Source of the DNA: Pseudophaeobacter sp. EL27
GTDB taxonomy: Bacteria > Pseudomonadota > Alphaproteobacteria > Rhodobacterales > Rhodobacteraceae
Reading direction: 5' to 3'
Length of the DNA stretch: 64,000 bases
Assembly: GCF_900313025.1 (NCBI RefSeq)
Contig: NZ_OMPQ01000002.1
Location: 1 to 64,000 of the forward strand
The stretch's first letter is position 1; every line of letters begins with the position of its first letter. Positions 1 through 64,000 of this stretch are shown here, one piece after another. Under the pieces are notes generated by a model. It was given only the letters and a program-made list of their open reading frames with translations, ran no database searches and was not told the origin of the DNA. The position numbers were made by a program, and so were the translations under genes.

Positions 1-177
1 CTCTATCATCGCGCTACCGCTTCGCTACTTGAGCGCCGCAGTATTACTAAGAGCGTTGATATACAGACGTTGATCCATCGAAACGAACCAAACCGCCCAC
101 ATATCTCTTCAGTTATCATCAATGTCAAAGAGCAACACCAAAAGGCCAAAAACAAGACCACTACGCCAATTCCTTAG
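1..177 (+). CDS. C-terminal fragment of an unidentified gene entering from the left
   Basis: Frame 1 is open from the first base to a TAG at 175-177, giving 58 residues with no start codon in the window. The fragment is basic and Gln/Lys-rich towards its end (EQHQKAKNKTTTPIP). I do not recognise a family. Open length alone is weak support, so this may be chance; the alternative is that the whole stretch 1-746 is non-coding apart from the repeat. Confidence 0.25.
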   Translation, partial: LYHRATASLLERRSITKSVDIQTLIHRNEPNRPHISSVIINVKEQHQKAKNKTTTPIP

Positions 178-746
178 CGCAACCGCCTCACATCATGCCA
201 TCAGATGCCCCAGTCTCTCCTGAGCGTCCAACCGTCTTTCCGATCCGTCAGCACTGTCTTTCCAGTCCGTCAGCACTGTCTTTCCAGTCCGTCAGCACCG
301 TCTTTCCAGTGTGTCAGCAGCGCCTCCGCCGCCCACCGTGCCGCGTCTCCGCTGCCGGTAGAGGGGGTTCTAAGTATAACCCCGGGAACCCGCAAGCCCT
401 AAATTACAAAAATCACATCTTTTTTGGATAAGGAAGGAAAAAGTAAAGAGTTCAAGTAGTTAGATGCGGGTTACCCAGCGGGAAATACTGGACACCCACC
501 GAACAGCCCCGCAACTGTTACGCCCCTTTTGTTCAGGCTGCAGCGCACCCCTCTACATATAGTCACTTCTCCACCACCACCCACAAGACAGTTCCCGACT
601 CGGTTCGAATTCCGCAGCCACTAAAGTGATTTTGCCAGCCGAGTCGCCCAGGGCAGATAGGCCTTACTCAACTGATTTTGGGTCAACCATGGCTTTCTCA
701 GGAAACCCTCTTGGCGTTAGCCCCCGTCCCAACCATAGTGCGAGGC
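178..746. other. Long spacer before the glycosyltransferase gene
   Basis: Apart from the 22-bp tandem repeat at 234-321 I see no gene here. Short open frames at 195-431 and 205-402 are products of the repeat and have low-complexity Ser/Pro/Val translations. An A/T-rich patch follows at about 400-450. No convincing promoter could be assigned to the gene that begins at 747. Confidence 0.5.
234..321. repeat. 22-bp tandem repeat, four copies
   Basis: Four head-to-tail units of 22 bp occupy 234-255, 256-277, 278-299 and 300-321. The core is GTCTTTCCAGTCCGTCAGCA; units differ at only one to three positions. A degenerate 21-bp unit may precede it at 213-233. There are no spacers between units, so this is not a CRISPR array. 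Confidence 0.9.
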
Positions 747-1598
747 ATGAAAATCTGTGCACTTACCATGGTCTACAAGGACCACTGGGCGTTGGACCAA
801 TGGTACCGCCACTACAGCCGACAGCTTGGCGCTGAGAACCTCTATGTCGTGTCCCATGGCACCGACCCGCGCATTCAAGACATCTGCCCGGGTGCCTCGA
901 TCCTGACCATTCCAAGGGATCGCCTGCAAGGGTTTGATCATTGGCGCGGGCGGATGCTGAATGGGTTTCAGCAGGGGCTATTGGAGATCTATGACTGGGT
1001 CATTCGCAGTGATGCGGATGAGTTGATCTGCCTGGACCCCGCGCGTTGGGCTTCTTTTGCTGATATGCTGCAAGCTCAGGACGCCCCTGCGCTTTTTGCT
1101 CTTGGGTTCAACCTGTTTGATTTCTCTGAAACCGCCACCCAAGAGCCTGTCTTTACCAAGGCCCGCGACGTGGTTTTCACCGGACATTACAGCAAGGCCT
1201 GGGCTGTTCGCAGATCGATTGGGCTGCGTCGTCATGGCCTTCAACTGCGTCCTGCACGGCTGGCAGAGTTTCCTTTTGTCATGCCGCGTGGCGTTTACCT
1301 CGCACATCTGAAGTTTGCCGATGCCACTGCGTTGGCGACCATGAGTGAGATCCGCCAGGAGGTCGGCAATACCAAGGGACCAGGACTTCCGGGCAAGGCC
1401 TGGCAAAAGGCGCAACAGGAAGCCATCGATAAGATAGCCGAGGCGCAGGCCCTGCCCAGTCTCCCCTGGCTGGAGGCTGAGGAAACCGCTTGGGGCAGCC
1501 TGCAAAGCCCGGTGCGGGACGTGGGGAAGTCCGTCCTGCGCTGCCAGAGCCTGCGGTTCCAATTCCGCACCACCCTGCCTGATTGGTTTGGCCAATAG
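747..1598 (+). CDS. Glycosyltransferase family 2-like protein
   Basis: A protein of 283 residues beginning MKICALTMVYKDHWALDQWY. The early segment ending in H-G-T-D and the later S-D-A-D-E motif (about residue 89) match the Glyco_tranf_2_4-type fold, where the Asp-x-Asp group binds the metal and nucleotide sugar. It probably adds a sugar to a surface polysaccharide; donor and acceptor cannot be told. An upstream in-frame TTG at 678 would add 23 residues, but the family start fits ATG 747. It converges on the dehalogenase gene with 15 bp between stops. No signal peptide or membrane segment is seen. Confidence 0.75.
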   Translation: MKICALTMVYKDHWALDQWYRHYSRQLGAENLYVVSHGTDPRIQDICPGASILTIPRDRLQGFDHWRGRMLNGFQQGLLEIYDWVIRSDADELICLDPARWASFADMLQAQDAPALFALGFNLFDFSETATQEPVFTKARDVVFTGHYSKAWAVRRSIGLRRHGLQLRPARLAEFPFVMPRGVYLAHLKFADATALATMSEIRQEVGNTKGPGLPGKAWQKAQQEAIDKIAEAQALPSLPWLEAEETAWGSLQSPVRDVGKSVLRCQSLRFQFRTTLPDWFGQ

Positions 1599-1613
1599 CC
1601 CCCAGGCGCCCGG

Positions 1614-4600
1614 CTACAGGTCTACTTCGATAACACCCTGCTTTGTAGCGGCGCGAGACTGGCACAAAATCACGGCCTCTTTGCGCTGCGCCTTTGACAA
1701 GACAAAGTCGCGGTGCTCGACCTCACCAGAAACAAGGCCGCATTTACAGACGCCGCAGATGCCGTCAGAGCATTTCACATCAATGTGGTGACCATTTTCC
1801 AGCAGCACATCGGTCGCAGTTTTATCTGCGGGCACCTCTAGCACCTTACCGGAACGGGCCAGTTTGAGGGTGAAGGCATGGTTTTCATATTCCGGCAGCT
1901 CCGGCACCGAGAAGTATTCCAGATGACGCGCCTCCTCCGGGAAGCCCTGGCGGGTCGCCGCTTGCATTACCCCCTCCATGTAGCGATCCGGGCCGCAGGT
2001 ATAGACATGCTGCCCCGCCGCGTAGCCTGCAAGCAGTTGATCCAGATCTGCACGTGTCCCTTCAGCTGAGACATGGATATGAACCCTGTCGGACCAGGGC
2101 ATTTTGGCCAGATCCTCCAAATAGCCTGCCCCTGCCCGGTTCGAGATCGAGTAGTGTAGCTCAAACTCCTGGCCCAGCGCATGCAGGCGATGCGCCATGG
2201 CAATCATCGGCGTGACGCCAATACCACCGCCCATGAGGTAGGATTTCACCGCGCCCTCATTGAGCGGGAAGTGGTTGATCGGACGCGAGATGAAGATTTT
2301 GCGGCCCTCGGCAAAGATCCGGTGCAACAGCTGGGAACCGCCACGGCCTGCGTCTTCGCGCAGCACCCCAATCTGGTATTTGGAGCGATCCACCGGATCG
2401 CCAGACATCGAGTACTGACGCAGGTATTCCGGCGCCACCACGATATCGAGATGCGCCCCGGCACTCCATTCCGGCAGCGCACTGCCGTCCAGGCTCTGGA
2501 ATTCATATTTGGTCACATCCGGGCTCATGGCCTGGACACGCGACACCCGCACGCCCAGCACCGGGCTGTCAACATCATTGCTGTAGCGGTGATCCCATGC
2601 CCCGGTCTCACCTTTGGCACGCCGGGCCTTGTATTCCTCTGCGGTGATCATCTGCTGATAGGCCTCAATCCCGGCCTCTCGGTCCATCGGAAAAGGATAT
2701 GGCCAAGGATGAGGGGCCAGATGCGCCGGATAAACCGCCAGGGTCTGATCCTCATGCTTCAGATCCAAATCCTTTTGCAGGGCGCGCGCATTGACCGGAT
2801 GGCGCGTCGGGCGATAGCCGCCGTCCTCTTCCATCTCCAGATCCCACCACCATTTCTTGGCCGGGTTCATCTCACCATTGCCCAGCGCATCGTCAAGCTT
2901 GGCCAGCACAGGTGCTGCCTTTGGCAGGTTCATCGCCGCCCAGCGGAAGGGACGTTCCGCAAAGATGCCTTCCAGATTCCAGGGGCAGGTCTTCATGCAA
3001 CGTCCACACATGGCGCCGCCCGGCGTTGTGATCCGGTAGGTGGTGCATTTCTGACTGTCCGATTTCCAGATCTCATAGCCGTTGAACATCAGCTTTGGCC
3101 CGGCGGTGATCGCCCCCGAGGGGCATTCGCGGGCGCATTTGTTGCAGGCCTCACAGAATTTTTGCAAGCCAAAGTCAATTGGCTTGTCATGATCCATCGG
3201 CATATCCGTGGTCACCACACCGGATTTCAGCCTTGGGCCAAGGAAGGGGTTGAGGATCACCTCACCAATGCGGCTGACTTCGCCCAGTCCAGCCATCAAC
3301 AACAGCGGCGGCTGCAAGACCTCCCCATCCATCACCGTATGGGCCTTGGCCTTGTAGCCGAGGTTGCGGATCTGGCGGGCGATGACGCCCCCCAGCAAGG
3401 AAAACCGCAGATAGGCCCGCATCGACTGCGCCACCGCAATCCAGTCATCACCCGAGGTGCCCTCGGTGGTGTCAAAGCCCTGATCGACAATCATGCTGAT
3501 CGCCTGATCATGATCGGGGTGGATTTCAGCCCCCGTGGCATCATGGCTATACCAGGTCCAGTCCGGGCAGCGGCTGATACCAACCGCATCGATGCCCAGC
3601 CAATAGCTGGCGGCTTTGACATTGGCCGCATTACGGGCTGCATCACTGGGGCGCGGGCCATCGGCGGGCGTGCCGTCCTGCAACAAGACAAAGGCCCCCA
3701 GCATCCGGCGTTGCGCCATCGAGGGGGCAGCCTTGCGCACATAAAAGCCGCCGGTCGCCGCCTTTTGATTGCCCTTGCCCATGTCGCCGAACTGGCTGCG
3801 GGCGAACATGTCGGTGCGCTTGGGCACCCGCGCCACATTGGGCTCATCAATATAGGTGGTGGGATCCTCCACCCGCTTCAGCGTTTCAAAGGGATGCGGC
3901 CCATCCTTGAAATCGCGCGCCTTATAGGGATCACTGTTGAGGGCCGAGCGTTCAGAGCCAAGGCCCAGCCACCACTTCGGCCCCTTGACCTGCATCATCG
4001 GCTGCTGATCCAGCGGCAGCAGCGGGCGGTCCACCGCCAGATCAAAATCGGTGGTCACCACCGCCAGACCAAAGCGCCCCCCCAGATAGGGGCTGACCAG
4101 ATACCCATCTTGCAATGTGACCAGACCAGCTGCCACAGCCAGCTGGTTGAGGTCCACATCCGACGAGGTGGAAGTATGGGCCTTGGCATCCCAGCCCAGC
4201 AGCCGGATGTAATTGGCCAGCACCACGGCAGTTTCGCTGGCCCGCAGGCAGGCGCGGTGCTGCTCTGCCCCCTGGATCCACTCCGCGCCCTCCTCGTCCG
4301 GGCGCGGATCGCGCGGCATATCATAAAGGAAGACAATGGCGTGTTTGTGATCGCCGATGGTGGTGGGCGGCGCCTGCATCGCCTCCTTGAGATCGGCCAT
4401 GATATGGTCAATCCCCGCTGCCAGGGTCTTTGTCTGGCGGGTTTTCAGATCCTGCGACAGACGATCAATGCCCGGATTACGATAGGGCTGCGCCAGCCGC
4501 GCCGAGGCGGGAACCGGGCCAATACCAACCATCGACGCATCAGAGAAATAGCCAAAGGCCTTGATATGATCGGCGCGCTCCTGCGGGTCACTCGGGCAGC

Positions 4601-4823
4601 TGGCCTGTGCCTTATTCACCAACCCGTCACGGATCGCATCCATCATCGCCTGGTATTCCCCCATGGCATTGACGATCGAGGCAGGCGCGGTTGGTCGGCG
4701 AAACTCCAGCGGCTGCGACCTCGGCACCGCGCCCAGATCCGGCATTGGCCCGCGCACCAGTCGCTCCATCGGAAAGGGGCCCAGATGGATCGGGCGCTGC
4801 CGGGTTGAAAAGACTTTGGTCAT
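1614..4823 (-). CDS. Self-sufficient reductive dehalogenase fused to an FMN/NAD/[2Fe-2S] reductase
   Basis: About 1069 residues, numbered from ATG 4823; an upstream TTG at 4856 is less likely. Residues 1-660 resemble the cobalamin-dependent catabolic reductive dehalogenases (BhbA, NpRdhA). Two ferredoxin-like clusters are visible: Cys557, 560, 563 and 567 (CEACNKCARECP) and Cys593, 606, 609 and 613 (CGRCMKTCP). Ser467, Tyr471, Lys533 and Arg597 keep the spacing that I recall for NpRdhA Ser422, Tyr426, Lys488 and Arg552. Residues 750-980 form a phthalate-dioxygenase-reductase-like module: RQYSMSG for flavin, GGGIGVTP for pyridine nucleotide. The C-terminus holds a plant-type [2Fe-2S] domain (Cys1018, 1023, 1026, 1054). 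There is no Tat signal, so the enzyme should be cytoplasmic and draw electrons directly from NAD(P)H. By analogy the likely substrates are halogenated phenols or hydroxybenzoates. A LuxR-type regulator is divergent. Confidence 0.9.
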   Translation of the reverse strand: MTKVFSTRQRPIHLGPFPMERLVRGPMPDLGAVPRSQPLEFRRPTAPASIVNAMGEYQAMMDAIRDGLVNKAQASCPSDPQERADHIKAFGYFSDASMVGIGPVPASARLAQPYRNPGIDRLSQDLKTRQTKTLAAGIDHIMADLKEAMQAPPTTIGDHKHAIVFLYDMPRDPRPDEEGAEWIQGAEQHRACLRASETAVVLANYIRLLGWDAKAHTSTSSDVDLNQLAVAAGLVTLQDGYLVSPYLGGRFGLAVVTTDFDLAVDRPLLPLDQQPMMQVKGPKWWLGLGSERSALNSDPYKARDFKDGPHPFETLKRVEDPTTYIDEPNVARVPKRTDMFARSQFGDMGKGNQKAATGGFYVRKAAPSMAQRRMLGAFVLLQDGTPADGPRPSDAARNAANVKAASYWLGIDAVGISRCPDWTWYSHDATGAEIHPDHDQAISMIVDQGFDTTEGTSGDDWIAVAQSMRAYLRFSLLGGVIARQIRNLGYKAKAHTVMDGEVLQPPLLLMAGLGEVSRIGEVILNPFLGPRLKSGVVTTDMPMDHDKPIDFGLQKFCEACNKCARECPSGAITAGPKLMFNGYEIWKSDSQKCTTYRITTPGGAMCGRCMKTCPWNLEGIFAERPFRWAAMNLPKAAPVLAKLDDALGNGEMNPAKKWWWDLEMEEDGGYRPTRHPVNARALQKDLDLKHEDQTLAVYPAHLAPHPWPYPFPMDREAGIEAYQQMITAEEYKARRAKGETGAWDHRYSNDVDSPVLGVRVSRVQAMSPDVTKYEFQSLDGSALPEWSAGAHLDIVVAPEYLRQYSMSGDPVDRSKYQIGVLREDAGRGGSQLLHRIFAEGRKIFISRPINHFPLNEGAVKSYLMGGGIGVTPMIAMAHRLHALGQEFELHYSISNRAGAGYLEDLAKMPWSDRVHIHVSAEGTRADLDQLLAGYAAGQHVYTCGPDRYMEGVMQAATRQGFPEEARHLEYFSVPELPEYENHAFTLKLARSGKVLEVPADKTATDVLLENGHHIDVKCSDGICGVCKCGLVSGEVEHRDFVLSKAQRKEAVILCQSRAATKQGVIEVDL

Positions 4824-4890
4824 GATGGCCGGGCCTTTGAGCTGGGATCTGTGCAAGTGCCTTGACTATTCCACGAGGGCAGTCTCAGTC

Positions 4891-4910
4891 TGTCACCCGA
4901 ATGAGTGACA
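4891..4910. promoter_or_regulatory. Inverted repeat between the dehalogenase and its divergent regulator
   Basis: TGTCAC at 4891-4896 and GTGACA at 4905-4910 form a perfect 6-bp dyad with an 8-bp centre. It lies in the 77-bp gap between the dehalogenase start (4823) and the regulator, and runs over the regulator's ATG (4901). This position would suit an autoregulatory operator. It is an inference from symmetry and location only. Confidence 0.35.
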
Positions 4911-5689
4911 CATTTCCCCCCAGACCTCTCCCCCGAGACGATGTTGCCGCGCTTGCAGCCGCCACTGTCAGGCCGGATTTTGCTAGCCACTTGCTCAGCT
5001 ATATCCGCGAGGCCGCTGAGATTGCCAATTTTGGCACCTTCTATGTCGCAGATATGTCCCGCCCCGCGCCGGTCCTGTCGATCTGGGCCGGAGAGATGAG
5101 CGGCTATTGGTTCAACCGCAATGCCAGCACAATCCTGAAAGATGACCGCCTGATGCAGAGCATTCTGCAACGGATCCGCGCCTCCGAGGGCAACGGGCTG
5201 GTGATCGAGCGCTGGCGCCCCACCCCAGATGATCCGATCGGCCCGATCTATGCCCGCGATCAGGTGATTGAGCGGGTCACTGTCTCATCCTTAAGCGACC
5301 GGGTTGGCTTTCAGTCCTTCTTTCTACGGGGGGAGAAATCTGGCTGGATTTCCGATCAGGAGATGCAGCGCCTGCAACAGGTTCTGCCGCTGGCGCATGA
5401 ACTCATCGGATTGCGACACCGGATTGCCGGGGCCGCCGCCATTGGACAGGCTGCCAGTGCGCGGGCCTCGACCCTGCGGGAACAGGATGCCGGCCCCTTT
5501 GGGGCGCTGACCCCGCGCGAGGCTGAGGTCTGTGACCTTGGCGTGCAAGGCATGAGCGTTGCAGGTACGGCGCTGGAGCTGGGCGTATCAGAGAACACCA
5601 TCCGCACCCTGCGCCGCCGCGCCTATGGCAAGCTGGGGGTTCATTCCTCTACCCAGATTGCCACGCTGATCCTCAACGCTATGGGCTAA
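4901..5689 (+). CDS. LuxR-type HTH transcriptional regulator
   Basis: A protein of 262 residues from ATG 4901; a TTG at 4862 would add 13. The last 65 residues are a LuxR/GerE helix-turn-helix: LTPREAEVCDLGVQG, then GVSENTIRTLRRRAYGKLGV. The N-terminal 180 residues do not resemble a receiver domain and may be a ligand-sensing domain. Being divergent from the dehalogenase gene, with an inverted repeat between them, it is the obvious candidate controller of that gene, possibly responding to a haloaromatic. It converges on pxpA with 6 bp between stops. Confidence 0.85.
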   Translation: MSDTFPPRPLPRDDVAALAAATVRPDFASHLLSYIREAAEIANFGTFYVADMSRPAPVLSIWAGEMSGYWFNRNASTILKDDRLMQSILQRIRASEGNGLVIERWRPTPDDPIGPIYARDQVIERVTVSSLSDRVGFQSFFLRGEKSGWISDQEMQRLQQVLPLAHELIGLRHRIAGAAAIGQAASARASTLREQDAGPFGALTPREAEVCDLGVQGMSVAGTALELGVSENTIRTLRRRAYGKLGVHSSTQIATLILNAMG

Positions 5690-5695
5690 GACAGA

Positions 5696-6484
5696 CTAGC
5701 CTTGCCGTCCGCTGAACTGCGCCAGCTTAACACCACCCGCCTCTAGACTGCTGCGCACCGATTTTGCCAGCTCCACCGCCTCAGCCGTATCGCCATGCAG
5801 GCAGATGGTGTCGATCGAGGTTGGGATACGTTTGCCGCTCTCGGTAATGATTGCGCCTTCCTGTACCATCTGCAGGATGCGCGGCCCGGCCAGCGCGGCG
5901 TCATGGATCACCGCCCCCGGCAAGGAGCGATCCACCAGAGTGCCATCATCGTTATAGGCGCGATCAGCAAAGATCTCGCCGCACCAATTGCAGCCCAGCT
6001 CGCGCACCACATCTTCCATCGCGGTTGCCGCCAGAACCATGATGATGATATCCGGATCGACCTCCAGCGCCGCCTCATAACAGGCACGCGCCATATCGTG
6101 ATCAACGCAGGCCATGTTGGAGAGCGCCCCGTGCAGTTTCAGATGCCGGACTTCAGTGCCCAGCGCCCTTGCCATGCCCTGAGCCGCGCCCAGTTGGTAA
6201 CGGACCATATTGCCGAGACCCGCTGCAGACATATGCATCTTGCGACGGCCAAAGCCCTGCAAATCGGGAAAGCCGGGATGGGCGCCGATGCCAACCCCAT
6301 TGTCCCGCGCCAGCGTCATGGTCGCCGCCATCACATCCGGATCACCCGCATGAAAGCCACAGGCGATATTGGCGGAGGTCACGATATCCAACAGCGCGGT
6401 GTCATCCCCCATGTTCCAGGGGCCAAAGCTTTCGCCCATATCCGCGTTGAGATCGACAGTTTTTGCCGTATCCGTGGTGCTCAT
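5696..6484 (-). CDS. pxpA: 5-oxoprolinase subunit A (LamB/YcsF family)
   Basis: A protein of 262 residues with the family signatures DLNADMGESFG near the N-terminus, GFHAGDP, GAHPGFPDLQGFGRR and KLHGAL. PxpA works with PxpB and PxpC in ATP-dependent opening of 5-oxoproline (pyroglutamate) to glutamate, removing a damage product of glutamine and glutamate. The start codon overlaps the stop of pxpC by 4 bp (ATGA), indicating translational coupling. It is the last gene of pxpB-pxpC-pxpA. Confidence 0.93.
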   Translation of the reverse strand: MSTTDTAKTVDLNADMGESFGPWNMGDDTALLDIVTSANIACGFHAGDPDVMAATMTLARDNGVGIGAHPGFPDLQGFGRRKMHMSAAGLGNMVRYQLGAAQGMARALGTEVRHLKLHGALSNMACVDHDMARACYEAALEVDPDIIIMVLAATAMEDVVRELGCNWCGEIFADRAYNDDGTLVDRSLPGAVIHDAALAGPRILQMVQEGAIITESGKRIPTSIDTICLHGDTAEAVELAKSVRSSLEAGGVKLAQFSGRQG

Positions 6485-7512
6485 GTGATATCTCCAGTGT
6501 CAAACGGGTCCGCCTGGGCCGAGATCACCCCGCCGACCAGTTGATAAGAAAGCAGATCCTGCATCAGTGCCGGATCGCGCAATAGGGGCTTGCAAGTCGA
6601 GGGCAGCGCTTTCATCAGGGCATCCTGTTTGGCCTGTATCGCCAGCCCCTCGTCTAATGAAACCCAATTGAATTGCAGATCCACCCCAGCCTGCGCCTGC
6701 GCTACCTTGCTCAGATCACAGGGCAGGACCGTACCAATCCGGGGATAGCCGCCGGTGGTCTGGGCCTCGCGCAGCAGCACGAAGGGTTTGCCATCGCCGG
6801 TCATCTGCACATCGCCCGGCAGAATGATCTCGGACAGGATATTGAGCTGCCCCGCCGCTGCGAACCCTGCGCCGTCAGAGACCATCTCGACCCCCATCCG
6901 GTTGGCACGGCCCCCGCGTTTAAAAGCAGTATCGGCAAAGCGCGCACGGACCTCAGCGTCAAAGAGATCCGACTGGAACCCCTCGACAATCCGCAAAGCG
7001 CCGCCCTGAAAACGATCCTCAGCCTGCAGCCCAAGCCCGACCTCACGCCCTGGGTCCGCGCCACAGGGCAGTAGATCGCCAACCGCCACCGGATTGCCGA
7101 GGCCAGACATCAAATGCACTGCACGGGCACCGAGCTGAACCGCGCTGTCGATGCCGCCGCCCAGGTGCAGATAGCCGTAGACGCCTTTGCGCGCAGCTCC
7201 AATTTCGAGTTTTTGCCCGGCCAGCATCTGGTGCGAGGCATTCCAGGCCAGGTTTTCGCCATCAAGGCTCGCCTGCATTGGCGCGCCTGTGAGGGCAATA
7301 CGCATCGGGGATGTGGCCTCAAACAGGCCGCCGATGCCAGCCATTTCCAGCGCTGCCAGATGCATATCCTGCCGCAACAGGGCCGCACCTTCGGCCAGGG
7401 CCAAAAGATCCGCCGCCCCGCCACGAGACACCCCCTGCTGCAATTGCCCGGGGCGCCCCTGATCCTGGATCGAGGCAAGAGGACCAATGCGAAGAACCTT
7501 GAGTGCGTTCAT
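6481..7512 (-). CDS. pxpC: 5-oxoprolinase subunit C (biotin-dependent carboxylase-like domain)
   Basis: A protein of 343 residues from ATG 7512 (MNALKVLRIGPLASIQDQGR). The segment SIQDQGRPGQLQQGVSRGGAAD is the classic start of the AHS2/KipA-type domain, and the later PRIGTVLPCDL also fits. It forms the oxoprolinase with PxpA and PxpB. It overlaps pxpA at its 3' end and pxpB at its 5' end by 4 bp each. A TTG or GTG further upstream would extend it into pxpB and is not favoured. Confidence 0.92.
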   Translation of the reverse strand: MNALKVLRIGPLASIQDQGRPGQLQQGVSRGGAADLLALAEGAALLRQDMHLAALEMAGIGGLFEATSPMRIALTGAPMQASLDGENLAWNASHQMLAGQKLEIGAARKGVYGYLHLGGGIDSAVQLGARAVHLMSGLGNPVAVGDLLPCGADPGREVGLGLQAEDRFQGGALRIVEGFQSDLFDAEVRARFADTAFKRGGRANRMGVEMVSDGAGFAAAGQLNILSEIILPGDVQMTGDGKPFVLLREAQTTGGYPRIGTVLPCDLSKVAQAQAGVDLQFNWVSLDEGLAIQAKQDALMKALPSTCKPLLRDPALMQDLLSYQLVGGVISAQADPFDTGDIT

Positions 7513-8258
7513 GCCGGGATCTCCTCGCGGCTGGCACCACCAAAATGGCTGTCCTCCAGACAAAAGCGATCATAATCGGATCTACTGACCGGCGTAAAAA
7601 TCATCTCATCCCCCGGCCGCAGGGCGATAGGATCCTCTGCCCCCAGCTGAAAGCCGCGAAACCCTGTCTGCCCGACGTGACGCCAGCCGGTGGGCGCGGT
7701 GGTGGCAAAGAGCACAAACTGGCTGATCGCCAGCACCAGCGCCCCAGTCGGCACCTGCGGTGTCAGCTCTGTCTGGCGCGGTAGGTTCCATTCCGCGCCC
7801 AGCGGCCCCAGATAGGGCTGCCCCGGCGCAAATCCAATGGTCAAGACCCGCACCCGCGCGCTGCCCAGGCTTTCAACGGCCTGCGCCTCACTCATGCCAG
7901 CAGCATCGGCAGCCTCGGCCAATTGTGGCGCCAGCCCGGTGCCAAAGACCGTCGGCACCCGCCACAACCGCCGCCCCGGGGGCAGCGCCGCCTGTTGCCA
8001 ATCCTGTGTCTCTAGCAAGGCCAAGAGCAAATCTTTGAGCGCCGCATGGCACAGCGCAGCGCTGTCAAAACGCAGAAAGACAGAGGCCAGCGAGGTCGAG
8101 ACCTCCTGAACCCCCGGCCATGCGCAGGCCTTCACCGCCTCGCTAAAGGCCAGAGTGGCGCGATTGGACGGTTCGCTCAAGGCATCCGCAAATGTCACCA
8201 GCATACCGTCCAATCCGGCGGTGCGAATGATTGGAAAACTCAACGCGCTTTGTGTCAC
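7509..8258 (-). CDS. pxpB: 5-oxoprolinase subunit B (allophanate hydrolase subunit 1-like)
   Basis: About 249 residues from GTG 8258, which has AGGGGG 8 bp upstream. An ATG at 8333 would add 25 residues (MKSKGILTLGWPAVTVARYF) that do not look like the family, so the GTG is preferred but not certain. Family hallmarks are LTIGFAPGQPYLGPL, with QTELTPQVPTGAL and TGWRHVGQT (AHS1/KipI type). First gene of pxpB-pxpC-pxpA. Confidence 0.88.
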   Translation of the reverse strand: MTQSALSFPIIRTAGLDGMLVTFADALSEPSNRATLAFSEAVKACAWPGVQEVSTSLASVFLRFDSAALCHAALKDLLLALLETQDWQQAALPPGRRLWRVPTVFGTGLAPQLAEAADAAGMSEAQAVESLGSARVRVLTIGFAPGQPYLGPLGAEWNLPRQTELTPQVPTGALVLAISQFVLFATTAPTGWRHVGQTGFRGFQLGAEDPIALRPGDEMIFTPVSRSDYDRFCLEDSHFGGASREEIPA

Positions 8259-8471
8259 CCAGAGGCCCCCTGCAAAGTATCGCGCCACCGTCACGGCAGG
8301 CCAGCCCAGTGTCAATATTCCTTTTGACTTCATCGCGCCACCAATGGGTCACAATAGATTTAGCCAAGGGCCCACAGATTGCTGAAGTCAGGGGGGAGGA
8401 ATCGCAAGCGGCCCGGAGATCCAGGCCGCTGCAATTTATAAGTTTTTCAGTTTGAGATGTCGGAGGGCGCG

Positions 8472-9923
8472 TTAAAAATCGTCCCAACCCGCCGGAGCAC
8501 TATGCGCCGAGGCCACGCCCCCAGTCCCGGTGCCGGCCTGTGCCATGACCGGGGCAGCAAGGGTCTCGTGCTGGAGCGGCATGGGCACCACGTTTGAGCC
8601 ACCTGCTCCGCCATTGTTCGACTTGACCTTGAAGGCGCCCAATTGCTGGGTCAATTGCCCGGCATCATTGGAGAGCGTATGGCTAACGGCGGTGGTTTCT
8701 TCGACCATGGCAGCGTTTTGCTGGGTCACCTGATCAAGCTGCACCACACCGGTGTTGATTTCGGAGAGGGCCGAGGACTGCTCAGCTGCACCACGCGCGA
8801 TATCGCCGATATGGACAGAAATTGTACCGACACTTTTGATGATCCGTTCCAGCTCCTCTCCGGTTCGGCCCACCAGATCAACACCGCTGGTCACATGATG
8901 CTGGCTCTGAGCAATCAGATCCTTGATCTCGCCAGCCGCATCGGCAGAGCGCTGCGCCAATCCGCGAACCTCAGAAGCCACAACAGCAAAACCACGACCG
9001 GCCTCCCCGGCTCTTGCGGCCTCGACTCCGGCGTTCAGCGCCAGAAGGTTGGTCTGAAAGGCAATGTCGTCGATCACGGTGATGATCTTGGCAATTTCAT
9101 CCGAAGAGCCTTCGATCTTTGACATGGCGTCAATGGCCTCTCCAACCACAACACCGCTTTTGGTGGCGACAGCCTGCGCCTCGCCCACGATCACTTCGAC
9201 CTTTTTTGCCCCGGTCGCTGAGGATTGAACGGTAGTGGTCAACTCCTCTAGCGCGGCGGCGGTTTGTTCCAGAGTGGCGGCCTGGCTTTCAGTTCGCGCC
9301 GACAGGTCACTGGAAGACTGGCTGATATCACCGGCAGTCCGTCCAACTCCGACAGAAACCGTTTTGGCATTTGTGACCGTGGCTTCCAGCTGTTCAACGG
9401 AATCGTTGAAGGCCCTTCCGAGGTTGCCAATGTCAGCGATATCCGACACCACAACCCGGTGGACAAGGTTCCCATGCCGTAGCGCGTCCAGCCCTTCGGC
9501 AATCGCGCCCAGCCCACGGCGCCGCGCAGTCACATCGCTGGCGACCTTTACTACGCGCTCCACAGTTCCGTCAGCCCCGGCGCAGGAGGCATAGGTCGCC
9601 TGAATCCAGATTGTAGATCCATCCTTGGCTAAACGGGGAAACTGGTCAGTGATATCTTCACCCTTGGCCAACCTCTGCCAAAAATCCTTATATTCAGGGC
9701 TTTGCGCAATATCCTGCGCGACAAACATCGAATGATGCTGGCCGACGACTTCCTCCAATTCATAGCCAACAGCCTGCAGGAAGTTCTTGTTTGCCGTCAA
9801 AATCACGCCCTGTGGGTCGAACTGAATGGTCGCCTGCGTGCGGTCAATCACCCCTGCAATGACCTTGCTCGTCTCAACTTCGGAACTCTCTTTTTGAGAC
9901 TTTTTCTTGAAAAACAATGTCAT
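8472..9923 (-). CDS. Soluble PAS-domain methyl-accepting chemotaxis protein
   Basis: A protein of 483 residues without signal peptide or membrane segments, hence a cytoplasmic receptor. Residues 20-135 form a PAS domain ([20 protein letters not shown]), followed by a HAMP-like linker (about 140-190) and the long coiled-coil signalling domain (about 200-430). The hairpin tip reads [36 protein letters not shown]; it contacts CheA and CheW. The protein ends in GWDDF, resembling the xWxxF tether that recruits CheR and CheB. The PAS domain may sense redox or energy state, as in Aer-like receptors. No che genes are nearby. Confidence 0.92.
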
Positions 9924-10235
9924 ACTCCACGTGCAATCTGTTCAATACTCGCAAAGTAGATACCTCTGGAATTCCTTTTTTTTTCTTAATCACAACGGGT
10001 GACCCCTACGTAAAGCCAGATAAGTGATCATTTTTTTGATAACAAAATAGGCACATGCCTGCCAAAATCTCTGCAACACGGCCAAAGCCTGGGCACAACT
10101 ACGAGCTCATCTACATATAAATGTTTCTCTTTTTGAGAGCGAGCGCCTTGGATCGCACAGATTCGTCCAGGCGCAGGCGCTTTGCGGAGGGCTGTTCCAA
10201 ATGTTCGCCGAGCGACAAAAGCACCTGCGAATTTC
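9924..10235. other. A/T-richer spacer upstream of the chemoreceptor
   Basis: This 312-bp gap lies between the start of the chemoreceptor and the 3' end of the glutaredoxin-like gene. It is clearly poorer in G and C than its surroundings, with T-runs around 9978 and 10032. It must hold the chemoreceptor promoter, but no -35/-10 pair stands out. Small frames on both strands here look like chance. Confidence 0.5.
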
Positions 10236-10607
10236 TTAGCTCTGTTTCAACGATGGCAGATCCGTCTTTGGGTCCGTCAGCAACGCTTGCAGTTCCGAAT
10301 ATCCACCTACAAGCCTCTGGTCGACAAAGACCATGGGGAAAGTTGCCCAGCCCGACCACATCTTGAGAGCCAGTCGTTTGTGCCACTGCGAGGTATAGCT
10401 GCCGTATTCAAGATAGGTGAAAGGAATACCTGCCGCCTGCAGCGCCTTGCGCGCTTTTGAAACGAAGGGATTGTACTTCATCCCAATCACCACAACCCCA
10501 TTGCCAGTGACCGCCGTGATGGCCTCTTGTACTATGTCTCTGTGGTAAGTGCTGATCGCGGCATCAATAGCAGGATGAATGGCGTCTGGGCTGAGCAGCT
10601 GGCGCAT
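10236..10607 (-). CDS. Glutaredoxin-fold protein lacking cysteine
   Basis: A protein of 123 residues. The segment VVVIGMKYNPFVSKARKAL aligns with the active-site region of glutaredoxins, and WSGWATFPMVFV followed by LVGGYSEL is the glutathione-binding part (TFPxVFV, GG). The C-P-x-C active site is replaced by N-P-F-V, and the whole protein contains no Cys. It therefore cannot do thiol-disulfide exchange; it may bind glutathione or a protein partner instead. The start at 10607 gives a normal family length. It precedes the MBL-fold gene by more than 100 bp and is probably transcribed alone. Confidence 0.75.
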   Translation of the reverse strand: MRQLLSPDAIHPAIDAAISTYHRDIVQEAITAVTGNGVVVIGMKYNPFVSKARKALQAAGIPFTYLEYGSYTSQWHKRLALKMWSGWATFPMVFVDQRLVGGYSELQALLTDPKTDLPSLKQS

Positions 10608-10727
10608 GGCAAAATCTCTCGGGTCGTTTCACTGGTGGCTTCGTTTCATCAAATTGTCCGTCGCGGCCTGAGAAACAAGTCAGCTCCCGCTACGTTAAGG
10701 CAAGAAATCAGAAAACCACCCGATAGA

Positions 10728-11639
10728 TCATTCCCATTCCATCTGCATGTAGACGTTCTGCGCGTTCTTCCTGGCGATCTGTTCAAAAACCGCGAGATGG
10801 CTGAACTGGGTCTGATCAATGTCGGTCCCCTCCTCAATGGATCCGCCCGCCTCGATCACCCTGCCAATCTCGCGGCGCAGATGGGCGAGGTAATCACGGG
10901 TTTCCGCCCGGGCCTGCTCCATATCCGTTGCCCTGCCATGACCCGGCACAATATGGCGCGCACCAAAACCTGCCATGACATCAAAAACCTCCAGCCAGCT
11001 GGCGCTATCCCCCGCTGGCCCGATCCCCAACATACGATCCACATAGACGATATCGCCAGTGAACATCACCTCTTGCTCTGGCAGCCAGACAAAGCTGTCC
11101 CCCAGGGTATGGGCCGAGCCACGGTGCATGATCTCAAAGCGCATCTGACCGATGTCCAGCTGGTAGTCATGTTCAAAGGTGAGATCGGCAAAGGAGGGCT
11201 CTGTACCTAACAGAGAGTCCCCCAGCATATGGGTCAGCGCCGACAACTGCTGCGTAGCCCGCGCCCTATGATCCGCCACCGCCGCTTCTGAGGCGATAAC
11301 GGTTGCGCCCTGCGCTTGCCAATAGCCATTGCCAAGCCAACGGTGATCCTGTCCGCCGGTGTTGATCACATATCTTACTGGCTGATCCGTCAGCCTGCGC
11401 ACCAGCTGATGCAGGGCCTCGGCGCCCTTCCAGGATCCGCCCGGATCGACAAGAACCGCGCCCGCCTCGGTTTCGACCAATCCAAAGGTTGCGTTATTGG
11501 CATGGTTGCCCGGGTTGCGCTGCTCTTTGGGGCCAACAATTGCCCAGATCCCCGGCGTCACGGATTGCACACCAAGCCCCTGCCCAGAGGCAAGACCAGG
11601 GAAAACAAACGCCGCAGCAGTAATAAGGATCCAGATCAT
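10728..11639 (-). CDS. Exported MBL-fold metallohydrolase with a modified metal motif
   Basis: A protein of 303 residues from ATG 11639, which has GGGAGGG 6 bp upstream; the longer frame to 11813 lacks such a site. Residues 1-19 form a signal peptide (MIWILITAAAFVFPGLASG). The metallo-beta-lactamase fold is shown by GAVLVDPGG, SAHTLGDSF (His177), FTGD (Asp196) and VPGHG (His234). The zinc motif expected as T-H-x-H-x-D-H instead reads T-G-G-Q-D-H (94-99), so two zinc-1 histidines are missing. It looks like the SoxH or quinoprotein-relay branch; substrate unknown, probably periplasmic. Confidence 0.78.
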   Translation of the reverse strand: MIWILITAAAFVFPGLASGQGLGVQSVTPGIWAIVGPKEQRNPGNHANNATFGLVETEAGAVLVDPGGSWKGAEALHQLVRRLTDQPVRYVINTGGQDHRWLGNGYWQAQGATVIASEAAVADHRARATQQLSALTHMLGDSLLGTEPSFADLTFEHDYQLDIGQMRFEIMHRGSAHTLGDSFVWLPEQEVMFTGDIVYVDRMLGIGPAGDSASWLEVFDVMAGFGARHIVPGHGRATDMEQARAETRDYLAHLRREIGRVIEAGGSIEEGTDIDQTQFSHLAVFEQIARKNAQNVYMQMEWE

Positions 11640-11959
11640 GCCCAGCCCTCCCGTTTCAGCTGTGACGCCATCCGGCAATCCCCCGCTATTCTGCTGGCCG
11701 TCCTGCAAGGCAGGTCGGCTTGCTGCCGAGCCGATCAAAGCTTTGACGTCAGATGCCGCCTTCAGGATCATACTGGGCAGATTCATACCGAGACCTCTGT
11801 TACTGCAACGCATAGGCGCAATTGCCAGAGATCTTAGCCATCACATTCAAAAAATAAAATGCGACATTCTACCCAGCGGCCCTGCAGCCATCCTAGATGA
11901 CAGCATCTCGGCCAAGTCATGTTCTCGAAGGCAGGGTCTTACATAAGGCGGGGAGGCAG
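11640..11959. other. Spacer between the MBL gene and the tRNA genes
   Basis: In this 320-bp gap I find no convincing gene. The frame that extends the MBL gene backwards to 11813 translates to a Ser/Ala/Gly-rich stretch without family similarity and is treated as non-coding. The 5' regulatory region of the MBL gene lies at its left end and the region downstream of the first tRNA at its right end. Confidence 0.5.
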
Positions 11960-12036
11960 TGGCGGACCGAGGAGGATTCGAACCCCCGACCCCCTGATTC
12001 GTAGTCAGGTACTCTATCCAGCTGAGCTATCGGTCC
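11960..12036 (-). tRNA. tRNA-Arg (anticodon ACG), copy 1
   Basis: The reverse complement folds as a full 77-nt tRNA with acceptor GGACCG/CGGTCC, D-arm AGCTCAGCTGGATAGAG, anticodon stem CCTGA/TCAGG around loop CTACGAA (anticodon ACG), T-arm GGGGGTTCGAATCC and an encoded CCA. It should read CGN arginine codons after A34 deamination. It is identical to the copy 176 bp away. Confidence 0.97.
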
Positions 12037-12135
12037 ACTGCGTCAGGATTTAAGGCCCCTGCTCTAGAGAAGCAAGCCAAACTGCGGCTAACTCCCAAAC
12101 CTTCCCAAACCAGCCCTGAGGGCGATTTGAAATAG

Positions 12136-12212
12136 TGGCGGACCGAGGAGGATTCGAACCCCCGACCCCCTGATTCGTAGTCAGGTACTCTATCCAGCTG
12201 AGCTATCGGTCC
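12136..12212 (-). tRNA. tRNA-Arg (anticodon ACG), copy 2
   Basis: Identical over all 77 nt to the gene at 11960-12036, including the encoded CCA. The flanks differ after a few bases. The pair is a tandem gene duplication with a period of 176 bp and could be co-transcribed leftwards from a promoter right of 12212. Confidence 0.97.
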
Positions 12213-12320
12213 ACTGCGGCGGGGTTTAGTGCTAGGGGGTGAGGCGCGCAACCCCAAAAACAAATAAGTTCCGGTCTTTTTCATTTCCGGCTTTTGGCAA
12301 CACGCCCTCTGGCTTGCCGA

Positions 12321-13706
12321 TCACAGGGTGCCATCACCCTTGGGCAGGTGAATTTCAAAGCTGCTGCCTTCGGGACCAGTCCGGCTGAGCATCACCGAGC
12401 CGCCGTGTCCCTTGGTCAGCTCTGCCGCAATGGCCAGCCCCAGACCACTGCCTCCCTTGCGGACGCTGCCCTGGAACGGGGTGAACAGGTTTTCTTGTGC
12501 ACGCTTGGGCAGTCCCGGCCCGGTATCAGAAACGGTGATCCACCAGGCGTCTTCCTCGTCGCGGGCCGCGATTGTCACACAACCGGGCTTGCCTGTGGCC
12601 ACAATCGCCTGACGCGCATTGCGCACCAGATTCATCACTACCCGAAACAGCTGTTCGGAATCACCGCGCAGCATCATCCCCTTGGGCACTGCATTGATCA
12701 GATCAACTGCAACATCTCCCGGCGCCAAAAGCTCGCTTTCCACAATGTCCTCAACCAGCTCGCAAAACGCCACATGAGAGAAGGTCGGTGCGGGCTCTTC
12801 GGCCCGGCCAAAGGCCAGGGTGCCTTCGCAGAGCGAAACCGCGCGGGTGATGGAGTTCACCAGTTTTGGTGCCAGCCGCCGCACCAGAGGGTCTTCGCTC
12901 ATCTCGATGCGGTCAGTGAACAGCTGCGCCGAGGTCAGGATATTGCGCAGATCATGGCTGATCTTGGCCACCGCCCCGCCCAATTGCGCCAGCCGTTCCC
13001 TCTGCCGCAGCGCCTGGGTCAATTCGGTCTGCAGCTGCTGCAAAGCCTCTTCTGCTTCGCGCAGCTCGGTGACGCCAGCATTGGGCTGGATGATACCACG
13101 GGCATCCTCTGGCGCGGCAGCGTAGCGTTGCATGTAGCCAACCACGCCCTCGATCGGGCGCACCAGAAACACCCGCACCGCAGCAAACAGCAGCAGGGCG
13201 GTAAAGATCGAGATTACCGCAGAAAGCAGCAGAACCCGCACCCCATAGTCGATCATCGCCGCCCTAAGCGTCGCGGTCTCGATGGTGATTTCAATCAGCA
13301 GCCCCGCATCCCGCACCGGCGCGCCAATCACCCGGATGATCCTGTTCTCGGGGCTGGCCAATTGGCGAAAGGCATCACCGATGAGCGTCATGGCATTGGC
13401 CATGCGCAGATCATATGTGCCCGCTATCGGCTGCGGAATGGGTGAGGACAACATCAGCTGGCGAATCTCATCGCGGCGCAGGACCACGTTATAGACCCCG
13501 GCATTTTCCAACAGCTCCGCCTCCAGATCGGTCTCAAGCATGTCGTCTGCCAGCAAGGCCAGAGAGGCAATCTGCGCCCGCTCCAGACGTTCGGACAGAT
13601 AGTCGAGACGAAAACGAGAAACAGAGGGCACAAAGATCAGAACTTCGGCCAGCATCACAAAGACGACGGTCAGGACCAGAAACCTGCCTGAAAGAGAATT
13701 CAGCAT
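12321..13706 (-). CDS. Membrane sensor histidine kinase without adjacent response regulator
   Basis: A protein of 461 residues. Transmembrane helices lie at about 8-27 and 157-180 and bracket a periplasmic sensor of some 125 residues; a HAMP-like segment follows. The H-box KISHDLRNILTSA carries phospho-acceptor His251, then the N-box NLVRNARQAI and G-boxes DTGPGLP and GGSGLGLAIA. Substitution of the usual E after His by D and the DLRN context are typical of Rhodobacterales kinases. No receiver protein is encoded nearby, so its partner is elsewhere. It lies 15 bp downstream of the flavoprotein gene on the same strand and may belong to that transcript. Confidence 0.9.
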   Translation of the reverse strand: MLNSLSGRFLVLTVVFVMLAEVLIFVPSVSRFRLDYLSERLERAQIASLALLADDMLETDLEAELLENAGVYNVVLRRDEIRQLMLSSPIPQPIAGTYDLRMANAMTLIGDAFRQLASPENRIIRVIGAPVRDAGLLIEITIETATLRAAMIDYGVRVLLLSAVISIFTALLLFAAVRVFLVRPIEGVVGYMQRYAAAPEDARGIIQPNAGVTELREAEEALQQLQTELTQALRQRERLAQLGGAVAKISHDLRNILTSAQLFTDRIEMSEDPLVRRLAPKLVNSITRAVSLCEGTLAFGRAEEPAPTFSHVAFCELVEDIVESELLAPGDVAVDLINAVPKGMMLRGDSEQLFRVVMNLVRNARQAIVATGKPGCVTIAARDEEDAWWITVSDTGPGLPKRAQENLFTPFQGSVRKGGSGLGLAIAAELTKGHGGSVMLSRTGPEGSSFEIHLPKGDGTL

Positions 13707-13721
13707 AGAGCCCTTTCCAGT

Positions 13722-15155
13722 TTAAGGGATCCAGCGTTGCACAAACCGCACCGCACGTTTGACCATTTGGCTCTCAAAGAGCCGTGGTGAGAAATAAGCA
13801 CCGGCAACACGTTTGTTGATCTCCCCAATCGACGGGTAAGGTGCCACCATCGCGGCGACCTGACTCATCTTCAGCCTATTCGCCAAAGCCAGCGACCACA
13901 ATGAAATCAATTCACCGGCCTGATGGCCGACAATCGTCGCCCCAACCGGCCGCCCCTTGACCACCATCACCTTGATAAAGCCTTTGGTTTTCAGCTCCGC
14001 CAGAGCGCGGTCATTGTGGTGAAAATCGAACCGGGCCAGCTCCAGCCTATCGCCATATTGCGCCCGCGCCTCGGCCTCGCTCAAACCGACCTGCGCCAGT
14101 TCCGGATCCGTATAGGTGGCGCGCGGGATGTGCAGCTCCTGGGCTTTGGAGGGAAGGCCAAACAGCGAAGAGCGAATGATCACCCCGGCATGATAGCCAG
14201 CGACATGAGTGAACTGCAGCCCACCCGCCACATCACCAATGGCATAGACCCTTTTGTTGCTGGTGCGCAGTGAGGCATCTACCTTGATGCCTGTGCGGCT
14301 CGGCTCGATTCCGCCAGCCTCAAGGTTCAGCCGATCCACATTGCTTTTGCGCCCCACCGCCATCAACAGGTGCGAGCCCGCAAAGCTGCGCCCATCTTTG
14401 GTCTTCACCTCAATAGCGCCAGCTTCACCGGTTATCTCAGCCGCCAGCGCACCCTCGATGATCTCGACGCCCTCTGCGCGCAGCGCCTCCAGCACCACGG
14501 CGGCGGCTTCGGGATCATCGCGCCCCAGCGCCTTGGCGCCCTCGATCACCGTGACCTTACAACCCAGCCGGATATGCGCCTGCGCCATTTCCATGCCGAT
14601 GGGGCCGCCGCCGATGATCAGCAGATGCTCGGGGCGTTCACGTAGATCAAACAGGGTCTCATTGGTTTCATAGGGCACGCTCTCCAGCCCTGGCACCGGT
14701 GGCACCAGCGGCGAGGACCCGGTGGCGATCACCACTCGGCGCGCGCGGATCACATGATCGCCCGCCTTCACTTCCGTCGGGGAAATGAATTCGCCAAATT
14801 CGCGAATGACCTGCACGCCAAAGCCTTCAAACCGTTCCTGGCTGTCCATTGGCGCGATGGTTTCGATTGTGTTGTGCACATGGGCTTTGGCGGCAGCGTA
14901 ATCCACCTGTGGAACCTGATCCGCGACACCAAAGGCGGCGGAATGGGCCTGGGTCTGTGCCACCTTTGCGCTGGCCAGCAGCGCCTTGGAGGGCACGCAG
15001 CCAAAGTTCAGGCAGTCGCCGCCCATCTTATGGCCCTCCAGCAGCACCACCGAGGCGCCCATCTGGCTGGCGCCTGCCGCGACCGAAAGCCCGCCAGAGC
15101 CAGCCCCAATCACCAAAAGATCACATTTGATCTGGGTTTCTGTCTTTGCGCTCAT
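13722..15155 (-). CDS. FAD-dependent pyridine nucleotide-disulfide oxidoreductase (mercuric/dihydrolipoyl reductase-like)
   Basis: A protein of 477 residues. FAD binding is shown by VIGAGSGGLSVA and the AIGDV segment, NAD(P)H binding by IIGGGPIGMEMA. The redox-active disulfide is Cys48-Cys53 in GGDCLNFGCVPSKALL. The C-terminal dimerisation domain has PYPSIGEINKR where lipoamide dehydrogenases have HPTxSE, so it is not a classical Lpd. No second cysteine pair for Hg(II) is present at the C-terminus. It starts 3 bp after the TVP38-type membrane gene; this pair is recurrent in Rhodobacterales in my recollection. Confidence 0.9.
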   Translation of the reverse strand: MSAKTETQIKCDLLVIGAGSGGLSVAAGASQMGASVVLLEGHKMGGDCLNFGCVPSKALLASAKVAQTQAHSAAFGVADQVPQVDYAAAKAHVHNTIETIAPMDSQERFEGFGVQVIREFGEFISPTEVKAGDHVIRARRVVIATGSSPLVPPVPGLESVPYETNETLFDLRERPEHLLIIGGGPIGMEMAQAHIRLGCKVTVIEGAKALGRDDPEAAAVVLEALRAEGVEIIEGALAAEITGEAGAIEVKTKDGRSFAGSHLLMAVGRKSNVDRLNLEAGGIEPSRTGIKVDASLRTSNKRVYAIGDVAGGLQFTHVAGYHAGVIIRSSLFGLPSKAQELHIPRATYTDPELAQVGLSEAEARAQYGDRLELARFDFHHNDRALAELKTKGFIKVMVVKGRPVGATIVGHQAGELISLWSLALANRLKMSQVAAMVAPYPSIGEINKRVAGAYFSPRLFESQMVKRAVRFVQRWIP

Positions 15156-15158
15156 GGC

Positions 15159-15881
15159 TCAGCTCGCTTTCTTGGGACGTAGGGATTTGACGATGATCGG
15201 CATCGCCGCCAGAACACAAAGCCCCAGCAAGGGGCCAATCACATGCGGCTCCCAGAGCAAGGACAGATCCGGATCTTCACCGCGGTCAAACACCTCGCCA
15301 ACGCCAACCCCGATCCAGGTGAAAACAATTGCGCCGGGAATGATGCCCAGGGCCGTGGTCCACAGGAAGTTGCCAAAGCGAACACCCACCAGCGCGGGCA
15401 GCAGGTTGGCAACAAAGAAGGGCACCGCAGGCACCAGACGCAGCAGCAGTAGTACCTCGATCTCATTTTGACGCAGCGCCCGCTTCAGCATCTGCACCCG
15501 GCCCTCTGCCGCCTCCAGCTTGGAGGTCAGCATCTCCCCCAACCCCAGCCGAGCGGCCAGAAAGATGCCAGAGGCCCCGATGGTTGCGGCCAGCACATTG
15601 AGCACGGTTCCCGTTGTCAGTCCAAAGAGGAACCCCCCCGTCACCGAGGCCACCGCAGCACCGGGCAGTGAGAACACCACAATCAGGATGTAGATCCCCA
15701 CAAAAAGCGCCACCAACCCCAGGAAGTTTTGATCGCGAAACGCCATCAGACCCTCGCGGTTGTCGCGCAGCGTATCAAAGCTGAGATGGTCTTTGAGCGT
15801 TGCGGCCCCGATCAGCGCGATCACGACCACGATAATCAGGGGGAGGTGACGGGCTAGCCCGCGTTTTGGCGTCTCGGTCAT
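15159..15881 (-). CDS. TVP38/TMEM64 (DedA-like) membrane protein
   Basis: About 240 residues from ATG 15881, which has GAGAGAAG upstream; the frame continues to 15944 without a site. Several membrane helices are visible, and the VTT/SNARE-associated core reads SLPGAAVASVTGGFLFG, ATIGASGIFLAARLG and LRLVPAVPFFVANLLPALVGV. Members of this superfamily are linked to lipid scrambling or undecaprenyl-phosphate and ion transport; the role here is unknown. It heads a likely operon with the flavin disulfide reductase and the histidine kinase. Confidence 0.88.
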   Translation of the reverse strand: MTETPKRGLARHLPLIIVVVIALIGAATLKDHLSFDTLRDNREGLMAFRDQNFLGLVALFVGIYILIVVFSLPGAAVASVTGGFLFGLTTGTVLNVLAATIGASGIFLAARLGLGEMLTSKLEAAEGRVQMLKRALRQNEIEVLLLLRLVPAVPFFVANLLPALVGVRFGNFLWTTALGIIPGAIVFTWIGVGVGEVFDRGEDPDLSLLWEPHVIGPLLGLCVLAAMPIIVKSLRPKKAS

Positions 15882-16223
15882 CTTATTCTTCTCTCTTGGC
15901 CTCGGCTTATGGAGCTGCGCTCTGCTTTCAGGTGCTACGCGCAATCTATGAGACCCGCGAGGTTTTACCGGGGCTGATCACGCGGCCTTGATCTGATAGG
16001 CGTCTTTTCGTGAGGATTCGCAGCCTTGCCTAGGGGTTTTGCAACATTCCGTTGCAGAGGGCGGGCTTTTGTGACGCTTTTTGACAGAAATCTTGCCCTC
16101 AGCTGCCAAAAGGCGGGGCTCAGCGTTTGACTTGCCGGAGAATCCCTTCTAAAGACCGGGCTTCGAGATAGACCCCACGGGTAGCGATTCCGCTTTGCCC
16201 TGTAGAAATTGGAGACCGGAGCG
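15882..16223. other. Divergent intergenic region upstream of rpmH
   Basis: A 342-bp region separates the TVP38-type gene (leftward) from rpmH (rightward) and must contain promoters for both. In many bacteria the rpmH upstream region carries a strong promoter and DnaA-related sites; I found no clear DnaA box or -35/-10 pair by eye. No gene is apparent. Confidence 0.5.
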
Positions 16224-16358
16224 ATGAAACGCACCTATCAGCCTTCGAACCTGGTTCGTAAACGTCGCCACGGTTTTCGTGCGCGCATGGCCACCAAGGC
16301 AGGCCGCAAGATCCTTAACGCACGCCGCGCACGTGGCCGCAAGGAGCTGAGCGCATAA
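16224..16358 (+). CDS. rpmH: 50S ribosomal protein L34
   Basis: A 44-residue protein starting [19 protein letters not shown] and ending GRKELSA, the diagnostic sequence of L34. It is very basic and of normal length. It is followed 26 bp later by rnpA, the usual pairing of ribosomal protein and RNase P protein. The GGAGACCGGAGCG sequence upstream provides the ribosome binding site. Confidence 0.99.
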
Positions 16359-16384
16359 GCGCGACGCCCCAAGGATTGACAGAT

Positions 16385-16825
16385 ATGACACCGCCGAAGG
16401 CCCCTCAGGACAGCTCAGCTGCCGCCGGGAACCAGCCTTCGGCGGTTTCTGTTTGCGCAGACACGCCCCAGCCCCGCGTAAAATCGGCCCCCCTGGTGGT
16501 TTTGTCCAAACGCAGCGAATTTCTCGCTGCCGCCCGTGCCCGCCGCCAGGGAACCAAAAGCATGATGGTCCAGGGCCGCCAACGTAAAGAAGGCGAAGCC
16601 GAAGGATTTCGCGTCGGCTTTACCTGTTCCAAAAAGGTCGGCAATGCCGTGGCCCGCAACCGTGCCAAGCGCCGTTTGCGCGAAGCCGCGCGTCATGTGC
16701 TGCCCGGTCTTGGCCGGGACGGCTGGGACTACGTGCTGATCGGCCGCGCCCTGGTCACCGCCAACCGTGACTTTGAAGATCTCAAGCGCGATCTGGCCTA
16801 TGCAGTCAAAAAGATCCACGGATGA
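16385..16825 (+). CDS. rnpA: Ribonuclease P protein component
   Basis: About 146 residues from ATG 16385, with AAGGA 9 bp upstream; a TTG at 16376 is also open. The hallmark RNR motif reads VARNRAKRRLREAAR, preceded by GFTCSKKVGNAV. The protein binds the catalytic RNA and the 5' leader of pre-tRNAs. An N-terminal extension of about 40 residues, rich in Ala/Ser/Pro, precedes the conserved domain (from LSKRSEF). Confidence 0.97.
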   Translation: MTPPKAPQDSSAAAGNQPSAVSVCADTPQPRVKSAPLVVLSKRSEFLAAARARRQGTKSMMVQGRQRKEGEAEGFRVGFTCSKKVGNAVARNRAKRRLREAARHVLPGLGRDGWDYVLIGRALVTANRDFEDLKRDLAYAVKKIHG

Positions 16826-16862
16826 CCTACACGCATCACAGTACGCCCCCTATCTTGGTCCC

Positions 16863-17120
16863 ATGACACCGCTTGCTCATATCCTGGCGCTACCGGTCCG
16901 CGCCTATCGGCTGATCTTTTCGCCCTGGGTGGGGTTCAACTGCCGTTATCAGCCAACCTGTTCCGCCTATTCGCTGGAAGCACTGGAAAAACACGGCGCC
17001 ATCAAGGGGGCTTACCTGACCCTGCGCCGCATCGGCCGCTGCCACCCGCTGGGCGGCGATGGCTATGATCCGGTCCCCGGCAGCGACCCTGAACACGAAA
17101 AATCTCTGCAAAAAGACTAG
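16863..17120 (+). CDS. yidD: Membrane protein insertion efficiency factor YidD
   Basis: An 85-residue protein with the family core YRLIFSPWVGFNCRYQPTCSAYSLEAL and CHPLGGDGYDPVP. It assists YidC-dependent insertion of inner membrane proteins. ATG 16863 gives the normal start of an amphipathic helix before the core. It follows rnpA and precedes yidC by 2.7 kb, since ttcA and an EAL gene are inserted. Confidence 0.96.
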   Translation: MTPLAHILALPVRAYRLIFSPWVGFNCRYQPTCSAYSLEALEKHGAIKGAYLTLRRIGRCHPLGGDGYDPVPGSDPEHEKSLQKD

Positions 17121-17195
17121 TATCGCTCCGATGCTCAAAGGCCAGAGTTGTCCTTTTTTCTTGGCAAATGCCGCGCCAGGGGCTAGGGGGCCGAC

Positions 17196-18083
17196 ATGTT
17201 TGATGATGACCAGACCGAAATCCACCCGCTCTTTGCCGGAGCGCCCTCGACCACCGAGTTCAAAAAGCTACGCAAACGTATCGTGCGTCAGGCGCGCGAA
17301 GCGATCGAGCAATATGGCATGGTGGAGCGCCCTGCCGATGGCAGCACGCCAAAATGGCTGGTCTGCCTGTCGGGGGGCAAGGACAGCTATACACTGCTGG
17401 CCGTGCTGCATGAGCTGAAGTGGCGCGGGCTGTTGCCGGTGGATCTGCTGGCCTGCAATCTAGACCAGGGTCAACCCGGGTTTCCGGCCACCGTGCTGCC
17501 CGCCTTTCTGGAAAAAATGGGTGTGCCGCACCGGATCGAGTATCAGGACACCTATAGTATCGTTGTCGACAAGGTGCCTGCCGGGCGGACATTCTGCGCG
17601 CTTTGCTCACGGCTGCGCCGCGGCAACCTGTACCGGGTTGCCCGTGAAGAAGGTTGTTCGGCAGTGATTCTCGGTCATCACCGCGATGACATCCTGGAAA
17701 CCTTCTTTATGAACCTTTTCCATGGTGGTCGCCTCGCCACCATGCCACCCAAGCTGGTCAATGAAGAAGGCGATCTTTTTGTTTATCGCCCCCTCGCCCA
17801 TGTGGCCGAGGTGGACTGTGAAAAATTCGCTAAAGCAATGGATTACCCCATCATTCCCTGCGACCTATGTGGCAGTCAGGATGGGCTGCAACGCCAGCAG
17901 GTCAAACAGATTCTCGACCAATGGGAAGCCAACAGTCCCGGTCGCCGCCAAGTGATGTTCCGCGCTCTGACCAATGCGCGCCCTTCGCATCTGTTGGACC
18001 CCAAACTGTTCGACTTTGCCGGGCTGGAGCGCAAAATCAGCGCGGAAAGTGCAGATTCAGACGAGATTCCGCTGCTGCGTTAA
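17196..18083 (+). CDS. ttcA: tRNA 2-thiocytidine(32) synthetase
   Basis: A protein of 295 residues. The PP-loop SGGKDS (59-64) binds and activates ATP, and the CxxC pairs [10 protein letters not shown] and [13 protein letters not shown] match the iron-sulfur and catalytic cysteines of TtcA. It thiolates C32 in certain tRNAs. The ribosome binding site AGGGGG lies just upstream of ATG 17196. The 75-bp gap after yidD leaves room for its own promoter. Confidence 0.95.
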
Positions 18084-18148
18084 CTCCGGAGTCAGAAACA
18101 GACCTCTATTCTGCCGGAGCACTCCTGCTTTAGGCGAAAGGTCTGAAC

Positions 18149-19693
18149 ATGACAAAAGCGAATTCCGGTCTTTTTAACCGAATTCGGACGAGATTGGCCC
18201 CGGCGCTGTTGTCGCCTCCCATTCTTGCGTTCTTGCCCGCCCTCACCCTCGCGACCTTTTGGCTCGGTGGTGAAGCTGCGCTGCTTTGGGTGGCGCTGGG
18301 CATACCCCTGATCTTTGCAGCCTTTGGCGGCTTTTCTGCCCATGGCCGCAACCCAATTCCACGCGACAGCGTCACCGGGTTGATGCTGCGCGAGGGTTTT
18401 GAACAGGCCATGAAGCGCATTGTGGAGGACTGCACAAAGACCGAGCTGCGCTCGGCGCTCTACTATATCGAAATTGATGAATTCAAAGAACTCGTCACCC
18501 GCGAAGGTCAGGACGCAGGCGACCGCATCATTCAGAGCTGCGGCGAGCGGATTGCCAGCACCCTGCGCAATGGCGATACCGTGGCGCGAATCGGCGACAG
18601 CAAATTTGCCGTCTGTCTGACCCCGGTGCTTCAGCTGGATCTCGAAACCTGTGTTCAAATGGCCGGCCGCATCCAGGCCGCGGTGGAGGAGCCGATCTCG
18701 CTTGACGGCACCACAGTCTATGCCTCTTGCTCGGTAGGGTTTTGCCTGAACACCCGCGCCCCAAGCACAGAATACACCGATTGGTCGGCTGCCGCCTGTG
18801 CCGCGCTGAATGAGGCACAACAAAACGGGCCCTCGGGTATCCGGGTCTTTTCCGCCGATATGCATCAGCGCAGCAAAGCCCGTGGCAACCTGCGCGAAGA
18901 AGCGGCCGAGGCGCTGGAAGCCGGACAAATTCTGCCCTGGTTTCAGCCGCAGATCTGCACCGATACCGGCCGTGTTTCAGGGTTTGAGGCCCTGGCCCGC
19001 TGGATGCACCCGGTACGCGGCCTGATTCCCCCCGGCAAGTTCCTGCCCGTACTGGAGGAAGCCGGCCTGATGGAACGGCTCAGCCAGGTCATGCTCTATC
19101 ACTCGCTGACTGCGCTCAATGCCTGGGACGCTGCCGGATTGAAGGTGCCTGCTGTTGGGGTGAACTTTGCCACCCAAGAGCTGCGCAATCCAAATCTCGC
19201 AGAGAATATCAAATGGGAATTGGAGCGATTCGACCTGCCCCCTGCACGTCTTTCGGTTGAAATCCTGGAAACTGTGATGACCGACCGTCCCGATGATGTG
19301 GTGACCCGCAATATCGCCGCGCTCAGCGATCTGGGCTGTCATATCGAACTGGATGATTTTGGCACCGGCCATGCCTCGATCTCGGCAGTGCGCCGTTTCA
19401 ATATCTCCCGCATCAAGATCGACCGCTCCTTTGTGCTGCGCGCCGATCGTGACCCGGACCAGCAGAAACTGATTGCCGCCATTTTGACCATGGCCGAGCG
19501 TCTCGATCTTGAGACATTGGCAGAGGGTGTCGAAACCGTTGGTGAACACGCGCTGCTGTCACAGCTTGGCTGTGGTCATGTGCAGGGCTTTGGCATTGGC
19601 CGCCCCATGCCATTTGACCAGACTCTGGACTGGATCACTGCTCATGAGGCCAAGCTGCAGGATGCTCCGGAAATTGGTCGGCACACCCGCTGA
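18149..19693 (+). CDS. EAL-domain cyclic-di-GMP phosphodiesterase with degenerate GGDEF domain
   Basis: A protein of 514 residues. Two membrane helices occupy about 20-62. The GGDEF-fold domain (about 70-235) has IGDSK in place of GGDEF, so it should not make c-di-GMP. The EAL domain (about 255-500) keeps FEALARW (280-282), DDFGTG and an ETLAEGVET segment, so it should be an active phosphodiesterase. The degenerate half may bind GTP and regulate the EAL domain. It lowers c-di-GMP and would favour motility over attachment. Confidence 0.93.
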   Translation: MTKANSGLFNRIRTRLAPALLSPPILAFLPALTLATFWLGGEAALLWVALGIPLIFAAFGGFSAHGRNPIPRDSVTGLMLREGFEQAMKRIVEDCTKTELRSALYYIEIDEFKELVTREGQDAGDRIIQSCGERIASTLRNGDTVARIGDSKFAVCLTPVLQLDLETCVQMAGRIQAAVEEPISLDGTTVYASCSVGFCLNTRAPSTEYTDWSAAACAALNEAQQNGPSGIRVFSADMHQRSKARGNLREEAAEALEAGQILPWFQPQICTDTGRVSGFEALARWMHPVRGLIPPGKFLPVLEEAGLMERLSQVMLYHSLTALNAWDAAGLKVPAVGVNFATQELRNPNLAENIKWELERFDLPPARLSVEILETVMTDRPDDVVTRNIAALSDLGCHIELDDFGTGHASISAVRRFNISRIKIDRSFVLRADRDPDQQKLIAAILTMAERLDLETLAEGVETVGEHALLSQLGCGHVQGFGIGRPMPFDQTLDWITAHEAKLQDAPEIGRHTR

Positions 19694-19859
19694 TCGCAGC
19701 CCGGCACCTGGCTCAACACTGTCTTATCAGCCGCTGAACACTGGTTTTCTGTGCTCGGGGCGCTTTGCCGCCCCGGATTCCGGCGATTCCGCTTGACCTT
19801 TGGGGGTCTTCTCTGTTGAACCACACCCTGTCATTCCCTACACGAGGTGGCAGTCCCAA

Positions 19860-21665
19860 ATGGACGACCAGAACAAGAATCTCATTGTCGCAATCGCACT
19901 CAGCAGCCTCGTGCTTCTTGGGTGGATGTATTTTTTCCCACCCCCAGAGGTAACCCCGGCTCCCGAAGCCGTGGCAACTGAGACGGCACCCGCAGACGGT
20001 ACCGCCAGTAGCCCCAGTGCCGTTGCAGCCGAAGCTGTGACCAGCCAGACCAGCGAAGAGGCCAGTGCCTCTGACGCGCCTCGCCTCAGCATCGAATCTG
20101 ATCGCATCACCGGCAGCATCTCGCTGCAGGGTGGTCGCATCGACGATCTGGCGCTCAAGGACTACCGCATCACCAATGATGCGCCGGAAATTGTCCAGTT
20201 CCTCTCTCCCGTTGGTCAACAGGGTGCTTACTACGCGCTCTATGGCTGGGCACCAGGCAGTGGTCTGGGCGCTGAGGACGTGCCAGGGGCCAATACCCTG
20301 TGGACCGCGCCTGCCGGCGCTGAGCTGACACCAGACAGCCCTGTCACCCTGACCTGGGACAATGGCAAGGGTCTGACCTTCAACCGCACCATTGCGGTGG
20401 ACGAAGACTACATGTTCGCGATCACCCAGTCGGTCACTAATGCGTCCGGTGCCAGCGTTTCGCTCGCCCCCTATGGCACGCTGGCGCGCCATGGTGAGCC
20501 TGCGGACATGAAGAACTTCTTCATCCTGCACGAGGGCGTTGTTGGCATGGCCGACGGCGAGCTGGCCGAGCTGGATTACTCCGATGTTGCCGATTTTGAC
20601 GTGGATCCCCGCGATGGATCGCGTTCTGAGGTCAAACAGGTGGCAGACAATGGCTGGATCGGGTTTACCGACCACTATTGGATGTCGACGCTGATCCCGG
20701 CACCGGGACAGGCCTTCCGGTCCTCGGTCAAATATGACGAACGCCGCGACATCTATCAGACAGACGTTGTGCTGCCGACCATGACCCTGGCCGCTGGTGA
20801 AACCTCTGAGGTCACCACCCAGCTGTTCTCCGGCGCCAAGGAATGGGCAACCATCCGCGCCTATGAGAAGGGCGGCATTGCTGGCTTCCTCGACAGCATC
20901 GACTGGGGCTGGTTCTTCTTCCTGACCAAACCGATCTTTGCCGTGCTGCATTGGCTCAATGCGCTGATTGGCAACATGGGGTGGGCCATCATCGCCCTGA
21001 CGGTTCTGATCAAGATCATCGTCTTCCCGCTGGCTTATAAATCCTATGCCTCGATGGCTAAGATGAAAGAGCTGCAGCCGGAGATGGAGAAGCTGAAAGA
21101 ACGCGCCGGTGACGATCGTCAGAAGCAGCAAAAAGAGATCATGGAGCTCTATAAGCGGGAGAAAGTGAACCCTGCTGCGGGCTGCTTGCCGATCCTGATC
21201 CAGATCCCGATCTTCTTCTCGCTCTACAAGGTGATCTTTGTGACGCTGGAACTGCGTCATGCGCCCTTCTTTGGTCCTTTCCAGGATCTGAGCGCGCCGG
21301 ATCCGACCTCGATCATGAACTTCTTTGGTTTGCTGCCCTTTGAGGGACCTGCCCCCGAAAGCATCATGGCTCTGGTCTTTATCGGTATCCTGCCGCTGCT
21401 CCTGGGTATCTCCATGTGGCTGCAGCAAAAGCTGAACCCGGCGCCAACGGATCCGACTCAGCAGATGATCTTTGCCTGGATGCCTTGGGTCTTCATGTTC
21501 ATGCTGGGTGGTTTTGCCTCTGGTCTGGTTGTCTACTGGATCGCCAACAACACCATCACCTTCACCCAGCAGTATCTGATCATGCGCAGCCACGGCTACA
21601 AACCTGACGTCTTTGGCAACATCAAAGCCAGCGTCAAACGCAAGCCGAAGACGGATCAGAAATGA
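19860..21665 (+). CDS. yidC: Membrane protein insertase YidC (long Gram-negative form)
   Basis: A 601-residue protein beginning MDDQNKNLIVAIALSSLVLL, a signal-anchor helix. A large periplasmic domain spans about 60-340 and the conserved insertase helices begin near GWFFFLTKPIFAVLHWL and VNPAAGCLPILIQIPIFFSLY. It inserts inner membrane proteins with or without SecYEG. ATG 19860 is preferred over an in-frame start at 19800. The stop overlaps the MOSC gene start by 4 bp. Confidence 0.98.
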   Translation: MDDQNKNLIVAIALSSLVLLGWMYFFPPPEVTPAPEAVATETAPADGTASSPSAVAAEAVTSQTSEEASASDAPRLSIESDRITGSISLQGGRIDDLALKDYRITNDAPEIVQFLSPVGQQGAYYALYGWAPGSGLGAEDVPGANTLWTAPAGAELTPDSPVTLTWDNGKGLTFNRTIAVDEDYMFAITQSVTNASGASVSLAPYGTLARHGEPADMKNFFILHEGVVGMADGELAELDYSDVADFDVDPRDGSRSEVKQVADNGWIGFTDHYWMSTLIPAPGQAFRSSVKYDERRDIYQTDVVLPTMTLAAGETSEVTTQLFSGAKEWATIRAYEKGGIAGFLDSIDWGWFFFLTKPIFAVLHWLNALIGNMGWAIIALTVLIKIIVFPLAYKSYASMAKMKELQPEMEKLKERAGDDRQKQQKEIMELYKREKVNPAAGCLPILIQIPIFFSLYKVIFVTLELRHAPFFGPFQDLSAPDPTSIMNFFGLLPFEGPAPESIMALVFIGILPLLLGISMWLQQKLNPAPTDPTQQMIFAWMPWVFMFMLGGFASGLVVYWIANNTITFTQQYLIMRSHGYKPDVFGNIKASVKRKPKTDQK

Positions 21666-22414
21666 CCAAAACCGTTACAAATATCTGGCGCCACCCGCTC
21701 AAATCTCACGGGCGGGAAGCACTAGAGAGCGTAACCATGATCGCCGGGCAGACAATGCCCGGCGATCGTGTCTGGGCGGTTGCTCATGACTCGTCAAAGG
21801 CAGACGGCAGCCAATGGGTCCCTTGCCAGAATTTCACCCGTGGTTCCAAGGCACCGCAACTGATGGCCATCAACGCCAAGCTGGACGACGCCAGTGGCGC
21901 GTTGACACTCAGCCATCCGGATCAACCCGATCTGACGTTTGACCCCAATGCTCCGGCGGACCTGCACCGGTTTCTGGATTGGGAAAAGCCGCTGACGCCC
22001 GCCAATCGCGCAGCTTCTGCCCGCATCATCCGGGTCCCCGGTCGCGGCATGACGGATACGGATTTTCCTTCGGTTTCACTGTGCAACTGGGCCTCGCATC
22101 GCGCGGTCGAAGCTGCCATGGGACAAGACCTGTCGCCGCTGCGCTGGCGCGGCAATATCTGGTTTGATCTGGGCGAAGCCTGGGTTGAAAACGATTTGGT
22201 CGGAAAAAAAATCCAAATCGGTGAAGCGGTTTTTCTGGTGCGCGAACCCGTGGTGCGCTGCCTTGCCACCACCGCAAACCCCGAAACCGGCGTCCGCGAC
22301 GCCGACACCCTGAAGACGCTCAAGGAAAATTGGGGCCATCAGGATTTCTCAGTCTATGCCGAGGTCGTCACAGGTGGTGACATCCGTTTGGGCGATAGCG
22401 TAAAGGTACTCTGA
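21662..22414 (+). CDS. MOSC domain protein
   Basis: A 250-residue protein with an N-terminal beta-barrel segment (NIWRHPLKSHGRE) and the MOSC core, including VSLCNWASHRAVE, WRGNIWFD and the conserved RCLATTANPETGVRD loop with its cysteine. MOSC domains bind molybdenum cofactor or transfer sulfur. The specific substrate is unknown. The start overlaps yidC and the stop overlaps engB, so the three genes are translationally coupled; this order is conserved in Rhodobacterales. Confidence 0.9.
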   Translation: MTKTVTNIWRHPLKSHGREALESVTMIAGQTMPGDRVWAVAHDSSKADGSQWVPCQNFTRGSKAPQLMAINAKLDDASGALTLSHPDQPDLTFDPNAPADLHRFLDWEKPLTPANRAASARIIRVPGRGMTDTDFPSVSLCNWASHRAVEAAMGQDLSPLRWRGNIWFDLGEAWVENDLVGKKIQIGEAVFLVREPVVRCLATTANPETGVRDADTLKTLKENWGHQDFSVYAEVVTGGDIRLGDSVKVL

Positions 22415-23064
22415 TGCAGATGCAGTTTTCCCTGGCCGAAGAGCCAGACCAGTTCACTTCTGAAAAGGGCCGCAAGCTGTTTGCGGGCGAATCCCTGTTT
22501 GTCAAAGGCGTTGTCGCCATGTCGGGCCTGCCCGATGCGGACCGTATGGAGGTCTGCTTTGCAGGCCGCTCCAACGTTGGGAAATCCAGCCTGATCAACG
22601 CCCTGACCGGAACCAAGGGTCTGGCGCGAGCCTCCAACACGCCGGGGCGCACCCAGGAAATCAATTATTTCACCCAGGGCCCCGAGCTCTATCTCGTTGA
22701 CCTTCCCGGCTATGGCTATGCCAACGCACCGCTGGCCGTGGTGGAAAAGTGGCAAAAGCTGCTAAAGCGCTATCTTAGCGGTCGCCAGACCCTTCGCCGG
22801 GCCTTTGTGCTGATTGACAGCCGTCATGGCGTCAAAGATGTCGATGAGGAAATCATGAGCCTGCTGGACAGCTCTGCCGTGACCTTTCAGGTGGTCATGA
22901 CCAAGGGCGATAAGGTGAAGCTCAAAGACCGCGAGAAGGTGATCGAGCAGGTGAAGACAGCTCTGGGGCGTCACCCTGCGGCCTATCCCGAGATCGTGCT
23001 GACCTCATCGGAAAAAGGCGATGGCATCGCCACCCTGCGTTCGATCATCACCGGTCTCGAATAA
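22414..23064 (+). CDS. engB: Ribosome biogenesis GTP-binding protein EngB/YsxC
   Basis: A 216-residue P-loop GTPase: GRSNVGKSSL (G1), TPGRTQ (G2), DLPGYG (G3), TKGDK (G4) and SSEKGDG (G5). It is needed for late 50S subunit assembly. The first base of ATG is the last base of the MOSC stop, a 1-bp overlap. Length and motifs are standard. Confidence 0.97.
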   Translation: MQMQFSLAEEPDQFTSEKGRKLFAGESLFVKGVVAMSGLPDADRMEVCFAGRSNVGKSSLINALTGTKGLARASNTPGRTQEINYFTQGPELYLVDLPGYGYANAPLAVVEKWQKLLKRYLSGRQTLRRAFVLIDSRHGVKDVDEEIMSLLDSSAVTFQVVMTKGDKVKLKDREKVIEQVKTALGRHPAAYPEIVLTSSEKGDGIATLRSIITGLE

Positions 23065-23067
23065 TAA

Positions 23068-23427
23068 ATGCGCCGCCTGCTGTCATATCTCATGATGCTG
23101 GCCATCCTGGCCGCCGGGTTGATCCCGGCGGGCTGGATGCCTGCGCATGGCAGCGACGGAAAAGTATTGTTGGTCATCTGTACCACCGACGGCACCGAGG
23201 AACGCTGGGTCGATCTGGGCGGTGAAACGCCTGCGCCAACAGAACAGATGGATGATCGCAGCTGTCCCTTCACCGCGCTGGCCACCACGGCTCTGCTGCC
23301 TGATGGTGGCTTTGTTCTGGCGGACAACGCCCCCCTCACCGCCCGCTGGATGCATGAGGGCTTTACCCATCACACCGCCGGCTTTCACTGGCGCTATGAT
23401 GCCCGCGGGCCTCCCGCTCTCTCCTGA
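23068..23427 (+). CDS. DUF2946-like exported protein
   Basis: A 119-residue protein with an N-terminal signal or membrane helix (LMMLAILAAGLIPAGWMPAHG). The mature part has ICTTDG, a Cys-Pro pair (RSCPF) and His/Thr-rich residues near the end (FTHHTAGFHW), consistent with the DUF2946 family often seen by metal transport or PepSY genes. It starts 3 bp after engB and is followed by the PepSY protein. A role in metal handling is an inference. Confidence 0.7.
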   Translation: MRRLLSYLMMLAILAAGLIPAGWMPAHGSDGKVLLVICTTDGTEERWVDLGGETPAPTEQMDDRSCPFTALATTALLPDGGFVLADNAPLTARWMHEGFTHHTAGFHWRYDARGPPALS

Positions 23428-23504
23428 ACTTCAAAACCACAATTTTTGAGATCCGCCTGCCCCAGATCGGGGTCCGGGCACTGTTCTGATATGGAGAGAC
23501 CCCA

Positions 23505-24902
23505 ATGGCCACCAGCCAACCGCAAGACGCGGGCCAATTGCGCTCGTTTTCTGAGAAATTCTACTTCGCCGCCTGGCGCTGGCACTTCTATGCCGCGCTT
23601 TATGTCATCCCGTTTTTCCTGACCCTTGCCGTCACCGGGTTGATGATGATGTTCATCACCCAGTTTGACGGGCGCGACGGCGAAACCATCCGGATCATCC
23701 AGGGTGAGGTCGCGCTAAGCCTTGCCGATCAGTCTGCAGCCGCCCTGGAGGCACAACCCGGCACCGTGGCCGAATGGATCGGTCCCAAAGCGCCAGACTT
23801 GGCAACCGTGTTCCGCATCAAGACGGATGCTGGCCAGCGCCTTGTTGCGCTCAACCAATACACCGGCGAGGTGGTGGAGATCTGGGATCGTCGTGCCGGT
23901 TGGTACGATTTTGCCGACAATATCCATTCCGACCTGCTGATTGGCACGGCCGGGGATCGCATGATTGAAATCGCGGCGGGCCTTGGCCTGCTACTGGTGC
24001 TGACCGGGCTCTATATCTGGTGGCCCCGTGGCAACGCCCTGTCGGCCTTTGTGCCTGACCTCCGCGCCAAGGGCCGCGCCTGGTGGAAGAGCCTACATGC
24101 GGTAACCGGGTTTTGGATCTCCGCGCTGCTGGTTGTCTTTCTGATTTCCGGCCTGTCCTGGACCGGCATCTGGGGCGGCAAAATGGTACAGGCCTGGAGC
24201 ACCTTCCCGGCAGAGAAATGGGACAATGTTCCCCTGTCGGATTCAATCCATGCGGATATGAACCACGGCTCCACCAATGATGTACCCTGGGCGCTGGAAC
24301 AAACACCGATGCCCGCGTCGGGCTCTGAAGCGGGTCTCACGGGCATTCCCGACGGCACTGCGGTGAATGTCGACAGCATCGTCGTGCTGGGCCGTATGCT
24401 GGGGATGGAAGGCCGGTTTCGGGTGGCCTATCCAGGCGGCGAAGGTGGTGTCTGGACCATCAACCGCGACAGCATGAGCAGCGATTCAGATGATCCTTTT
24501 GTCGACCGCACCATCCACATCGACCAATACACCGGCAAGATCCTGGCGGATGTGAAATACGAAGATTACTCCTGGGCCGGCAAGGCCATGGCCGTTGGCA
24601 TTCCCTTCCACATGGGGCTGATGGGCACCTGGAATTTCATTCTCAACGTAGTCTTTTGCCTCTCGGTGATCTTTGTCTCCCTCTCCGGTGTGGTCATGTG
24701 GGTCAAACGCCGCCCCTCCCAGGCCGGCCGTCTCGCCGCCCCTCCGGTGCCCGCAGATTTGCCGTTCTGGAAAGGCGCTGTGCTGATCGGTCTCTTTACC
24801 TCGATGGCCTTCCCATTGGTGGGTGCCACCCTCCTGGCGGTTTTGGCCTTTGATATCCTGATCCTGAGCAACATCCCGGCGATGAAACGCGCCCTCAGCT
24901 AA
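23505..24902 (+). CDS. PepSY-associated transmembrane protein (PiuB-like)
   Basis: A 465-residue inner membrane protein. Helix 1 lies at about 27-50 (HFYAALYVIPFFLTLAVTGLMM), and further helices occur near residues 145-170, 195-215, 370-395 and 425-460. Two PepSY-type periplasmic segments are seen (LNQYTGEVVEIWD and IDQYTGKILADVKY). WRWHFYAALYV and IHSDLLIG carry likely haem or iron-contacting histidines. Proteins of this type accompany siderophore uptake and may reduce ferric iron. A 7-bp inverted repeat downstream (24909-24932) is a weak terminator candidate. Confidence 0.85.
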   Translation: MATSQPQDAGQLRSFSEKFYFAAWRWHFYAALYVIPFFLTLAVTGLMMMFITQFDGRDGETIRIIQGEVALSLADQSAAALEAQPGTVAEWIGPKAPDLATVFRIKTDAGQRLVALNQYTGEVVEIWDRRAGWYDFADNIHSDLLIGTAGDRMIEIAAGLGLLLVLTGLYIWWPRGNALSAFVPDLRAKGRAWWKSLHAVTGFWISALLVVFLISGLSWTGIWGGKMVQAWSTFPAEKWDNVPLSDSIHADMNHGSTNDVPWALEQTPMPASGSEAGLTGIPDGTAVNVDSIVVLGRMLGMEGRFRVAYPGGEGGVWTINRDSMSSDSDDPFVDRTIHIDQYTGKILADVKYEDYSWAGKAMAVGIPFHMGLMGTWNFILNVVFCLSVIFVSLSGVVMWVKRRPSQAGRLAAPPVPADLPFWKGAVLIGLFTSMAFPLVGATLLAVLAFDILILSNIPAMKRALS

Positions 24903-25097
24903 ACCGCCCAGAGGCTTGTGAACAGGCCTCTGCCATATCTCCGATAACTGGCAGGCGCCGGGTTGGCAGGGCCTTTGCGTCCCTGATTTCCCTGCTGACC
25001 ACAAAGACCTCGCAGAGCTTAGACTCCTCTGCGGGGTCGATTACTAAAACCAATGCTAGAACAGGAACATTTATCCCGCGAATGTAGCTGCTCACGA

Positions 25098-25615
25098 CTA
25101 AGGCCGTGGGTTCCAAACATAAGGCGAGATCAACGGGGATTTCCCACCGGTTTGGGCAATATCGGAAATCAGCATCCCCAAACGGGACGATCGGCGCACC
25201 TCGGTTTCATGGCGCTGAAGGACAAAATAGTCCTGTCGGCTCTTGAACTCCAGAACGATGATAGTCCCATCCAAAGCCACGAGGTCAGCAGGTTCACCGT
25301 CCTCCCCAAGGTAGGGCACAGTTTCATCGAACCCGTTGGCGATCCCCCCCTCAAAGAGTCGCAGATCACTTACCACTTTTTGAATGTTGTCCACTTCCTG
25401 TCTGGAAATGGAGCCAGCATCCACATCATGTAGCCAGTTAACTTCATAACCAAAAATCCCAGCGGGGTCCTTTTGAACAAAACGACCCTTTCCCTCATCC
25501 ATGAGGCTAAGGCGCACAAGGCTGCCCCCCCCCCGTGGCTCGGCAAGACTGATAGTCTGACAACCAATACCTCGTCATCCTTCAAATCAGCGTTCCAGAG
25601 GGCTTTCTCTCGCAT
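25098..25615 (-). pseudogene. Unidentified gene split by a frameshift at a G10 tract
   Basis: Reading leftwards, a frame starting at ATG 25615 (MREKALWNADLKDDEVLVV) runs into a run of ten G (25525-25534), beyond which a different frame continues as SLVRLSLMDEGKGRFVQKD to a stop at 25098. An eleventh or eighth G would join them into one protein of about 170 residues. The C-terminal part has LDGTIIVLEFKSRQDYFVLQ. I recognise no family. Possible causes are a sequencing error, a true loss, or phase variation. Its start overlaps the small lipoprotein gene. Confidence 0.55.
25525..25534. repeat. Homopolymer of ten C (G10 on the coding strand)
   Basis: This run is at the exact point where the coding frame of the leftward gene breaks. 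Tracts of this length are prone to slippage in replication and to sequencing error. Confidence 0.95.
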
Positions 25616-25814
25616 GGAGTAGAGATGCTTGTCCGAACCAGTTTGAATAGTAATACTTTTCTCGTGGGGGCTCCCCTTCGATCTCAGCCGGGACCAGGGT
25701 TTCCTTATAGCTGTCGGGCATTTGCGGTGTGCAAGCCACCAGAAATACGGCTGCAAATGACCAGTTCAATAATCTAAACGCCAATGGCTTTTCCTCAAAA
25801 AAATCGAACCTCAT
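25587..25814 (-). CDS. Small predicted lipoprotein
   Basis: A 75-residue protein with a hydrophobic segment and lipobox (SFAAVFLVACTPQ), so the mature form would start at Cys and be anchored to a membrane. Function unknown. Its ATG overlaps the stop of the SDR gene (ATGA), so it is coupled to it. Its last 29 bp overlap the next leftward gene in another frame; it could instead be the N-terminus of that gene after a further frameshift. Confidence 0.6.
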   Translation of the reverse strand: MRFDFFEEKPLAFRLLNWSFAAVFLVACTPQMPDSYKETLVPAEIEGEPPREKYYYSNWFGQASLLHARESPLER

Positions 25815-26539
25815 ACGTGTTGAGCACCGTTCACTTCGATCTCAGCCCCAGAGATGTAGGAACTTTCCTTTGAACACAGGAAGTAGATCGCAGCGGCAAC
25901 CTCTTCGGGCTGGCCCAGGCGCTGCATTGGCAGTTTCTCGACAATCTTGTCAGTTCCGGGTGACAGAATGGCCGTCTCGACCTCGCCGGGGGCAATGGCA
26001 TTGACCCGCACCCCCAGAGGGCCAAAATCATGCGCCATCTCGCGGGTCAACGCGGCCAGCGCCGCCTTGGAGGTGGCATAGGCCGCCCCGGCAAAGGGGT
26101 GCACCCGACTGCCGGCAATAGAGGTCACATTCACCACCGAGCCCTTGGCCGCTGCCAGTTCATCCTTCAGCCCCCGCGCCAGAACCACCGAGGAAAAGAA
26201 ATTAACGTGGAACACCTTGCCCCAGGTCATCAGATCGGTGTCCAGGGTGCTCAGCCGTTCGCCATCGGGGCCCTTGGGGGAAATGCCAGCATTATTGACC
26301 AGCGCATCGAGCTGGCCACCCAGACGTTCCTGAATGACCCCCACGGCGTTGATGGTGTCGGAGGGATCAGTCAGATCCAACTGCACGTGATTCTCAGCAC
26401 CGCCCCCCCAGGGGCATTCCTCGGGAAAGGGTTGGCGTGAACAGGTGATCACCCGCCAGCCTTCGGCGTTGAAGCGGCGCACAGTGGCGTGGCCAATACC
26501 GCGGCTGGCGCCGGTCAGAAGCAAAGTCTTTTGGCGCAT
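25811..26539 (-). CDS. Short-chain dehydrogenase/reductase
   Basis: A 242-residue classical SDR. The nucleotide-binding motif is TGASRGIG, followed by NNAG and the catalytic Ser and YATSK tetrad. FabG-like ends such as SSYISGAEIEVNG are present. It reduces or oxidises an unknown carbonyl or alcohol with NAD(P)(H). Its 3' end is coupled to the lipoprotein gene; argB is divergent 140 bp away. Confidence 0.93.
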   Translation of the reverse strand: MRQKTLLLTGASRGIGHATVRRFNAEGWRVITCSRQPFPEECPWGGGAENHVQLDLTDPSDTINAVGVIQERLGGQLDALVNNAGISPKGPDGERLSTLDTDLMTWGKVFHVNFFSSVVLARGLKDELAAAKGSVVNVTSIAGSRVHPFAGAAYATSKAALAALTREMAHDFGPLGVRVNAIAPGEVETAILSPGTDKIVEKLPMQRLGQPEEVAAAIYFLCSKESSYISGAEIEVNGAQHV

Positions 26540-26679
26540 GGCGTGATTTCCGTCTAATTCATCGATGCGGCGACCCTACCAGCCTAATCCGGGGCCGCAA
26601 TCTCTATGTCGCACTTGATGTCACACTTGGCAGCGGTGCCAGAACCGCGTAACACCAGACGCCAAGAGGACCCTGAGCC

Positions 26680-27540
26680 ATGAAGAAACAAGATATGAAC
26701 CGCGACTGGATTGCCACTGCCGAAACTCTCTCAAGCGCCCTGCCCTATTTGCAGCGCTATGACGGAGCCATTGTTGTTATCAAGCTGGGTGGCCATGCCA
26801 TGGGCAGCGATGAAGCGATGGAAACCTTTGCCCGCGACATCGTGCTGATGCGCCAGGTCGGGGTCAATCCGGTGATCGTGCATGGTGGTGGTCCGATGAT
26901 CAATGCTATGCTGGACAAGCTGCAGATCCAGTCGGAGTTTGTCGACGGCAAGCGCGTCACCGATCAGGCCACCATGGAAGTGGTGGAGATGGTGCTCTCG
27001 GGGGTTGTCAACAAACGCATCGTCCAGGCGATCAATGCCCAGGGGGGCCGTGCCGTTGGCCTCTCTGGCAAAGATGCCAATCTGATCACCTGCGATCAGG
27101 CCAATGCCAAGCTTGGCTTTGTTGGTGCACCTTCAAAGATGGACCCGCAGGTGCTGCATGACCTGTTTGAAAAACACATCATTCCGGTGATTGCCCCAAT
27201 TGGGGCCGGTCACAATGGCGAGACCTTCAACATCAACGGCGACACTGCCTCCGGCGCCATCGCCACCGCGCTGAATGCTGACCGGCTGCTGCTGCTCACT
27301 GATGTGTCTGGCGTCAAAGATGCCACCGGCGAGGTTGTGACCGAGCTGAAGGCCGCCGATGTCGAGCGGATGACCGCTGAGGGCGTGATTGCCGGCGGCA
27401 TGATCCCCAAGACCGAAACCGCGCTTGAGGCCGTACGTTCAGGTGTGCGCGCCTGTACCATTGTCGATGGGCGGGTAAAGAACGCGGTTCTTCTGGAACT
27501 GTTTACCGATCACGGCGCGGGCTCGATGATCCGCGCCTAA
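26680..27540 (+). CDS. argB: Acetylglutamate kinase
   Basis: A 286-residue amino acid kinase: KLGGHAM near the N-terminus binds [14 protein letters not shown] and GSG-like substrate loops follow, with GKDANLITC and [11 protein letters not shown] later. It phosphorylates N-acetylglutamate in arginine synthesis. Possible in-frame starts at [10 protein letters not shown] differ by a few residues; ATG 26680 is used. It is the last gene of the conserved yidC-engB-argB neighbourhood, though separated here. Confidence 0.97.
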
Positions 27541-27644
27541 ACGCGGTCCTTCCCCCAAGCGGCGCATCTGGACGGAGAGCGCCGTTTCTGCGCGTGTCTT
27601 GCGGTTCAGTCTGATATCCTCTCCTACAGACAGGAGGGGAGGAT

Positions 27645-28343
27645 ATGATGACCGCAGACAGATCTGGCAGCCCAGAGACCCCCCCAAGCTATGACAAGAC
27701 CTTGCAAGCGGTGCTGGAGCAGGGGTTGAACATCTATGGCGCGCTCCATCCCGGCAAGCGCCCGGTGAAGAACCTCTCCCATGGCACCCTGGTTCTCTTG
27801 GGCACGGGGGCACGGTTCTGGCAAGTCTTCACGCAGTCTCCTGAGCATCTGGACGACCAGCCCAATCCGGTGGACCTTTGGTCGGCCCGGGTGATTGGCG
27901 CCCTGGGCAGTGCGCTGGGGGCGACGGCCTATTTCCCTTTTTGTGGCCCACCCTATACGCCCTTTGTGAACTGGGCGCTGGCCTCGGGGCGTGCCTTCAC
28001 ATCCCCGTCACAAATGATGGTGCATGATGAGGTCGGCATGTTGATATCCTACCGGGGAGCGCTCCACTTCGATCAAAGCTTTGACATACCCCCCCCTCCT
28101 TTGGCACACTCTCCCTGCGCGACATGCACAACCCAGCCATGTTTGAATACATGCCCGGTACATGCACTGGCTGATGGCGGCCCCTATGATCTAACCGCCT
28201 GTCACCAACATCTAGACACCCCGGCCGGAGTAGCCTGCATGACGCAGGGATGCCTCGCCCGGTGCGCATGCCCTCTGAGCCAGGGGGCTGGACGACGCAT
28301 AGAACAAACCGCACATCACATGAGGTATTTTCACCCATCATGA
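27645..28343 (+). CDS. Two-cluster ferredoxin-like iron-sulfur protein
   Basis: A 232-residue protein with an AGGAGGGGAGGAT ribosome site before ATG 27645 (27648 also possible). The last 100 residues contain CATCTTQPCLNTCPVHAL, a CxxCxxxxCxxxCP cluster motif, then a second set of cysteines (ACHQ, ACMTQGCLARCACP). This resembles the cluster-binding end of QueG-type or uncharacterised Rhodobacterales ferredoxins. The N-terminal half has no recognisable catalytic motif. The stop overlaps the start of the SixA-like gene. Confidence 0.75.
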   Translation: MMTADRSGSPETPPSYDKTLQAVLEQGLNIYGALHPGKRPVKNLSHGTLVLLGTGARFWQVFTQSPEHLDDQPNPVDLWSARVIGALGSALGATAYFPFCGPPYTPFVNWALASGRAFTSPSQMMVHDEVGMLISYRGALHFDQSFDIPPPPLAHSPCATCTTQPCLNTCPVHALADGGPYDLTACHQHLDTPAGVACMTQGCLARCACPLSQGAGRRIEQTAHHMRYFHPS

Positions 28344-28849
28344 CCCGTACCCTGATTTTGACCCGCCACGCCAAATCCGCCTGGGACAGCAACTCGCCCA
28401 GTGACCACGCCCGCCCCCTGAACAAGCGGGGCCGCCGATCTGCAAAAGCCCTGGGAGACTGGCTACGGCAAAACCGCCATGTTCCGGATCAAATCCTGTC
28501 TTCCTCATCACAACGCACCCGCGAGACCCAGGCCTTGATGGGTTTCGAGGCCCCAAGCTCCTTTAGCGAGCGGCTGTATCATGCCAGCGCGGAAATCATC
28601 TTTCAGGCCCTGCGTGAAGCCGAACAAAACCGGGTGCTGGTTGTTTCCCATAACCCGGGCATCGCCGCCTTTGCCCATGCCATCGTTTCAAGCCCACCGG
28701 ATCACGTGCGGTTTGACGACTACCCAACCGGTGCGACCCTGGTGGTGCGGTTCGACATCGACAGTTGGACCCAGCTGAGCTGGAGTTCCGGCAAGGTCAT
28801 GGACTTTGTTGTTCCCCGTGAACTGCTCGGTGAAGAACTGCCCGCCTGA
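28340..28849 (+). CDS. SixA-like histidine phosphatase
   Basis: About 169 residues from ATG 28340. The catalytic RHAKSAW at the N-terminus and VSHNPG downstream identify the histidine phosphatase superfamily, of the SixA type that dephosphorylates phosphohistidine. Its start overlaps the preceding stop by 4 bp (ATGA), so it should be co-translated with the Fe-S protein. Substrate unknown. Confidence 0.88.
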   Translation: MTRTLILTRHAKSAWDSNSPSDHARPLNKRGRRSAKALGDWLRQNRHVPDQILSSSSQRTRETQALMGFEAPSSFSERLYHASAEIIFQALREAEQNRVLVVSHNPGIAAFAHAIVSSPPDHVRFDDYPTGATLVVRFDIDSWTQLSWSSGKVMDFVVPRELLGEELPA

Positions 28850-28901
28850 CCCAGAGGCCTGCAGCGCAGGCTGGGCGGCTCGGTTTAGTGTCTCCGCAAT
28901 G

Positions 28902-28934
28902 AAAACGGCCCCTCGGAAATCCGAAGGGCCGTTT
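28902..28934. terminator. Bidirectional intrinsic terminator between sixA-like gene and aapP
   Basis: AAACGGCCC and GGGCCGTTT arms flank an inner CGGA/TCCG stem. A/T ends on both sides let it serve both the rightward phosphatase transcript and the leftward aap transcript. Confidence 0.85.
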
Positions 28935-28957
28935 CTCGTCAGTCAGTCAGGCTTGGA

Positions 28958-29725
28958 TCAGTGACCCAGGATCTGGCTCAGGAACAGCTGTGTCCGTTCG
29001 CTTTGTGGGTTGTTGAAGAACTCTTCCGGTTCGTTCTGCTCCACAATCTGCCCCGCATCCATAAAGATCACCCGGTTCGCCACCTGACGGGCAAAGCCCA
29101 TTTCGTGGGTCACGCAGAGCATGGTCATGCCCTCTTCCGCCAGTTCGATCATGGTGTCGAGCACCTCTTTGATCATCTCGGGGTCGAGCGCCGAAGTCGG
29201 CTCATCAAACAACATGATCCGCGGCATCATGCACAGCGAGCGGGCAATCGCCACACGCTGCTGCTGACCGCCCGAAAGCTGGCCGGGGTATTTGTTGGCC
29301 TGATCCGGGATTTTCACCTTTTCCAGGAAATGCATCGCCCGCTCTTCGGCCTCTTTCTTGGGTGTCTTGCGAACCCAGATCGGTGCCAGCGTGCAGTTTT
29401 CCAGAATGGTCAGATGAGGGAAGAGGTTGAAGTGCTGGAAGCACATGCCGACCTCGGACCGGATCTTGTCGATGTTTTTCAGATCGTTGGACAGCAGTGT
29501 ACCGTCAACCTCGATGCTCCCCTGCTGGTGTTCTTCCAGCGCGTTGATGCAACGGATCAGGGTCGATTTACCGGAGCCCGAAGGGCCACAGATAACAATC
29601 CGCTCGCCTTGGTTGACCGTCAGGTTGATGTCGCGCAGCACGTGGAAAGACCCGTACCACTTGTTCATCTGGTTGATGGTGATTGCGATTTCGTCAGAGA
29701 CTTGCATTTGAGAAGTGTCAGCCAT
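28958..29725 (-). CDS. aapP: General L-amino acid ABC transporter, ATP-binding protein
   Basis: A 255-residue ABC ATPase: Walker [11 protein letters not shown]-loop, LSGGQQQR signature and Walker [15 protein letters not shown]. It powers uptake through AapQ and AapM of a broad range of L-amino acids bound by AapJ. It lies 12 bp after aapM and ends at the bidirectional terminator. Confidence 0.97.
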
Positions 29726-29737
29726 TGTCCGGCCTCC

Positions 29738-31036
29738 TTATCGGTGACCAGTGGCGAGACGACGCTCGAGCCACTGAGAGTATTGAGAAATGCCGTAGCA
29801 AACGACGAAGAACAAAGCGGCTGCGAAGCCCAGGAGCTCCCAGTAGACGCCGTTCCACTCGGTCGAGGCAAGAATAGGACCACGGATCATCCCAACCATG
29901 TCGAACATCGAAATGACCGACACCAGCGTTGTATCCTTGAACAGGCCAACGGCCACGTTCACGATACCCGGGATAGAGATCTTCAGTGCCTGCGGCAGAA
30001 TGATCAGACGCATCGCCTGTGGGTAATCCAGGCCTAGGCTATCCGCCGCCTCATACTGTCCCTTTGGCAGGGCCGCGAGACCACCCCGGATCACCTCGGC
30101 GATATAGGCCGCAGAGAAGAGGGTGATCATGATGACCACGCGCAGGAACAGATCCACCGTCGCATCCGGCGGGAAGAAGTAGGACAGCATCACCGAAGCT
30201 ACAAAGAGCAGCGTGATCAGCGGCACGCCGCGCACGAACTCGATGAAGACCACACAGATCCACTTGATCAGCGGCATTGAGGACTGACGCCCCAAGGCCA
30301 GAGCAATACCCAGCGGCACCGAGAGCGACACACAGGTCACACCCAGCATCATGTTGAGCATGAAGCCCCCCAGATCGCGCGAGGGAACAGGTGACAGCAT
30401 TGCGCTTTCAGAGGCACCTTCGGGGATCAGCATGCCGCCGACCTTCCAGATCACCAGCGCCGCAACTATGGCGCCAAAGAAGCCCGCAGCAAAGCTGCCT
30501 TTGCCCAGCTTTTGGAACACCACGGCTGCCACAGCAAAACCAACCAGCGCCACGATTGGCACCATGATGGTTCCGCCCCAGATCAGCCAGAAGGCCAGGA
30601 AGGGGTAGACAACAGTGAAGGCCAGCAGCTTGCGTGGCAGGTCAAAGAAAAGCACAGGTGCCAAAGCGACCAGCAAGAGCACCAGCGCCAAATTTGGCCG
30701 CCAGTATTGGTCACCTGGGTATTTGAAACCATACAGCAGCTGGTTCCAGCGCTCGGAAAGAACAGAGAAGCAGGCGCCTGATTTGCCTTGCAGAATTTCA
30801 CGGCACTCGGCCAGCGAAGAGGTCGTCCAGATCCCGTTCCACATCCAAGGCACAGTGTTGCTGAGCAGAGAATAGAGCAGTGCCAGGGCAAAAAGCGTCA
30901 GGATAGAGTTGGGGACGCTAGAGAACAGGTTCTCGCGCACCCACTTGTAGGCACCTGTATCACGCGCCGGGGGCGGCGATTCAGGGATGACGCCATCGGC
31001 GACAAAGGCAATCGGATTGTTTTGTTTATCGCTCAT
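29738..31036 (-). CDS. aapM: General L-amino acid ABC transporter, permease AapM
   Basis: A 432-residue permease with multiple membrane helices and the HisM/GlnP-type loop EVIRGGLAALPKGQYEAADSLGL (EAA motif contacting AapP). It is of the large size typical of AapM. It follows aapQ by 3 bp and precedes aapP by 12 bp. Confidence 0.95.
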   Translation of the reverse strand: MSDKQNNPIAFVADGVIPESPPPARDTGAYKWVRENLFSSVPNSILTLFALALLYSLLSNTVPWMWNGIWTTSSLAECREILQGKSGACFSVLSERWNQLLYGFKYPGDQYWRPNLALVLLLVALAPVLFFDLPRKLLAFTVVYPFLAFWLIWGGTIMVPIVALVGFAVAAVVFQKLGKGSFAAGFFGAIVAALVIWKVGGMLIPEGASESAMLSPVPSRDLGGFMLNMMLGVTCVSLSVPLGIALALGRQSSMPLIKWICVVFIEFVRGVPLITLLFVASVMLSYFFPPDATVDLFLRVVIMITLFSAAYIAEVIRGGLAALPKGQYEAADSLGLDYPQAMRLIILPQALKISIPGIVNVAVGLFKDTTLVSVISMFDMVGMIRGPILASTEWNGVYWELLGFAAALFFVVCYGISQYSQWLERRLATGHR

Positions 31037-31039
31037 GGC

Positions 31040-32272
31040 TCAGCGCTCCTTCAGCTTAACGGAGGAGTTGTAAACGTTCATCACCATCGAAATCAGCAGC
31101 GAGGCGGTGAGATAGAACAGCATCAAGAGCAAGACGCATTCAATTGCGCGGCCCGTCTGGTTCAGGGTAACCCCGCCCAGTGTTGCGGTGATATCCGCAT
31201 AGCCCACGGCAATCGCCAGCGAGGAGTTTTTGGTGATGTTGAGGAAGTTGGAGATCAGCGGCGGGATAATCACCCGCAGAGCCTGCGGCAGAACCACAAG
31301 ATTCATGATCCGGCCAGGGCGCATACCCAGAGCTGCAGCAGCCTCGGTCTGCCCCTTGGAGATCGCCTGAATGCCTGCGCGCACGTTTTCCGCGATAAAG
31401 GCACCGGTGTAGATCGACAGAGCAAACCACAGCGCGATCAGCGGGCCACCAATCTTGATGCCGCCTTTGAAGTTAAAGCCTTTCAGCTCTGGCACTTCCC
31501 AGGTCAGCCCCATGATCAGCATCAGAACAACAACCGGAATGATCCAGACAGCCAGGCCGATGTACAGGGTATTGGGGCGAATGCCGGTCTCTTCCTGCTT
31601 TTGGGTCGCATTGGCGTTGACCTTGCGCATCACAAAGAAGGAACCAACCAGAACAGCCAAAACCAGCAGCCAGTTCAGGGCAGCAGAGGCAAACAACCCG
31701 TTCGCAAACAGTGGCATCGGCGTGTAGACACCACGGTTGGTAAAGGCAAAGAGGTCAAACACCATGCTGGCTGAGGGGTCTGCGCCACGGAATTCGCGGG
31801 GACCCGGCATAACGGCCGTCATGATGGTGAAAATGATGATGATCCAGATCAGAACCGGGATGTTGCGAAAGATCTCAACATAGACGGCCATCAGCTTTGA
31901 CACCAACCAGTTGTTCGACAAGCGCAAAACCCCGGCAATGACGCCAAAGATCGTCGCCGTGATACAGGCCAAGAAGGCAACCAGCAGGGTGTTCAGGATC
32001 CCCACAACTGCGGCCCGGGCATGGCTGGACTGGCTGTCATATTCGACCAGACGCTGGGCGATGTCGTAGCCAGAGCGATCGCCCAGGAAATTGTAGGAAA
32101 TGTTCAGGCCAGCGGCACGCAGGTTCTGAATGAGGTTATTGCCCAGGTACCAAATGGCCAAGGCCAGGACCAGCGCGGCTATCGCCTGGAAGGTCAATGA
32201 TCGATAGCGGGTATCGTTGACCAGCATAGAGAGCCGGAACTGCTCCTGCGGTGGGTCAGTGAGAGTTGACAT
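31040..32272 (-). CDS. aapQ: General L-amino acid ABC transporter, permease AapQ
   Basis: A 410-residue permease with a long N-terminal region and several helices. The EAA loop reads ENVRAGIQAISKGQTEAAAALGMRPGRIM. With AapM it forms the membrane channel. The gene is separated from aapJ by a 142-bp gap with a strong hairpin. Confidence 0.95.
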   Translation of the reverse strand: MSTLTDPPQEQFRLSMLVNDTRYRSLTFQAIAALVLALAIWYLGNNLIQNLRAAGLNISYNFLGDRSGYDIAQRLVEYDSQSSHARAAVVGILNTLLVAFLACITATIFGVIAGVLRLSNNWLVSKLMAVYVEIFRNIPVLIWIIIIFTIMTAVMPGPREFRGADPSASMVFDLFAFTNRGVYTPMPLFANGLFASAALNWLLVLAVLVGSFFVMRKVNANATQKQEETGIRPNTLYIGLAVWIIPVVVLMLIMGLTWEVPELKGFNFKGGIKIGGPLIALWFALSIYTGAFIAENVRAGIQAISKGQTEAAAALGMRPGRIMNLVVLPQALRVIIPPLISNFLNITKNSSLAIAVGYADITATLGGVTLNQTGRAIECVLLLMLFYLTASLLISMVMNVYNSSVKLKER

Positions 32273-32372
32273 GAAAAGGGATCCCCGTAGCTCATAGATC
32301 TACCATCCGGCGGGGTTGGTTCCCTGCTCGCGTCAGATCTAAAGCGTATTTTGGTTGGATAGTATCAGAAGG

Positions 32373-32399
32373 AAAAAGGGCGCAGGATGTCCTGCGCCC
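32373..32399 (-). terminator. Hairpin between aapJ and aapQ
   Basis: The arms at 32378-32386 and 32391-32399 (GGGCGCAGG/CCTGCGCCC) form a 9-bp stem with a 4-base loop and, on the minus strand, are followed by five T. It can partly terminate transcription after aapJ, or protect the aapJ mRNA end, explaining more binding protein than permease. Confidence 0.9.
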
Positions 32400-32414
32400 T
32401 TTCCTCAGTAGATC

Positions 32415-33431
32415 TTAGCGGAAAGGAGGCGAGTACAGCAGGCCGCCTTTGGTCCACTGTGCGTTCAGACCACGAGCCAGACCGATTGGTGTTGCTTCAC
32501 CGATGTTGTCAGCAAAGACTTCACCGTAGTTACCGCCAGCGGCGATCGCGTTCTTGCCCCAGTCAGCCGAAAGACCAAGCATCTCACCCAGGGTACCTTC
32601 GGAGCCCAGGAGACGGTTGATTTCAGGGTTGGTGGTACCAGCAGCCATCTCGCCGATGTTGGCAGAGGTGACGCCCAGCTCTTCAGCCGAGATCAGCGCG
32701 TTCAGAGTCCAGCGCACAACGTCGCCCCAGGCGTGGTCGCCGTGACGAACCAGCGGGCCGAGTGGCTCTTTGGAGATGATTTCGGGCAGCAGGGTGTGCG
32801 CGTCAGGCGATTCAAATGTGGCGCGGGTCGCGGCCAGACCGGAAGCATCGGTGGTGTAAACGTCACAGGCACCGGCCAGGTACTGCTGCTGTGCTTCGGC
32901 GTTGGTTTCAATTGGAACAGGCTCGTAAGAGATGTTGTTCGAACGGAAGAAGTCAGCCAGGTTCAGCTCGGTGGTGGTGCCGGTCTGGATGCAGACAGTG
33001 GCGCCGTCGAGTTCTTTGGCCGAGGAAACGCCCAGCTCTTTGGGAACCATGAAGCCCTGACCGTCGTAGTAGTTTACGCCGGTAAATTCGAACTTCAGGT
33101 CAACATCGCGCGAGAAGGTCCAGGTGGTGTTACGGGCCAGCATGTCGATTTCGCCAGACGCCAGCGCAGTAAAGCGGGTCTTGCCAGTTGTTGGCACGAA
33201 TTCAACAGCGTTGGAATCGCCCAGTACGGCGGCTGCAACAGCGCGACATACGGCAACGTCAAAGCCTTCCCATTCGCCGCTTGCATTTGGAGCAGCAAAG
33301 CCAACCAGACCGGTGGTCACGCCGCAGTTCAGTTTGCCGCGGGCTTTGACGTCGTCCAGAGTGCCAGCAGCAGCTGCACCAGCCGACAGACCAGCAATGG
33401 TCAGCGCGCCCAAAATTACGGTATTTTTCAT
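32415..33431 (-). CDS. aapJ: General L-amino acid-binding periplasmic protein AapJ
   Basis: About 338 residues from ATG 33431, preceded by GAAGAGG. The signal peptide ends near SAGAAAAG; the mature protein is a type II solute-binding protein (GKLNCGVTTGLVGFAAPN, DVAVCRAVAAAVLGD, YYDGQGFMVPKELG). It is the first gene of aapJQMP. An upstream in-frame ATG at 33455 is less likely. Confidence 0.96.
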   Translation of the reverse strand: MKNTVILGALTIAGLSAGAAAAGTLDDVKARGKLNCGVTTGLVGFAAPNASGEWEGFDVAVCRAVAAAVLGDSNAVEFVPTTGKTRFTALASGEIDMLARNTTWTFSRDVDLKFEFTGVNYYDGQGFMVPKELGVSSAKELDGATVCIQTGTTTELNLADFFRSNNISYEPVPIETNAEAQQQYLAGACDVYTTDASGLAATRATFESPDAHTLLPEIISKEPLGPLVRHGDHAWGDVVRWTLNALISAEELGVTSANIGEMAAGTTNPEINRLLGSEGTLGEMLGLSADWGKNAIAAGGNYGEVFADNIGEATPIGLARGLNAQWTKGGLLYSPPFR

Positions 33432-33662
33432 GTTTACCTCTTCCTGATGTTCCACCTATTGCGGTGGTTTTTTTTGCCCAGCACGAGTGATGCCGGAAAT
33501 GGTGTGAACTGGAGTGAAACCCCAATTCGTACAGGGAGTTTGGGCGCATTCATCAACAAACGTCAAGTGTGTGATCATGAAATTCGATGTCCGAATAGCG
33601 AACTCTCTACTATTCGATACAAAATTTCTTAACGGGAAGCTCACCCGCAATTTGCTGTCTTC

Positions 33663-34367
33663 TCAGCAAATATCGTAGAAACTTTTGGCGTGCAAAAAAG
33701 CCACCCGCTTCAGGTCTGCGGTCTCTTGGGCCTCATCATCGACTCCCCACTGCTCCTCCTGCCAGGTCTCGTCCAGGCGCGAAATCTGCCAGATTTCATC
33801 CGGTCTGCGCCAATTTTGAGCAGTTGCAAAGCCCAAGACCAGCGATCCGGACATCGAAACCAGGTCATGAAAGGCCGCGAGTTGGAAGTTGCTCAGGTCA
33901 TGAACAGCCTGCCGCAAAGTCTCCAGGGCCATCGGGTCCTGTGCCGAATGTTGCAGCCCCTGACGGGTCTCCAAACCCGCGCCTAAAACTTCTTTGGCCC
34001 AGCTCAAAGCAGGGTCCCATTGCTCCGCCTGACGCTTTACCAGCTCCTGTGGGCTGTCGGCGCGGTAGCACAACAGGTCCGAATCGCCGTAATCCGCCAG
34101 CATGTCTGCGACTTCGGCGTGCTGATTCGCGACCTTGTCGATGGCTGCATTGGCAGACCGGGTATAGGGCATGGTCTCAGGATTGATGCCTTCAACCTGG
34201 GCATCCCATTCTGCTGCAATTGCCTCGGCCATGGCACGACTGGGCAGGGTCAGCGCGGCCTTTGCCGGGGTTTTCACGCCGCGCCCATCCAGATGCACCG
34301 TAAATCCGCCATCGACCTCAACCGCAGAGGCTTCTTTCCAGAACCGCTTTTGCTTCCAATCACTCAT
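33663..34367 (-). CDS. ATP12 family chaperone for F1-ATPase assembly
   Basis: A 234-residue protein with the ATP12 hallmarks: RFWKEASAVEV and a C-terminal domain with PDEIWQISRLDETWQEEQWG. It is found in alphaproteobacteria and mitochondria, where it helps the F1 alpha subunit join. It forms a run with the HAD phosphatase (4 bp gap), pseudouridine synthase and crcB genes. Confidence 0.92.
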   Translation of the reverse strand: MSDWKQKRFWKEASAVEVDGGFTVHLDGRGVKTPAKAALTLPSRAMAEAIAAEWDAQVEGINPETMPYTRSANAAIDKVANQHAEVADMLADYGDSDLLCYRADSPQELVKRQAEQWDPALSWAKEVLGAGLETRQGLQHSAQDPMALETLRQAVHDLSNFQLAAFHDLVSMSGSLVLGFATAQNWRRPDEIWQISRLDETWQEEQWGVDDEAQETADLKRVAFLHAKSFYDIC

Positions 34368-34370
34368 GTC

Positions 34371-35039
34371 TCATGTCTTCCAGATCCGTTGCAACAAGGG
34401 GGCCAGCTGGTCAAAGCGGCTGATGATATGGTCCGCCCCCAGGTCAGCCGCCGGGTGATAGCCCCAGTCAACCGCGATGGTGCGCACCCCCGCAGCTCGC
34501 CCCATATCAATGTCAAAGCTGGTATCGCCAATCATAACGGCATTGGCGGGCTCTACTCCGGTCTCTGCCAGGGCCGTCAGCACCATCGAGGGGTGCGGCT
34601 TGGAGGGATGATGATCCGCCACCTGTCGCGTCATAAAACACGCCAGCCCATGGGCCGCGATCAGCGCATCCAGGCCGCGTTGCGATTTGCCCGTTGCCAC
34701 CCCAAGCAGGTATTCCGGCACTGCATGCAATTCTGCCAGCACCTCAGCCGCGCCGGGAAACAGCGGCGAATGCCCTGCCCCCTGGGCCAGACGTTTGTCC
34801 ATATAGGCCTGCTTATAGCCCGCGACCAGGTGCGCCCTTACCTCCGCCGGCTGGGTCGGCGCCAGTTGATCCATCGCCAAAGGCAGCGAAAGCCCCACAA
34901 TCGAGAGGATCTCGGCATGCGCCGGAACTCTCAGCCCCTGCCCTTCGAAACTCGAGGCCATGGCAGAGGCGATGGCATTCTGGCTATCCGCCAGGGTGCC
35001 ATCCACATCAAACAGGATCAGCCGCAGATCTGCGCTCAC
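34371..35039 (-). CDS. HAD superfamily phosphatase (phosphoglycolate phosphatase-like)
   Basis: A 222-residue hydrolase. Motif I is LFDVDGTLAD with nucleophile Asp9-Asp11, motif II the VATGK region, motif III/IV IGDTSFDIDMG. A cap domain lies between about 20 and 90. The substrate cannot be told from sequence. The ATG overlaps the stop of the pseudouridine synthase gene by 4 bp. Confidence 0.93.
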   Translation of the reverse strand: MSADLRLILFDVDGTLADSQNAIASAMASSFEGQGLRVPAHAEILSIVGLSLPLAMDQLAPTQPAEVRAHLVAGYKQAYMDKRLAQGAGHSPLFPGAAEVLAELHAVPEYLLGVATGKSQRGLDALIAAHGLACFMTRQVADHHPSKPHPSMVLTALAETGVEPANAVMIGDTSFDIDMGRAAGVRTIAVDWGYHPAADLGADHIISRFDQLAPLLQRIWKT

Positions 35040-36082
35040 ATCAGCCCCTCAAAAGGGTCATCCGCCGCCAGATCCTCGGTCCAGCCAAAGGTGTCCCAGC
35101 TGTCCTTCATGTGATCCGGCAGCTCCGCCGTCATCACGATGTCTTTTTTGGTTGTCGGGTGTTCAAACACCAGGCGCCGTGCGTGCAGGTGCAGTTTTTT
35201 GCTGATCACACCACCCAATTGTGCGCCCCAGCCATCGCCGAGGTTCTCTTGGCCGGAGCCACCGTATTTACCGTCGCCAATGATGGGATGGCCGATTTCG
35301 GACATATGGGCCCGCAACTGGTGAGTACGCCCGGTGACAGGCTCCATCGCCACCCAGGAGGCACGACCCGCCACCCGATAGAGGGTCGCGTAATAGGTAT
35401 GCGCCCGCTTAGCGCCCGGGGTGCGGTCGATCTCATTGGGGTGTACGGCGATCATCTTTTCGCCTTCCCCACTGGATCCATGACCGCCGGCCTTCACCAG
35501 CCCGGCTTTGATCTCACCCAGATAGGGGGTGGGAACGCCCGCGACCAATGCCCAGTAGATCTTGCGGGTGTTGCGATGGCGGAAGGCGGCGGTCAGCGAT
35601 TTTGCCGCCAGCCGCGTGCGAGCTAGTACCAGTACGCCGGAGGTGTCCTTGTCGAGGCGATGCACCAGACGGGGCTTTTCCTCAGCGTCAAAGCGCAGCG
35701 CATCGGCCAGACCATCCACATGTTTGGTGGTGCCGCTGCCGCCCTGTACCGCCAGACCCGCAGGTTTGTTCAGCACGATCACATCGTCATCCTTGTAGAT
35801 GACACAGCCGCGGATCATCTTGGCATCCGCCTCGGAAATCCGCGCAGCCCGAGGTTCGGCCCGTTTCAGATCGGTCTCCGCCAAAGGCGGCACCCGCACT
35901 ACCTGACCGGCAGCAACGCGTGTATTGGCCTTCACCCGACCACCATCCAGGCGCAGCTCGCCCTTGCGGCACATCTTTTCAATGCGACCCTGGTTCACAT
36001 GCGGGAACAGCCGACGCAGCCAGCGGTCGATCCGCTGGTCATCATCCGCTTCGGCTACGGTAATCATCTGTACGCCGCTCAT
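35036..36082 (-). CDS. RluC/RluD-type 23S rRNA pseudouridine synthase
   Basis: A 348-residue protein from ATG 36082 (MSGVQMITVAEADDDQRIDRW). An S4 RNA-binding domain occupies about 15-75 (RIDRWLRRLFPHVNQGRIEKM), and the catalytic domain has HRLDKDTSGVLVLAR with the catalytic Asp. PVTGRTHQLRAHM also fits. It isomerises uridines in 23S rRNA. The start overlaps crcB and the stop overlaps the HAD gene, both by 4 bp. Confidence 0.94.
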   Translation of the reverse strand: MSGVQMITVAEADDDQRIDRWLRRLFPHVNQGRIEKMCRKGELRLDGGRVKANTRVAAGQVVRVPPLAETDLKRAEPRAARISEADAKMIRGCVIYKDDDVIVLNKPAGLAVQGGSGTTKHVDGLADALRFDAEEKPRLVHRLDKDTSGVLVLARTRLAAKSLTAAFRHRNTRKIYWALVAGVPTPYLGEIKAGLVKAGGHGSSGEGEKMIAVHPNEIDRTPGAKRAHTYYATLYRVAGRASWVAMEPVTGRTHQLRAHMSEIGHPIIGDGKYGGSGQENLGDGWGAQLGGVISKKLHLHARRLVFEHPTTKKDIVMTAELPDHMKDSWDTFGWTEDLAADDPFEGLM

Positions 36083-36459
36083 GCGAACACTCCTCTTGCG
36101 AGCCATAGGCCCAAAAACAATCCACCAACCGACAGGCCGACAGATAGAAAAACATAGACCGCAGCCTGCCCAAAAGCACCGCGCTCGATCATATTGGCGC
36201 TCTCCAATGAGAAGGCCGAAAAGGTGGTAAAGCCACCCAAGATACCAGTCATCACCAGCGGGCTGAGATGATTCAGCCCCTTTTGCGCCGCTGCCACCAC
36301 AAAGACCCCCATCAGAAAGGAGCCGACCACGTTGACGGTGATGATCGCCAGCGGGAAATCCTGGTGACCAAACAGGCGCAGAACCCCGACGCCCGTCAGG
36401 TAGCGAAGCGCTGCTCCGCACGCGCCACCAAGGGCGACCAGAGATACCGTTGAAATCAT
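36079..36459 (-). CDS. crcB: Fluoride ion exporter CrcB
   Basis: A 126-residue protein with four membrane helices and the GGFTTFSAFSLE motif that lines the fluoride pore. It exports fluoride passively as a dimer. The start is taken at ATG 36459; the preceding TTG is possible. I looked for a fluoride riboswitch in the upstream 104 bp and saw none. Confidence 0.95.
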   Translation of the reverse strand: MISTVSLVALGGACGAALRYLTGVGVLRLFGHQDFPLAIITVNVVGSFLMGVFVVAAAQKGLNHLSPLVMTGILGGFTTFSAFSLESANMIERGAFGQAAVYVFLSVGLSVGGLFLGLWLARGVFA

Positions 36460-36563
36460 CAAGGGTCTGTGGCGCGGGTGAGCAAAGATGTCAAGTTTTC
36501 CCGTTGCAAGCCATGCAGTGCCGCCCTAGCTCTTATGCAAAGCGAACAACAGGAGCGCCCTCC

Positions 36564-37619
36564 ATGTCGATGTCCTTCAAATCTCTGGCGGCGATTTCCG
36601 CTCTACTGTTTTCAGTCCAGACCTCCTATGCCAATGATGTCGAAGATCAGTTGCAGGCTGCCTTTGATGCCGGAGACCTATCGGGTCTACATGGCGTCCT
36701 GGTGCGCCGGGACGGGCAGACCCTGGCAGAGGGTTATTTCAAAGGCCAGGATCAACGTTGGGGCGATCCGCTCGGGGAGCGCCAGTTTGGCCCTGAAGAA
36801 CTGCATGATCTGCGCTCCGTCTCCAAGAGCATCGTCAGTCTTCTTTATGGTATTGCCCTGGACAGGGGCCTGGTGCCCCCGCCCGAGGCCGGATTGCTGG
36901 CGCAGTTTCCTGAATATGCCGACTTGGCTGACCCTCAGCGGAACTTGATCACAATCGAACATGTTCTGACCATGCAGATGGGTTTGGACTGGAACGAGCG
37001 GCTGCCCTATTCAGACCCTAAAAACTCAGAGATCGCTATGGAGCTGGCCGAAGACAAGCTGCGCTTTATTCTGTCCCGCCCAATCGTCGACGCCCCCGGC
37101 ACCAAATGGACCTATTCCGGTGGCTCCACTGCATTGCTTGGGGCGCTGATCAGCCGTGGTTCGGGTCTAACACTGGATCAATTTGCCAAAGAGGCCCTGT
37201 TTCACCCCCTTGGCATCACCAAGTGCGACTGGGTGATCGGACTGGATGGCAAAACCCACGCGGCAGCATCAGGGCTGCGCCTGACAGCCCCGGATTTGGC
37301 GCGGATCGGCAGCATGCTTGCAGACAAAGGCCAGTACCGGGGTCAGCAGATCGTTTCCAAAAACTGGATCAAGCGCAGTTTCACCGCCCATGCCACTGTT
37401 GGTGGGCTACGCTATGGCTATCAATGGTGGCTGGCGCCTATGGGAACACCGCCAGTCTGGGCCGCGGGTTTTGGCAATGGCGGTCAGCGTTTGACCGTTG
37501 GCCAAAAAACCGGAACCGTGGTGGTCATTCAGGCCGGCAACTACAACAAGCGAGATGACTGGAAGCTCCCGGTCAAAATCATGGAAGAGTTCCTGATCCC
37601 CGGCCTGCCCCCGAAATAG
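36564..37619 (+). CDS. Exported beta-lactamase-fold serine hydrolase
   Basis: A 351-residue protein from ATG 36564, with AGGAG 8 bp upstream. The first 22 residues form a signal peptide ending SVQTSYA. The SxxK catalytic motif is Ser85-Val-Ser-Lys88 (RSVSKSIVSLL), and Tyr184-Ser-Gly is the second motif. The family (class C beta-lactamase/esterase, transpeptidase fold) includes esterases and D-aminopeptidases; a true beta-lactamase cannot be claimed. It is divergent from crcB and converges on rarA. Confidence 0.88.
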   Translation: MSMSFKSLAAISALLFSVQTSYANDVEDQLQAAFDAGDLSGLHGVLVRRDGQTLAEGYFKGQDQRWGDPLGERQFGPEELHDLRSVSKSIVSLLYGIALDRGLVPPPEAGLLAQFPEYADLADPQRNLITIEHVLTMQMGLDWNERLPYSDPKNSEIAMELAEDKLRFILSRPIVDAPGTKWTYSGGSTALLGALISRGSGLTLDQFAKEALFHPLGITKCDWVIGLDGKTHAAASGLRLTAPDLARIGSMLADKGQYRGQQIVSKNWIKRSFTAHATVGGLRYGYQWWLAPMGTPPVWAAGFGNGGQRLTVGQKTGTVVVIQAGNYNKRDDWKLPVKIMEEFLIPGLPPK

Positions 37620-37632
37620 CCCGCCTGAACAG

Positions 37633-38952
37633 CTAGCTATTACGCTGCAACCGGAGCTTGGCAAAATACTCGGAGCGGCGTTTCAACTCGCGCTCAAAGC
37701 CACGTTCTACAGGCTGATACAGCACCGGGCGGCGCACCCCGTCCGGGAAGTAGTTCTGCCCCGAAAACCCATCCTCGGCATCGTGGTCATAGGCGTAACC
37801 ATCGCCATATCCCTGCTCTGCCATCAGTTTGGTAGGCGCATTCATGATATGTTTGGGTGGAGGTGCAGACCCGGTTTCCTTGGCCAGACGGCGGGCCGCC
37901 TTGATTCCCACATAGACCGCGTTGGATTTTGGTGCCAAGGCCAGATAGACCGCAGCATTGGCCAGGGCCAGCTCGCCTTCGGGGCTGCCAAGGCGTTCGT
38001 AGGTGTTCCAGGCGTTGAGGCAGACGGTATTGGCCTGCGGATCCGCCAGGCCGATGTCTTCGGTCGACATCATGGTCAGCCGCCGGGCCAGGAACCTTGG
38101 GTCCTCGCCGCCCTCCAGCATCCGCCCCAGCCAGTAGAGTGCGGCGTCCGGGTCTGACCCCCGGATGGATTTATGCAGGGCGGAGATCAGGTTATAATGT
38201 TCATCGCCGGATTTGTCATATTTTGCTGCCCGCCGCATCAGCCGGGTTGCCAGCGCCTCGCGCCCCAAAGGAGCCGCCACCCGCCAGGCCGCGACCTGTT
38301 CGATCAGATTGAGCAGCGTGCGCCCATCGCCATCAGCCATTTCGTGCAGCGCATCCCGCGCCTCACCGCTGAGCGGCAGGGCCCGGCCCAACTCCCGTTC
38401 GGCCCGCTGGGTCAACAGCTCAAGATCCACCAGCGACAGCCGCTCCAGCACCAGAACCTGCGAACGTGACAACACAGCGGCGTTCAGCTCAAACGAGGGG
38501 TTCTCCGTGGTGGCGCCAACCAACAAGATGGTGCCGTCTTCCATATAGGGCAGAAATCCATCCTGCTGCGCCTTGTTGAAGCGGTGGATCTCATCGACAA
38601 ACAGCAGGGTCCCCTGGCCGTTCTGACGCCGGATCTTGGCGGCCTCAAACACTTTGCGCAGGTCGGGGATTCCGGTGAAAATCGCAGAGATCTGAACAAA
38701 ATGCAGATCGGTTTCCCGCGCCAGAAGCCGCGCAATCGTCGTCTTGCCGACACCCGGTGGCCCCCAGAAAATCAACGAAGACAGCGACCCTGAAGACAGC
38801 ATGACACCCAGCGGCGCATCTTCTCCCAGAACCTGCGCCTGACCAATTACCTCTGACAGCGATTGAGGGCGAAGACGATCCGCCAGAGGGCGGTTTGCAT
38901 CTGCAGCCTTCGCAGGGTTCACCTCAGCCTCACTATCGAACAGATCAGCCAT
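37633..38952 (-). CDS. rarA: Replication-associated recombination protein A (AAA+ ATPase)
   Basis: A 439-residue AAA+ protein: FWGPPGVGKTTIARL (Walker A), LLFVDEIHRFNKAQQD (Walker B), then sensor segments and the C-terminal MgsA domain. It resembles clamp-loader subunits and acts on stalled replication forks. It precedes the HtrA-type protease gene by 3 bp on the same strand. Confidence 0.96.
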   Translation of the reverse strand: MADLFDSEAEVNPAKAADANRPLADRLRPQSLSEVIGQAQVLGEDAPLGVMLSSGSLSSLIFWGPPGVGKTTIARLLARETDLHFVQISAIFTGIPDLRKVFEAAKIRRQNGQGTLLFVDEIHRFNKAQQDGFLPYMEDGTILLVGATTENPSFELNAAVLSRSQVLVLERLSLVDLELLTQRAERELGRALPLSGEARDALHEMADGDGRTLLNLIEQVAAWRVAAPLGREALATRLMRRAAKYDKSGDEHYNLISALHKSIRGSDPDAALYWLGRMLEGGEDPRFLARRLTMMSTEDIGLADPQANTVCLNAWNTYERLGSPEGELALANAAVYLALAPKSNAVYVGIKAARRLAKETGSAPPPKHIMNAPTKLMAEQGYGDGYAYDHDAEDGFSGQNYFPDGVRRPVLYQPVERGFERELKRRSEYFAKLRLQRNS

Positions 38953-38955
38953 GGA

Positions 38956-40368
38956 TTAGCGCCGCATATGCAGGCTGACCCGCTGACCGCGCCGGTTCAG
39001 ATCAAAACGCAGGCGGCGCCCGGCGGCCTCCAGCAAGGCAGGCACATCTTCCGATGCACTCACTGCCTCGCCATTGATGGCCAGCAGAATATCCCCCGCC
39101 CGGACACCAGCACGCGCCGCATAGGGGCCCGGATCCAAAACAGCCACACCAGTTGCAGAAAGAGACAACTGCAGGCGAACAATAACCACAGGGTTGATCA
39201 AACCCACCGTCAGCCCCGGCAGTACACTCTTGTCATTCATCACCACAGAGCGCGCCGGGGGATCATTCGGCGCCGTGAACATCTCGACCACCAGGGTCTC
39301 GCGCTCTTCACCGCGCAGCCGGGTAACCTGCGAGGTGCCATCCAGCCCGGCGACCGACATGCGAAACACCATCTCAGACGGAGAGTTCACAACCTCGCCG
39401 TCGACCTCGGTGATCACATCTCCCACCTCAAATCCGGCCTTGGCAAAGGGGCTTTGGGGATGCAGCTCGGAAATCACCATGCCTTCGGGCAGTTCCATCC
39501 CCAGGGATCCCGCCAGATCCGCATCCACAGGCTGACCTGCCATACCCGCCCAGGGGCGCTGAAAACCCTCGGATCCCGCCCGCGCCTGTTTGACAAACTC
39601 ACGCACCAGATTGGCCGGAATTGCAAAACCAATGCCATTTGATCCGCCAGAGCGGCTGAGGATGCGGGTATTGATACCAATCAGATCGCCGTTTACATCG
39701 ATCAGCGCCCCGCCAGAGTTGCCCGGATTGATCGGCGCATCGGTCTGAATGTAATAGCCAAAGCCCTCACCCGAGGCGGTGCCGGAGCGCGCGAGGCCCG
39801 AGACAATACCGCTGCTGACGGTCTGGCCTACGCCAAAGGGATTACCGATGGCTAGCGCCAGCTCCCCCACCTCGACCTGATCGCTGTTGCGCAGGTTCAG
39901 ATAGGGCAGGCCCGAGACTTCCTCAAGCTGCAAAATCGCCAGATCGCTGGCCTGATCGGCCAGCACCACGCGGGCCTCATATTCGCGCTTATCCGTTGTC
40001 ACCACCCGGATCTCGGTGGCCATGGCCACCACGTGATAGTTAGAGACCACAATGCCATCCTCTGATAGGATAACGCCTGACCCCAGCGAGCTCTCGACCC
40101 GAGGCCGGGGATTGGAGAAGTTGCGGAAGAAATCGTCAAAAAAGGGATCATTCATGAAGGGAGAGCGCTGCTGCGCCTGCCGCACGATCTTGGCATAGAT
40201 GTTCACCACCGCTGGCGCGGCCTGTTTGACCAAGGGCGCAAAGCCCAGCGAGATTTCAGCCTGCGACTGTGGCACGCGGGTTTCGGCTGTGGCCTGCTGC
40301 GCCGGAGCCAAGGAAAGGCCCAGCATCAAGGCAAAAGTCAGGGAAGCGGAAAGAGCTGCACGGATCAT
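38956..40368 (-). CDS. Periplasmic DegP/DegQ-type serine protease
   Basis: A 470-residue protein with signal peptide (cleaved near PAQQATA). The catalytic triad is His112 (SNYHVV), Asp142 (ASDLAI) and Ser218 (GNSGGALID). Two PDZ domains follow. It degrades or refolds misfolded envelope proteins. Likely co-transcribed with rarA downstream. Confidence 0.95.
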   Translation of the reverse strand: MIRAALSASLTFALMLGLSLAPAQQATAETRVPQSQAEISLGFAPLVKQAAPAVVNIYAKIVRQAQQRSPFMNDPFFDDFFRNFSNPRPRVESSLGSGVILSEDGIVVSNYHVVAMATEIRVVTTDKREYEARVVLADQASDLAILQLEEVSGLPYLNLRNSDQVEVGELALAIGNPFGVGQTVSSGIVSGLARSGTASGEGFGYYIQTDAPINPGNSGGALIDVNGDLIGINTRILSRSGGSNGIGFAIPANLVREFVKQARAGSEGFQRPWAGMAGQPVDADLAGSLGMELPEGMVISELHPQSPFAKAGFEVGDVITEVDGEVVNSPSEMVFRMSVAGLDGTSQVTRLRGEERETLVVEMFTAPNDPPARSVVMNDKSVLPGLTVGLINPVVIVRLQLSLSATGVAVLDPGPYAARAGVRAGDILLAINGEAVSASEDVPALLEAAGRRLRFDLNRRGQRVSLHMRR

Positions 40369-40450
40369 GATATCTCCCGGGAAAGTGTCCCTCTAGGATA
40401 TGCTTCTGCCGCCGCCCAATTGCAAGCATTGCCCAAGAGACCAGCTCTGA

Positions 40451-40483
40451 GCCACCCCAGGTCAGTTACCCGAAAGGGGTGGC
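40451..40483 (-). terminator. Possible terminator downstream of the DAHP synthase gene
   Basis: GCCACCCC and GGGGTGGC form a perfect 8-bp stem with a 17-base loop just after the stop at 40501. No run of T follows, so support is moderate. Confidence 0.4.
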
Positions 40484-40500
40484 ATCAAGTTTTGGGCGAG

Positions 40501-41571
40501 TTAGCCGACCAGCTGAGAGGGCAAGGCCCGGCGCGCTTTGACAGCCTCCGCCAGCTTATGCAGTTCCGTCACCGTGTCCTCCCAGCCGATGCAGCCATCG
40601 GTGATAGACTGGCCGTAGGTCAGATCGCCTTTGCCCAGATCCTGACGTCCTGCCACCAGGTGGCTCTCTACCATCACACCAGTGATACGCTGCTCGCCGG
40701 CCCGTAGCTGATCGCCCACATCCGCCAGTACCAGGGGTTGCTTTGCCGGATCTTTGTCGCTGTTTGCGTGACTGGCGTCGATCATCACATGGCCGCGAAT
40801 GCCGTCCTGCTCTGCCTTCTGGCAGGCCGCATCGACGGACACAGCATCAAAATTAGTACCGCCGCCCCCGCGCAGGATCAGGTGACAGTCCGGGTTGCCG
40901 CTGGTTGCCGCAATCGCCGCGCGGCCGTTTTTGGCCAGGGCCATGAAGTGATGCGGATGCGCCGCAGAGCGCACCGCATCAATGGCGATCTGCACATTGC
41001 CCCGCGTGCCGTTCTTGAAGCCCACCGGACAGCTGAGGCCCGAGGCCATCTCGCGGTGTATCTGGCTCTCCGTGGTGCGCGCGCCAATGGCGGCCCAGGC
41101 CATCAGATCCGACAGATACTGTGGCACTGCTGTATCGAGGAACTCTGTCCCCACTGGCAGGCCCATCTGGTTGATATCGAGCAAGAGCCTGCGCGCCATC
41201 ACCAGCCCCTCGTTGATGCGGAAAGAGCCATCGTGTCTAGGGTCATTGACCAGCCCCTTCCAGCCGCTGATGGTGCGGGGCTTCTCGAAATAGACCCGCA
41301 TCACCACTTCCAGCTCCCCCGCCAATTCATCGCGCAGCGTCTTCAGCCGTTCAGCGTATTCAAGCGCGGCCTTGGTGTCGTGGATCGAGCAGGGGCCGAC
41401 CACTACGATCAGGCGGTCATCCCCGCCACGCAGCACCTTCTGAATATCGGCACGGCTGTCCAGCACGGTTTTGCTGGCCAGATCATTGCTGGGCAGTTTC
41501 GCCGCCAGTTCATCCGGCGAGATCAATTCCTGCATATCGGTGATGCGGAGGTTTTCGATTTGGTTGGTCAT
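40501..41571 (-). CDS. 3-deoxy-7-phosphoheptulonate synthase, class I
   Basis: A 356-residue enzyme from ATG 41571 (MTNQIENLRITDMQELISP). The class I AroF/G/H signatures VVGPCSIHD, RVYFEKPRT, GTRGNVQIAIDA and HVMIDASHANSDKDP are present. It joins phosphoenolpyruvate and erythrose-4-phosphate in the first step of aromatic amino acid synthesis. The paralogue (F, G or H) cannot be told, so no symbol is given. It is preceded by a leader peptide rich in aromatic residues and a terminator. Confidence 0.95.
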   Translation of the reverse strand: MTNQIENLRITDMQELISPDELAAKLPSNDLASKTVLDSRADIQKVLRGGDDRLIVVVGPCSIHDTKAALEYAERLKTLRDELAGELEVVMRVYFEKPRTISGWKGLVNDPRHDGSFRINEGLVMARRLLLDINQMGLPVGTEFLDTAVPQYLSDLMAWAAIGARTTESQIHREMASGLSCPVGFKNGTRGNVQIAIDAVRSAAHPHHFMALAKNGRAAIAATSGNPDCHLILRGGGGTNFDAVSVDAACQKAEQDGIRGHVMIDASHANSDKDPAKQPLVLADVGDQLRAGEQRITGVMVESHLVAGRQDLGKGDLTYGQSITDGCIGWEDTVTELHKLAEAVKARRALPSQLVG

Positions 41572-41618
41572 GGTCCTAAGGTTCCTTGCGGGAGGCCCTG
41601 GAGCGTGGCGGCGGATAC

Positions 41619-41646
41619 AAAAAACCGCCATCTGCTGAGGGCGGTT
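41619..41646 (-). terminator. Rho-independent hairpin in the DAHP synthase leader (attenuator)
   Basis: AACCGCC and GGCGGTT arms (41640-41646 and 41623-41629) with a 10-base loop are followed on the minus strand by a T-run. It stands between the leader peptide stop (41675) and the DAHP synthase start (41571), where a terminator would block expression unless prevented by an alternative structure. Confidence 0.8.
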
Positions 41647-41674
41647 GGTGTGGTATCTGCTTTGCGCGCTTATG

Positions 41675-41755
41675 TCATCTGCACGCCAAGACCCCTCCGT
41701 CCGCCTGTCGGCCCGGATAAAAATAAAACCAGATTGCAGCATAGGTTTGGGTCAT
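41675..41755 (-). CDS. Aromatic-rich leader peptide of DAHP synthase
   Basis: A 26-residue frame from ATG 41755 containing TYAAIWFYFYP: one Trp, two Phe and three Tyr within 9 residues. It is followed by a hairpin-plus-T-run and then the DAHP synthase gene on the same strand. This is the arrangement of amino acid attenuators (trpL, pheL): stalling at aromatic codons when charged tRNA is scarce would favour expression. No strong Shine-Dalgarno sequence precedes the ATG. Confidence 0.78.
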   Translation of the reverse strand: MTQTYAAIWFYFYPGRQADGGVLACR

Positions 41756-42007
41756 GTCGGCGACGCTAGCGAAGATTCGGCGGGGTGTCATTAGGAAAGT
41801 TGGAAGTGGTATTTTCAAAACCGTACTAGCCAAGCTTGGAGAACACTTCGACGAAAGTACAACGTCTGCTTTGAGCACAATGTGTCGGATGCTGCATTCT
41901 GCGCGAATGTCGGTTATCCAGAAAACGGTTCAAACAGCCTTTGTTGTCCGCCAGGAGTTGAAACGCTGTTACACCATTTCGGATCAGAGCAAAGGGTCTA
42001 CCCAGAA

Positions 42008-42391
42008 ATGACGTTTGATATGCTGCCCAATAAGATCGTGCGGAAGCCGTCGAGACTGGCAACGGCTGTGTGGCCAGACTGTGGGAAAGCATTTGAGCTC
42101 AACGAGTTTTATCGGCTGTATGAGTCTTCCGGAGGAGAAGTCGGCGAGGCCTATATAGTCTTTTGGACTACCAAAGAAATCGAAGAGTATGAGTCGATCA
42201 GGGCCGAAATGTACCCCGCTACTTGGAGGATATTTGCTAGCGACGGTGGTGGCTCATATTTCGGCTTTTGCGACGAAGCTGACAAACCACACTTTTTTTC
42301 CTGCGACCCCGTCGACCCAATGGGCAGTGTAACTTGGTTGGGGCTATGGCCGGAATTCATTCGGCGTGTGAGCATGGCAAATTACGTATGA
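42008..42391 (+). CDS. SMI1/KNR4 (SUKH)-like immunity-type protein
   Basis: About 127 residues from ATG 42008, with AAAGGG 11 bp upstream; the frame is open back to GTG 41882. The central part FYRLYESSGGEVGEAY, then IFASDGGGSYFGF, fits the SUKH fold (conserved GGE and DGGG-FGF). Such proteins typically neutralise contact-dependent or polymorphic toxins. No toxin gene is visible beside it, so it is an orphan. It is on the opposite strand to its neighbours and is followed by a palindromic element at 42519. Confidence 0.6.
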   Translation: MTFDMLPNKIVRKPSRLATAVWPDCGKAFELNEFYRLYESSGGEVGEAYIVFWTTKEIEEYESIRAEMYPATWRIFASDGGGSYFGFCDEADKPHFFSCDPVDPMGSVTWLGLWPEFIRRVSMANYV

Positions 42392-42518
42392 CTTCATCAG
42401 TACTCTGCAAAGCAGTCTTTGATTTCAGCACGTTGAACGGCAGGAAAGTCCGCATAGCTCCCCTTCAAGGGTTTTCACAATCAGCTGTTTCACCAATTGC
42501 CAAAGCGGAGCTTTGACA

Positions 42519-42576
42519 GCGCCCGAACCGCCCCCACGGGGCGGGCGCTTTGCGTCCCACCCCTCGGTTCGGACGC
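42519..42576. repeat. Palindromic element, copy A
   Basis: An inner stem CCGCCCC/GGGGCGG (528-534 with 538-544 of this kilobase) has loop CAC, and outer arms CCGAACCG (42523-42530) and CGGTTCGG (42565-42572) are perfectly complementary, with GCG and CGC at the ends. A related element with different but compensated bases lies at 61923-61975. No coding potential. Confidence 0.85.
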
Positions 42577-42650
42577 GGTGGTTTTGTGAAACGGCACAAA
42601 GGCACCAAAGCAACCACGCGGTTGAATACTCGCCTCTGATATCATTTCAG

Positions 42651-42682
42651 AAGAAAAGCCCCCGCTCCAGCGGAGCGAGGGC
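42651..42682 (-). terminator. Intrinsic terminator after rplQ
   Basis: The stem GCCCTCGCTCC/GGAGCGGGGGC (with one G-T pair) and loop GCT on the minus strand is followed by TTTTCTT. It ends the rpsM-rpsK-rpoA-rplQ transcript. Confidence 0.88.
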
Positions 42683-42709
42683 CATACCATCTGAGAATGT
42701 CAGATGGTC

Positions 42710-43135
42710 TTATTCTGCGTCGTCTGCTTCGATTTCTGCAGCAACGCGGGCCTTGTCGGCGGCGCCTTTTGCAGCAACGTCACGGTCGACGAATTCGATG
42801 ATCGCCATAGGCGCCATGTCACCATAGCGGAAGCCCGCTTTCAGGATACGAACATAGCCGCCCTGACGGTCTTTGTAGCGGGGGCCCAGGATATCAAACA
42901 GTTTGGAGACATACTGGTCTTCTTTGAGGCGCGCATTGGCCTGACGACGGGCGTGCAGGTCGCCGCGTTTTGCCAGGGTGATCATCTTTTCGATGATCGG
43001 GCGCAATTCTTTTGCCTTGGGCAGAGTTGTTTTGATCTGCTCGTGCTCGATCAGCGAGCCAGCCATGTTTGCAAACAGGGCCTTACGGTGCTCATGAGTA
43101 CGGTTCAGGCGGCGGTAACCACGTGCGTGACGCAT
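42710..43135 (-). CDS. rplQ: 50S ribosomal protein L17
   Basis: A 141-residue protein with the L17 start [20 protein letters not shown]. The last 25 residues are an acidic, Ala-rich tail found in many alphaproteobacteria. It ends the alpha operon, 155 bp after rpoA, and is followed by a strong terminator. Confidence 0.98.
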
Positions 43136-43290
43136 TGTTGAATTCCTTCTTTCGCGTTTTTGCTTTGTCTGTCAGCCGATGCGTGTCAGCTGATCTCCTT
43201 GGGGCAGATGCCCGGATCTTCCCCGCACTCGCGGGCATTGATTAAGGGCAGACCGGGGCCTGCCCTTATAACCGGTGTGGTCAGAGGTTC

Positions 43291-44307
43291 TTAGAACGTG
43301 TCTTCGAACTTCTTGGCCAGATCTTCGATGTTGTCCGGTGGCCAGTCCTCGACGTCCATGCCGAGGTGCAGCCCCATGCCGGAAAGCACTTCTTTGATCT
43401 CGTTCAGCGACTTGCGGCCAAAGTTTGGCGTGCGCAGCATTTCTGCTTCGGTCTTCTGGATCAGATCGCCGATGTAAACGATGTTGTCGTTCTTCAGGCA
43501 GTTTGCCGAACGCACCGACAGTTCCAGCTCGTCCACTTTCTTCAACAGAAGCGGGTTGAACTCGAGACCATCGTCTTCGTCCTGACGGTTCGCCGACTCG
43601 GGCTCCTCGAAGTTGACGAAGATCGACAGCTGATCCTGCAGGATGCGTGCGGCATAGGCCAGCGCATCGTCAGGGGTGATCGAACCATCGGTTTCGATCT
43701 TCAGTGTCAGCTTGTCATAATCCAGCACCTGGCCCTCACGGGTGGGCTGAACGTCATAGGAGACCTTTTTCACAGGCGAGTAGATCGCATCAATCGGGAT
43801 CAGACCGATTGGCGCATCTTCTGGCTTGTTTTTGTCAGCAGAGACATAGCCCTTGCCGGTGTTCACAGTGAGTTCCATGAACAGGTCAGCGCCGTCATCC
43901 AGGTGGCAGATAACGTGCTCGCGGTTCAGAACCTCGATGCCTGCGGACTCAGAGATGTCACCAGCAGTCACAACAGCTGGGCCTTTGGCATTGATCGACA
44001 GGCGCTTGGGGCCTTCGACTTCCATGCGCAGGGAAACACCCTTGAGGTTCAGGATGATGTCGGTCACGTCTTCACGCACACCAGCAACGCTGGAGAATTC
44101 GTGCAGAACGTTGTCGATTTGTACGGATGTGATCGCGGCACCCTGCAGCGAGCTCATCAGAACGCGGCGCAGTGCGTTGCCCAGCGTCAGGCCAAAGCCA
44201 CGCTCAAGCGGTTCAGCAATAATAGTTGCCTGACGTGCGGGATCGTTGCCCGGCTTTGCTTCAAGCTGTGTTGGCTTGATCAGCTCGGCCCAATTTTTAT
44301 GGATCAT
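43291..44307 (-). CDS. rpoA: RNA polymerase alpha subunit
   Basis: A 338-residue protein from ATG 44307 ([19 protein letters not shown]), preceded by GGAGGGAC. The N-terminal assembly domain has [19 protein letters not shown]-like sequence, and the C-terminal domain (from about residue 245) ends in [23 protein letters not shown], binding UP elements and activators. Confidence 0.99.
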
Positions 44308-44421
44308 GCAGTCCCTCCATTCCTGTCTGTACCTCATGTCCGAAGGTGCAGACGCCCGAGGTTTAAAATGACGGACTGGGGCCCAGCAAACAAGCAGGGC
44401 CCCAGCGTAATGCTCGACGTC

Positions 44422-44811
44422 TTAGACGCGACGACGCTTAGGTGGACGGCAGCCGTTGTGTGCCATCGGTGTTACGTCGCGGATCGAGGTGATGTTGAAA
44501 CCGATTGCGGCCAGAGCGCGCAGGGCAGATTCACGACCGCCACCGGGGCCCTGAACTTCAACTTCAAGAGTTTTAACACCGTGATCCTGGGCTTTTTTGC
44601 CTGCATCTTCTGCCGCCATCTGAGCCGCATAGGGAGTCGACTTACGCGAGCCCTTGAAGCCCATGGAACCAGCAGAGGACCATGCAATTGCGTTGCCCTG
44701 AACGTCAGAGATCAGGATTTTGGTGTTGTTGAACGAGGAATTCACATGCGCCACACCAGTGGCGATATTCTTACGTTCTTTTTTCTTCGTACGAGTCTTA
44801 TCGCGTGCCAT
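44422..44811 (-). CDS. rpsK: 30S ribosomal protein S11
   Basis: A 129-residue protein with [19 protein letters not shown] and the C-terminal [11 protein letters not shown] characteristic of S11, part of the 30S platform. It follows rpsM by 15 bp. There is no rpsD between rpsK and rpoA, as is usual in alphaproteobacteria. Confidence 0.99.
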
Positions 44812-44826
44812 TGATCAAACCCTCCC

Positions 44827-45195
44827 TTACTTCTTCTTACCAGCAATGGCCTTTGCAGGACCTTTGCGAGTGCGAGCGTTGGTGTGGGTACGCTGACCGC
44901 GAACGGGCAGGTTACGACGATGGCGCAGGCCGCGGTAGCAACCCAGATCCATCAGACGCTTGACGTTCATCTGAACTTCACGACGCAGGTCACCTTCAAC
45001 GGTGAAGTTTGCATCAATGAATTCACGGATGGACAGGATTTCGGCATCAGACAGCTCATTGACGCGACGAGTCACATCAATGCCCACGGCTTCGCAGATG
45101 GTCGCGGCCGAGGTGTTTCCGATTCCGGTGATATATGTGAGGGCGATAGGCACCCGCTTAGCAGCGGGGATGTTTACGCCGGCAATACGTGCCAC
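44827..45195 (-). CDS. rpsM: 30S ribosomal protein S13
   Basis: A 122-residue protein starting [22 protein letters not shown] and ending in a basic tail ([13 protein letters not shown]) that reaches the P site. [25 protein letters not shown] is the S13 signature. It is first in its terminator-bounded block, so a promoter should lie between 45196 and about 45440 or beyond. Confidence 0.99.
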
Positions 45196-45437
45196 GTGTC
45201 ACTTTCCTTTTCGTTGCGGTTCCGTAGTCCCAGAACCTTTTTTCACAACGCTTGACCTTGGCATTCAGCCGTTCAGCCCAGCATTTTGAGGTGGTCATGC
45301 GCGCAAAAGAATCCGCCCACATGGAATCATCCCGCGAAGGGATGGGCTTGCGTATGAGGATTTCAACAGAGCGTCAACCCGTCATTAGGTTAACGGGCCG
45401 TTTTTCCGCAAAGCATGGGCTTTTCAGGCAATTGACC

Positions 45438-45818
45438 TCACAGACCGCAGGCATAGAAACGCGTTGGTTCATCTTCCCCGGTAAAGATTGTCACCTCTCC
45501 CGGCGCGTATGGGTCCAGCAAAATCGAAAAAAGCTGCGGCATGATATAGGGCCCAGGCTCCTCGCAATAGCCAACGTGCGTTGTGACTTTTGCTTCGCTC
45601 CAGTCAAAGCTCAAGACGGGTTCAAAACTGCAATGATATTCGATGGAGGAATAGCCGGTCTCATCCAGGATCAATCCCCCTTCGCTGGCAAACTCCAACA
45701 CTCCATCCGGATTCCCCGCCACTATGGCACAGCCTTCCGGATCGTTGAGATAGACGTCTTCGCCAACTGCCATCTGAGCAGAACCGGCGAGTATCAAACT
45801 GGCAATTAGGACGCGCAT
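45438..45818 (-). CDS. Exported protein of unknown function
   Basis: A 126-residue protein with signal peptide (MRVLIASLILAGSAQMAVG) and a mature part with three to four cysteines (EGCAIV, YHCSF, GYCEEP, FYACGL) that may form disulfides. No family recognised. It sits between the adk terminator and rpsM on the same strand and may run into the rpsM transcript. Confidence 0.75.
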   Translation of the reverse strand: MRVLIASLILAGSAQMAVGEDVYLNDPEGCAIVAGNPDGVLEFASEGGLILDETGYSSIEYHCSFEPVLSFDWSEAKVTTHVGYCEEPGPYIMPQLFSILLDPYAPGEVTIFTGEDEPTRFYACGL

Positions 45819-45938
45819 TCAGGGCTCCTCGAATTTGGATCTCGGTCACGATACCCGCAACTGCGTGTTTTGCTCAGTGTTTTCAACAGACCGCCACAGA
45901 ACGTTGCCTCTCTGCACCAAGACTTCGGACCCAGAAAC

Positions 45939-45966
45939 AAAAATGGGAAGGCACCCGGCCCTCCCA
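45939..45966 (-). terminator. Intrinsic terminator after adk
   Basis: Minus-strand arms TGGGAGGGC and GCCTTCCCA (one G-T pair) form a 9-bp stem with loop CGGGT, followed by five T. It closes the rplO-secY-adk block. Confidence 0.8.
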
Positions 45967-45999
45967 CTTTCAAATTTATCTGGCTGCAGCTTGCAGGTC

Positions 46000-46644
46000 T
46001 TAGCCGAGCACCTTGGCGATATCATCGCGCACCGCTTCCATCGAACTCAGACCATCAATCGAGGTCAGATCCCCTTTGGCATAGTAATAGCCAAGCAGCG
46101 GAGAGGTCTTTTTGTAATACTCCATCAGACGGGTTTTGAGGCTGTCCTCATTATCGTCCGCACGGCGTTTTACGTCGGTGCTGCCACAGTTGGTGCATTT
46201 GCCGTCAGCGGCCCAGGGTTTGGTCTCATCGTGATAGACTTCACCGCAACCGCCGCAGGTCGAACGACCCGTGATACGGGCAACAAGCGCGGCGTCATCC
46301 ACCGCCATCTCGATCACCGCGTCCAGGGACAGACCCATTTCCGCCAGCAATTCACCCAGGGCATCAGCCTGCCCCAGCGTGCGGGGAAAGCCGTCAAAGA
46401 TGAATCCCCCTTCGGCGCCCTCAGCGATTTTCTCACGGATCAGGCCAATAACGATCTCATCTGTTACCAGCTCACCACGGGCAATCACGTCCGCGACCTT
46501 TTTGCCCATCTCGGAGCCATTGGCCTGCGCTTCGCGCAGCATGTCACCGGTGGAGAGCTGAACCATACCGCGGCTGTCCGTCAGGTGGCGCGCCTGCGTG
46601 CCCTTACCGGCGCCGGGTGGTCCCAGGAGGATAATATTGGTCAT
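46000..46644 (-). CDS. adk: Adenylate kinase (zinc LID type)
   Basis: A 214-residue enzyme: [13 protein letters not shown] (P-loop), [13 protein letters not shown], and a LID with CGGCGEVYH...CTNCGS, four cysteines that should bind zinc. It interconverts AMP, ADP and ATP. Its start overlaps secY by 4 bp. Confidence 0.98.
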
Positions 46645-48005
46645 CGGCGAGACGGCCCCCGTTTTGCACGTTTCTTGTTGCGTCCCCGCAGCTGGCTCTT
46701 CTCGATGAGCCCCTCATACTGGTGCGCCAAGAGGTGGCTCTGGGCCTGCTGGATGGTGTCCATTGTCACAGAGACCACAATCAGGACCGAAGTGCCGCCG
46801 AAGTAGACCGGGAAGGCAAACTGGCCGCGCAGCACTTCGGGCAGCAGACAGACCAGCGCCAGATACATCGAACCCAGAACCAGAACCCGGTTCACCACAT
46901 ATTCGATATATTCAGCGGTCTTTTTGCCGGGGCGAATGCCGGGCACAAAGCCGTTCTGGTTCTTCAGGTTATTCGCAACATCCTCGGGCTTAAACGCCAC
47001 GTTGAATGTATAGAAATAGGCAAAGAACACGATCATCGAGACAAAGAACAACAGGTACAGCGGCTGACCGGGGCCAAAGTTGGCCAGCATCCAGGACATC
47101 ACCGGACCGTTGGTTGCACCGGAAGAGAAGGCAGAGATCGTTGTTGGCAGCAGCAAAAGCGAGCTGGCAAAGATCGCCGGGATAACGCCTGCTGGGTTCA
47201 CTTTGACCGGCAGATGCGAGGAGCCACCATCATAGACCTTCATGCCGACCTGACGGCGCGGGTACTGGATGTGGATCTTGCGCAGGGCGCGTTCCATAAA
47301 GACCACAAACATGATCACAGCAATCACCATCAGGATCACACCGATGATCACGGCAGGGCTGATTGCACCGGAGCGACCGGAGGCAAAGAACTGCGCGATA
47401 GAGGCCGGAACTTCGGCAATGATGCCTACAAAGATGATCAGCGAGATACCGTTGCCCAGACCACGCTGGGTGATCTGTTCGCCCAGCCACATCAGGAACA
47501 TGGTACCACCCACCAGGGTGATCATGCAGGCCATGCGGAAATACATGCCCGGATCGGTCGCCAGATCACCGGCCTCAAGCGAGACCGCCAGACCATAGGC
47601 CTGGGCTGTTGCCAGCGCCACGGTGCCGTAACGGGTGTATTGGTTGATTTTCTTCTGCCCCTGAGCACCCTCTTTTTTGAGTTGCTCAAGTGCCGGAACC
47701 ATCGAGGTCAGCAACTGGACAATGATCGAGGCCGAGATATAGGGCATGATCCCGAGGGCAAAGATGCCCATACGGCCAAGGGCGCCACCGGTGAACATCG
47801 ACACCATGCCGCCAATGCCCTGCCCCGCCGCTTCCATAAAGTTGCGAAGGGCGTTGGCGTCGATGCCGGGAACCGGAATAAAGGTGCCGAGGCGATAAAC
47901 GATCAAAAGGCCAAGCGTAAACAAGATGCGATTGCGCAGATCCGTGGCTTTGCCAAGTGCGGACCAGCTGGTGTTCGCTGCCATTTGTTCTGCTGCTGAT
48001 ACCAT
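46641..48005 (-). CDS. secY: Protein translocase subunit SecY
   Basis: A 454-residue protein with ten expected membrane helices, starting near [29 protein letters not shown]. The GGGTALIVVSV-like segment near the end reads [18 protein letters not shown]. It is the main channel of SecYEG. It overlaps adk by 4 bp and lies 110 bp after rplO. Confidence 0.98.
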
Positions 48006-48115
48006 GAAATGGGTCTCTTTTTGCGAAAACGCCGCCCGGAGCCCTTTTCCGGCTCGGACGGCGTATAGGAAAACTGATGACCTATGTAAGCGGCATTTGC
48101 GCCGCTCACAAGGTG

Positions 48116-48586
48116 TTACTCAGCTGCGGCTGCTGTTGCCACGGTCAATGCGCCACCGGCCTTTGCAACTGCTTCAACAGCAGCGGCGGATGCGCCGGTT
48201 ACCGAGATGGTGGCTTTGGCGGTGAATTCACCTTTGGCCAGAACGCGGACACCGTCTTTTTTGCGGCGCAGCAGACCGGAAGCCACCAGAGTGTCTTCGG
48301 TGATCGAGGCTGCGTCCAGCTTGCCAAGGTCGATGAATTTCTGGATCAGGCCCAGGTTCACAACCGCGAAAGCTTTGCGGTTTGGCTTGTTGAAGCCACG
48401 CTTAGGCAGACGCTGGTACAATGGCATCTGACCGCCTTCGTAGCCATTGATCGAAACACCCGAACGGGATTTCTGACCTTTGATACCACGGCCACCCATT
48501 TTACCCTTGCCGGAGCCGGGACCACGGGCAACGCGCATGCGTTTTTTGGAGGCGCCTGGATTGTCGCTGAGTTCGTGAAGTTTCAT
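48116..48586 (-). CDS. rplO: 50S ribosomal protein L15
   Basis: A 156-residue protein with [43 protein letters not shown] at its N-terminus, the Gly-rich L15 start. It is the first gene of rplO-secY-adk and is separated from rpmD by 783 bp rather than the few bases usual elsewhere. Confidence 0.99.
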
Positions 48587-48864
48587 TTCGCTTCTCCTTA
48601 GCCGGATGTGATCCCAGAAGCGTAAACAGGATCAACCACGGCATGTCTTAGATATATGATTCCATGACCCCAAGAGGCCACCGCAGGCATATAGCCCCCC
48701 AGCCCCAATGGATCAAGCCCCAAGCGTATTGACTAACGTCAACTTGACGCTACAGCACCGCGACGCTCCAAACCTGCTGCAAATGGCCCGAAACGCCAAA
48801 CGCCCCTGCACTGCTGCAGAGGCGCTGGAACAAGCCAAAACCGAGGGAGGAGGGCTCAGGCTGG

Positions 48865-49080
48865 TTAGTGACAGTGATTGACGTGTTTGCGCGCTATATC
48901 GGCAATATCGCAGCGCCGTACGCCAATATCCGCCAATTCGCGATTGGTGAGGCGAGACAGCTGCGCATAGGTGCGCTTGTACTCGCGGCTCATTTCCCAG
49001 TTTGCACTGGCTTGCGCCACAAGTGCGCGCAGACGCGCGATGGGGCCAAATTCGGTGGTGGTGTTTTGAACAAATGCCAA
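48865..49080 (-). CDS. DUF1127 small protein
   Basis: A 71-residue basic protein with the DUF1127 end RLTNRELADIGVRRCDIADIARK. Such Arg-rich small proteins occur in many copies in alphaproteobacteria and have been linked to RNA turnover or phosphate and stress responses. It lies alone between rplO and the rpmD terminator on the same strand. Confidence 0.85.
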   Translation of the reverse strand: MAFVQNTTTEFGPIARLRALVAQASANWEMSREYKRTYAQLSRLTNRELADIGVRRCDIADIARKHVNHCH

Positions 49081-49315
49081 TTGGGTATTCCTTATCTCCG
49101 GCCGAGACCCATTTCCCAGCCCTTTAAAACCTGCTTTAGGTGTCCCTGAAATAAAGGAATAAATTCGTTACAAACAACCACCGTAAAGGGACGATCCGCT
49201 ATGCATTCAGCGCATAGGGCGGTATGTTATGCTGGCAAAACATCCTCGTACGCCGCGCGTTTGCTTTGAACAATCAGGGAGACCCTTAGCCCTGAAAGAA
49301 CCCCAAGCACATCGC

Positions 49316-49343
49316 AAAAAACGCCCCCGGTTTCCCGGAGGCG
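49316..49343 (-). terminator. Intrinsic terminator after rpmD
   Basis: Arms CGCCTCCGG and CCGGGGGCG (one T-G pair) with tetraloop GAAA on the minus strand are followed by six T. It ends the large spc block upstream of rplO. Confidence 0.92.
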
Positions 49344-49369
49344 CCTTTAGTTGGTCAGTCGAAAGAGGC

Positions 49370-49558
49370 TTAGTCGCGCTCTTCGATGATCTCCACCATG
49401 TGAGAGACCTTGCGCACCATGCCACGAACCGAAGGGGTGTCTTCGAGTTCACGGGTTTTGTGCATCTTGTTCAGACCCAGACCGATCAGCGTTGCGCGCT
49501 GGTCGGCGGGACGGCGGATCGGGGAACCGATCTGCTTAACAACGATTGTTTTAGCCAT
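49370..49558 (-). CDS. rpmD: 50S ribosomal protein L30
   Basis: A 62-residue protein, [28 protein letters not shown], matching L30. It follows rpsE by 12 bp and is the last gene before the terminator. An alphaproteobacterial C-terminal tail (EIIEERD) is present. Confidence 0.98.
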
Positions 49559-49570
49559 CTGTCCGTCTCC

Positions 49571-50140
49571 TTACGCTTCTGCTGCTTCAGCAGCAGGTGC
49601 TTCGTCCCGCTTGGGCAGGATGTCGGCAACCTTTTTACCACGACGCTGAGCAACCGAACGGGGGCTCTGCTCTTTGGTCAGGCCGTCGATGGTGGCGCGG
49701 ATCATGTTGTATGGGTTCTGCGAGCCGATCGATTTGGACACAACGTCTTTGACGCCGAGCATTTCGAAAACTGCACGCATAGGACCACCAGCAATAATAC
49801 CGGTACCTTCAGGAGCCGTCCGCATGACAACCTTGCCGGCGCCGTGGCGACCGTTGATGTCGTGATGCAGGGTACGACCCTCTTTCAGAGGTACACGGAC
49901 CATCTGACGCTTGGCCTGTTCAGTGGCCTTGCGGATCGCCTCAGGTACTTCTTTGGCTTTACCTTTGCCAAAGCCAACACGGCCCTTTTGGTCACCAACA
50001 ACAACCAGTGCTGCAAAACCAAAGCGCTTACCGCCTTTTACAGTTTTGGATACACGGTTGATCGCAACCAAACGATCCGCAAATTCAGGTGTCTCATCGC
50101 GGTCGCGACGGTTGCCCCGGCGGTTTTCACGTTCTGCCAT
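49571..50140 (-). CDS. rpsE: 30S ribosomal protein S5
   Basis: A 188-residue protein from ATG 50140 ([20 protein letters not shown]). The S5 domain has [24 protein letters not shown] and the C-terminal part [22 protein letters not shown]. An Ala/Glu-rich tail ends it. A start at 50197 would add 19 residues and is not needed. Confidence 0.98.
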
Positions 50141-50253
50141 AAAGCATTCCTTTGTGTGTGGCGACTGGCGCCAATTGTTCCAATCCTGGTGAGGCACGCC
50201 CTAAGACGTGCCCCCCGGATCATCGGGGCGGCGCTATCGCCGCCCGCAGGTCT

Positions 50254-50613
50254 TTAGATCTTGAGGCCGCCTTCACGCGCAGCGTCGGCCAGAGCCTTCA
50301 CCTTGCCGTGGAACAGGAAGCCGCCACGATCGAAATACGCCTCAGAGACGCCAGCAGCCTTGGCACGTTCGGCGATAACCGAACCCACTTTGGTTGCTGC
50401 TTCGATGTTGTTCTTGCCTACAAAGCCAAGATCTTTTTCCAGGGTCGATGCGGACGCCAGTGTCTTGCCTGCCAGATCGTCGATCAGCTGAACCGAGAGG
50501 TTCTTGTTCGAACGGTGGACGGAAAGACGCAGACGGCCAGCGTTGACCTTGCGAAGTTTGTTCCGGACGCGCAGGCGACGCTTCAGAAACAGGGTACGTT
50601 TGCTGTTTGCCAT
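50254..50613 (-). CDS. rplR: 50S ribosomal protein L18
   Basis: A 119-residue protein with [18 protein letters not shown] and [28 protein letters not shown], the L18 signature that binds 5S rRNA. It follows rplF by 11 bp. Confidence 0.98.
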
Positions 50614-50624
50614 TGTGCTGGTCC

Positions 50625-51158
50625 TTACTTCTTCTTGCCTTCTTTGCGGAAGACGAACTCACCTTTGTAGCGGATGCCTTTGCCCTTGTAGGGCTCGGGA
50701 CGGCGCCAATCACGGATCTTCGCCGCGACTTCGCCCACCTGCTGCTGGTCGTTCCCTTCCACAACGATTTCTGTCTGCTTCGGCGCGGTAACGGTGATAC
50801 CTTCCGGAGCGACAAACTCGACATCGTGGCTGTAACCGAGGTTCAGCTTCAGGGTATTCCCCTGCATCTGAGCCCGGTAACCCACACCCTGGATCTCCAG
50901 CTCTTTCTTAAAGCCGGTGGTCACGCCGGTTACCAAGTTGGCAACCATGGTGCGGGACATGCCCCACTGCTGACGGGCGCGCTTGGACATGCCGCGAGGC
51001 GTGATCGAAACAGCGTTGTCTTCAACAGTGATTGTGACATCGTCGGTTGCAGTGAAGCTGCGGGTCCCTTTGGGACCTTTGACTTCGATGCTCTGGCCGG
51101 ACACAGCAGCGGTAACACCGCTGGGCAGTTCGACCGATTTTTTACCAATACGGGACAT
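50625..51158 (-). CDS. rplF: 50S ribosomal protein L6
   Basis: A 177-residue protein starting [16 protein letters not shown] and carrying [16 protein letters not shown] at its C-terminus, both diagnostic of L6. It follows rpsH by 13 bp. Confidence 0.99.
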
Positions 51159-51171
51159 CGATTAGGCCTCC

Positions 51172-51564
51172 TTAGAAGACGGTGCAGAGCACTTCGCCGC
51201 CAACATTGGCTGCGCGTGCGTTTGCGTCCGACATCACACCCTTGGGGGTGGAGACAATCGACACACCCAGGCCCTGACGGACCGACGGGATGTCATTGAC
51301 GCCCATGTAAACGCGACGGCCAGGTTTGGAAACCCGCTTCACTTCGCGAATGACAGGATCGCCATCGTAGTACTTGAGGCTGATTTCCAGCGCCGGATGG
51401 CCGCGTTCATCAGTGGATTTCTCGTAGCCGCGGATGTAACCCTCGTCTGCCAGCACGTCCAGAACCCAAGCCCGCAGCTTTGACGCCGGGGAGCTTACGG
51501 TGGATTTGCCACGCATTTGCGAGTTACGGATACGGGTGAGCATATCGCCGATAGGATCGTTCAT
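51172..51564 (-). CDS. rpsH: 30S ribosomal protein S8
   Basis: A 130-residue protein starting [16 protein letters not shown] with the C-terminal [30 protein letters not shown] of S8. S8 binds 16S rRNA and, in enterobacteria, represses spc translation; no such site was sought here. Confidence 0.99.
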
Positions 51565-51577
51565 ATCTGTCTCTCCC

Positions 51578-51883
51578 TTACCAGCTCGATTTCACCATAC
51601 CGGGGATCTGGCCATTCGAGCCCAGTTCCCGCAGCGCGATCCGGCTGACCTTCAGCTTACGGTAGTAAGCGTGAGGACGACCAGTCAGCTGGCAACGATT
51701 GTGAAGACGAGTTGCCGAAGAATTCCGCGGCAGTTTGGCCAATGTCAGGCGCGCTTTGAAACGCTCTTCCATCGACTTGGATTCGTCATTCGCGATTTCT
51801 TTCAGCTCGGCGCGTTTTGCGGCATATTTTGCCACCAGACGCTCGCGCTTTTTCTCGCGTTCGATCATGCTTTTCTTAGCCAT
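51578..51883 (-). CDS. rpsN: 30S ribosomal protein S14
   Basis: A 101-residue protein without zinc-binding cysteines (the long C-minus form), ending [21 protein letters not shown]. It contains [22 protein letters not shown], the S14 motif. Confidence 0.98.
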
Positions 51884-51905
51884 GTCTCTACTATCCTTCC
51901 CGCGC

Positions 51906-52469
51906 TCAGCTATTGAAGGGCATGTTGAAAGCTTTCAACAGTGCCTTCGCTTCGGCGTCGGTTTTCGCGGTTGTGGCAATCACGATATCCATGCCCCAGT
52001 TTTCGTCGATTTTATCAAAATCGATTTCTGGGAACACGAGATGCTCTTTCAGACCCATGGCATAGTTGCCACGGCCATCAAAAGAAGTGCCCGATACGCC
52101 GCGGAAGTCACGGATACGGGGCATCGCGATGGTGATCAGACGGTCGAGAAATTCGAACATCCGGTCGCCGCGCAGAGTCACCTTTGCGCCCATTGGCATG
52201 CCTTCGCGAACGCGGAAGCCAGCAATGGAGTTCTTTGCAATGGTGGTCAGAGCTTTCTGGCCAGCGATTGTCGACAGATCAGCCTGAGCGGATTTGGCTT
52301 TTTTGCTGTCACGAACAGCAGCCCGGCCGCAGCCAATGTTCAGAACGATTTTTTCCAGCTTTGGCAGCTGCATGTCGTTCTTGTAGCCAAACTCTTCTTT
52401 CAGGGTACCACAGATGGTGTCCTTGTAGAGAGTCTTCAGACGTGGAGTGTAGGTTGCGTTATCAAGCAT
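51906..52469 (-). CDS. rplE: 50S ribosomal protein L5
   Basis: A 187-residue protein with [25 protein letters not shown] and [28 protein letters not shown], characteristic of L5 (5S rRNA binding). It overlaps rplX by 1 bp. Confidence 0.99.
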
Positions 52470-52774
52470 CAGACAGTCTCCCCAGTCGTTTTGGCGAAGC
52501 GCACTTTCTTGCCGTCTTCCTCACGGAAGCCAACACGGGTTGCTTTGCCATTGGAGTCGAGCAGAGCCAGGTTCGACAGATCGACTGGCAGTGCTTTGGG
52601 CAGACGGCCGCCCTGTTCGTTCTGCGACTGACGGGTGTGGCGGATTGCCATGTTCAGCCCATCAACGATGGCTTTGCCAGCTTTGGGGTCAACGGAGGCA
52701 ATGGTGCCTTCTTTGCCCTTGTCCTTGCCGGACAGCATGACAACCTTGTCGCCTTTGCGGAGTTTAGCAGCCAT
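52469..52774 (-). CDS. rplX: 50S ribosomal protein L24
   Basis: A 101-residue protein with the KOW motif [22 protein letters not shown]. It helps initiate 50S assembly. It sits 2 bp after rplN. Confidence 0.98.
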
Positions 52775-52776
52775 TG

Positions 52777-53145
52777 TTACAGCACCTCCGGAGCAAGCGA
52801 GATGATTTTCATGAAGTTCTTGGCGCGCAGCTCACGAACAACTGGTCCAAAGATACGTGTACCTACGGGCTCGTTGTTGGTGTTCAGGATGACGGCGGCG
52901 TTACGATCAAAACGGATCGCGGTACCATCGGCACGACGGACTTCTTTGGCGGTGCGAACGACGACGGCCTTACGGACATCACCTTTCTTAACGCGACCGC
53001 GGGGGATGGCTTCCTTAACCGAGACAACAATGATGTCGCCTACGGATGCGTATTTACGCTTGGAACCACCCAGAACCTTGATGCACTGAACTCGGCGAGC
53101 GCCGGAGTTGTCAGCAACATCCAGGTTTGTTTGCATCTGGATCAT
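52777..53145 (-). CDS. rplN: 50S ribosomal protein L14
   Basis: A 122-residue protein starting [24 protein letters not shown] with [22 protein letters not shown], the L14 signature. It follows rpsQ by 97 bp. Confidence 0.99.
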
Positions 53146-53242
53146 GTGGTTTCTCCCGACCTATGGGGCAGCGATGCGTGCTGTAGTCCCCCAGGGTTTC
53201 GACAAACTGGTCAGCTTGCCGCTTATGGGACCTTACGGTCTC

Positions 53243-53473
53243 TTAAGCGGTCAGAACTTCCCAGCGTTTCGTTTTCGATTTCGGCGCGCATTCGATGATG
53301 CGGACTTGGTCGCCGACCTTGAAAGCGTTCTGTTCATCGTGCGCCCGATATTTCTTGGACTTACGAATGGTCTTTTTCAGAACAGGGTGCGTGAAGCGGC
53401 GTTCAACCGAAACTGTTACGGTCTGGGCGTTGGCGTCGCTGGTCACGGTGCCTGTGAGAATACGTTTGGGCAT
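53243..53473 (-). CDS. rpsQ: 30S ribosomal protein S17
   Basis: A 76-residue OB-fold protein with [21 protein letters not shown] and [16 protein letters not shown], typical of S17. It follows rpmC by 12 bp. Confidence 0.98.
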
Positions 53474-53485
53474 CTGTCAGGCTCC

Positions 53486-53689
53486 TTATTCTGCAGCTGC
53501 GGCTGCAGCTTTTTCGTTCAGGATGGTTTTCACACGGGCAGCATTGCGGCGTGCCGCTTTGATGCCTGCAGTGTTTTCCAGCTGACCGGTAGCTTGTTGA
53601 AAACGGAGATTGAAGCTCTCTTTTTTCATGTTGGCAAGCACATCGCGGAGTTCATCCACGGTCTTGTCACGCAGATCATTGGCGTTCAT
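53486..53689 (-). CDS. rpmC: 50S ribosomal protein L29
   Basis: A 67-residue helical protein ([32 protein letters not shown]) typical of L29. It is first in its block; its promoter must lie to the right, in 53690-53923, because a terminator and a 4.4-kb island separate it from rplP. Confidence 0.97.
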
Positions 53690-53923
53690 CGCCTTTGTTC
53701 CTTGTCCAAAGCACCAGAAGGCCCCGTGAGGGTCACCTTGTTATCTGGTGGGTTATGTAAAACCCGCACTTGAAAAGTGCAGAAAAGAATCACAGGGGAC
53801 AAATCCAAGGCGGATTTAGCCCAAGCGATGTGCTCCTATAGGGGAGATAGGGGGTGGGGGCAAGGGAAAGGTTTGGCGGGCCCGCAACTTGCCGCTCGCC
53901 GCACCTTCAAACTCCGAAAACGG

Positions 53924-54271
53924 TTAGTCGCAGTCATACCAAACAGTAACGGAAGCGACCTGCACTCCATTAGCCAGAGTAGACGTACTCGCCTCAGGCG
54001 CCCGCTGTATCTTTGTTTCAGGGTGGTTGATACGCGCACAATACCCGGCAACACGCCGATCAACAGTAGACTGGCGAACCTGCCCAGGAAAATAAATAAC
54101 TTCCAGACTTGACGACACTGGAAAAGTCAAATGCAGGCCCTTTCTGTCCGAAGGGTTTGGGAACACCTTAGCCATCAGAATCTGGCGGCGATCGTGGGCT
54201 GCTTGTGGATCGGGATTGCAGGCGGAAACAAGCGCAAGAGCCGCAGCGAGCGCGATTAGCTTATACTTCAT
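53924..54271 (-). CDS. Predicted lipoprotein of unknown function
   Basis: A 115-residue protein with signal peptide and lipobox ALALVSACNPD. The mature part is basic, with two other Cys (GYCARI and WYDCD) likely to pair. No family recognised. It is in the leftward direction of the ribosomal genes but clearly an accessory gene. Confidence 0.65.
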   Translation of the reverse strand: MKYKLIALAAALALVSACNPDPQAAHDRRQILMAKVFPNPSDRKGLHLTFPVSSSLEVIYFPGQVRQSTVDRRVAGYCARINHPETKIQRAPEASTSTLANGVQVASVTVWYDCD

Positions 54272-54443
54272 CGTAGAATTCCATTTTCGTTTTCAAACAA
54301 AGTACTTACTTACTGGAGTTCCTAGCCACGCAACCCCTAATTGACAACCTTTTACGGGCGCTCGCCCTTTCAACCCTTCAATCAAACCAAAACAACCAAG
54401 CAGCGCAAAGGACTGGAACGAAACAGAACGTATAGTTGATTGA

Positions 54444-54794
54444 TCACTCCTCTTTACGCGCCCTCTCAGCACGGCGCCCCTGCCTTTTGTTGCTGTAAAA
54501 ATTCAGTCCCGCCAAAACGCAAGCGACCACAAACACGCCTGTAAATATCGGCTCTGAAATGCTTCGGTTCAGGCCCAACTCAAGCTCCAGAACAGCCAAA
54601 ATCGCAAAGACAGGGAGGCACACGACGAGTGCGCTCAATTGAACAATTAGACTCCACTTAAGGAGCCACACCACAAGTCTGAAGTAGTTCGTGATAGCGT
54701 AAGAAAGGAGCACCAAGACCCCGAGGCACCCCAAGAGAAGGGGCACGAGAAGAAGATGTTCCATACCCGGCAGCTCCTCTAGGTGAAGGGGCAT
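54444..54794 (-). CDS. Small membrane protein of unknown function
   Basis: A 116-residue protein with three hydrophobic helices (about 15-32, 43-66 and 84-98) and a basic C-terminus. ATG 54764 is an alternative start. No family recognised. Base composition is lower in G and C than the ribosomal genes. Confidence 0.5.
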   Translation of the reverse strand: MPLHLEELPGMEHLLLVPLLLGCLGVLVLLSYAITNYFRLVVWLLKWSLIVQLSALVVCLPVFAILAVLELELGLNRSISEPIFTGVFVVACVLAGLNFYSNKRQGRRAERARKEE

Positions 54795-54820
54795 TCACAA
54801 TCAGACCAGACGCTGACAAC

Positions 54821-55441
54821 CTACTCCCAGCGATAATTGAAACTGACGGAAATACGCTCATCCTCGGCCATGTTCATCGGCACTTCGTGGCGCAGCCAGC
54901 TCTCCCAGAGCAGAACATCCCCCACAGCAGGCTTCATGTAGATAAAGGGCTGCAGCTCGCGGCGCGCGCCCTTAGTACGGGTGGGGGCGGCCATCATCCG
55001 GCCAGAACGCGGATCTTCCAGTTTCAGCGCCGAGGCGCCTTCGGGCATCGCCACATAGGTGGTGCCAGAGATGACTGAGTGGGGATGCAGATGCGAAGAA
55101 TGCATGCCGCCTTCGGGCAGGATATTGATCCAGAGGTCTTCCAGAACCAGCTTGCGGCCATCGAGATCAAACTCCAGATCCTTGGCAAAATTGGCCACAT
55201 GTTCGTCCAGCGATTTCACCAGATCGGCAAAGACCGGAAAGCGCCAGGGCAGATCCGTCAGGGAGGCATAGGAGGTATAGCCAGGATAGCCGTTCTCCTC
55301 GCACCAATCCTGTCCGGCTTCGTCATCTTCGGCGATGACAATGCAAGAGGTTTCCATTTCCTGCGCATCAATAACCGGTCCGCATTCGGACAGGGCAGCG
55401 CGGTACAAGCGGGTCACAAAGAGGGATTCTATCTGGGCCAT
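54821..55441 (-). CDS. 2-oxoglutarate/Fe(II)-dependent oxygenase-like protein (TIGR02466 type)
   Basis: A 206-residue protein from ATG 55441 (MAQIESLFVTRLYRAAL). The double-stranded beta-helix core has H-S-H-L-H-P-H-S and WLRHEVPMN, where His and Asp ligands and an Arg for 2-oxoglutarate would lie. It matches the TIGR02466 family in my memory. Substrate unknown. Confidence 0.8.
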   Translation of the reverse strand: MAQIESLFVTRLYRAALSECGPVIDAQEMETSCIVIAEDDEAGQDWCEENGYPGYTSYASLTDLPWRFPVFADLVKSLDEHVANFAKDLEFDLDGRKLVLEDLWINILPEGGMHSSHLHPHSVISGTTYVAMPEGASALKLEDPRSGRMMAAPTRTKGARRELQPFIYMKPAVGDVLLWESWLRHEVPMNMAEDERISVSFNYRWE

Positions 55442-55550
55442 GACAGGCGGTTTAGCCCAAGCCCAACAAAAGCGCGAGAGGCTTGATTGTCGCCATTCCC
55501 TCTTTGCCCCCATCACTCTAGGGTCGGGTTAGAAAACCGGGAGCAGATCA

Positions 55551-56018
55551 ATGAAATGGATTTTCCGACTGGCAACCCATGGCCTGGCCTTAGCGATTGG
55601 TGTCGGCTTAGGCATCTACATCCTGCCGATCCTGACCGCACCCGAAGGCCCCTCTCCGGCCAGCCTGCAAAACGCCGCCAGCGAGGCGCAGTTCACAGGC
55701 GCATTCTCACGCGAACTAAAAGGCAGTGATTTCCTGCATTGGGGCGAGGGCAGTATCAGCCTGTCATCCGACCGGATCACCCATATTGGCGAATTAGCCC
55801 CGGGCCCCGACTACAAACTGTATCTCACCCCCAAATTCATCGAGGACGAAGCACAGTTTCTTGCAGTCAAATCCGAAGCCCTTCGTGTCGGCGACGTCCA
55901 GATGTTCAATGGGTTTATTCTGGACGTCCCCAAAGACGTTGATATCACGCGCTACACCAGCGTCGTCATCTGGTGCGAAGCCTTTGGTGAATTCATCACC
56001 GCCGCGCAGTACCGCTAA
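55551..56018 (+). CDS. DM13-domain membrane-anchored protein
   Basis: A 155-residue protein with an N-terminal membrane helix (LALAIGVGLGIYILPIL) and a periplasmic DM13 domain (FTGAFSRELKGSDFLHWGEG, YKLYLTP, VVIWCEAFGEFI). DM13 domains are proposed to support redox reactions through the conserved Cys. Its stop overlaps the convergent lipoprotein gene by 4 bp. Confidence 0.82.
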   Translation: MKWIFRLATHGLALAIGVGLGIYILPILTAPEGPSPASLQNAASEAQFTGAFSRELKGSDFLHWGEGSISLSSDRITHIGELAPGPDYKLYLTPKFIEDEAQFLAVKSEALRVGDVQMFNGFILDVPKDVDITRYTSVVIWCEAFGEFITAAQYR

Positions 56019-56350
56019 CCCCCAACCACAGAGATAGCACAGCCCGAGTGGGCATTGGGCTGACCGATGTGATGTGGGTTTTGCACCAGATACCAGACCA
56101 CCCTGCCCACAGCATCGTGGGTACGCGAATAGGAACAACCATTGGCAGCAGTCCAATGGGCAGCATTGCCACTGACCGAGACATTCTGTTGTGGCAGTTG
56201 CCCATCGACCCGTTGGCGCTGAACCACCGGATTTTTGTAGTTCGTCGCCGGTCCATACATCGACGATAAATCATTGCCGTCATAGACGGCCTCACCACAG
56301 GCGGTCACTGTCAACAGGGACAGGACAGTTACAGGCAGCAGTACCCTCAT
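56015..56350 (-). CDS. Predicted lipoprotein of unknown function
   Basis: A 111-residue protein from ATG 56350, or 56365. Lipobox LLTVTACGEA. The mature part has Cys in NGCSYS and SGCAISVVGG. No family recognised. It converges on the DM13 gene. Confidence 0.65.
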   Translation of the reverse strand: MRVLLPVTVLSLLTVTACGEAVYDGNDLSSMYGPATNYKNPVVQRQRVDGQLPQQNVSVSGNAAHWTAANGCSYSRTHDAVGRVVWYLVQNPHHIGQPNAHSGCAISVVGG

Positions 56351-56485
56351 CACTCTTTTCTCCATAGAAACAAAAATTGTTGCCAATCTGGAGACAATGC
56401 GTGCAGATCCAGTAAACAATCTGTGGTTTAGTAAAATTGTAACCAATTATCCACCAAACAAAGCAGTTCCAACTGGGAGGTTTAT

Positions 56486-56950
56486 TCAGGGAGCCTGGAC
56501 GAAGATAACCCCATTCCCACTCGGATGATCAAAGATCACAATGACGACCTCCCTGTTGTCGGATCGGAAGTAGAAGCCCTCTCGATCGCCGAACAAAATT
56601 TCCTGGGCATCGCTTTCGATTTTTAGAAAGCACTTTTTCCCGTCAAGAATTGTCGCGCCGACCCCCGGCCCCAAGTGGTCTTCGTCGCGTCGAGCAAATT
56701 CAGCAAGTGATGGAGCACGGGACCAGCTACCATTAACGGTTCCCTTCAGAAGTTCTTGTGTCATGATTTCCTCACTGCCTTCAGGCAATGAAAACAGCCC
56801 TACAGCAGGGCCCATGAACTTGATGCAGGTTTCACTAAGTGTCGGGACAAGCCCGTCAGGTAGGTAGGATTTGAGAACAAATTTGAGATGGCTTTCTGAG
56901 GAACAACTGGCGAGCAGCACGACGCATGAGAAAATGACCGCGCGCATCAT
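56486..56950 (-). CDS. Predicted lipoprotein of unknown function
   Basis: A 154-residue protein with signal and lipobox VVLLASCSS. The mature part has Cys in ETCIKF and KKCFLK. ATG 56950 or 56947 may be used. No family recognised. Sequence is poorer in G and C than neighbours. Confidence 0.6.
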   Translation of the reverse strand: MMRAVIFSCVVLLASCSSESHLKFVLKSYLPDGLVPTLSETCIKFMGPAVGLFSLPEGSEEIMTQELLKGTVNGSWSRAPSLAEFARRDEDHLGPGVGATILDGKKCFLKIESDAQEILFGDREGFYFRSDNREVVIVIFDHPSGNGVIFVQAP

Positions 56951-57081
56951 AAAAAGCCCTCATAAAATACAACCATGCTATTAACGCGAGCGAACAGCGC
57001 AAAACAAGATGTCGTTAAAGCATAGAGAGGCTGCGGCGGCATCCTAAGGCCAGCTCAACCCCACTCTGGTGTTCTTCGAAC

Positions 57082-58028
57082 TTAGCGACCGACAGCGCAA
57101 CATAGCAATCCCCGCATCTGCTCAACGACAGGGTTCGGTTTCCAGATTGTTGATGTGGTCGCCTTGGTGCCAGATGATGTTTTCCGGTTCCTGATCTTCA
57201 CTTCCTGCTGGCAATGGTTCCAGCGCCACAGTATTTCGATCAGGTATCTTTGAAGATGCTGTCGGCCGAGGCGGTGAAATACACCGATCAATGCGCGCTG
57301 CACTTGAGAGTTCACAGCTTCCACGGTGTTGATATGCGCTCCCTTGGAAGACCACGAATATTGTCGTTTGCCATGGTTGGCAGTGTAGTGAGCTGCGAAA
57401 CTTTGACCGATCTTCCTGTAAGCCAAATTGCTGTCGGACCTGAGGGCCGATGAGGGATCAATCCAGTTTTTCATGATTGGCGTCAGGGTTGCAGCTCGCG
57501 CATTCGGGATCAGCGCCGCCTTTGCCTGCCCATTGCGATCCGCTGCAACCAGCACCATTGGTTTACCTGTGCCCCGGCCTCGTTTGTTCTGCACACCCTT
57601 CTTGAACTTGGGGGCACCACCGACATATGCCTCGTCCACCTCGACAACGCCGTTCAACCTTGCGGAAACAGCCTCGCGGTCATCCATCAATTCCCGGATC
57701 GCATGGCCCATTTTCCACGCTGTCTTTTGGTTCACTCCCAAGATCCGCGCCATAACGACAAAGGAAATTCCTTTGCTGGACTTCAGAACCAGAAAGAATG
57801 CTGCAATCCAGACGCGGAGATCCAGTTTTGTAGCATGCAAAGGAGACTTGTTGTGACAGTGAATTGAAGGCGACATTCCCGCTCCGAGCACTGATAGAGA
57901 CCAGGGCGCGCAGACCGGCGTCGAATTGGTGTTGAGCTAAGGCTCCCACAATGTGGGCAATGGCGACCAGACGGCCAGATCATCGCTTCGAGGAAGATGC
58001 GAGACAGGAGCCCTGCCTGATAGTGCAC
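57082..58028 (-). pseudogene. Frameshifted IS1595-family (ISXO2-like) transposase
   Basis: The N-terminal part is in one frame (58028 leftwards) with zinc ribbon CPHCGS...CSEREC and FTVTT; the rest is in another (to 57082) with SPLHATKLDLRVWIAAFF, VVEVDEAYVGGAPKFKKG, RSDSNLAYRKIG and NTVEAVNSQVQRALIGVFHRLGR. The DDE-type residues are recognisable. One added A at 57847-57854 (ACAACAAG) would join the frames, so a single-base deletion inactivated it. The N-terminus may also be truncated. No terminal inverted repeats or target duplication were established. Confidence 0.85.
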
Positions 58029-58073
58029 CCTTCGCCAGCCGCACGCCTATTTCGTAGCAAGAGGACCTGCCCC

Positions 58074-58107
58074 AAAAAGAAAACCCCCGCCGATTGCTCA
58101 GCGGGGG
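58074..58107 (-). terminator. Intrinsic terminator after rplP
   Basis: Minus-strand stem CCCCCGC/GCGGGGG with a 10-base loop followed by TTTTCTTTTT. It lies between rplP (58134) and the transposase remnant and ends the rplB-rpsS-rplV-rpsC-rplP block. Confidence 0.9.
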
Positions 58108-58133
58108 CTTCAAACTGTTTGCGAGAACCGGGC

Positions 58134-58547
58134 TTACCAGTCTTCGCGAACCACTACGCGGGTTTTCACCGGCAGCTTCATCGCAGCAAGGCGCAGGGCC
58201 TCACGGGCGATGTCGTCGTTGACGCCGTCGATTTCGAACATCACGCGGCCAGGTTTGACCTTGCATGCCCAATAATCCACGGAACCTTTACCCTTACCCA
58301 TACGAACTTCGACGGGCTTGGAGGTCACTGGGGTATCTGGGAAGATACGGATCCAGACACGACCCTGACGTTTCATGTGACGGGTCATGGCACGACGGGC
58401 AGCTTCGATCTGACGCGCGGTTACGCGCTCAGGTGTGGTTGCCTTGAGGCCGTAGGTGCCAAAGTTCAGATCAGAGCCGCCTTTGGCTTCGCCCTTGATC
58501 CGGCCTTTGTGCATCTTGCGGAATTTTGTACGCTTTGGTTGAAGCAT
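58134..58547 (-). CDS. rplP: 50S ribosomal protein L16
   Basis: A 137-residue protein starting [19 protein letters not shown], with [23 protein letters not shown], the L16 signature. It follows rpsC by 11 bp and is the last gene of its block. In most bacteria rpmC follows directly; here 4.4 kb separate them. Confidence 0.99.
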
Positions 58548-58558
58548 CTATTCTCTCC

Positions 58559-59269
58559 TTAGCGACGACCGCCACCAGCACCACGAGGTGCAGGGCCGTC
58601 CTGGAGTTCCTGTGCTTTACGGTCACGTGCCTGAGGATCGTGTTCCATGATCTCGCCTTTGAAGATCCAGGTTTTGATCCCGATGATACCGTAAGGTGTC
58701 ATGGCCTCATTGTGAGCGTAATCGATGTCGGCGCGCAGAGTGTGCAGAGGCACACGACCTTCGCGGTACCATTCGGTACGGGCGATTTCAGCACCACCCA
58801 GACGGCCAGCAACGTTCACCCGGATACCCAGGGCGCCCATGCGCATGGCAGACTGTACGGCACGCTTCATCGCGCGACGGAAGGAAACACGACGTTCCAG
58901 CTGCTGAGCAATGGACTCACCAACCAGCTGCGCGTCCAGCTCGGGCTTGCGAACTTCAACGATGTTGAGGTGCAGTTCCGACTCGGTGATCGCAGCAAGC
59001 TTCTTGCGAAGCACTTCGATGTCAGCGCCTTTTTTGCCGATGATCACGCCAGGACGTGCAGTGTGGATTGTCACACGGCATTTCTTGTGAGGGCGTTCAA
59101 TGATCACACGGGCGATGCCAGCCTGCTTGCACTCTTCCTTGATGAAATCGCGCAGCTTGATGTCTTCCAGCAGCAGATCACCAAAATCTTTGGTGTCGGC
59201 GTACCAGCGGCTGTCCCAGGTGCGGTTGATCTGCAGGCGCATGCCAACCGGATTGACTTTATGTCCCAT
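58559..59269 (-). CDS. rpsC: 30S ribosomal protein S3
   Basis: A 236-residue protein starting [22 protein letters not shown], with KH domain [20 protein letters not shown] and the C-terminal S3 domain. It overlaps rplV by 1 bp. Confidence 0.99.
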
Positions 59270-59649
59270 TAGGCTTGCTCCTCAACTTGACGCACCTTGA
59301 TGGTGATCTCAGCGAACGGTTTCAAGATCTTGCCGAAACGACCACGCGCCCGTGGACGACCACGCTTGAGGGTCATGTTCTTGCCAACCCAAGCTTCCGC
59401 AACGATCAGCTCGTCAACGTCCAGATTGTGGTTGTTTTCAGCATTGGCAATCGCGGACTGAAGGCATTTCTTCACGTCCTGCGCGACACGCTTGTTCGAG
59501 AAAGTCAGGTCGACCAGAGCCTTGTCGACTTTCTTGCCGCGGATCATTTGCGCAACCAGGTTCAGCTTTTGCGGGGAGGTACGCAGCATGCGAGTTTTCG
59601 CCATTGCTTCGTTGTCTGCCACGCGGCGGGGATTTTGTACCTTACCCAT
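59269..59649 (-). CDS. rplV: 50S ribosomal protein L22
   Basis: A 126-residue protein with [23 protein letters not shown] and the [14 protein letters not shown] loop that lines the exit tunnel. It follows rpsS by 3 bp. An inner ATG at [10 protein letters not shown] may be the true start. Confidence 0.98.
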
Positions 59650-59652
59650 GAC

Positions 59653-59931
59653 TTACTTCCGCTTCGCTTTTTTGTCAGCGGCGTGGCCATAATAGGTACG
59701 AGTTGGCGAATATTCACCAAACTTCTGACCAATCATGTCTTCCGAGACGTTTACGGGAATATGTTTGTGACCGTTGTACACACCAAAAGTCAGACCCACG
59801 AACTGGGGCAGAATGGTGGAACGACGAGACCAAATCTTGATGACATCATTGCGGCCCGACTCGCGCGCAGCTTCGGCTTTTTTAAGCACGTAGCTGTCGA
59901 CAAAGGGACCTTTCCATACAGAGCGAGACAT
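59653..59931 (-). CDS. rpsS: 30S ribosomal protein S19
   Basis: A 92-residue protein with [20 protein letters not shown] and [30 protein letters not shown], the S19 signature. It follows rplB by 3 bp. Confidence 0.99.
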
Positions 59932-59934
59932 AAA

Positions 59935-60777
59935 TTAACGCCCCTTCTTCTTGGCGTGACGCGAGCGGACGATCAGCTTTTGCGACGCTTTGTTTTTGTT
60001 ACGGGTGCGCTTACCTTTGGTCGGCTTACCCCATGGGGTTACCGGGTGACGACCACCAGAGGTACGACCTTCACCACCACCGTGTGGGTGGTCGATCGGG
60101 TTCATGACAACACCACGTACCGAAGGGCGGATGCCCTTGTGACGCATGCGGCCCGCTTTACCAAAGTTCTGGTTCGAGTTGTCTGGGTTCGACACAGCAC
60201 CAACGGTTGCCAGGCATTCCTGACGCACCAGACGCAGCTCGCCCGAGGACAGGCGGATCTGAGCGTAGCCACCGTCACGACCAACGAACTGAGCGTAAGT
60301 ACCGGCTGCACGGGCGATCTGGCCGCCTTTGCCGGGCTTCATTTCGATGTTGTGAATGATGGTACCGATCGGCATGCCAGAGAAAGGCATTGTGTTGCCA
60401 GGCTTGATGTCTGCCTTTGCCGAAGCAATGACTTTATCACCAACACCAAGACGCTGAGGCGCCAGGATATAGGCCTGCTCACCATCTTCGTATTTGATCA
60501 GCGCGATAAACGCGGTCCGGTTCGGGTCATACTCGATCCGTTCAACGGTTGCCGCAATATCGAATTTGTTACGTTTGAAATCGACGATACGATAGAGGCG
60601 TTTTGCCCCGCCACCTTTGCGGCGCATCGTAATCCGTCCGGTGTTGTTCCGGCCGCCCTTTTTGGTCAAACCCTCTGTAAGAGATTTAACCGGACGCCCT
60701 TTCCAAAGCTCCGAACGGTCGATCAGAACCAGCCCACGCTGGCCCGGCGTCGTCGGCTTATACGACTTAAGTGCCAT
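59935..60777 (-). CDS. rplB: 50S ribosomal protein L2
   Basis: A 280-residue protein beginning [22 protein letters not shown] and containing [27 protein letters not shown], the peptidyl-transferase loop with its conserved His. It is first in its block; rplW, normally adjacent, is 1.28 kb upstream across a terminator. Confidence 0.99.
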
Positions 60778-61170
60778 GCTTTCTGTCTTCCGTTTAGCGT
60801 GCGGACCCTTAGGTTGTTGTCTTTGGACCCGCTATGTGTAAGCCCCCCGTCCGCCTGCCCTCATGGGACAATGACTACTAAGGTGGCCAGTCTTTAGGGC
60901 CCCGAAGGTCCCCAGCTCATCTGTATCCCACAAAGAGTAGGGCCCCAGAACGAATCTGAGGCCAGTAGGATTGGGCGGATGTAGCAGGGTTGGAAGGAGG
61001 TGGCAATACAGTCCTGTTCGAATTCACTGCAAGTGGATGTTCCGATATGAAGTGTCCTGCTGAAAACCTGGCGATTAGAATTTTGCTTCCGCGTCTAGCG
61101 CGCCTGTTGTCCCGCATGATTGGTTACTCCAAACTGGCAGAAACTCTTACAAACCGATTAGAGCCATTCC
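60778..61170. other. Spacer with the presumed rplB promoter
   Basis: A 393-bp gap with no convincing gene separates rplB (leftward) from the divergent immunity-like gene. Because a strong terminator follows rplW, rplB needs a promoter in or near here. No -35/-10 pair stands out. Confidence 0.5.
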
Positions 61171-61857
61171 ATGCAACACGATCCCATTGATCTGTCGACT
61201 ATTCCCAAAACCAGAGCCTTCTTGGAGGAATGGTTTGATTGCGGCAACCTCGTGTCCCAATTACCTGATGCACCTCCACCGCTAAAGCAGGCTTGGACGG
61301 AGTTCGGTTTGCTGTTTCTGGCACATGAAGGGACCCCGCCCTGGCATCACGGCCCATTGGCGACCCAGAACCGCCTTTTGCCTCCCCAAAATGTTATTTC
61401 AAAAAACGGGGCATCGATATTCGCGGTAGAAAACCAACAAGTTTGGGAATGGGCATATGATACTGCAACACCCGTGTTGGACCCAACGGTCCTTCAGAGA
61501 GTTCCATCAGTAGACAGTAAAAACGACTGGATAGACCTTCTGACCTCGCTTTCGAGTTTCTTAGCTGACTTCATTTTGGACGAGGCCATCTTCTTTGCCA
61601 ACGTTGGCCTCCTTCACTTGACGGAGCCTCAGCTTGAAGAGATCTACGAAAGCTGTGTCGTGCCCATAGCAACCCACCCCTTAGGAAGGGGGCTTGGAAA
61701 CTCGGAAATCCAACAACGGCTTAGAGTCAGCCTTGATGGGCAGTACATGCTATGGGATCTCGGCTCGGCGGAGGAGAGCTTTATTGCGAGCGCCTCCAGA
61801 GCGCGCGAGCTGATTGGCCCTCTTCTGATAAAAGCCAGGAACGCACCAGGGATCTAA
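61171..61857 (+). CDS. SUKH-superfamily-like immunity-type protein
   Basis: A 228-residue protein (MQHDPIDLSTIPKTRAFLEEWF). The order PPPLKQAWTEFGLLFL, RLLPPQNVI and SIFAVENQQVWEWAYDT, then an aspartate-rich segment, resembles SMI1/KNR4-like proteins of toxin-immunity loci. I am unsure of the exact family. It is on the opposite strand to the ribosomal genes, and clearly poorer in G and C. No toxin is near. Confidence 0.6.
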   Translation: MQHDPIDLSTIPKTRAFLEEWFDCGNLVSQLPDAPPPLKQAWTEFGLLFLAHEGTPPWHHGPLATQNRLLPPQNVISKNGASIFAVENQQVWEWAYDTATPVLDPTVLQRVPSVDSKNDWIDLLTSLSSFLADFILDEAIFFANVGLLHLTEPQLEEIYESCVVPIATHPLGRGLGNSEIQQRLRVSLDGQYMLWDLGSAEESFIASASRARELIGPLLIKARNAPGI

Positions 61858-61904
61858 GCATCAGAAACCTTATCTCAGAGGTTTCTAAAGGCAAAACAAC
61901 CCAA

Positions 61905-61975
61905 CCGGCCTTAGGCCGGGCAGCGCCCGACCCTCCCCACGGGAGGGCGCTTCGCACCCACCCAGGGTCAGGCGC
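61905..61975. repeat. Palindromic element, copy B, with adjoining small hairpin
   Basis: CCGGCC/GGCCGG at 61905-61919 forms a small hairpin. The main element is 61923-61975: inner stem CCCTCCC/GGGAGGG with loop CAC, outer arms GACCCT (61929-61934) and AGGGTC (61964-61969), plus GCGCC and GGCGC ends. It has the same design as copy A at 42519, with different paired bases. Confidence 0.85.
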
Positions 61976-61998
61976 CACCCTCTCGTTAGCCCCCCAAC

Positions 61999-62025
61999 AA
62001 AAAAAGCCCTCGCTTTCGCGAGGGC
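61999..62025 (-). terminator. Intrinsic terminator after rplW
   Basis: A perfect 8-bp stem GCCCTCGC/GCGAGGGC with tetraloop GAAA on the minus strand, followed by seven T. It ends the rpsJ-rplC-rplD-rplW block before rplB. Confidence 0.95.
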
Positions 62026-62053
62026 CTCTCTATCAGTGCAAAAGAGCCTAATC

Positions 62054-62350
62054 TCAGAGTCCGGTGGACACGTCGATTGTGTTGCCCTCTTCGAGCGTCA
62101 CATAGGCTTTTTTCACGTCCTTGCGACGGCCGATCTGGCCGCGGAACCGCTTTTGCTTACCCTTGGTGATGGTGGTGTTGACCGCCTTCACTTTTACACC
62201 AAAGAGGCTTTCAACAGCTTCTTTGATCTGGGGTTTGTTGCTGTCGATCGCAACTTCAAAAACAACCGCACCGTTTTCGGATGCCATGGTGGTTTTCTCG
62301 GTGATGATCGGCTTGCGGATCACGTCGTAGTGTTCTGCTTTAGCGTTCAT
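62054..62350 (-). CDS. rplW: 50S ribosomal protein L23
   Basis: A 98-residue protein with [23 protein letters not shown] and [19 protein letters not shown], the L23 signature at the tunnel exit. Its ATG overlaps rplD by 4 bp. It is last in its block. Confidence 0.98.
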
Positions 62351-62964
62351 TTCAAACGAGCCTCCAGTGCTTCGAGACCAGCCTTGGTGATAACCAGGGT
62401 GTCACGCTTCAGGATGTCGTAAACGTTCGCACCCATTGTTGGCAGGATATCCAGACCTTCAATGTTGCGCGAGGCTTTCAGGAAGCCTTCGTTTACTTCG
62501 GCACCGTCGATGACCAGCGCGCGTTTCCAGCCCAGGTTTGCAACCTGTTTGGCCAGAGCACCGGTTTTGCCTTCGGCAGCAGCGTCAGAGATCACCACCA
62601 GTTCGCCGGCTTTTGCCTTCGCGGAGAGTGCGTGACGCAGACCCAGCTTGCGGAACTTTTTGGTCAGCTCGTGGCCGTGCGAACGCACAACGGGGCCTTT
62701 GTAGATACCACCACCGCGGAAGATCGGAGCAGAACGTGCGCCGTGGCGTGCGCCGCCGGTGCCTTTCTGACGATAGATCTTCTTGGTCGAGTATTTGACT
62801 TCCGAACGGGTCTTTACCTTGTGGGTACCGGCCTGTGCGTTGTTACGCTGCCAGCGGACCACACGGTGCAGAATGTCCGCACGTGGCTCCAGACCAAAGA
62901 GGTCAGCGTTCAGCTCGATGTCGCCAGCTTTGCTGCCGTCGAGATTCATCACATCAAGTTTCAT
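62347..62964 (-). CDS. rplD: 50S ribosomal protein L4
   Basis: A 205-residue protein with the L4 loop [29 protein letters not shown]. It may also control its operon in some bacteria. It overlaps rplC and rplW by 4 bp each. Confidence 0.98.
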
Positions 62965-63671
62965 GCTTCACCACCTTCCGCAGGGGCTTCGCTCGCAGCG
63001 GCTTTGATACCGGCTGGGAAGGGAAGACCTTCAGGAGCTTTCTTCTTCACGGCATCCTTGACGGTGACCCAGCCAGATTTTGGACCAGGTACGGCGCCTT
63101 TGATGAAGACCAGACCACGGTCGGCGTCAGTTTTGACGACTTCCAGGTTCTGAGTGGTTACGCGGGCGGCGCCCATGTGACCAGCCATCTTCTTGCCTTT
63201 GAAAACCTTACCGGGATCCTGACACTGGCCGGTGGAACCGTGCGAACGGTGCGAAATCGAAACACCGTGTGTCGCGCGCAGACCACCAAAGTTCCAGCGC
63301 TTCATCGCACCGGCAAAACCTTTACCGATCGATGTGCCGGTCACGTCAACTTTCTGACCTTCCAGGAAGTGCTCGGCCGAGATTTCGGCGCCAACTTCGA
63401 TGAGCGCATCAGCAGGCACGCGGAATTCCACGAGCTTACGCTTGGGCTCTACCTTGGAGGCCGCGAAGTGACCACGCATCGCCTTGGAGACGCGCTTAAC
63501 CTTTGCGGAACCCGCACCGAGCTGAACAGCTGTGTAGCCGTCCTTGTCATCGGTACGCTGAGACACGACCTGCAGCCCGTCCAGGTGAAGAACGGTCACA
63601 GGGATCTGCTGACCATCTTCCATGAACAAACGTGTCATGCCGACTTTTTTTGCAATAATACCAGAGCGCAT
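62961..63671 (-). CDS. rplC: 50S ribosomal protein L3
   Basis: A 236-residue protein starting [20 protein letters not shown], with [40 protein letters not shown], the L3 signature. An Ala/Glu-rich tail follows. Its start is 18 bp after rpsJ. Confidence 0.99.
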
Positions 63672-63689
63672 TATTTATACCCTCCGTTC

Positions 63690-64000
63690 TTAAGATTGCA
63701 GCTTGATCTCGACGTCCACACCAGCGGCCAGGTCGAGCTTCATCAGCGCGTCCACGGTCTGGGGGGTCGGATCAACGATGTCGAGCATACGCTTGTGCGT
63801 ACGGATCTCGAACTGGTCACGAGATTTCTTGTCAACGTGGGGACCACGCAGAACGGTGAATTTCTCGATCTTGTTTGGCAGTGGGATCGGGCCGCGAACA
63901 GTCGCGCCGGTCCGCTTGGCAGTGTTGACGATCTCTTGTGTGCTGGCGTCCAGTACACGATAGTCAAATGCCTTGAGCCGAATACGGATATTTTGGCTTT
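63690..64000 (-). CDS. rpsJ: 30S ribosomal protein S10 (N-terminus outside the window)
   Basis: Reading leftwards from the window edge the frame gives [20 protein letters not shown] and ends [13 protein letters not shown] before TAA at 63690. It is S10 (also NusE), lacking only its first few residues. It is the first gene of the block seen here. Confidence 0.97.

Follow-up and report, generated by a model that had tools for sequence, protein, structure and literature searches.

Architecture of the rdhA locus

We analysed a stretch of 64,000 nt from Pseudophaeobacter sp. EL27 (assembly GCF_900313025.1, contig NZ_OMPQ01000002.1, positions 1 to 64,000, forward strand), hereafter the window, in which the gene rdhA is flanked by a glycosyltransferase gene and by a divergent gene for a LuxR-type regulator, as judged by profile scanning of the two flanking genes. 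The rdhA gene and the parts of its product are arranged as follows:

1614..4823, minus strand: rdhA, a single open frame with an ATG start, 1069 aa; predicted self-sufficient (reductase-fused) catabolic reductive dehalogenase
4023..4589, minus strand: weak TIGR02486 stretch on the N-terminal side of the frame (47 bits, below the cut-off)
4353..4514, minus strand: residues 104-157, an insert that does not align to NpRdhA, which has 12 residues there
2877..3539, minus strand: catalytic reductive dehalogenase (RDH) core (TIGR02486, 162.4 bits, genome profile search)
3423-3425, 3411-3413, 3225-3227 and 3033-3035, minus strand: Ser467, Tyr471, Lys533 and Arg597, respectively
2985..3155, minus strand: two [4Fe-4S] sites (Cys557, 560, 563, 567, 593, 606, 609 and 613)
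1908..2561, minus strand: FMN/NAD(P)H reductase part, approximately residues 755-972, with RQYS (802) and GGIGVTPM (866)
1617..1871, minus strand: [2Fe-2S] plant-type ferredoxin part, approximately residues 985-1069 (Cys1018, 1023, 1026 and 1054)

With hmmscan against NCBIfam, RdhA exceeds the cut-off of the reductive dehalogenase model TIGR02486 (205.3 vs 160.35 bits). Its Pfam matches are to Fer2 and 4Fe-4S dicluster models, and the Pfam dehalogenase model PF13486 was not reached at E<=1. Among PDB chains, phmmer matched the protein to NpRdhA (4e-163) and to phthalate dioxygenase reductase (4e-52). These profile and PDB matches bear out the domain set and order that an earlier note on this DNA had read from the single frame: dehalogenase, two [4Fe-4S] sets, FMN/NAD reductase and [2Fe-2S] domain. 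In an AlphaFold model, for which the input alignment held only relatives of at least 68% identity, residues 1-739 fit NpRdhA and PDOR is matched as well; the model is poor at the [4Fe-4S] cluster region, with pLDDT <50 for residues 553-627. The weak N-terminal TIGR02486 stretch fits a vestigial duplicate of the cobalamin-binding core, and the available part of PMC10463259 describes a vestigial second cobalamin domain as a mark of catabolic RdhAs, as well as an insert in RdhA-PDOR fusions. Inspected by eye, the first 40 residues contain no RR, that is, no TAT signal. Respiratory RdhAs are marked by such a signal and by a membrane-anchor partner, RdhB, encoded alongside; the scan of the two genes next to window rdhA gave the glycosyltransferase and the LuxR-type regulator.

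Three known proteins are instructive for comparison. JtRdhA (WP_104007082) from Jhaorihella thermophila is a self-sufficient RdhA that consumes NADPH 1:1 and is active in air (PMC10463259, available in part). Compared by its description in the same partial source, JtRdhA resembles the window protein in its Rhodobacterales host, duplicated core, two [4Fe-4S] clusters, C-terminal PDOR with FMN and [2Fe-2S], lack of a TAT signal and conserved Y, K and R; its reported identity to NpRdhA is ~39%, that of the window protein 44.5% (258 of 580 aligned residues). Since JtRdhA combines the same architecture with aerobic NADPH-driven activity, we file the window protein among the self-sufficient catabolic RdhAs, a known kind of which it is, on its sequence, a member. 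BhbA, encoded on plasmid pBHB of Comamonas sp. 7D-2, is matched over residues 3-1069 in the same domain order and with 50.6% identity in the RdhA part; unlike window rdhA, its gene has catabolic genes as neighbours, and the plasmid that carries it is typed as conjugative. Finally, NpRdhA from Nitratireductor pacificus (PDB 4ras, 6zxu, 6zxx, 6zy0 and 6zy1) shares the catalytic core and the clusters, but has no fused reductase and is without the stretch 104-157.

Conservation of the catalytic residues

The earlier note had stated, from the sequence alone, that four residues of the window protein reproduce the spacing of NpRdhA active-site residues at one constant offset. Alignment confirms this: NpRdhA S422, Y426, K488 and R552 align with S467, Y471, K533 and R597, each at an offset of +45, and the eight cluster cysteines coincide as well. 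The same S, Y, K and R, together with the eight [4Fe-4S] and the four [2Fe-2S] cysteines, are invariant in 116/116 fused sequences, a set that includes the window's own and goes back to 127 full-length BLAST rows, from which exact duplicates and the rows of the window itself were dropped, with the split or partial copies L118, L119, L120 and L098 excluded. We also inspected 19 rows matching the dehalogenase half (55-90% coverage, <60% identity, some of them possibly cut by contig ends): S, Y and K are found in all 19 and R in 18, the remaining row having a gap. Taken with the cysteines, these residues are kept in 18-19 of the 19 rows; in a single row, four of the sites fall into gaps.

Distribution among related bacteria

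While the title of the earlier note implied a rarity, full-length copies (at least 93% of the protein) are present in 109 of the 295 genomes of the same family, and some match in 247, in many cases to the reductase half only. A search of 385 alphaproteobacterial genomes at 1e-70 found matches in 31; 26 of these genomes lie outside the family, and among them four carry a full-length copy and the rest the dehalogenase half. In GTDB contigs there were 336 related places, and we retained the best 80 (best-segment identity 68-94%). Among these best 80 of 336, 79 span residues 6-1063 or more, and one (L098) ends at residue 872 beside masked bases; by title, 60 are Rhodobacterales, 14 are of Hyphomicrobiales type and six are given as Alphaproteobacteria only. 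Copies that cover at least 80% of the query are also present in eight plasmid records, pBHB among them. Because of the count of 109/295 family genomes, and because putative bhbA homologues have already been called widespread in the Roseobacter clade (PMC13101508, available in part), the window protein is no rarity; enzymes of this type have been described before and are common in relatives. To the known picture we add the PobA homologue adjoining rdhA, the pocket signature, the LuxR-type gene with its dyad and the second, short reductive dehalogenase (RDase), each described below. The sea is rich in roseobacters as well as in bromophenols (PMC13101508, available in part), and the frequency of the enzyme in the family supports the published view that such bacteria join in marine bromine cycling.

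A divergent LuxR-type gene and a 20-bp dyad

The region upstream of rdhA contains three features:

4861..4869, minus strand: conserved block ATAGTCAAG between the dyad and rdhA
4891..4910: 20-bp dyad TGTCACTCATTCGGGTGACA, candidate operator, with one arm over the luxR start codon and first codons
4901..5689, plus strand: gene for a LuxR-type (GerE) regulator, divergent from rdhA (GerE, 6.3e-11)

The dyad is unique in the window at up to three mismatches; over 100 shuffles the mean count was 0.00. By tblastn (E<=1e-20), 13 of the 80 related loci have a homologue of the regulator gene immediately upstream of rdhA and on the other strand. A looser form of the dyad, TGTCAY-N8-RTGACA, is found in 12 of these 80 loci (1.51 Mb), always shortly before rdhA: it is present in 12 of the 13 loci with the regulator and in none of the 67 without, four of which have fewer than 900 bases upstream and could hide a regulator. 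The association does not represent 12 independent events, because the loci are kin, with RdhA proteins that share 71-94% identity with that of the window. In L081, the locus with the regulator and without the looser dyad, the regulator is diverged (46%). In 11 aligned loci, selected for having the dyad, both the dyad and the block TAGTCAAG are conserved, TAGTCAAG being invariant; the block ATAGTCAAG, which is perhaps part of the rdhA promoter, is not kept in L096. One arm of the dyad is under coding constraint. The host's own genome as a whole has seven places with the looser dyad, vs none for a reversed control pattern.

We infer from this arrangement that rdhA expression is probably under the divergent LuxR-type regulator, which would act at the 20-bp dyad. 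In a literature search for a LuxR-type regulator of a reductive dehalogenase, none of the papers listed (12 of 277) contains the term reductive dehalogenase; the term is also absent from the main text of PMC10919026. Simple handles for identifying the natural inducer and substrate are given by the pairing of regulator and dyad and by the pocket signature shared across the clade, which is described below.

A second, short reductive dehalogenase in the same genome

The genome also encodes a short RDase:

L112:9222-10421, minus strand: short RDase, 399 aa (TIGR02486, 169.2 bits, over the cut-off)

Its motifs CDICTKCADACP (residues 283-294) and CAICMRVCP (337-345) occur at the same positions in Ros_A3X954 of Roseobacter sp. 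MED193, which converts 2,6-dibromophenol to 2-bromophenol and is reported to be oxygen-sensitive (PMC13101508, available in part). The two short proteins are 91% identical, and the MED193 genome encodes both enzymes, its fused protein being 92% identical to the window's. Like window RdhA, Ros_A3X954 belongs to the RDase family; it is a debrominase from Roseobacter. Unlike window RdhA, its frame amounts to 395 aa when read from the start MSWPQ, which leaves no room for either a second core or a reductase. Of the family genomes, 40 have the short enzyme, and the fused one is present in 28 of these vs 81 of the 255 without (Fisher p 6e-6, uncorrected for kinship), which leaves 81 of the 109 fused-enzyme genomes without the short one. 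The 18 kb surrounding the gene for the short RDase contain no dyad at up to three mismatches.

Gene neighbours and the substrate pocket

The neighbours of rdhA in the window are the glycosyltransferase gene, the LuxR-type gene and pxpABC, with no aromatic gene. We compared 81 loci, that is, the 80 related ones and the window, with rdhA called in 78. Nothing is kept family-wide, and a conserved gene neighbourhood of rdhA was rejected. Within 8 kb of rdhA, the pxpABC-type genes recur in 15, 15 and 13 loci, and clustering places a LuxR-type gene nearby in 10, vs the 13 of 80 detected by tblastn. A few loci have an aldehyde dehydrogenase (six, not adjacent), a TRAP-type permease (five) or a sulfatase (four) near rdhA. 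In five of the 81 loci (L059, L084, L088, L091 and L097), a homologue of PobA (an FAD monooxygenase, 56-64% identical to the genome's own PobA) adjoins rdhA on the same strand, and the genes for BhbA and for the Nitratireductor OM-1 protein adjoin protocatechuate or hydroxybenzoate genes. On account of these PobA homologues and aromatic genes, brominated 4-hydroxybenzoates appear the likeliest substrates, though the window copy is without such a neighbour.

Five pocket positions differ between NpRdhA and the window protein in the alignment (F290 to M339, K307 to T357, P311 to Y361, A419 to V464 and N452 to V497), and hence the best substrate may differ from that of NpRdhA. Within the fused set these residues are strongly kept: M339 in 102, Y361 in 108, V464 in 105 and V497 in 112 of 116 sequences. 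BhbA and the OM-1 protein have F, S, S and A at positions 339, 361, 464 and 497, and the commonest residues in the 19 dehalogenase-half matches are F (16), F (17), G (19) and N (17), respectively. Over seven pocket sites BhbA reads F-F-K-Y-S-S-A vs M-F-T-F-Y-V-V in the window protein. A quick tree, with the short RDase as its root row on a very long branch, puts BhbA and the OM-1 protein on a separate branch (SH-aLRT 100). At the level of sequence, Tyr361, Val464 and Val497 thus set the window's clade apart from BhbA and NpRdhA. As NpRdhA A419 lines the second-bromine site (PMC7565698, available in part), the larger valine in its place may change substrate preference.

Proposed function and its alternatives

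We are highly confident, by sequence and by analogy, that RdhA is a cytoplasmic, self-sufficient catabolic reductive dehalogenase that would be fed by NAD(P)H and remove bromine or iodine from ortho-halophenols via cobalamin. While its architecture and residues are established by comparison, we infer the electron route, substrate and activity from NpRdhA and JtRdhA. The earlier note had proposed that the host removes halogens aerobically from marine bromo- or chlorophenolics. Aerobic removal of bromine, and also of iodine, from ortho-halophenolics holds up as the best reading by analogy, and we prefer it because the fused enzyme of J. thermophila does so with NADPH in air, acting on brominated and iodinated phenolics. 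The chlorinated part of the proposal is doubtful, since the chlorinated compounds tested with JtRdhA were not turned over and instead inhibited it (PMC10463259, available in part).

A QueG-like epoxyqueuosine reductase, as opposed to a dehalogenase, is worth considering insofar as class III cobalamin enzymes are related and RdhA scores 25.2 bits with TIGR00276. That score falls far below the 200-bit cut-off of the model, while TIGR02486 passed its own, and the substrate-binding S, Y, K and R and the fused reductase are features of dehalogenases; we therefore hold a QueG-like role to be very improbable. In the genome profile search a 362-aa frame on C4 weakly matches the RDH model, and this frame could be the genome's own QueG.

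More weight belongs to the readings that keep the dehalogenase and change its purpose. The natural substrate might be another marine halophenolic, such as a halogenated tyrosine breakdown product, to which the pocket of the clade would be tuned in place of bromo-hydroxybenzoate: the pocket residues are kept across the fused set and differ in BhbA/OM-1 and in the dehalogenase-half type, and the aromatic genes that adjoin BhbA and OM-1 are missing beside the window copy. However, the same Tyr, Val, Val pocket is found in the four PobA-adjoined loci in the tree (L059, L084, L091 and L097), and JtRdhA, whose sequence lies outside our comparison, acts best on 3,5-dibromo-4-hydroxybenzoate and 3-bromo-4-hydroxyphenylacetate (PMC10463259, available in part), so that we consider such a substrate unlikely, if well short of far-fetched. 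We judge in much the same way the proposal that the enzyme detoxifies halophenolics rather than supporting growth; window rdhA stands by itself, with a regulator of its own and without any catabolic gene linked to it, but the genome encodes PobA at another place, five relatives have it beside rdhA, and debrominated hydroxybenzoate could thus be used. Somewhat less likely still, in our estimate, is a combined reading, in which the alphaproteobacterial (chiefly roseobacter) fused clade has its Tyr361/Val464/Val497 pocket tuned to one common marine halophenolic, with a LuxR-type/20-bp-dyad switch in one branch and the short oxygen-sensitive RDase as a partner in 28 of 109 genomes. If true, a single cell would be able to debrominate in the presence as well as in the absence of air.

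Under the preferred reading, catabolic debromination or deiodination by RdhA, hydride from NAD(P)H would pass to FMN in the C-terminal reductase, and single electrons would then travel from FMN via the [2Fe-2S] cluster and both [4Fe-4S] clusters to the cobalt of cobalamin. The bound substrate, an ortho-halophenol and most probably a brominated 4-hydroxybenzoate or similar, would have its halogen coordinated to cobalt and its phenolate held by Ser467, Lys533 and Arg597. Tyr471, paired with Lys533, would donate the proton, bromide or iodide would be released, and the dehalogenated phenolic would enter ordinary aromatic catabolism, 4-hydroxybenzoate via PobA. A 4-hydroxybenzoate 3-monooxygenase (PobA) over the cut-off is encoded elsewhere in the genome, and therefore a debrominated hydroxybenzoate could be used. 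As for the cofactor, whose supply genes the earlier note had suggested looking for elsewhere in the genome, the host likely synthesises cobalamin, since CobU and CobN are both over their cut-offs, CobN as two pieces in one frame that together score 1044 bits, the second piece containing one TGA.

Surroundings of rdhA

Upstream of rdhA lie an inverted repeat of 20 bp (the dyad), a divergently oriented regulator gene and a set of genes in the neighbourhood of rdhA:

4891-4910, dyad
4901-5689, LuxR-type regulator gene, divergent from rdhA
5696-8243, 5-oxoprolinase pxpABC-type set

The looser form of the dyad, TGTCAY-N8-RTGACA, is found at six more places in the genome. Two relatives that lack the LuxR-type gene (loci L032 and L033) carry, no more than about 130 bases upstream of their rdhA match, an inverted repeat that differs from the window dyad (arms in L032: GATGTTGGA with TTCCAACATC). 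Members of the pxpABC-type set are present near rdhA in 15, 15 and 13 of the 81 loci. At loci L118 and L119 (genomes G269 and G099), rdhA is split into two overlapping frames, with different break points, reflecting either decay or sequencing error.

Other reductive dehalogenases

The genome that carries rdhA encodes a second, short reductive dehalogenase:

L112:9222-10421, minus (in the genome at G000:C10 73224-74417), Ros_A3X954 type

The next gene is one that we take to be pirin-like. On plasmid pBHB (NC_021077.1), beyond bhbA, another long frame, 1086 aa in length, matches the short reductive dehalogenase at ~46612-47358 (minus), and is perhaps a second fused RdhA.

Remainder of the window

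Two further genes lie here:

10728-11813, metallo-beta-lactamase fold protein
57082-57891, IS1595-type transposase

The top NCBIfam model for the former is quinoprotein relay zinc hydrolase, with a score under the cut-off. Ten long plus-strand frames at 43366-63998 may be antisense shadows. None of the ten matched a PHROGs family at 0.001, and the seven that were compared with Pfam as well had no match at 1e-10.
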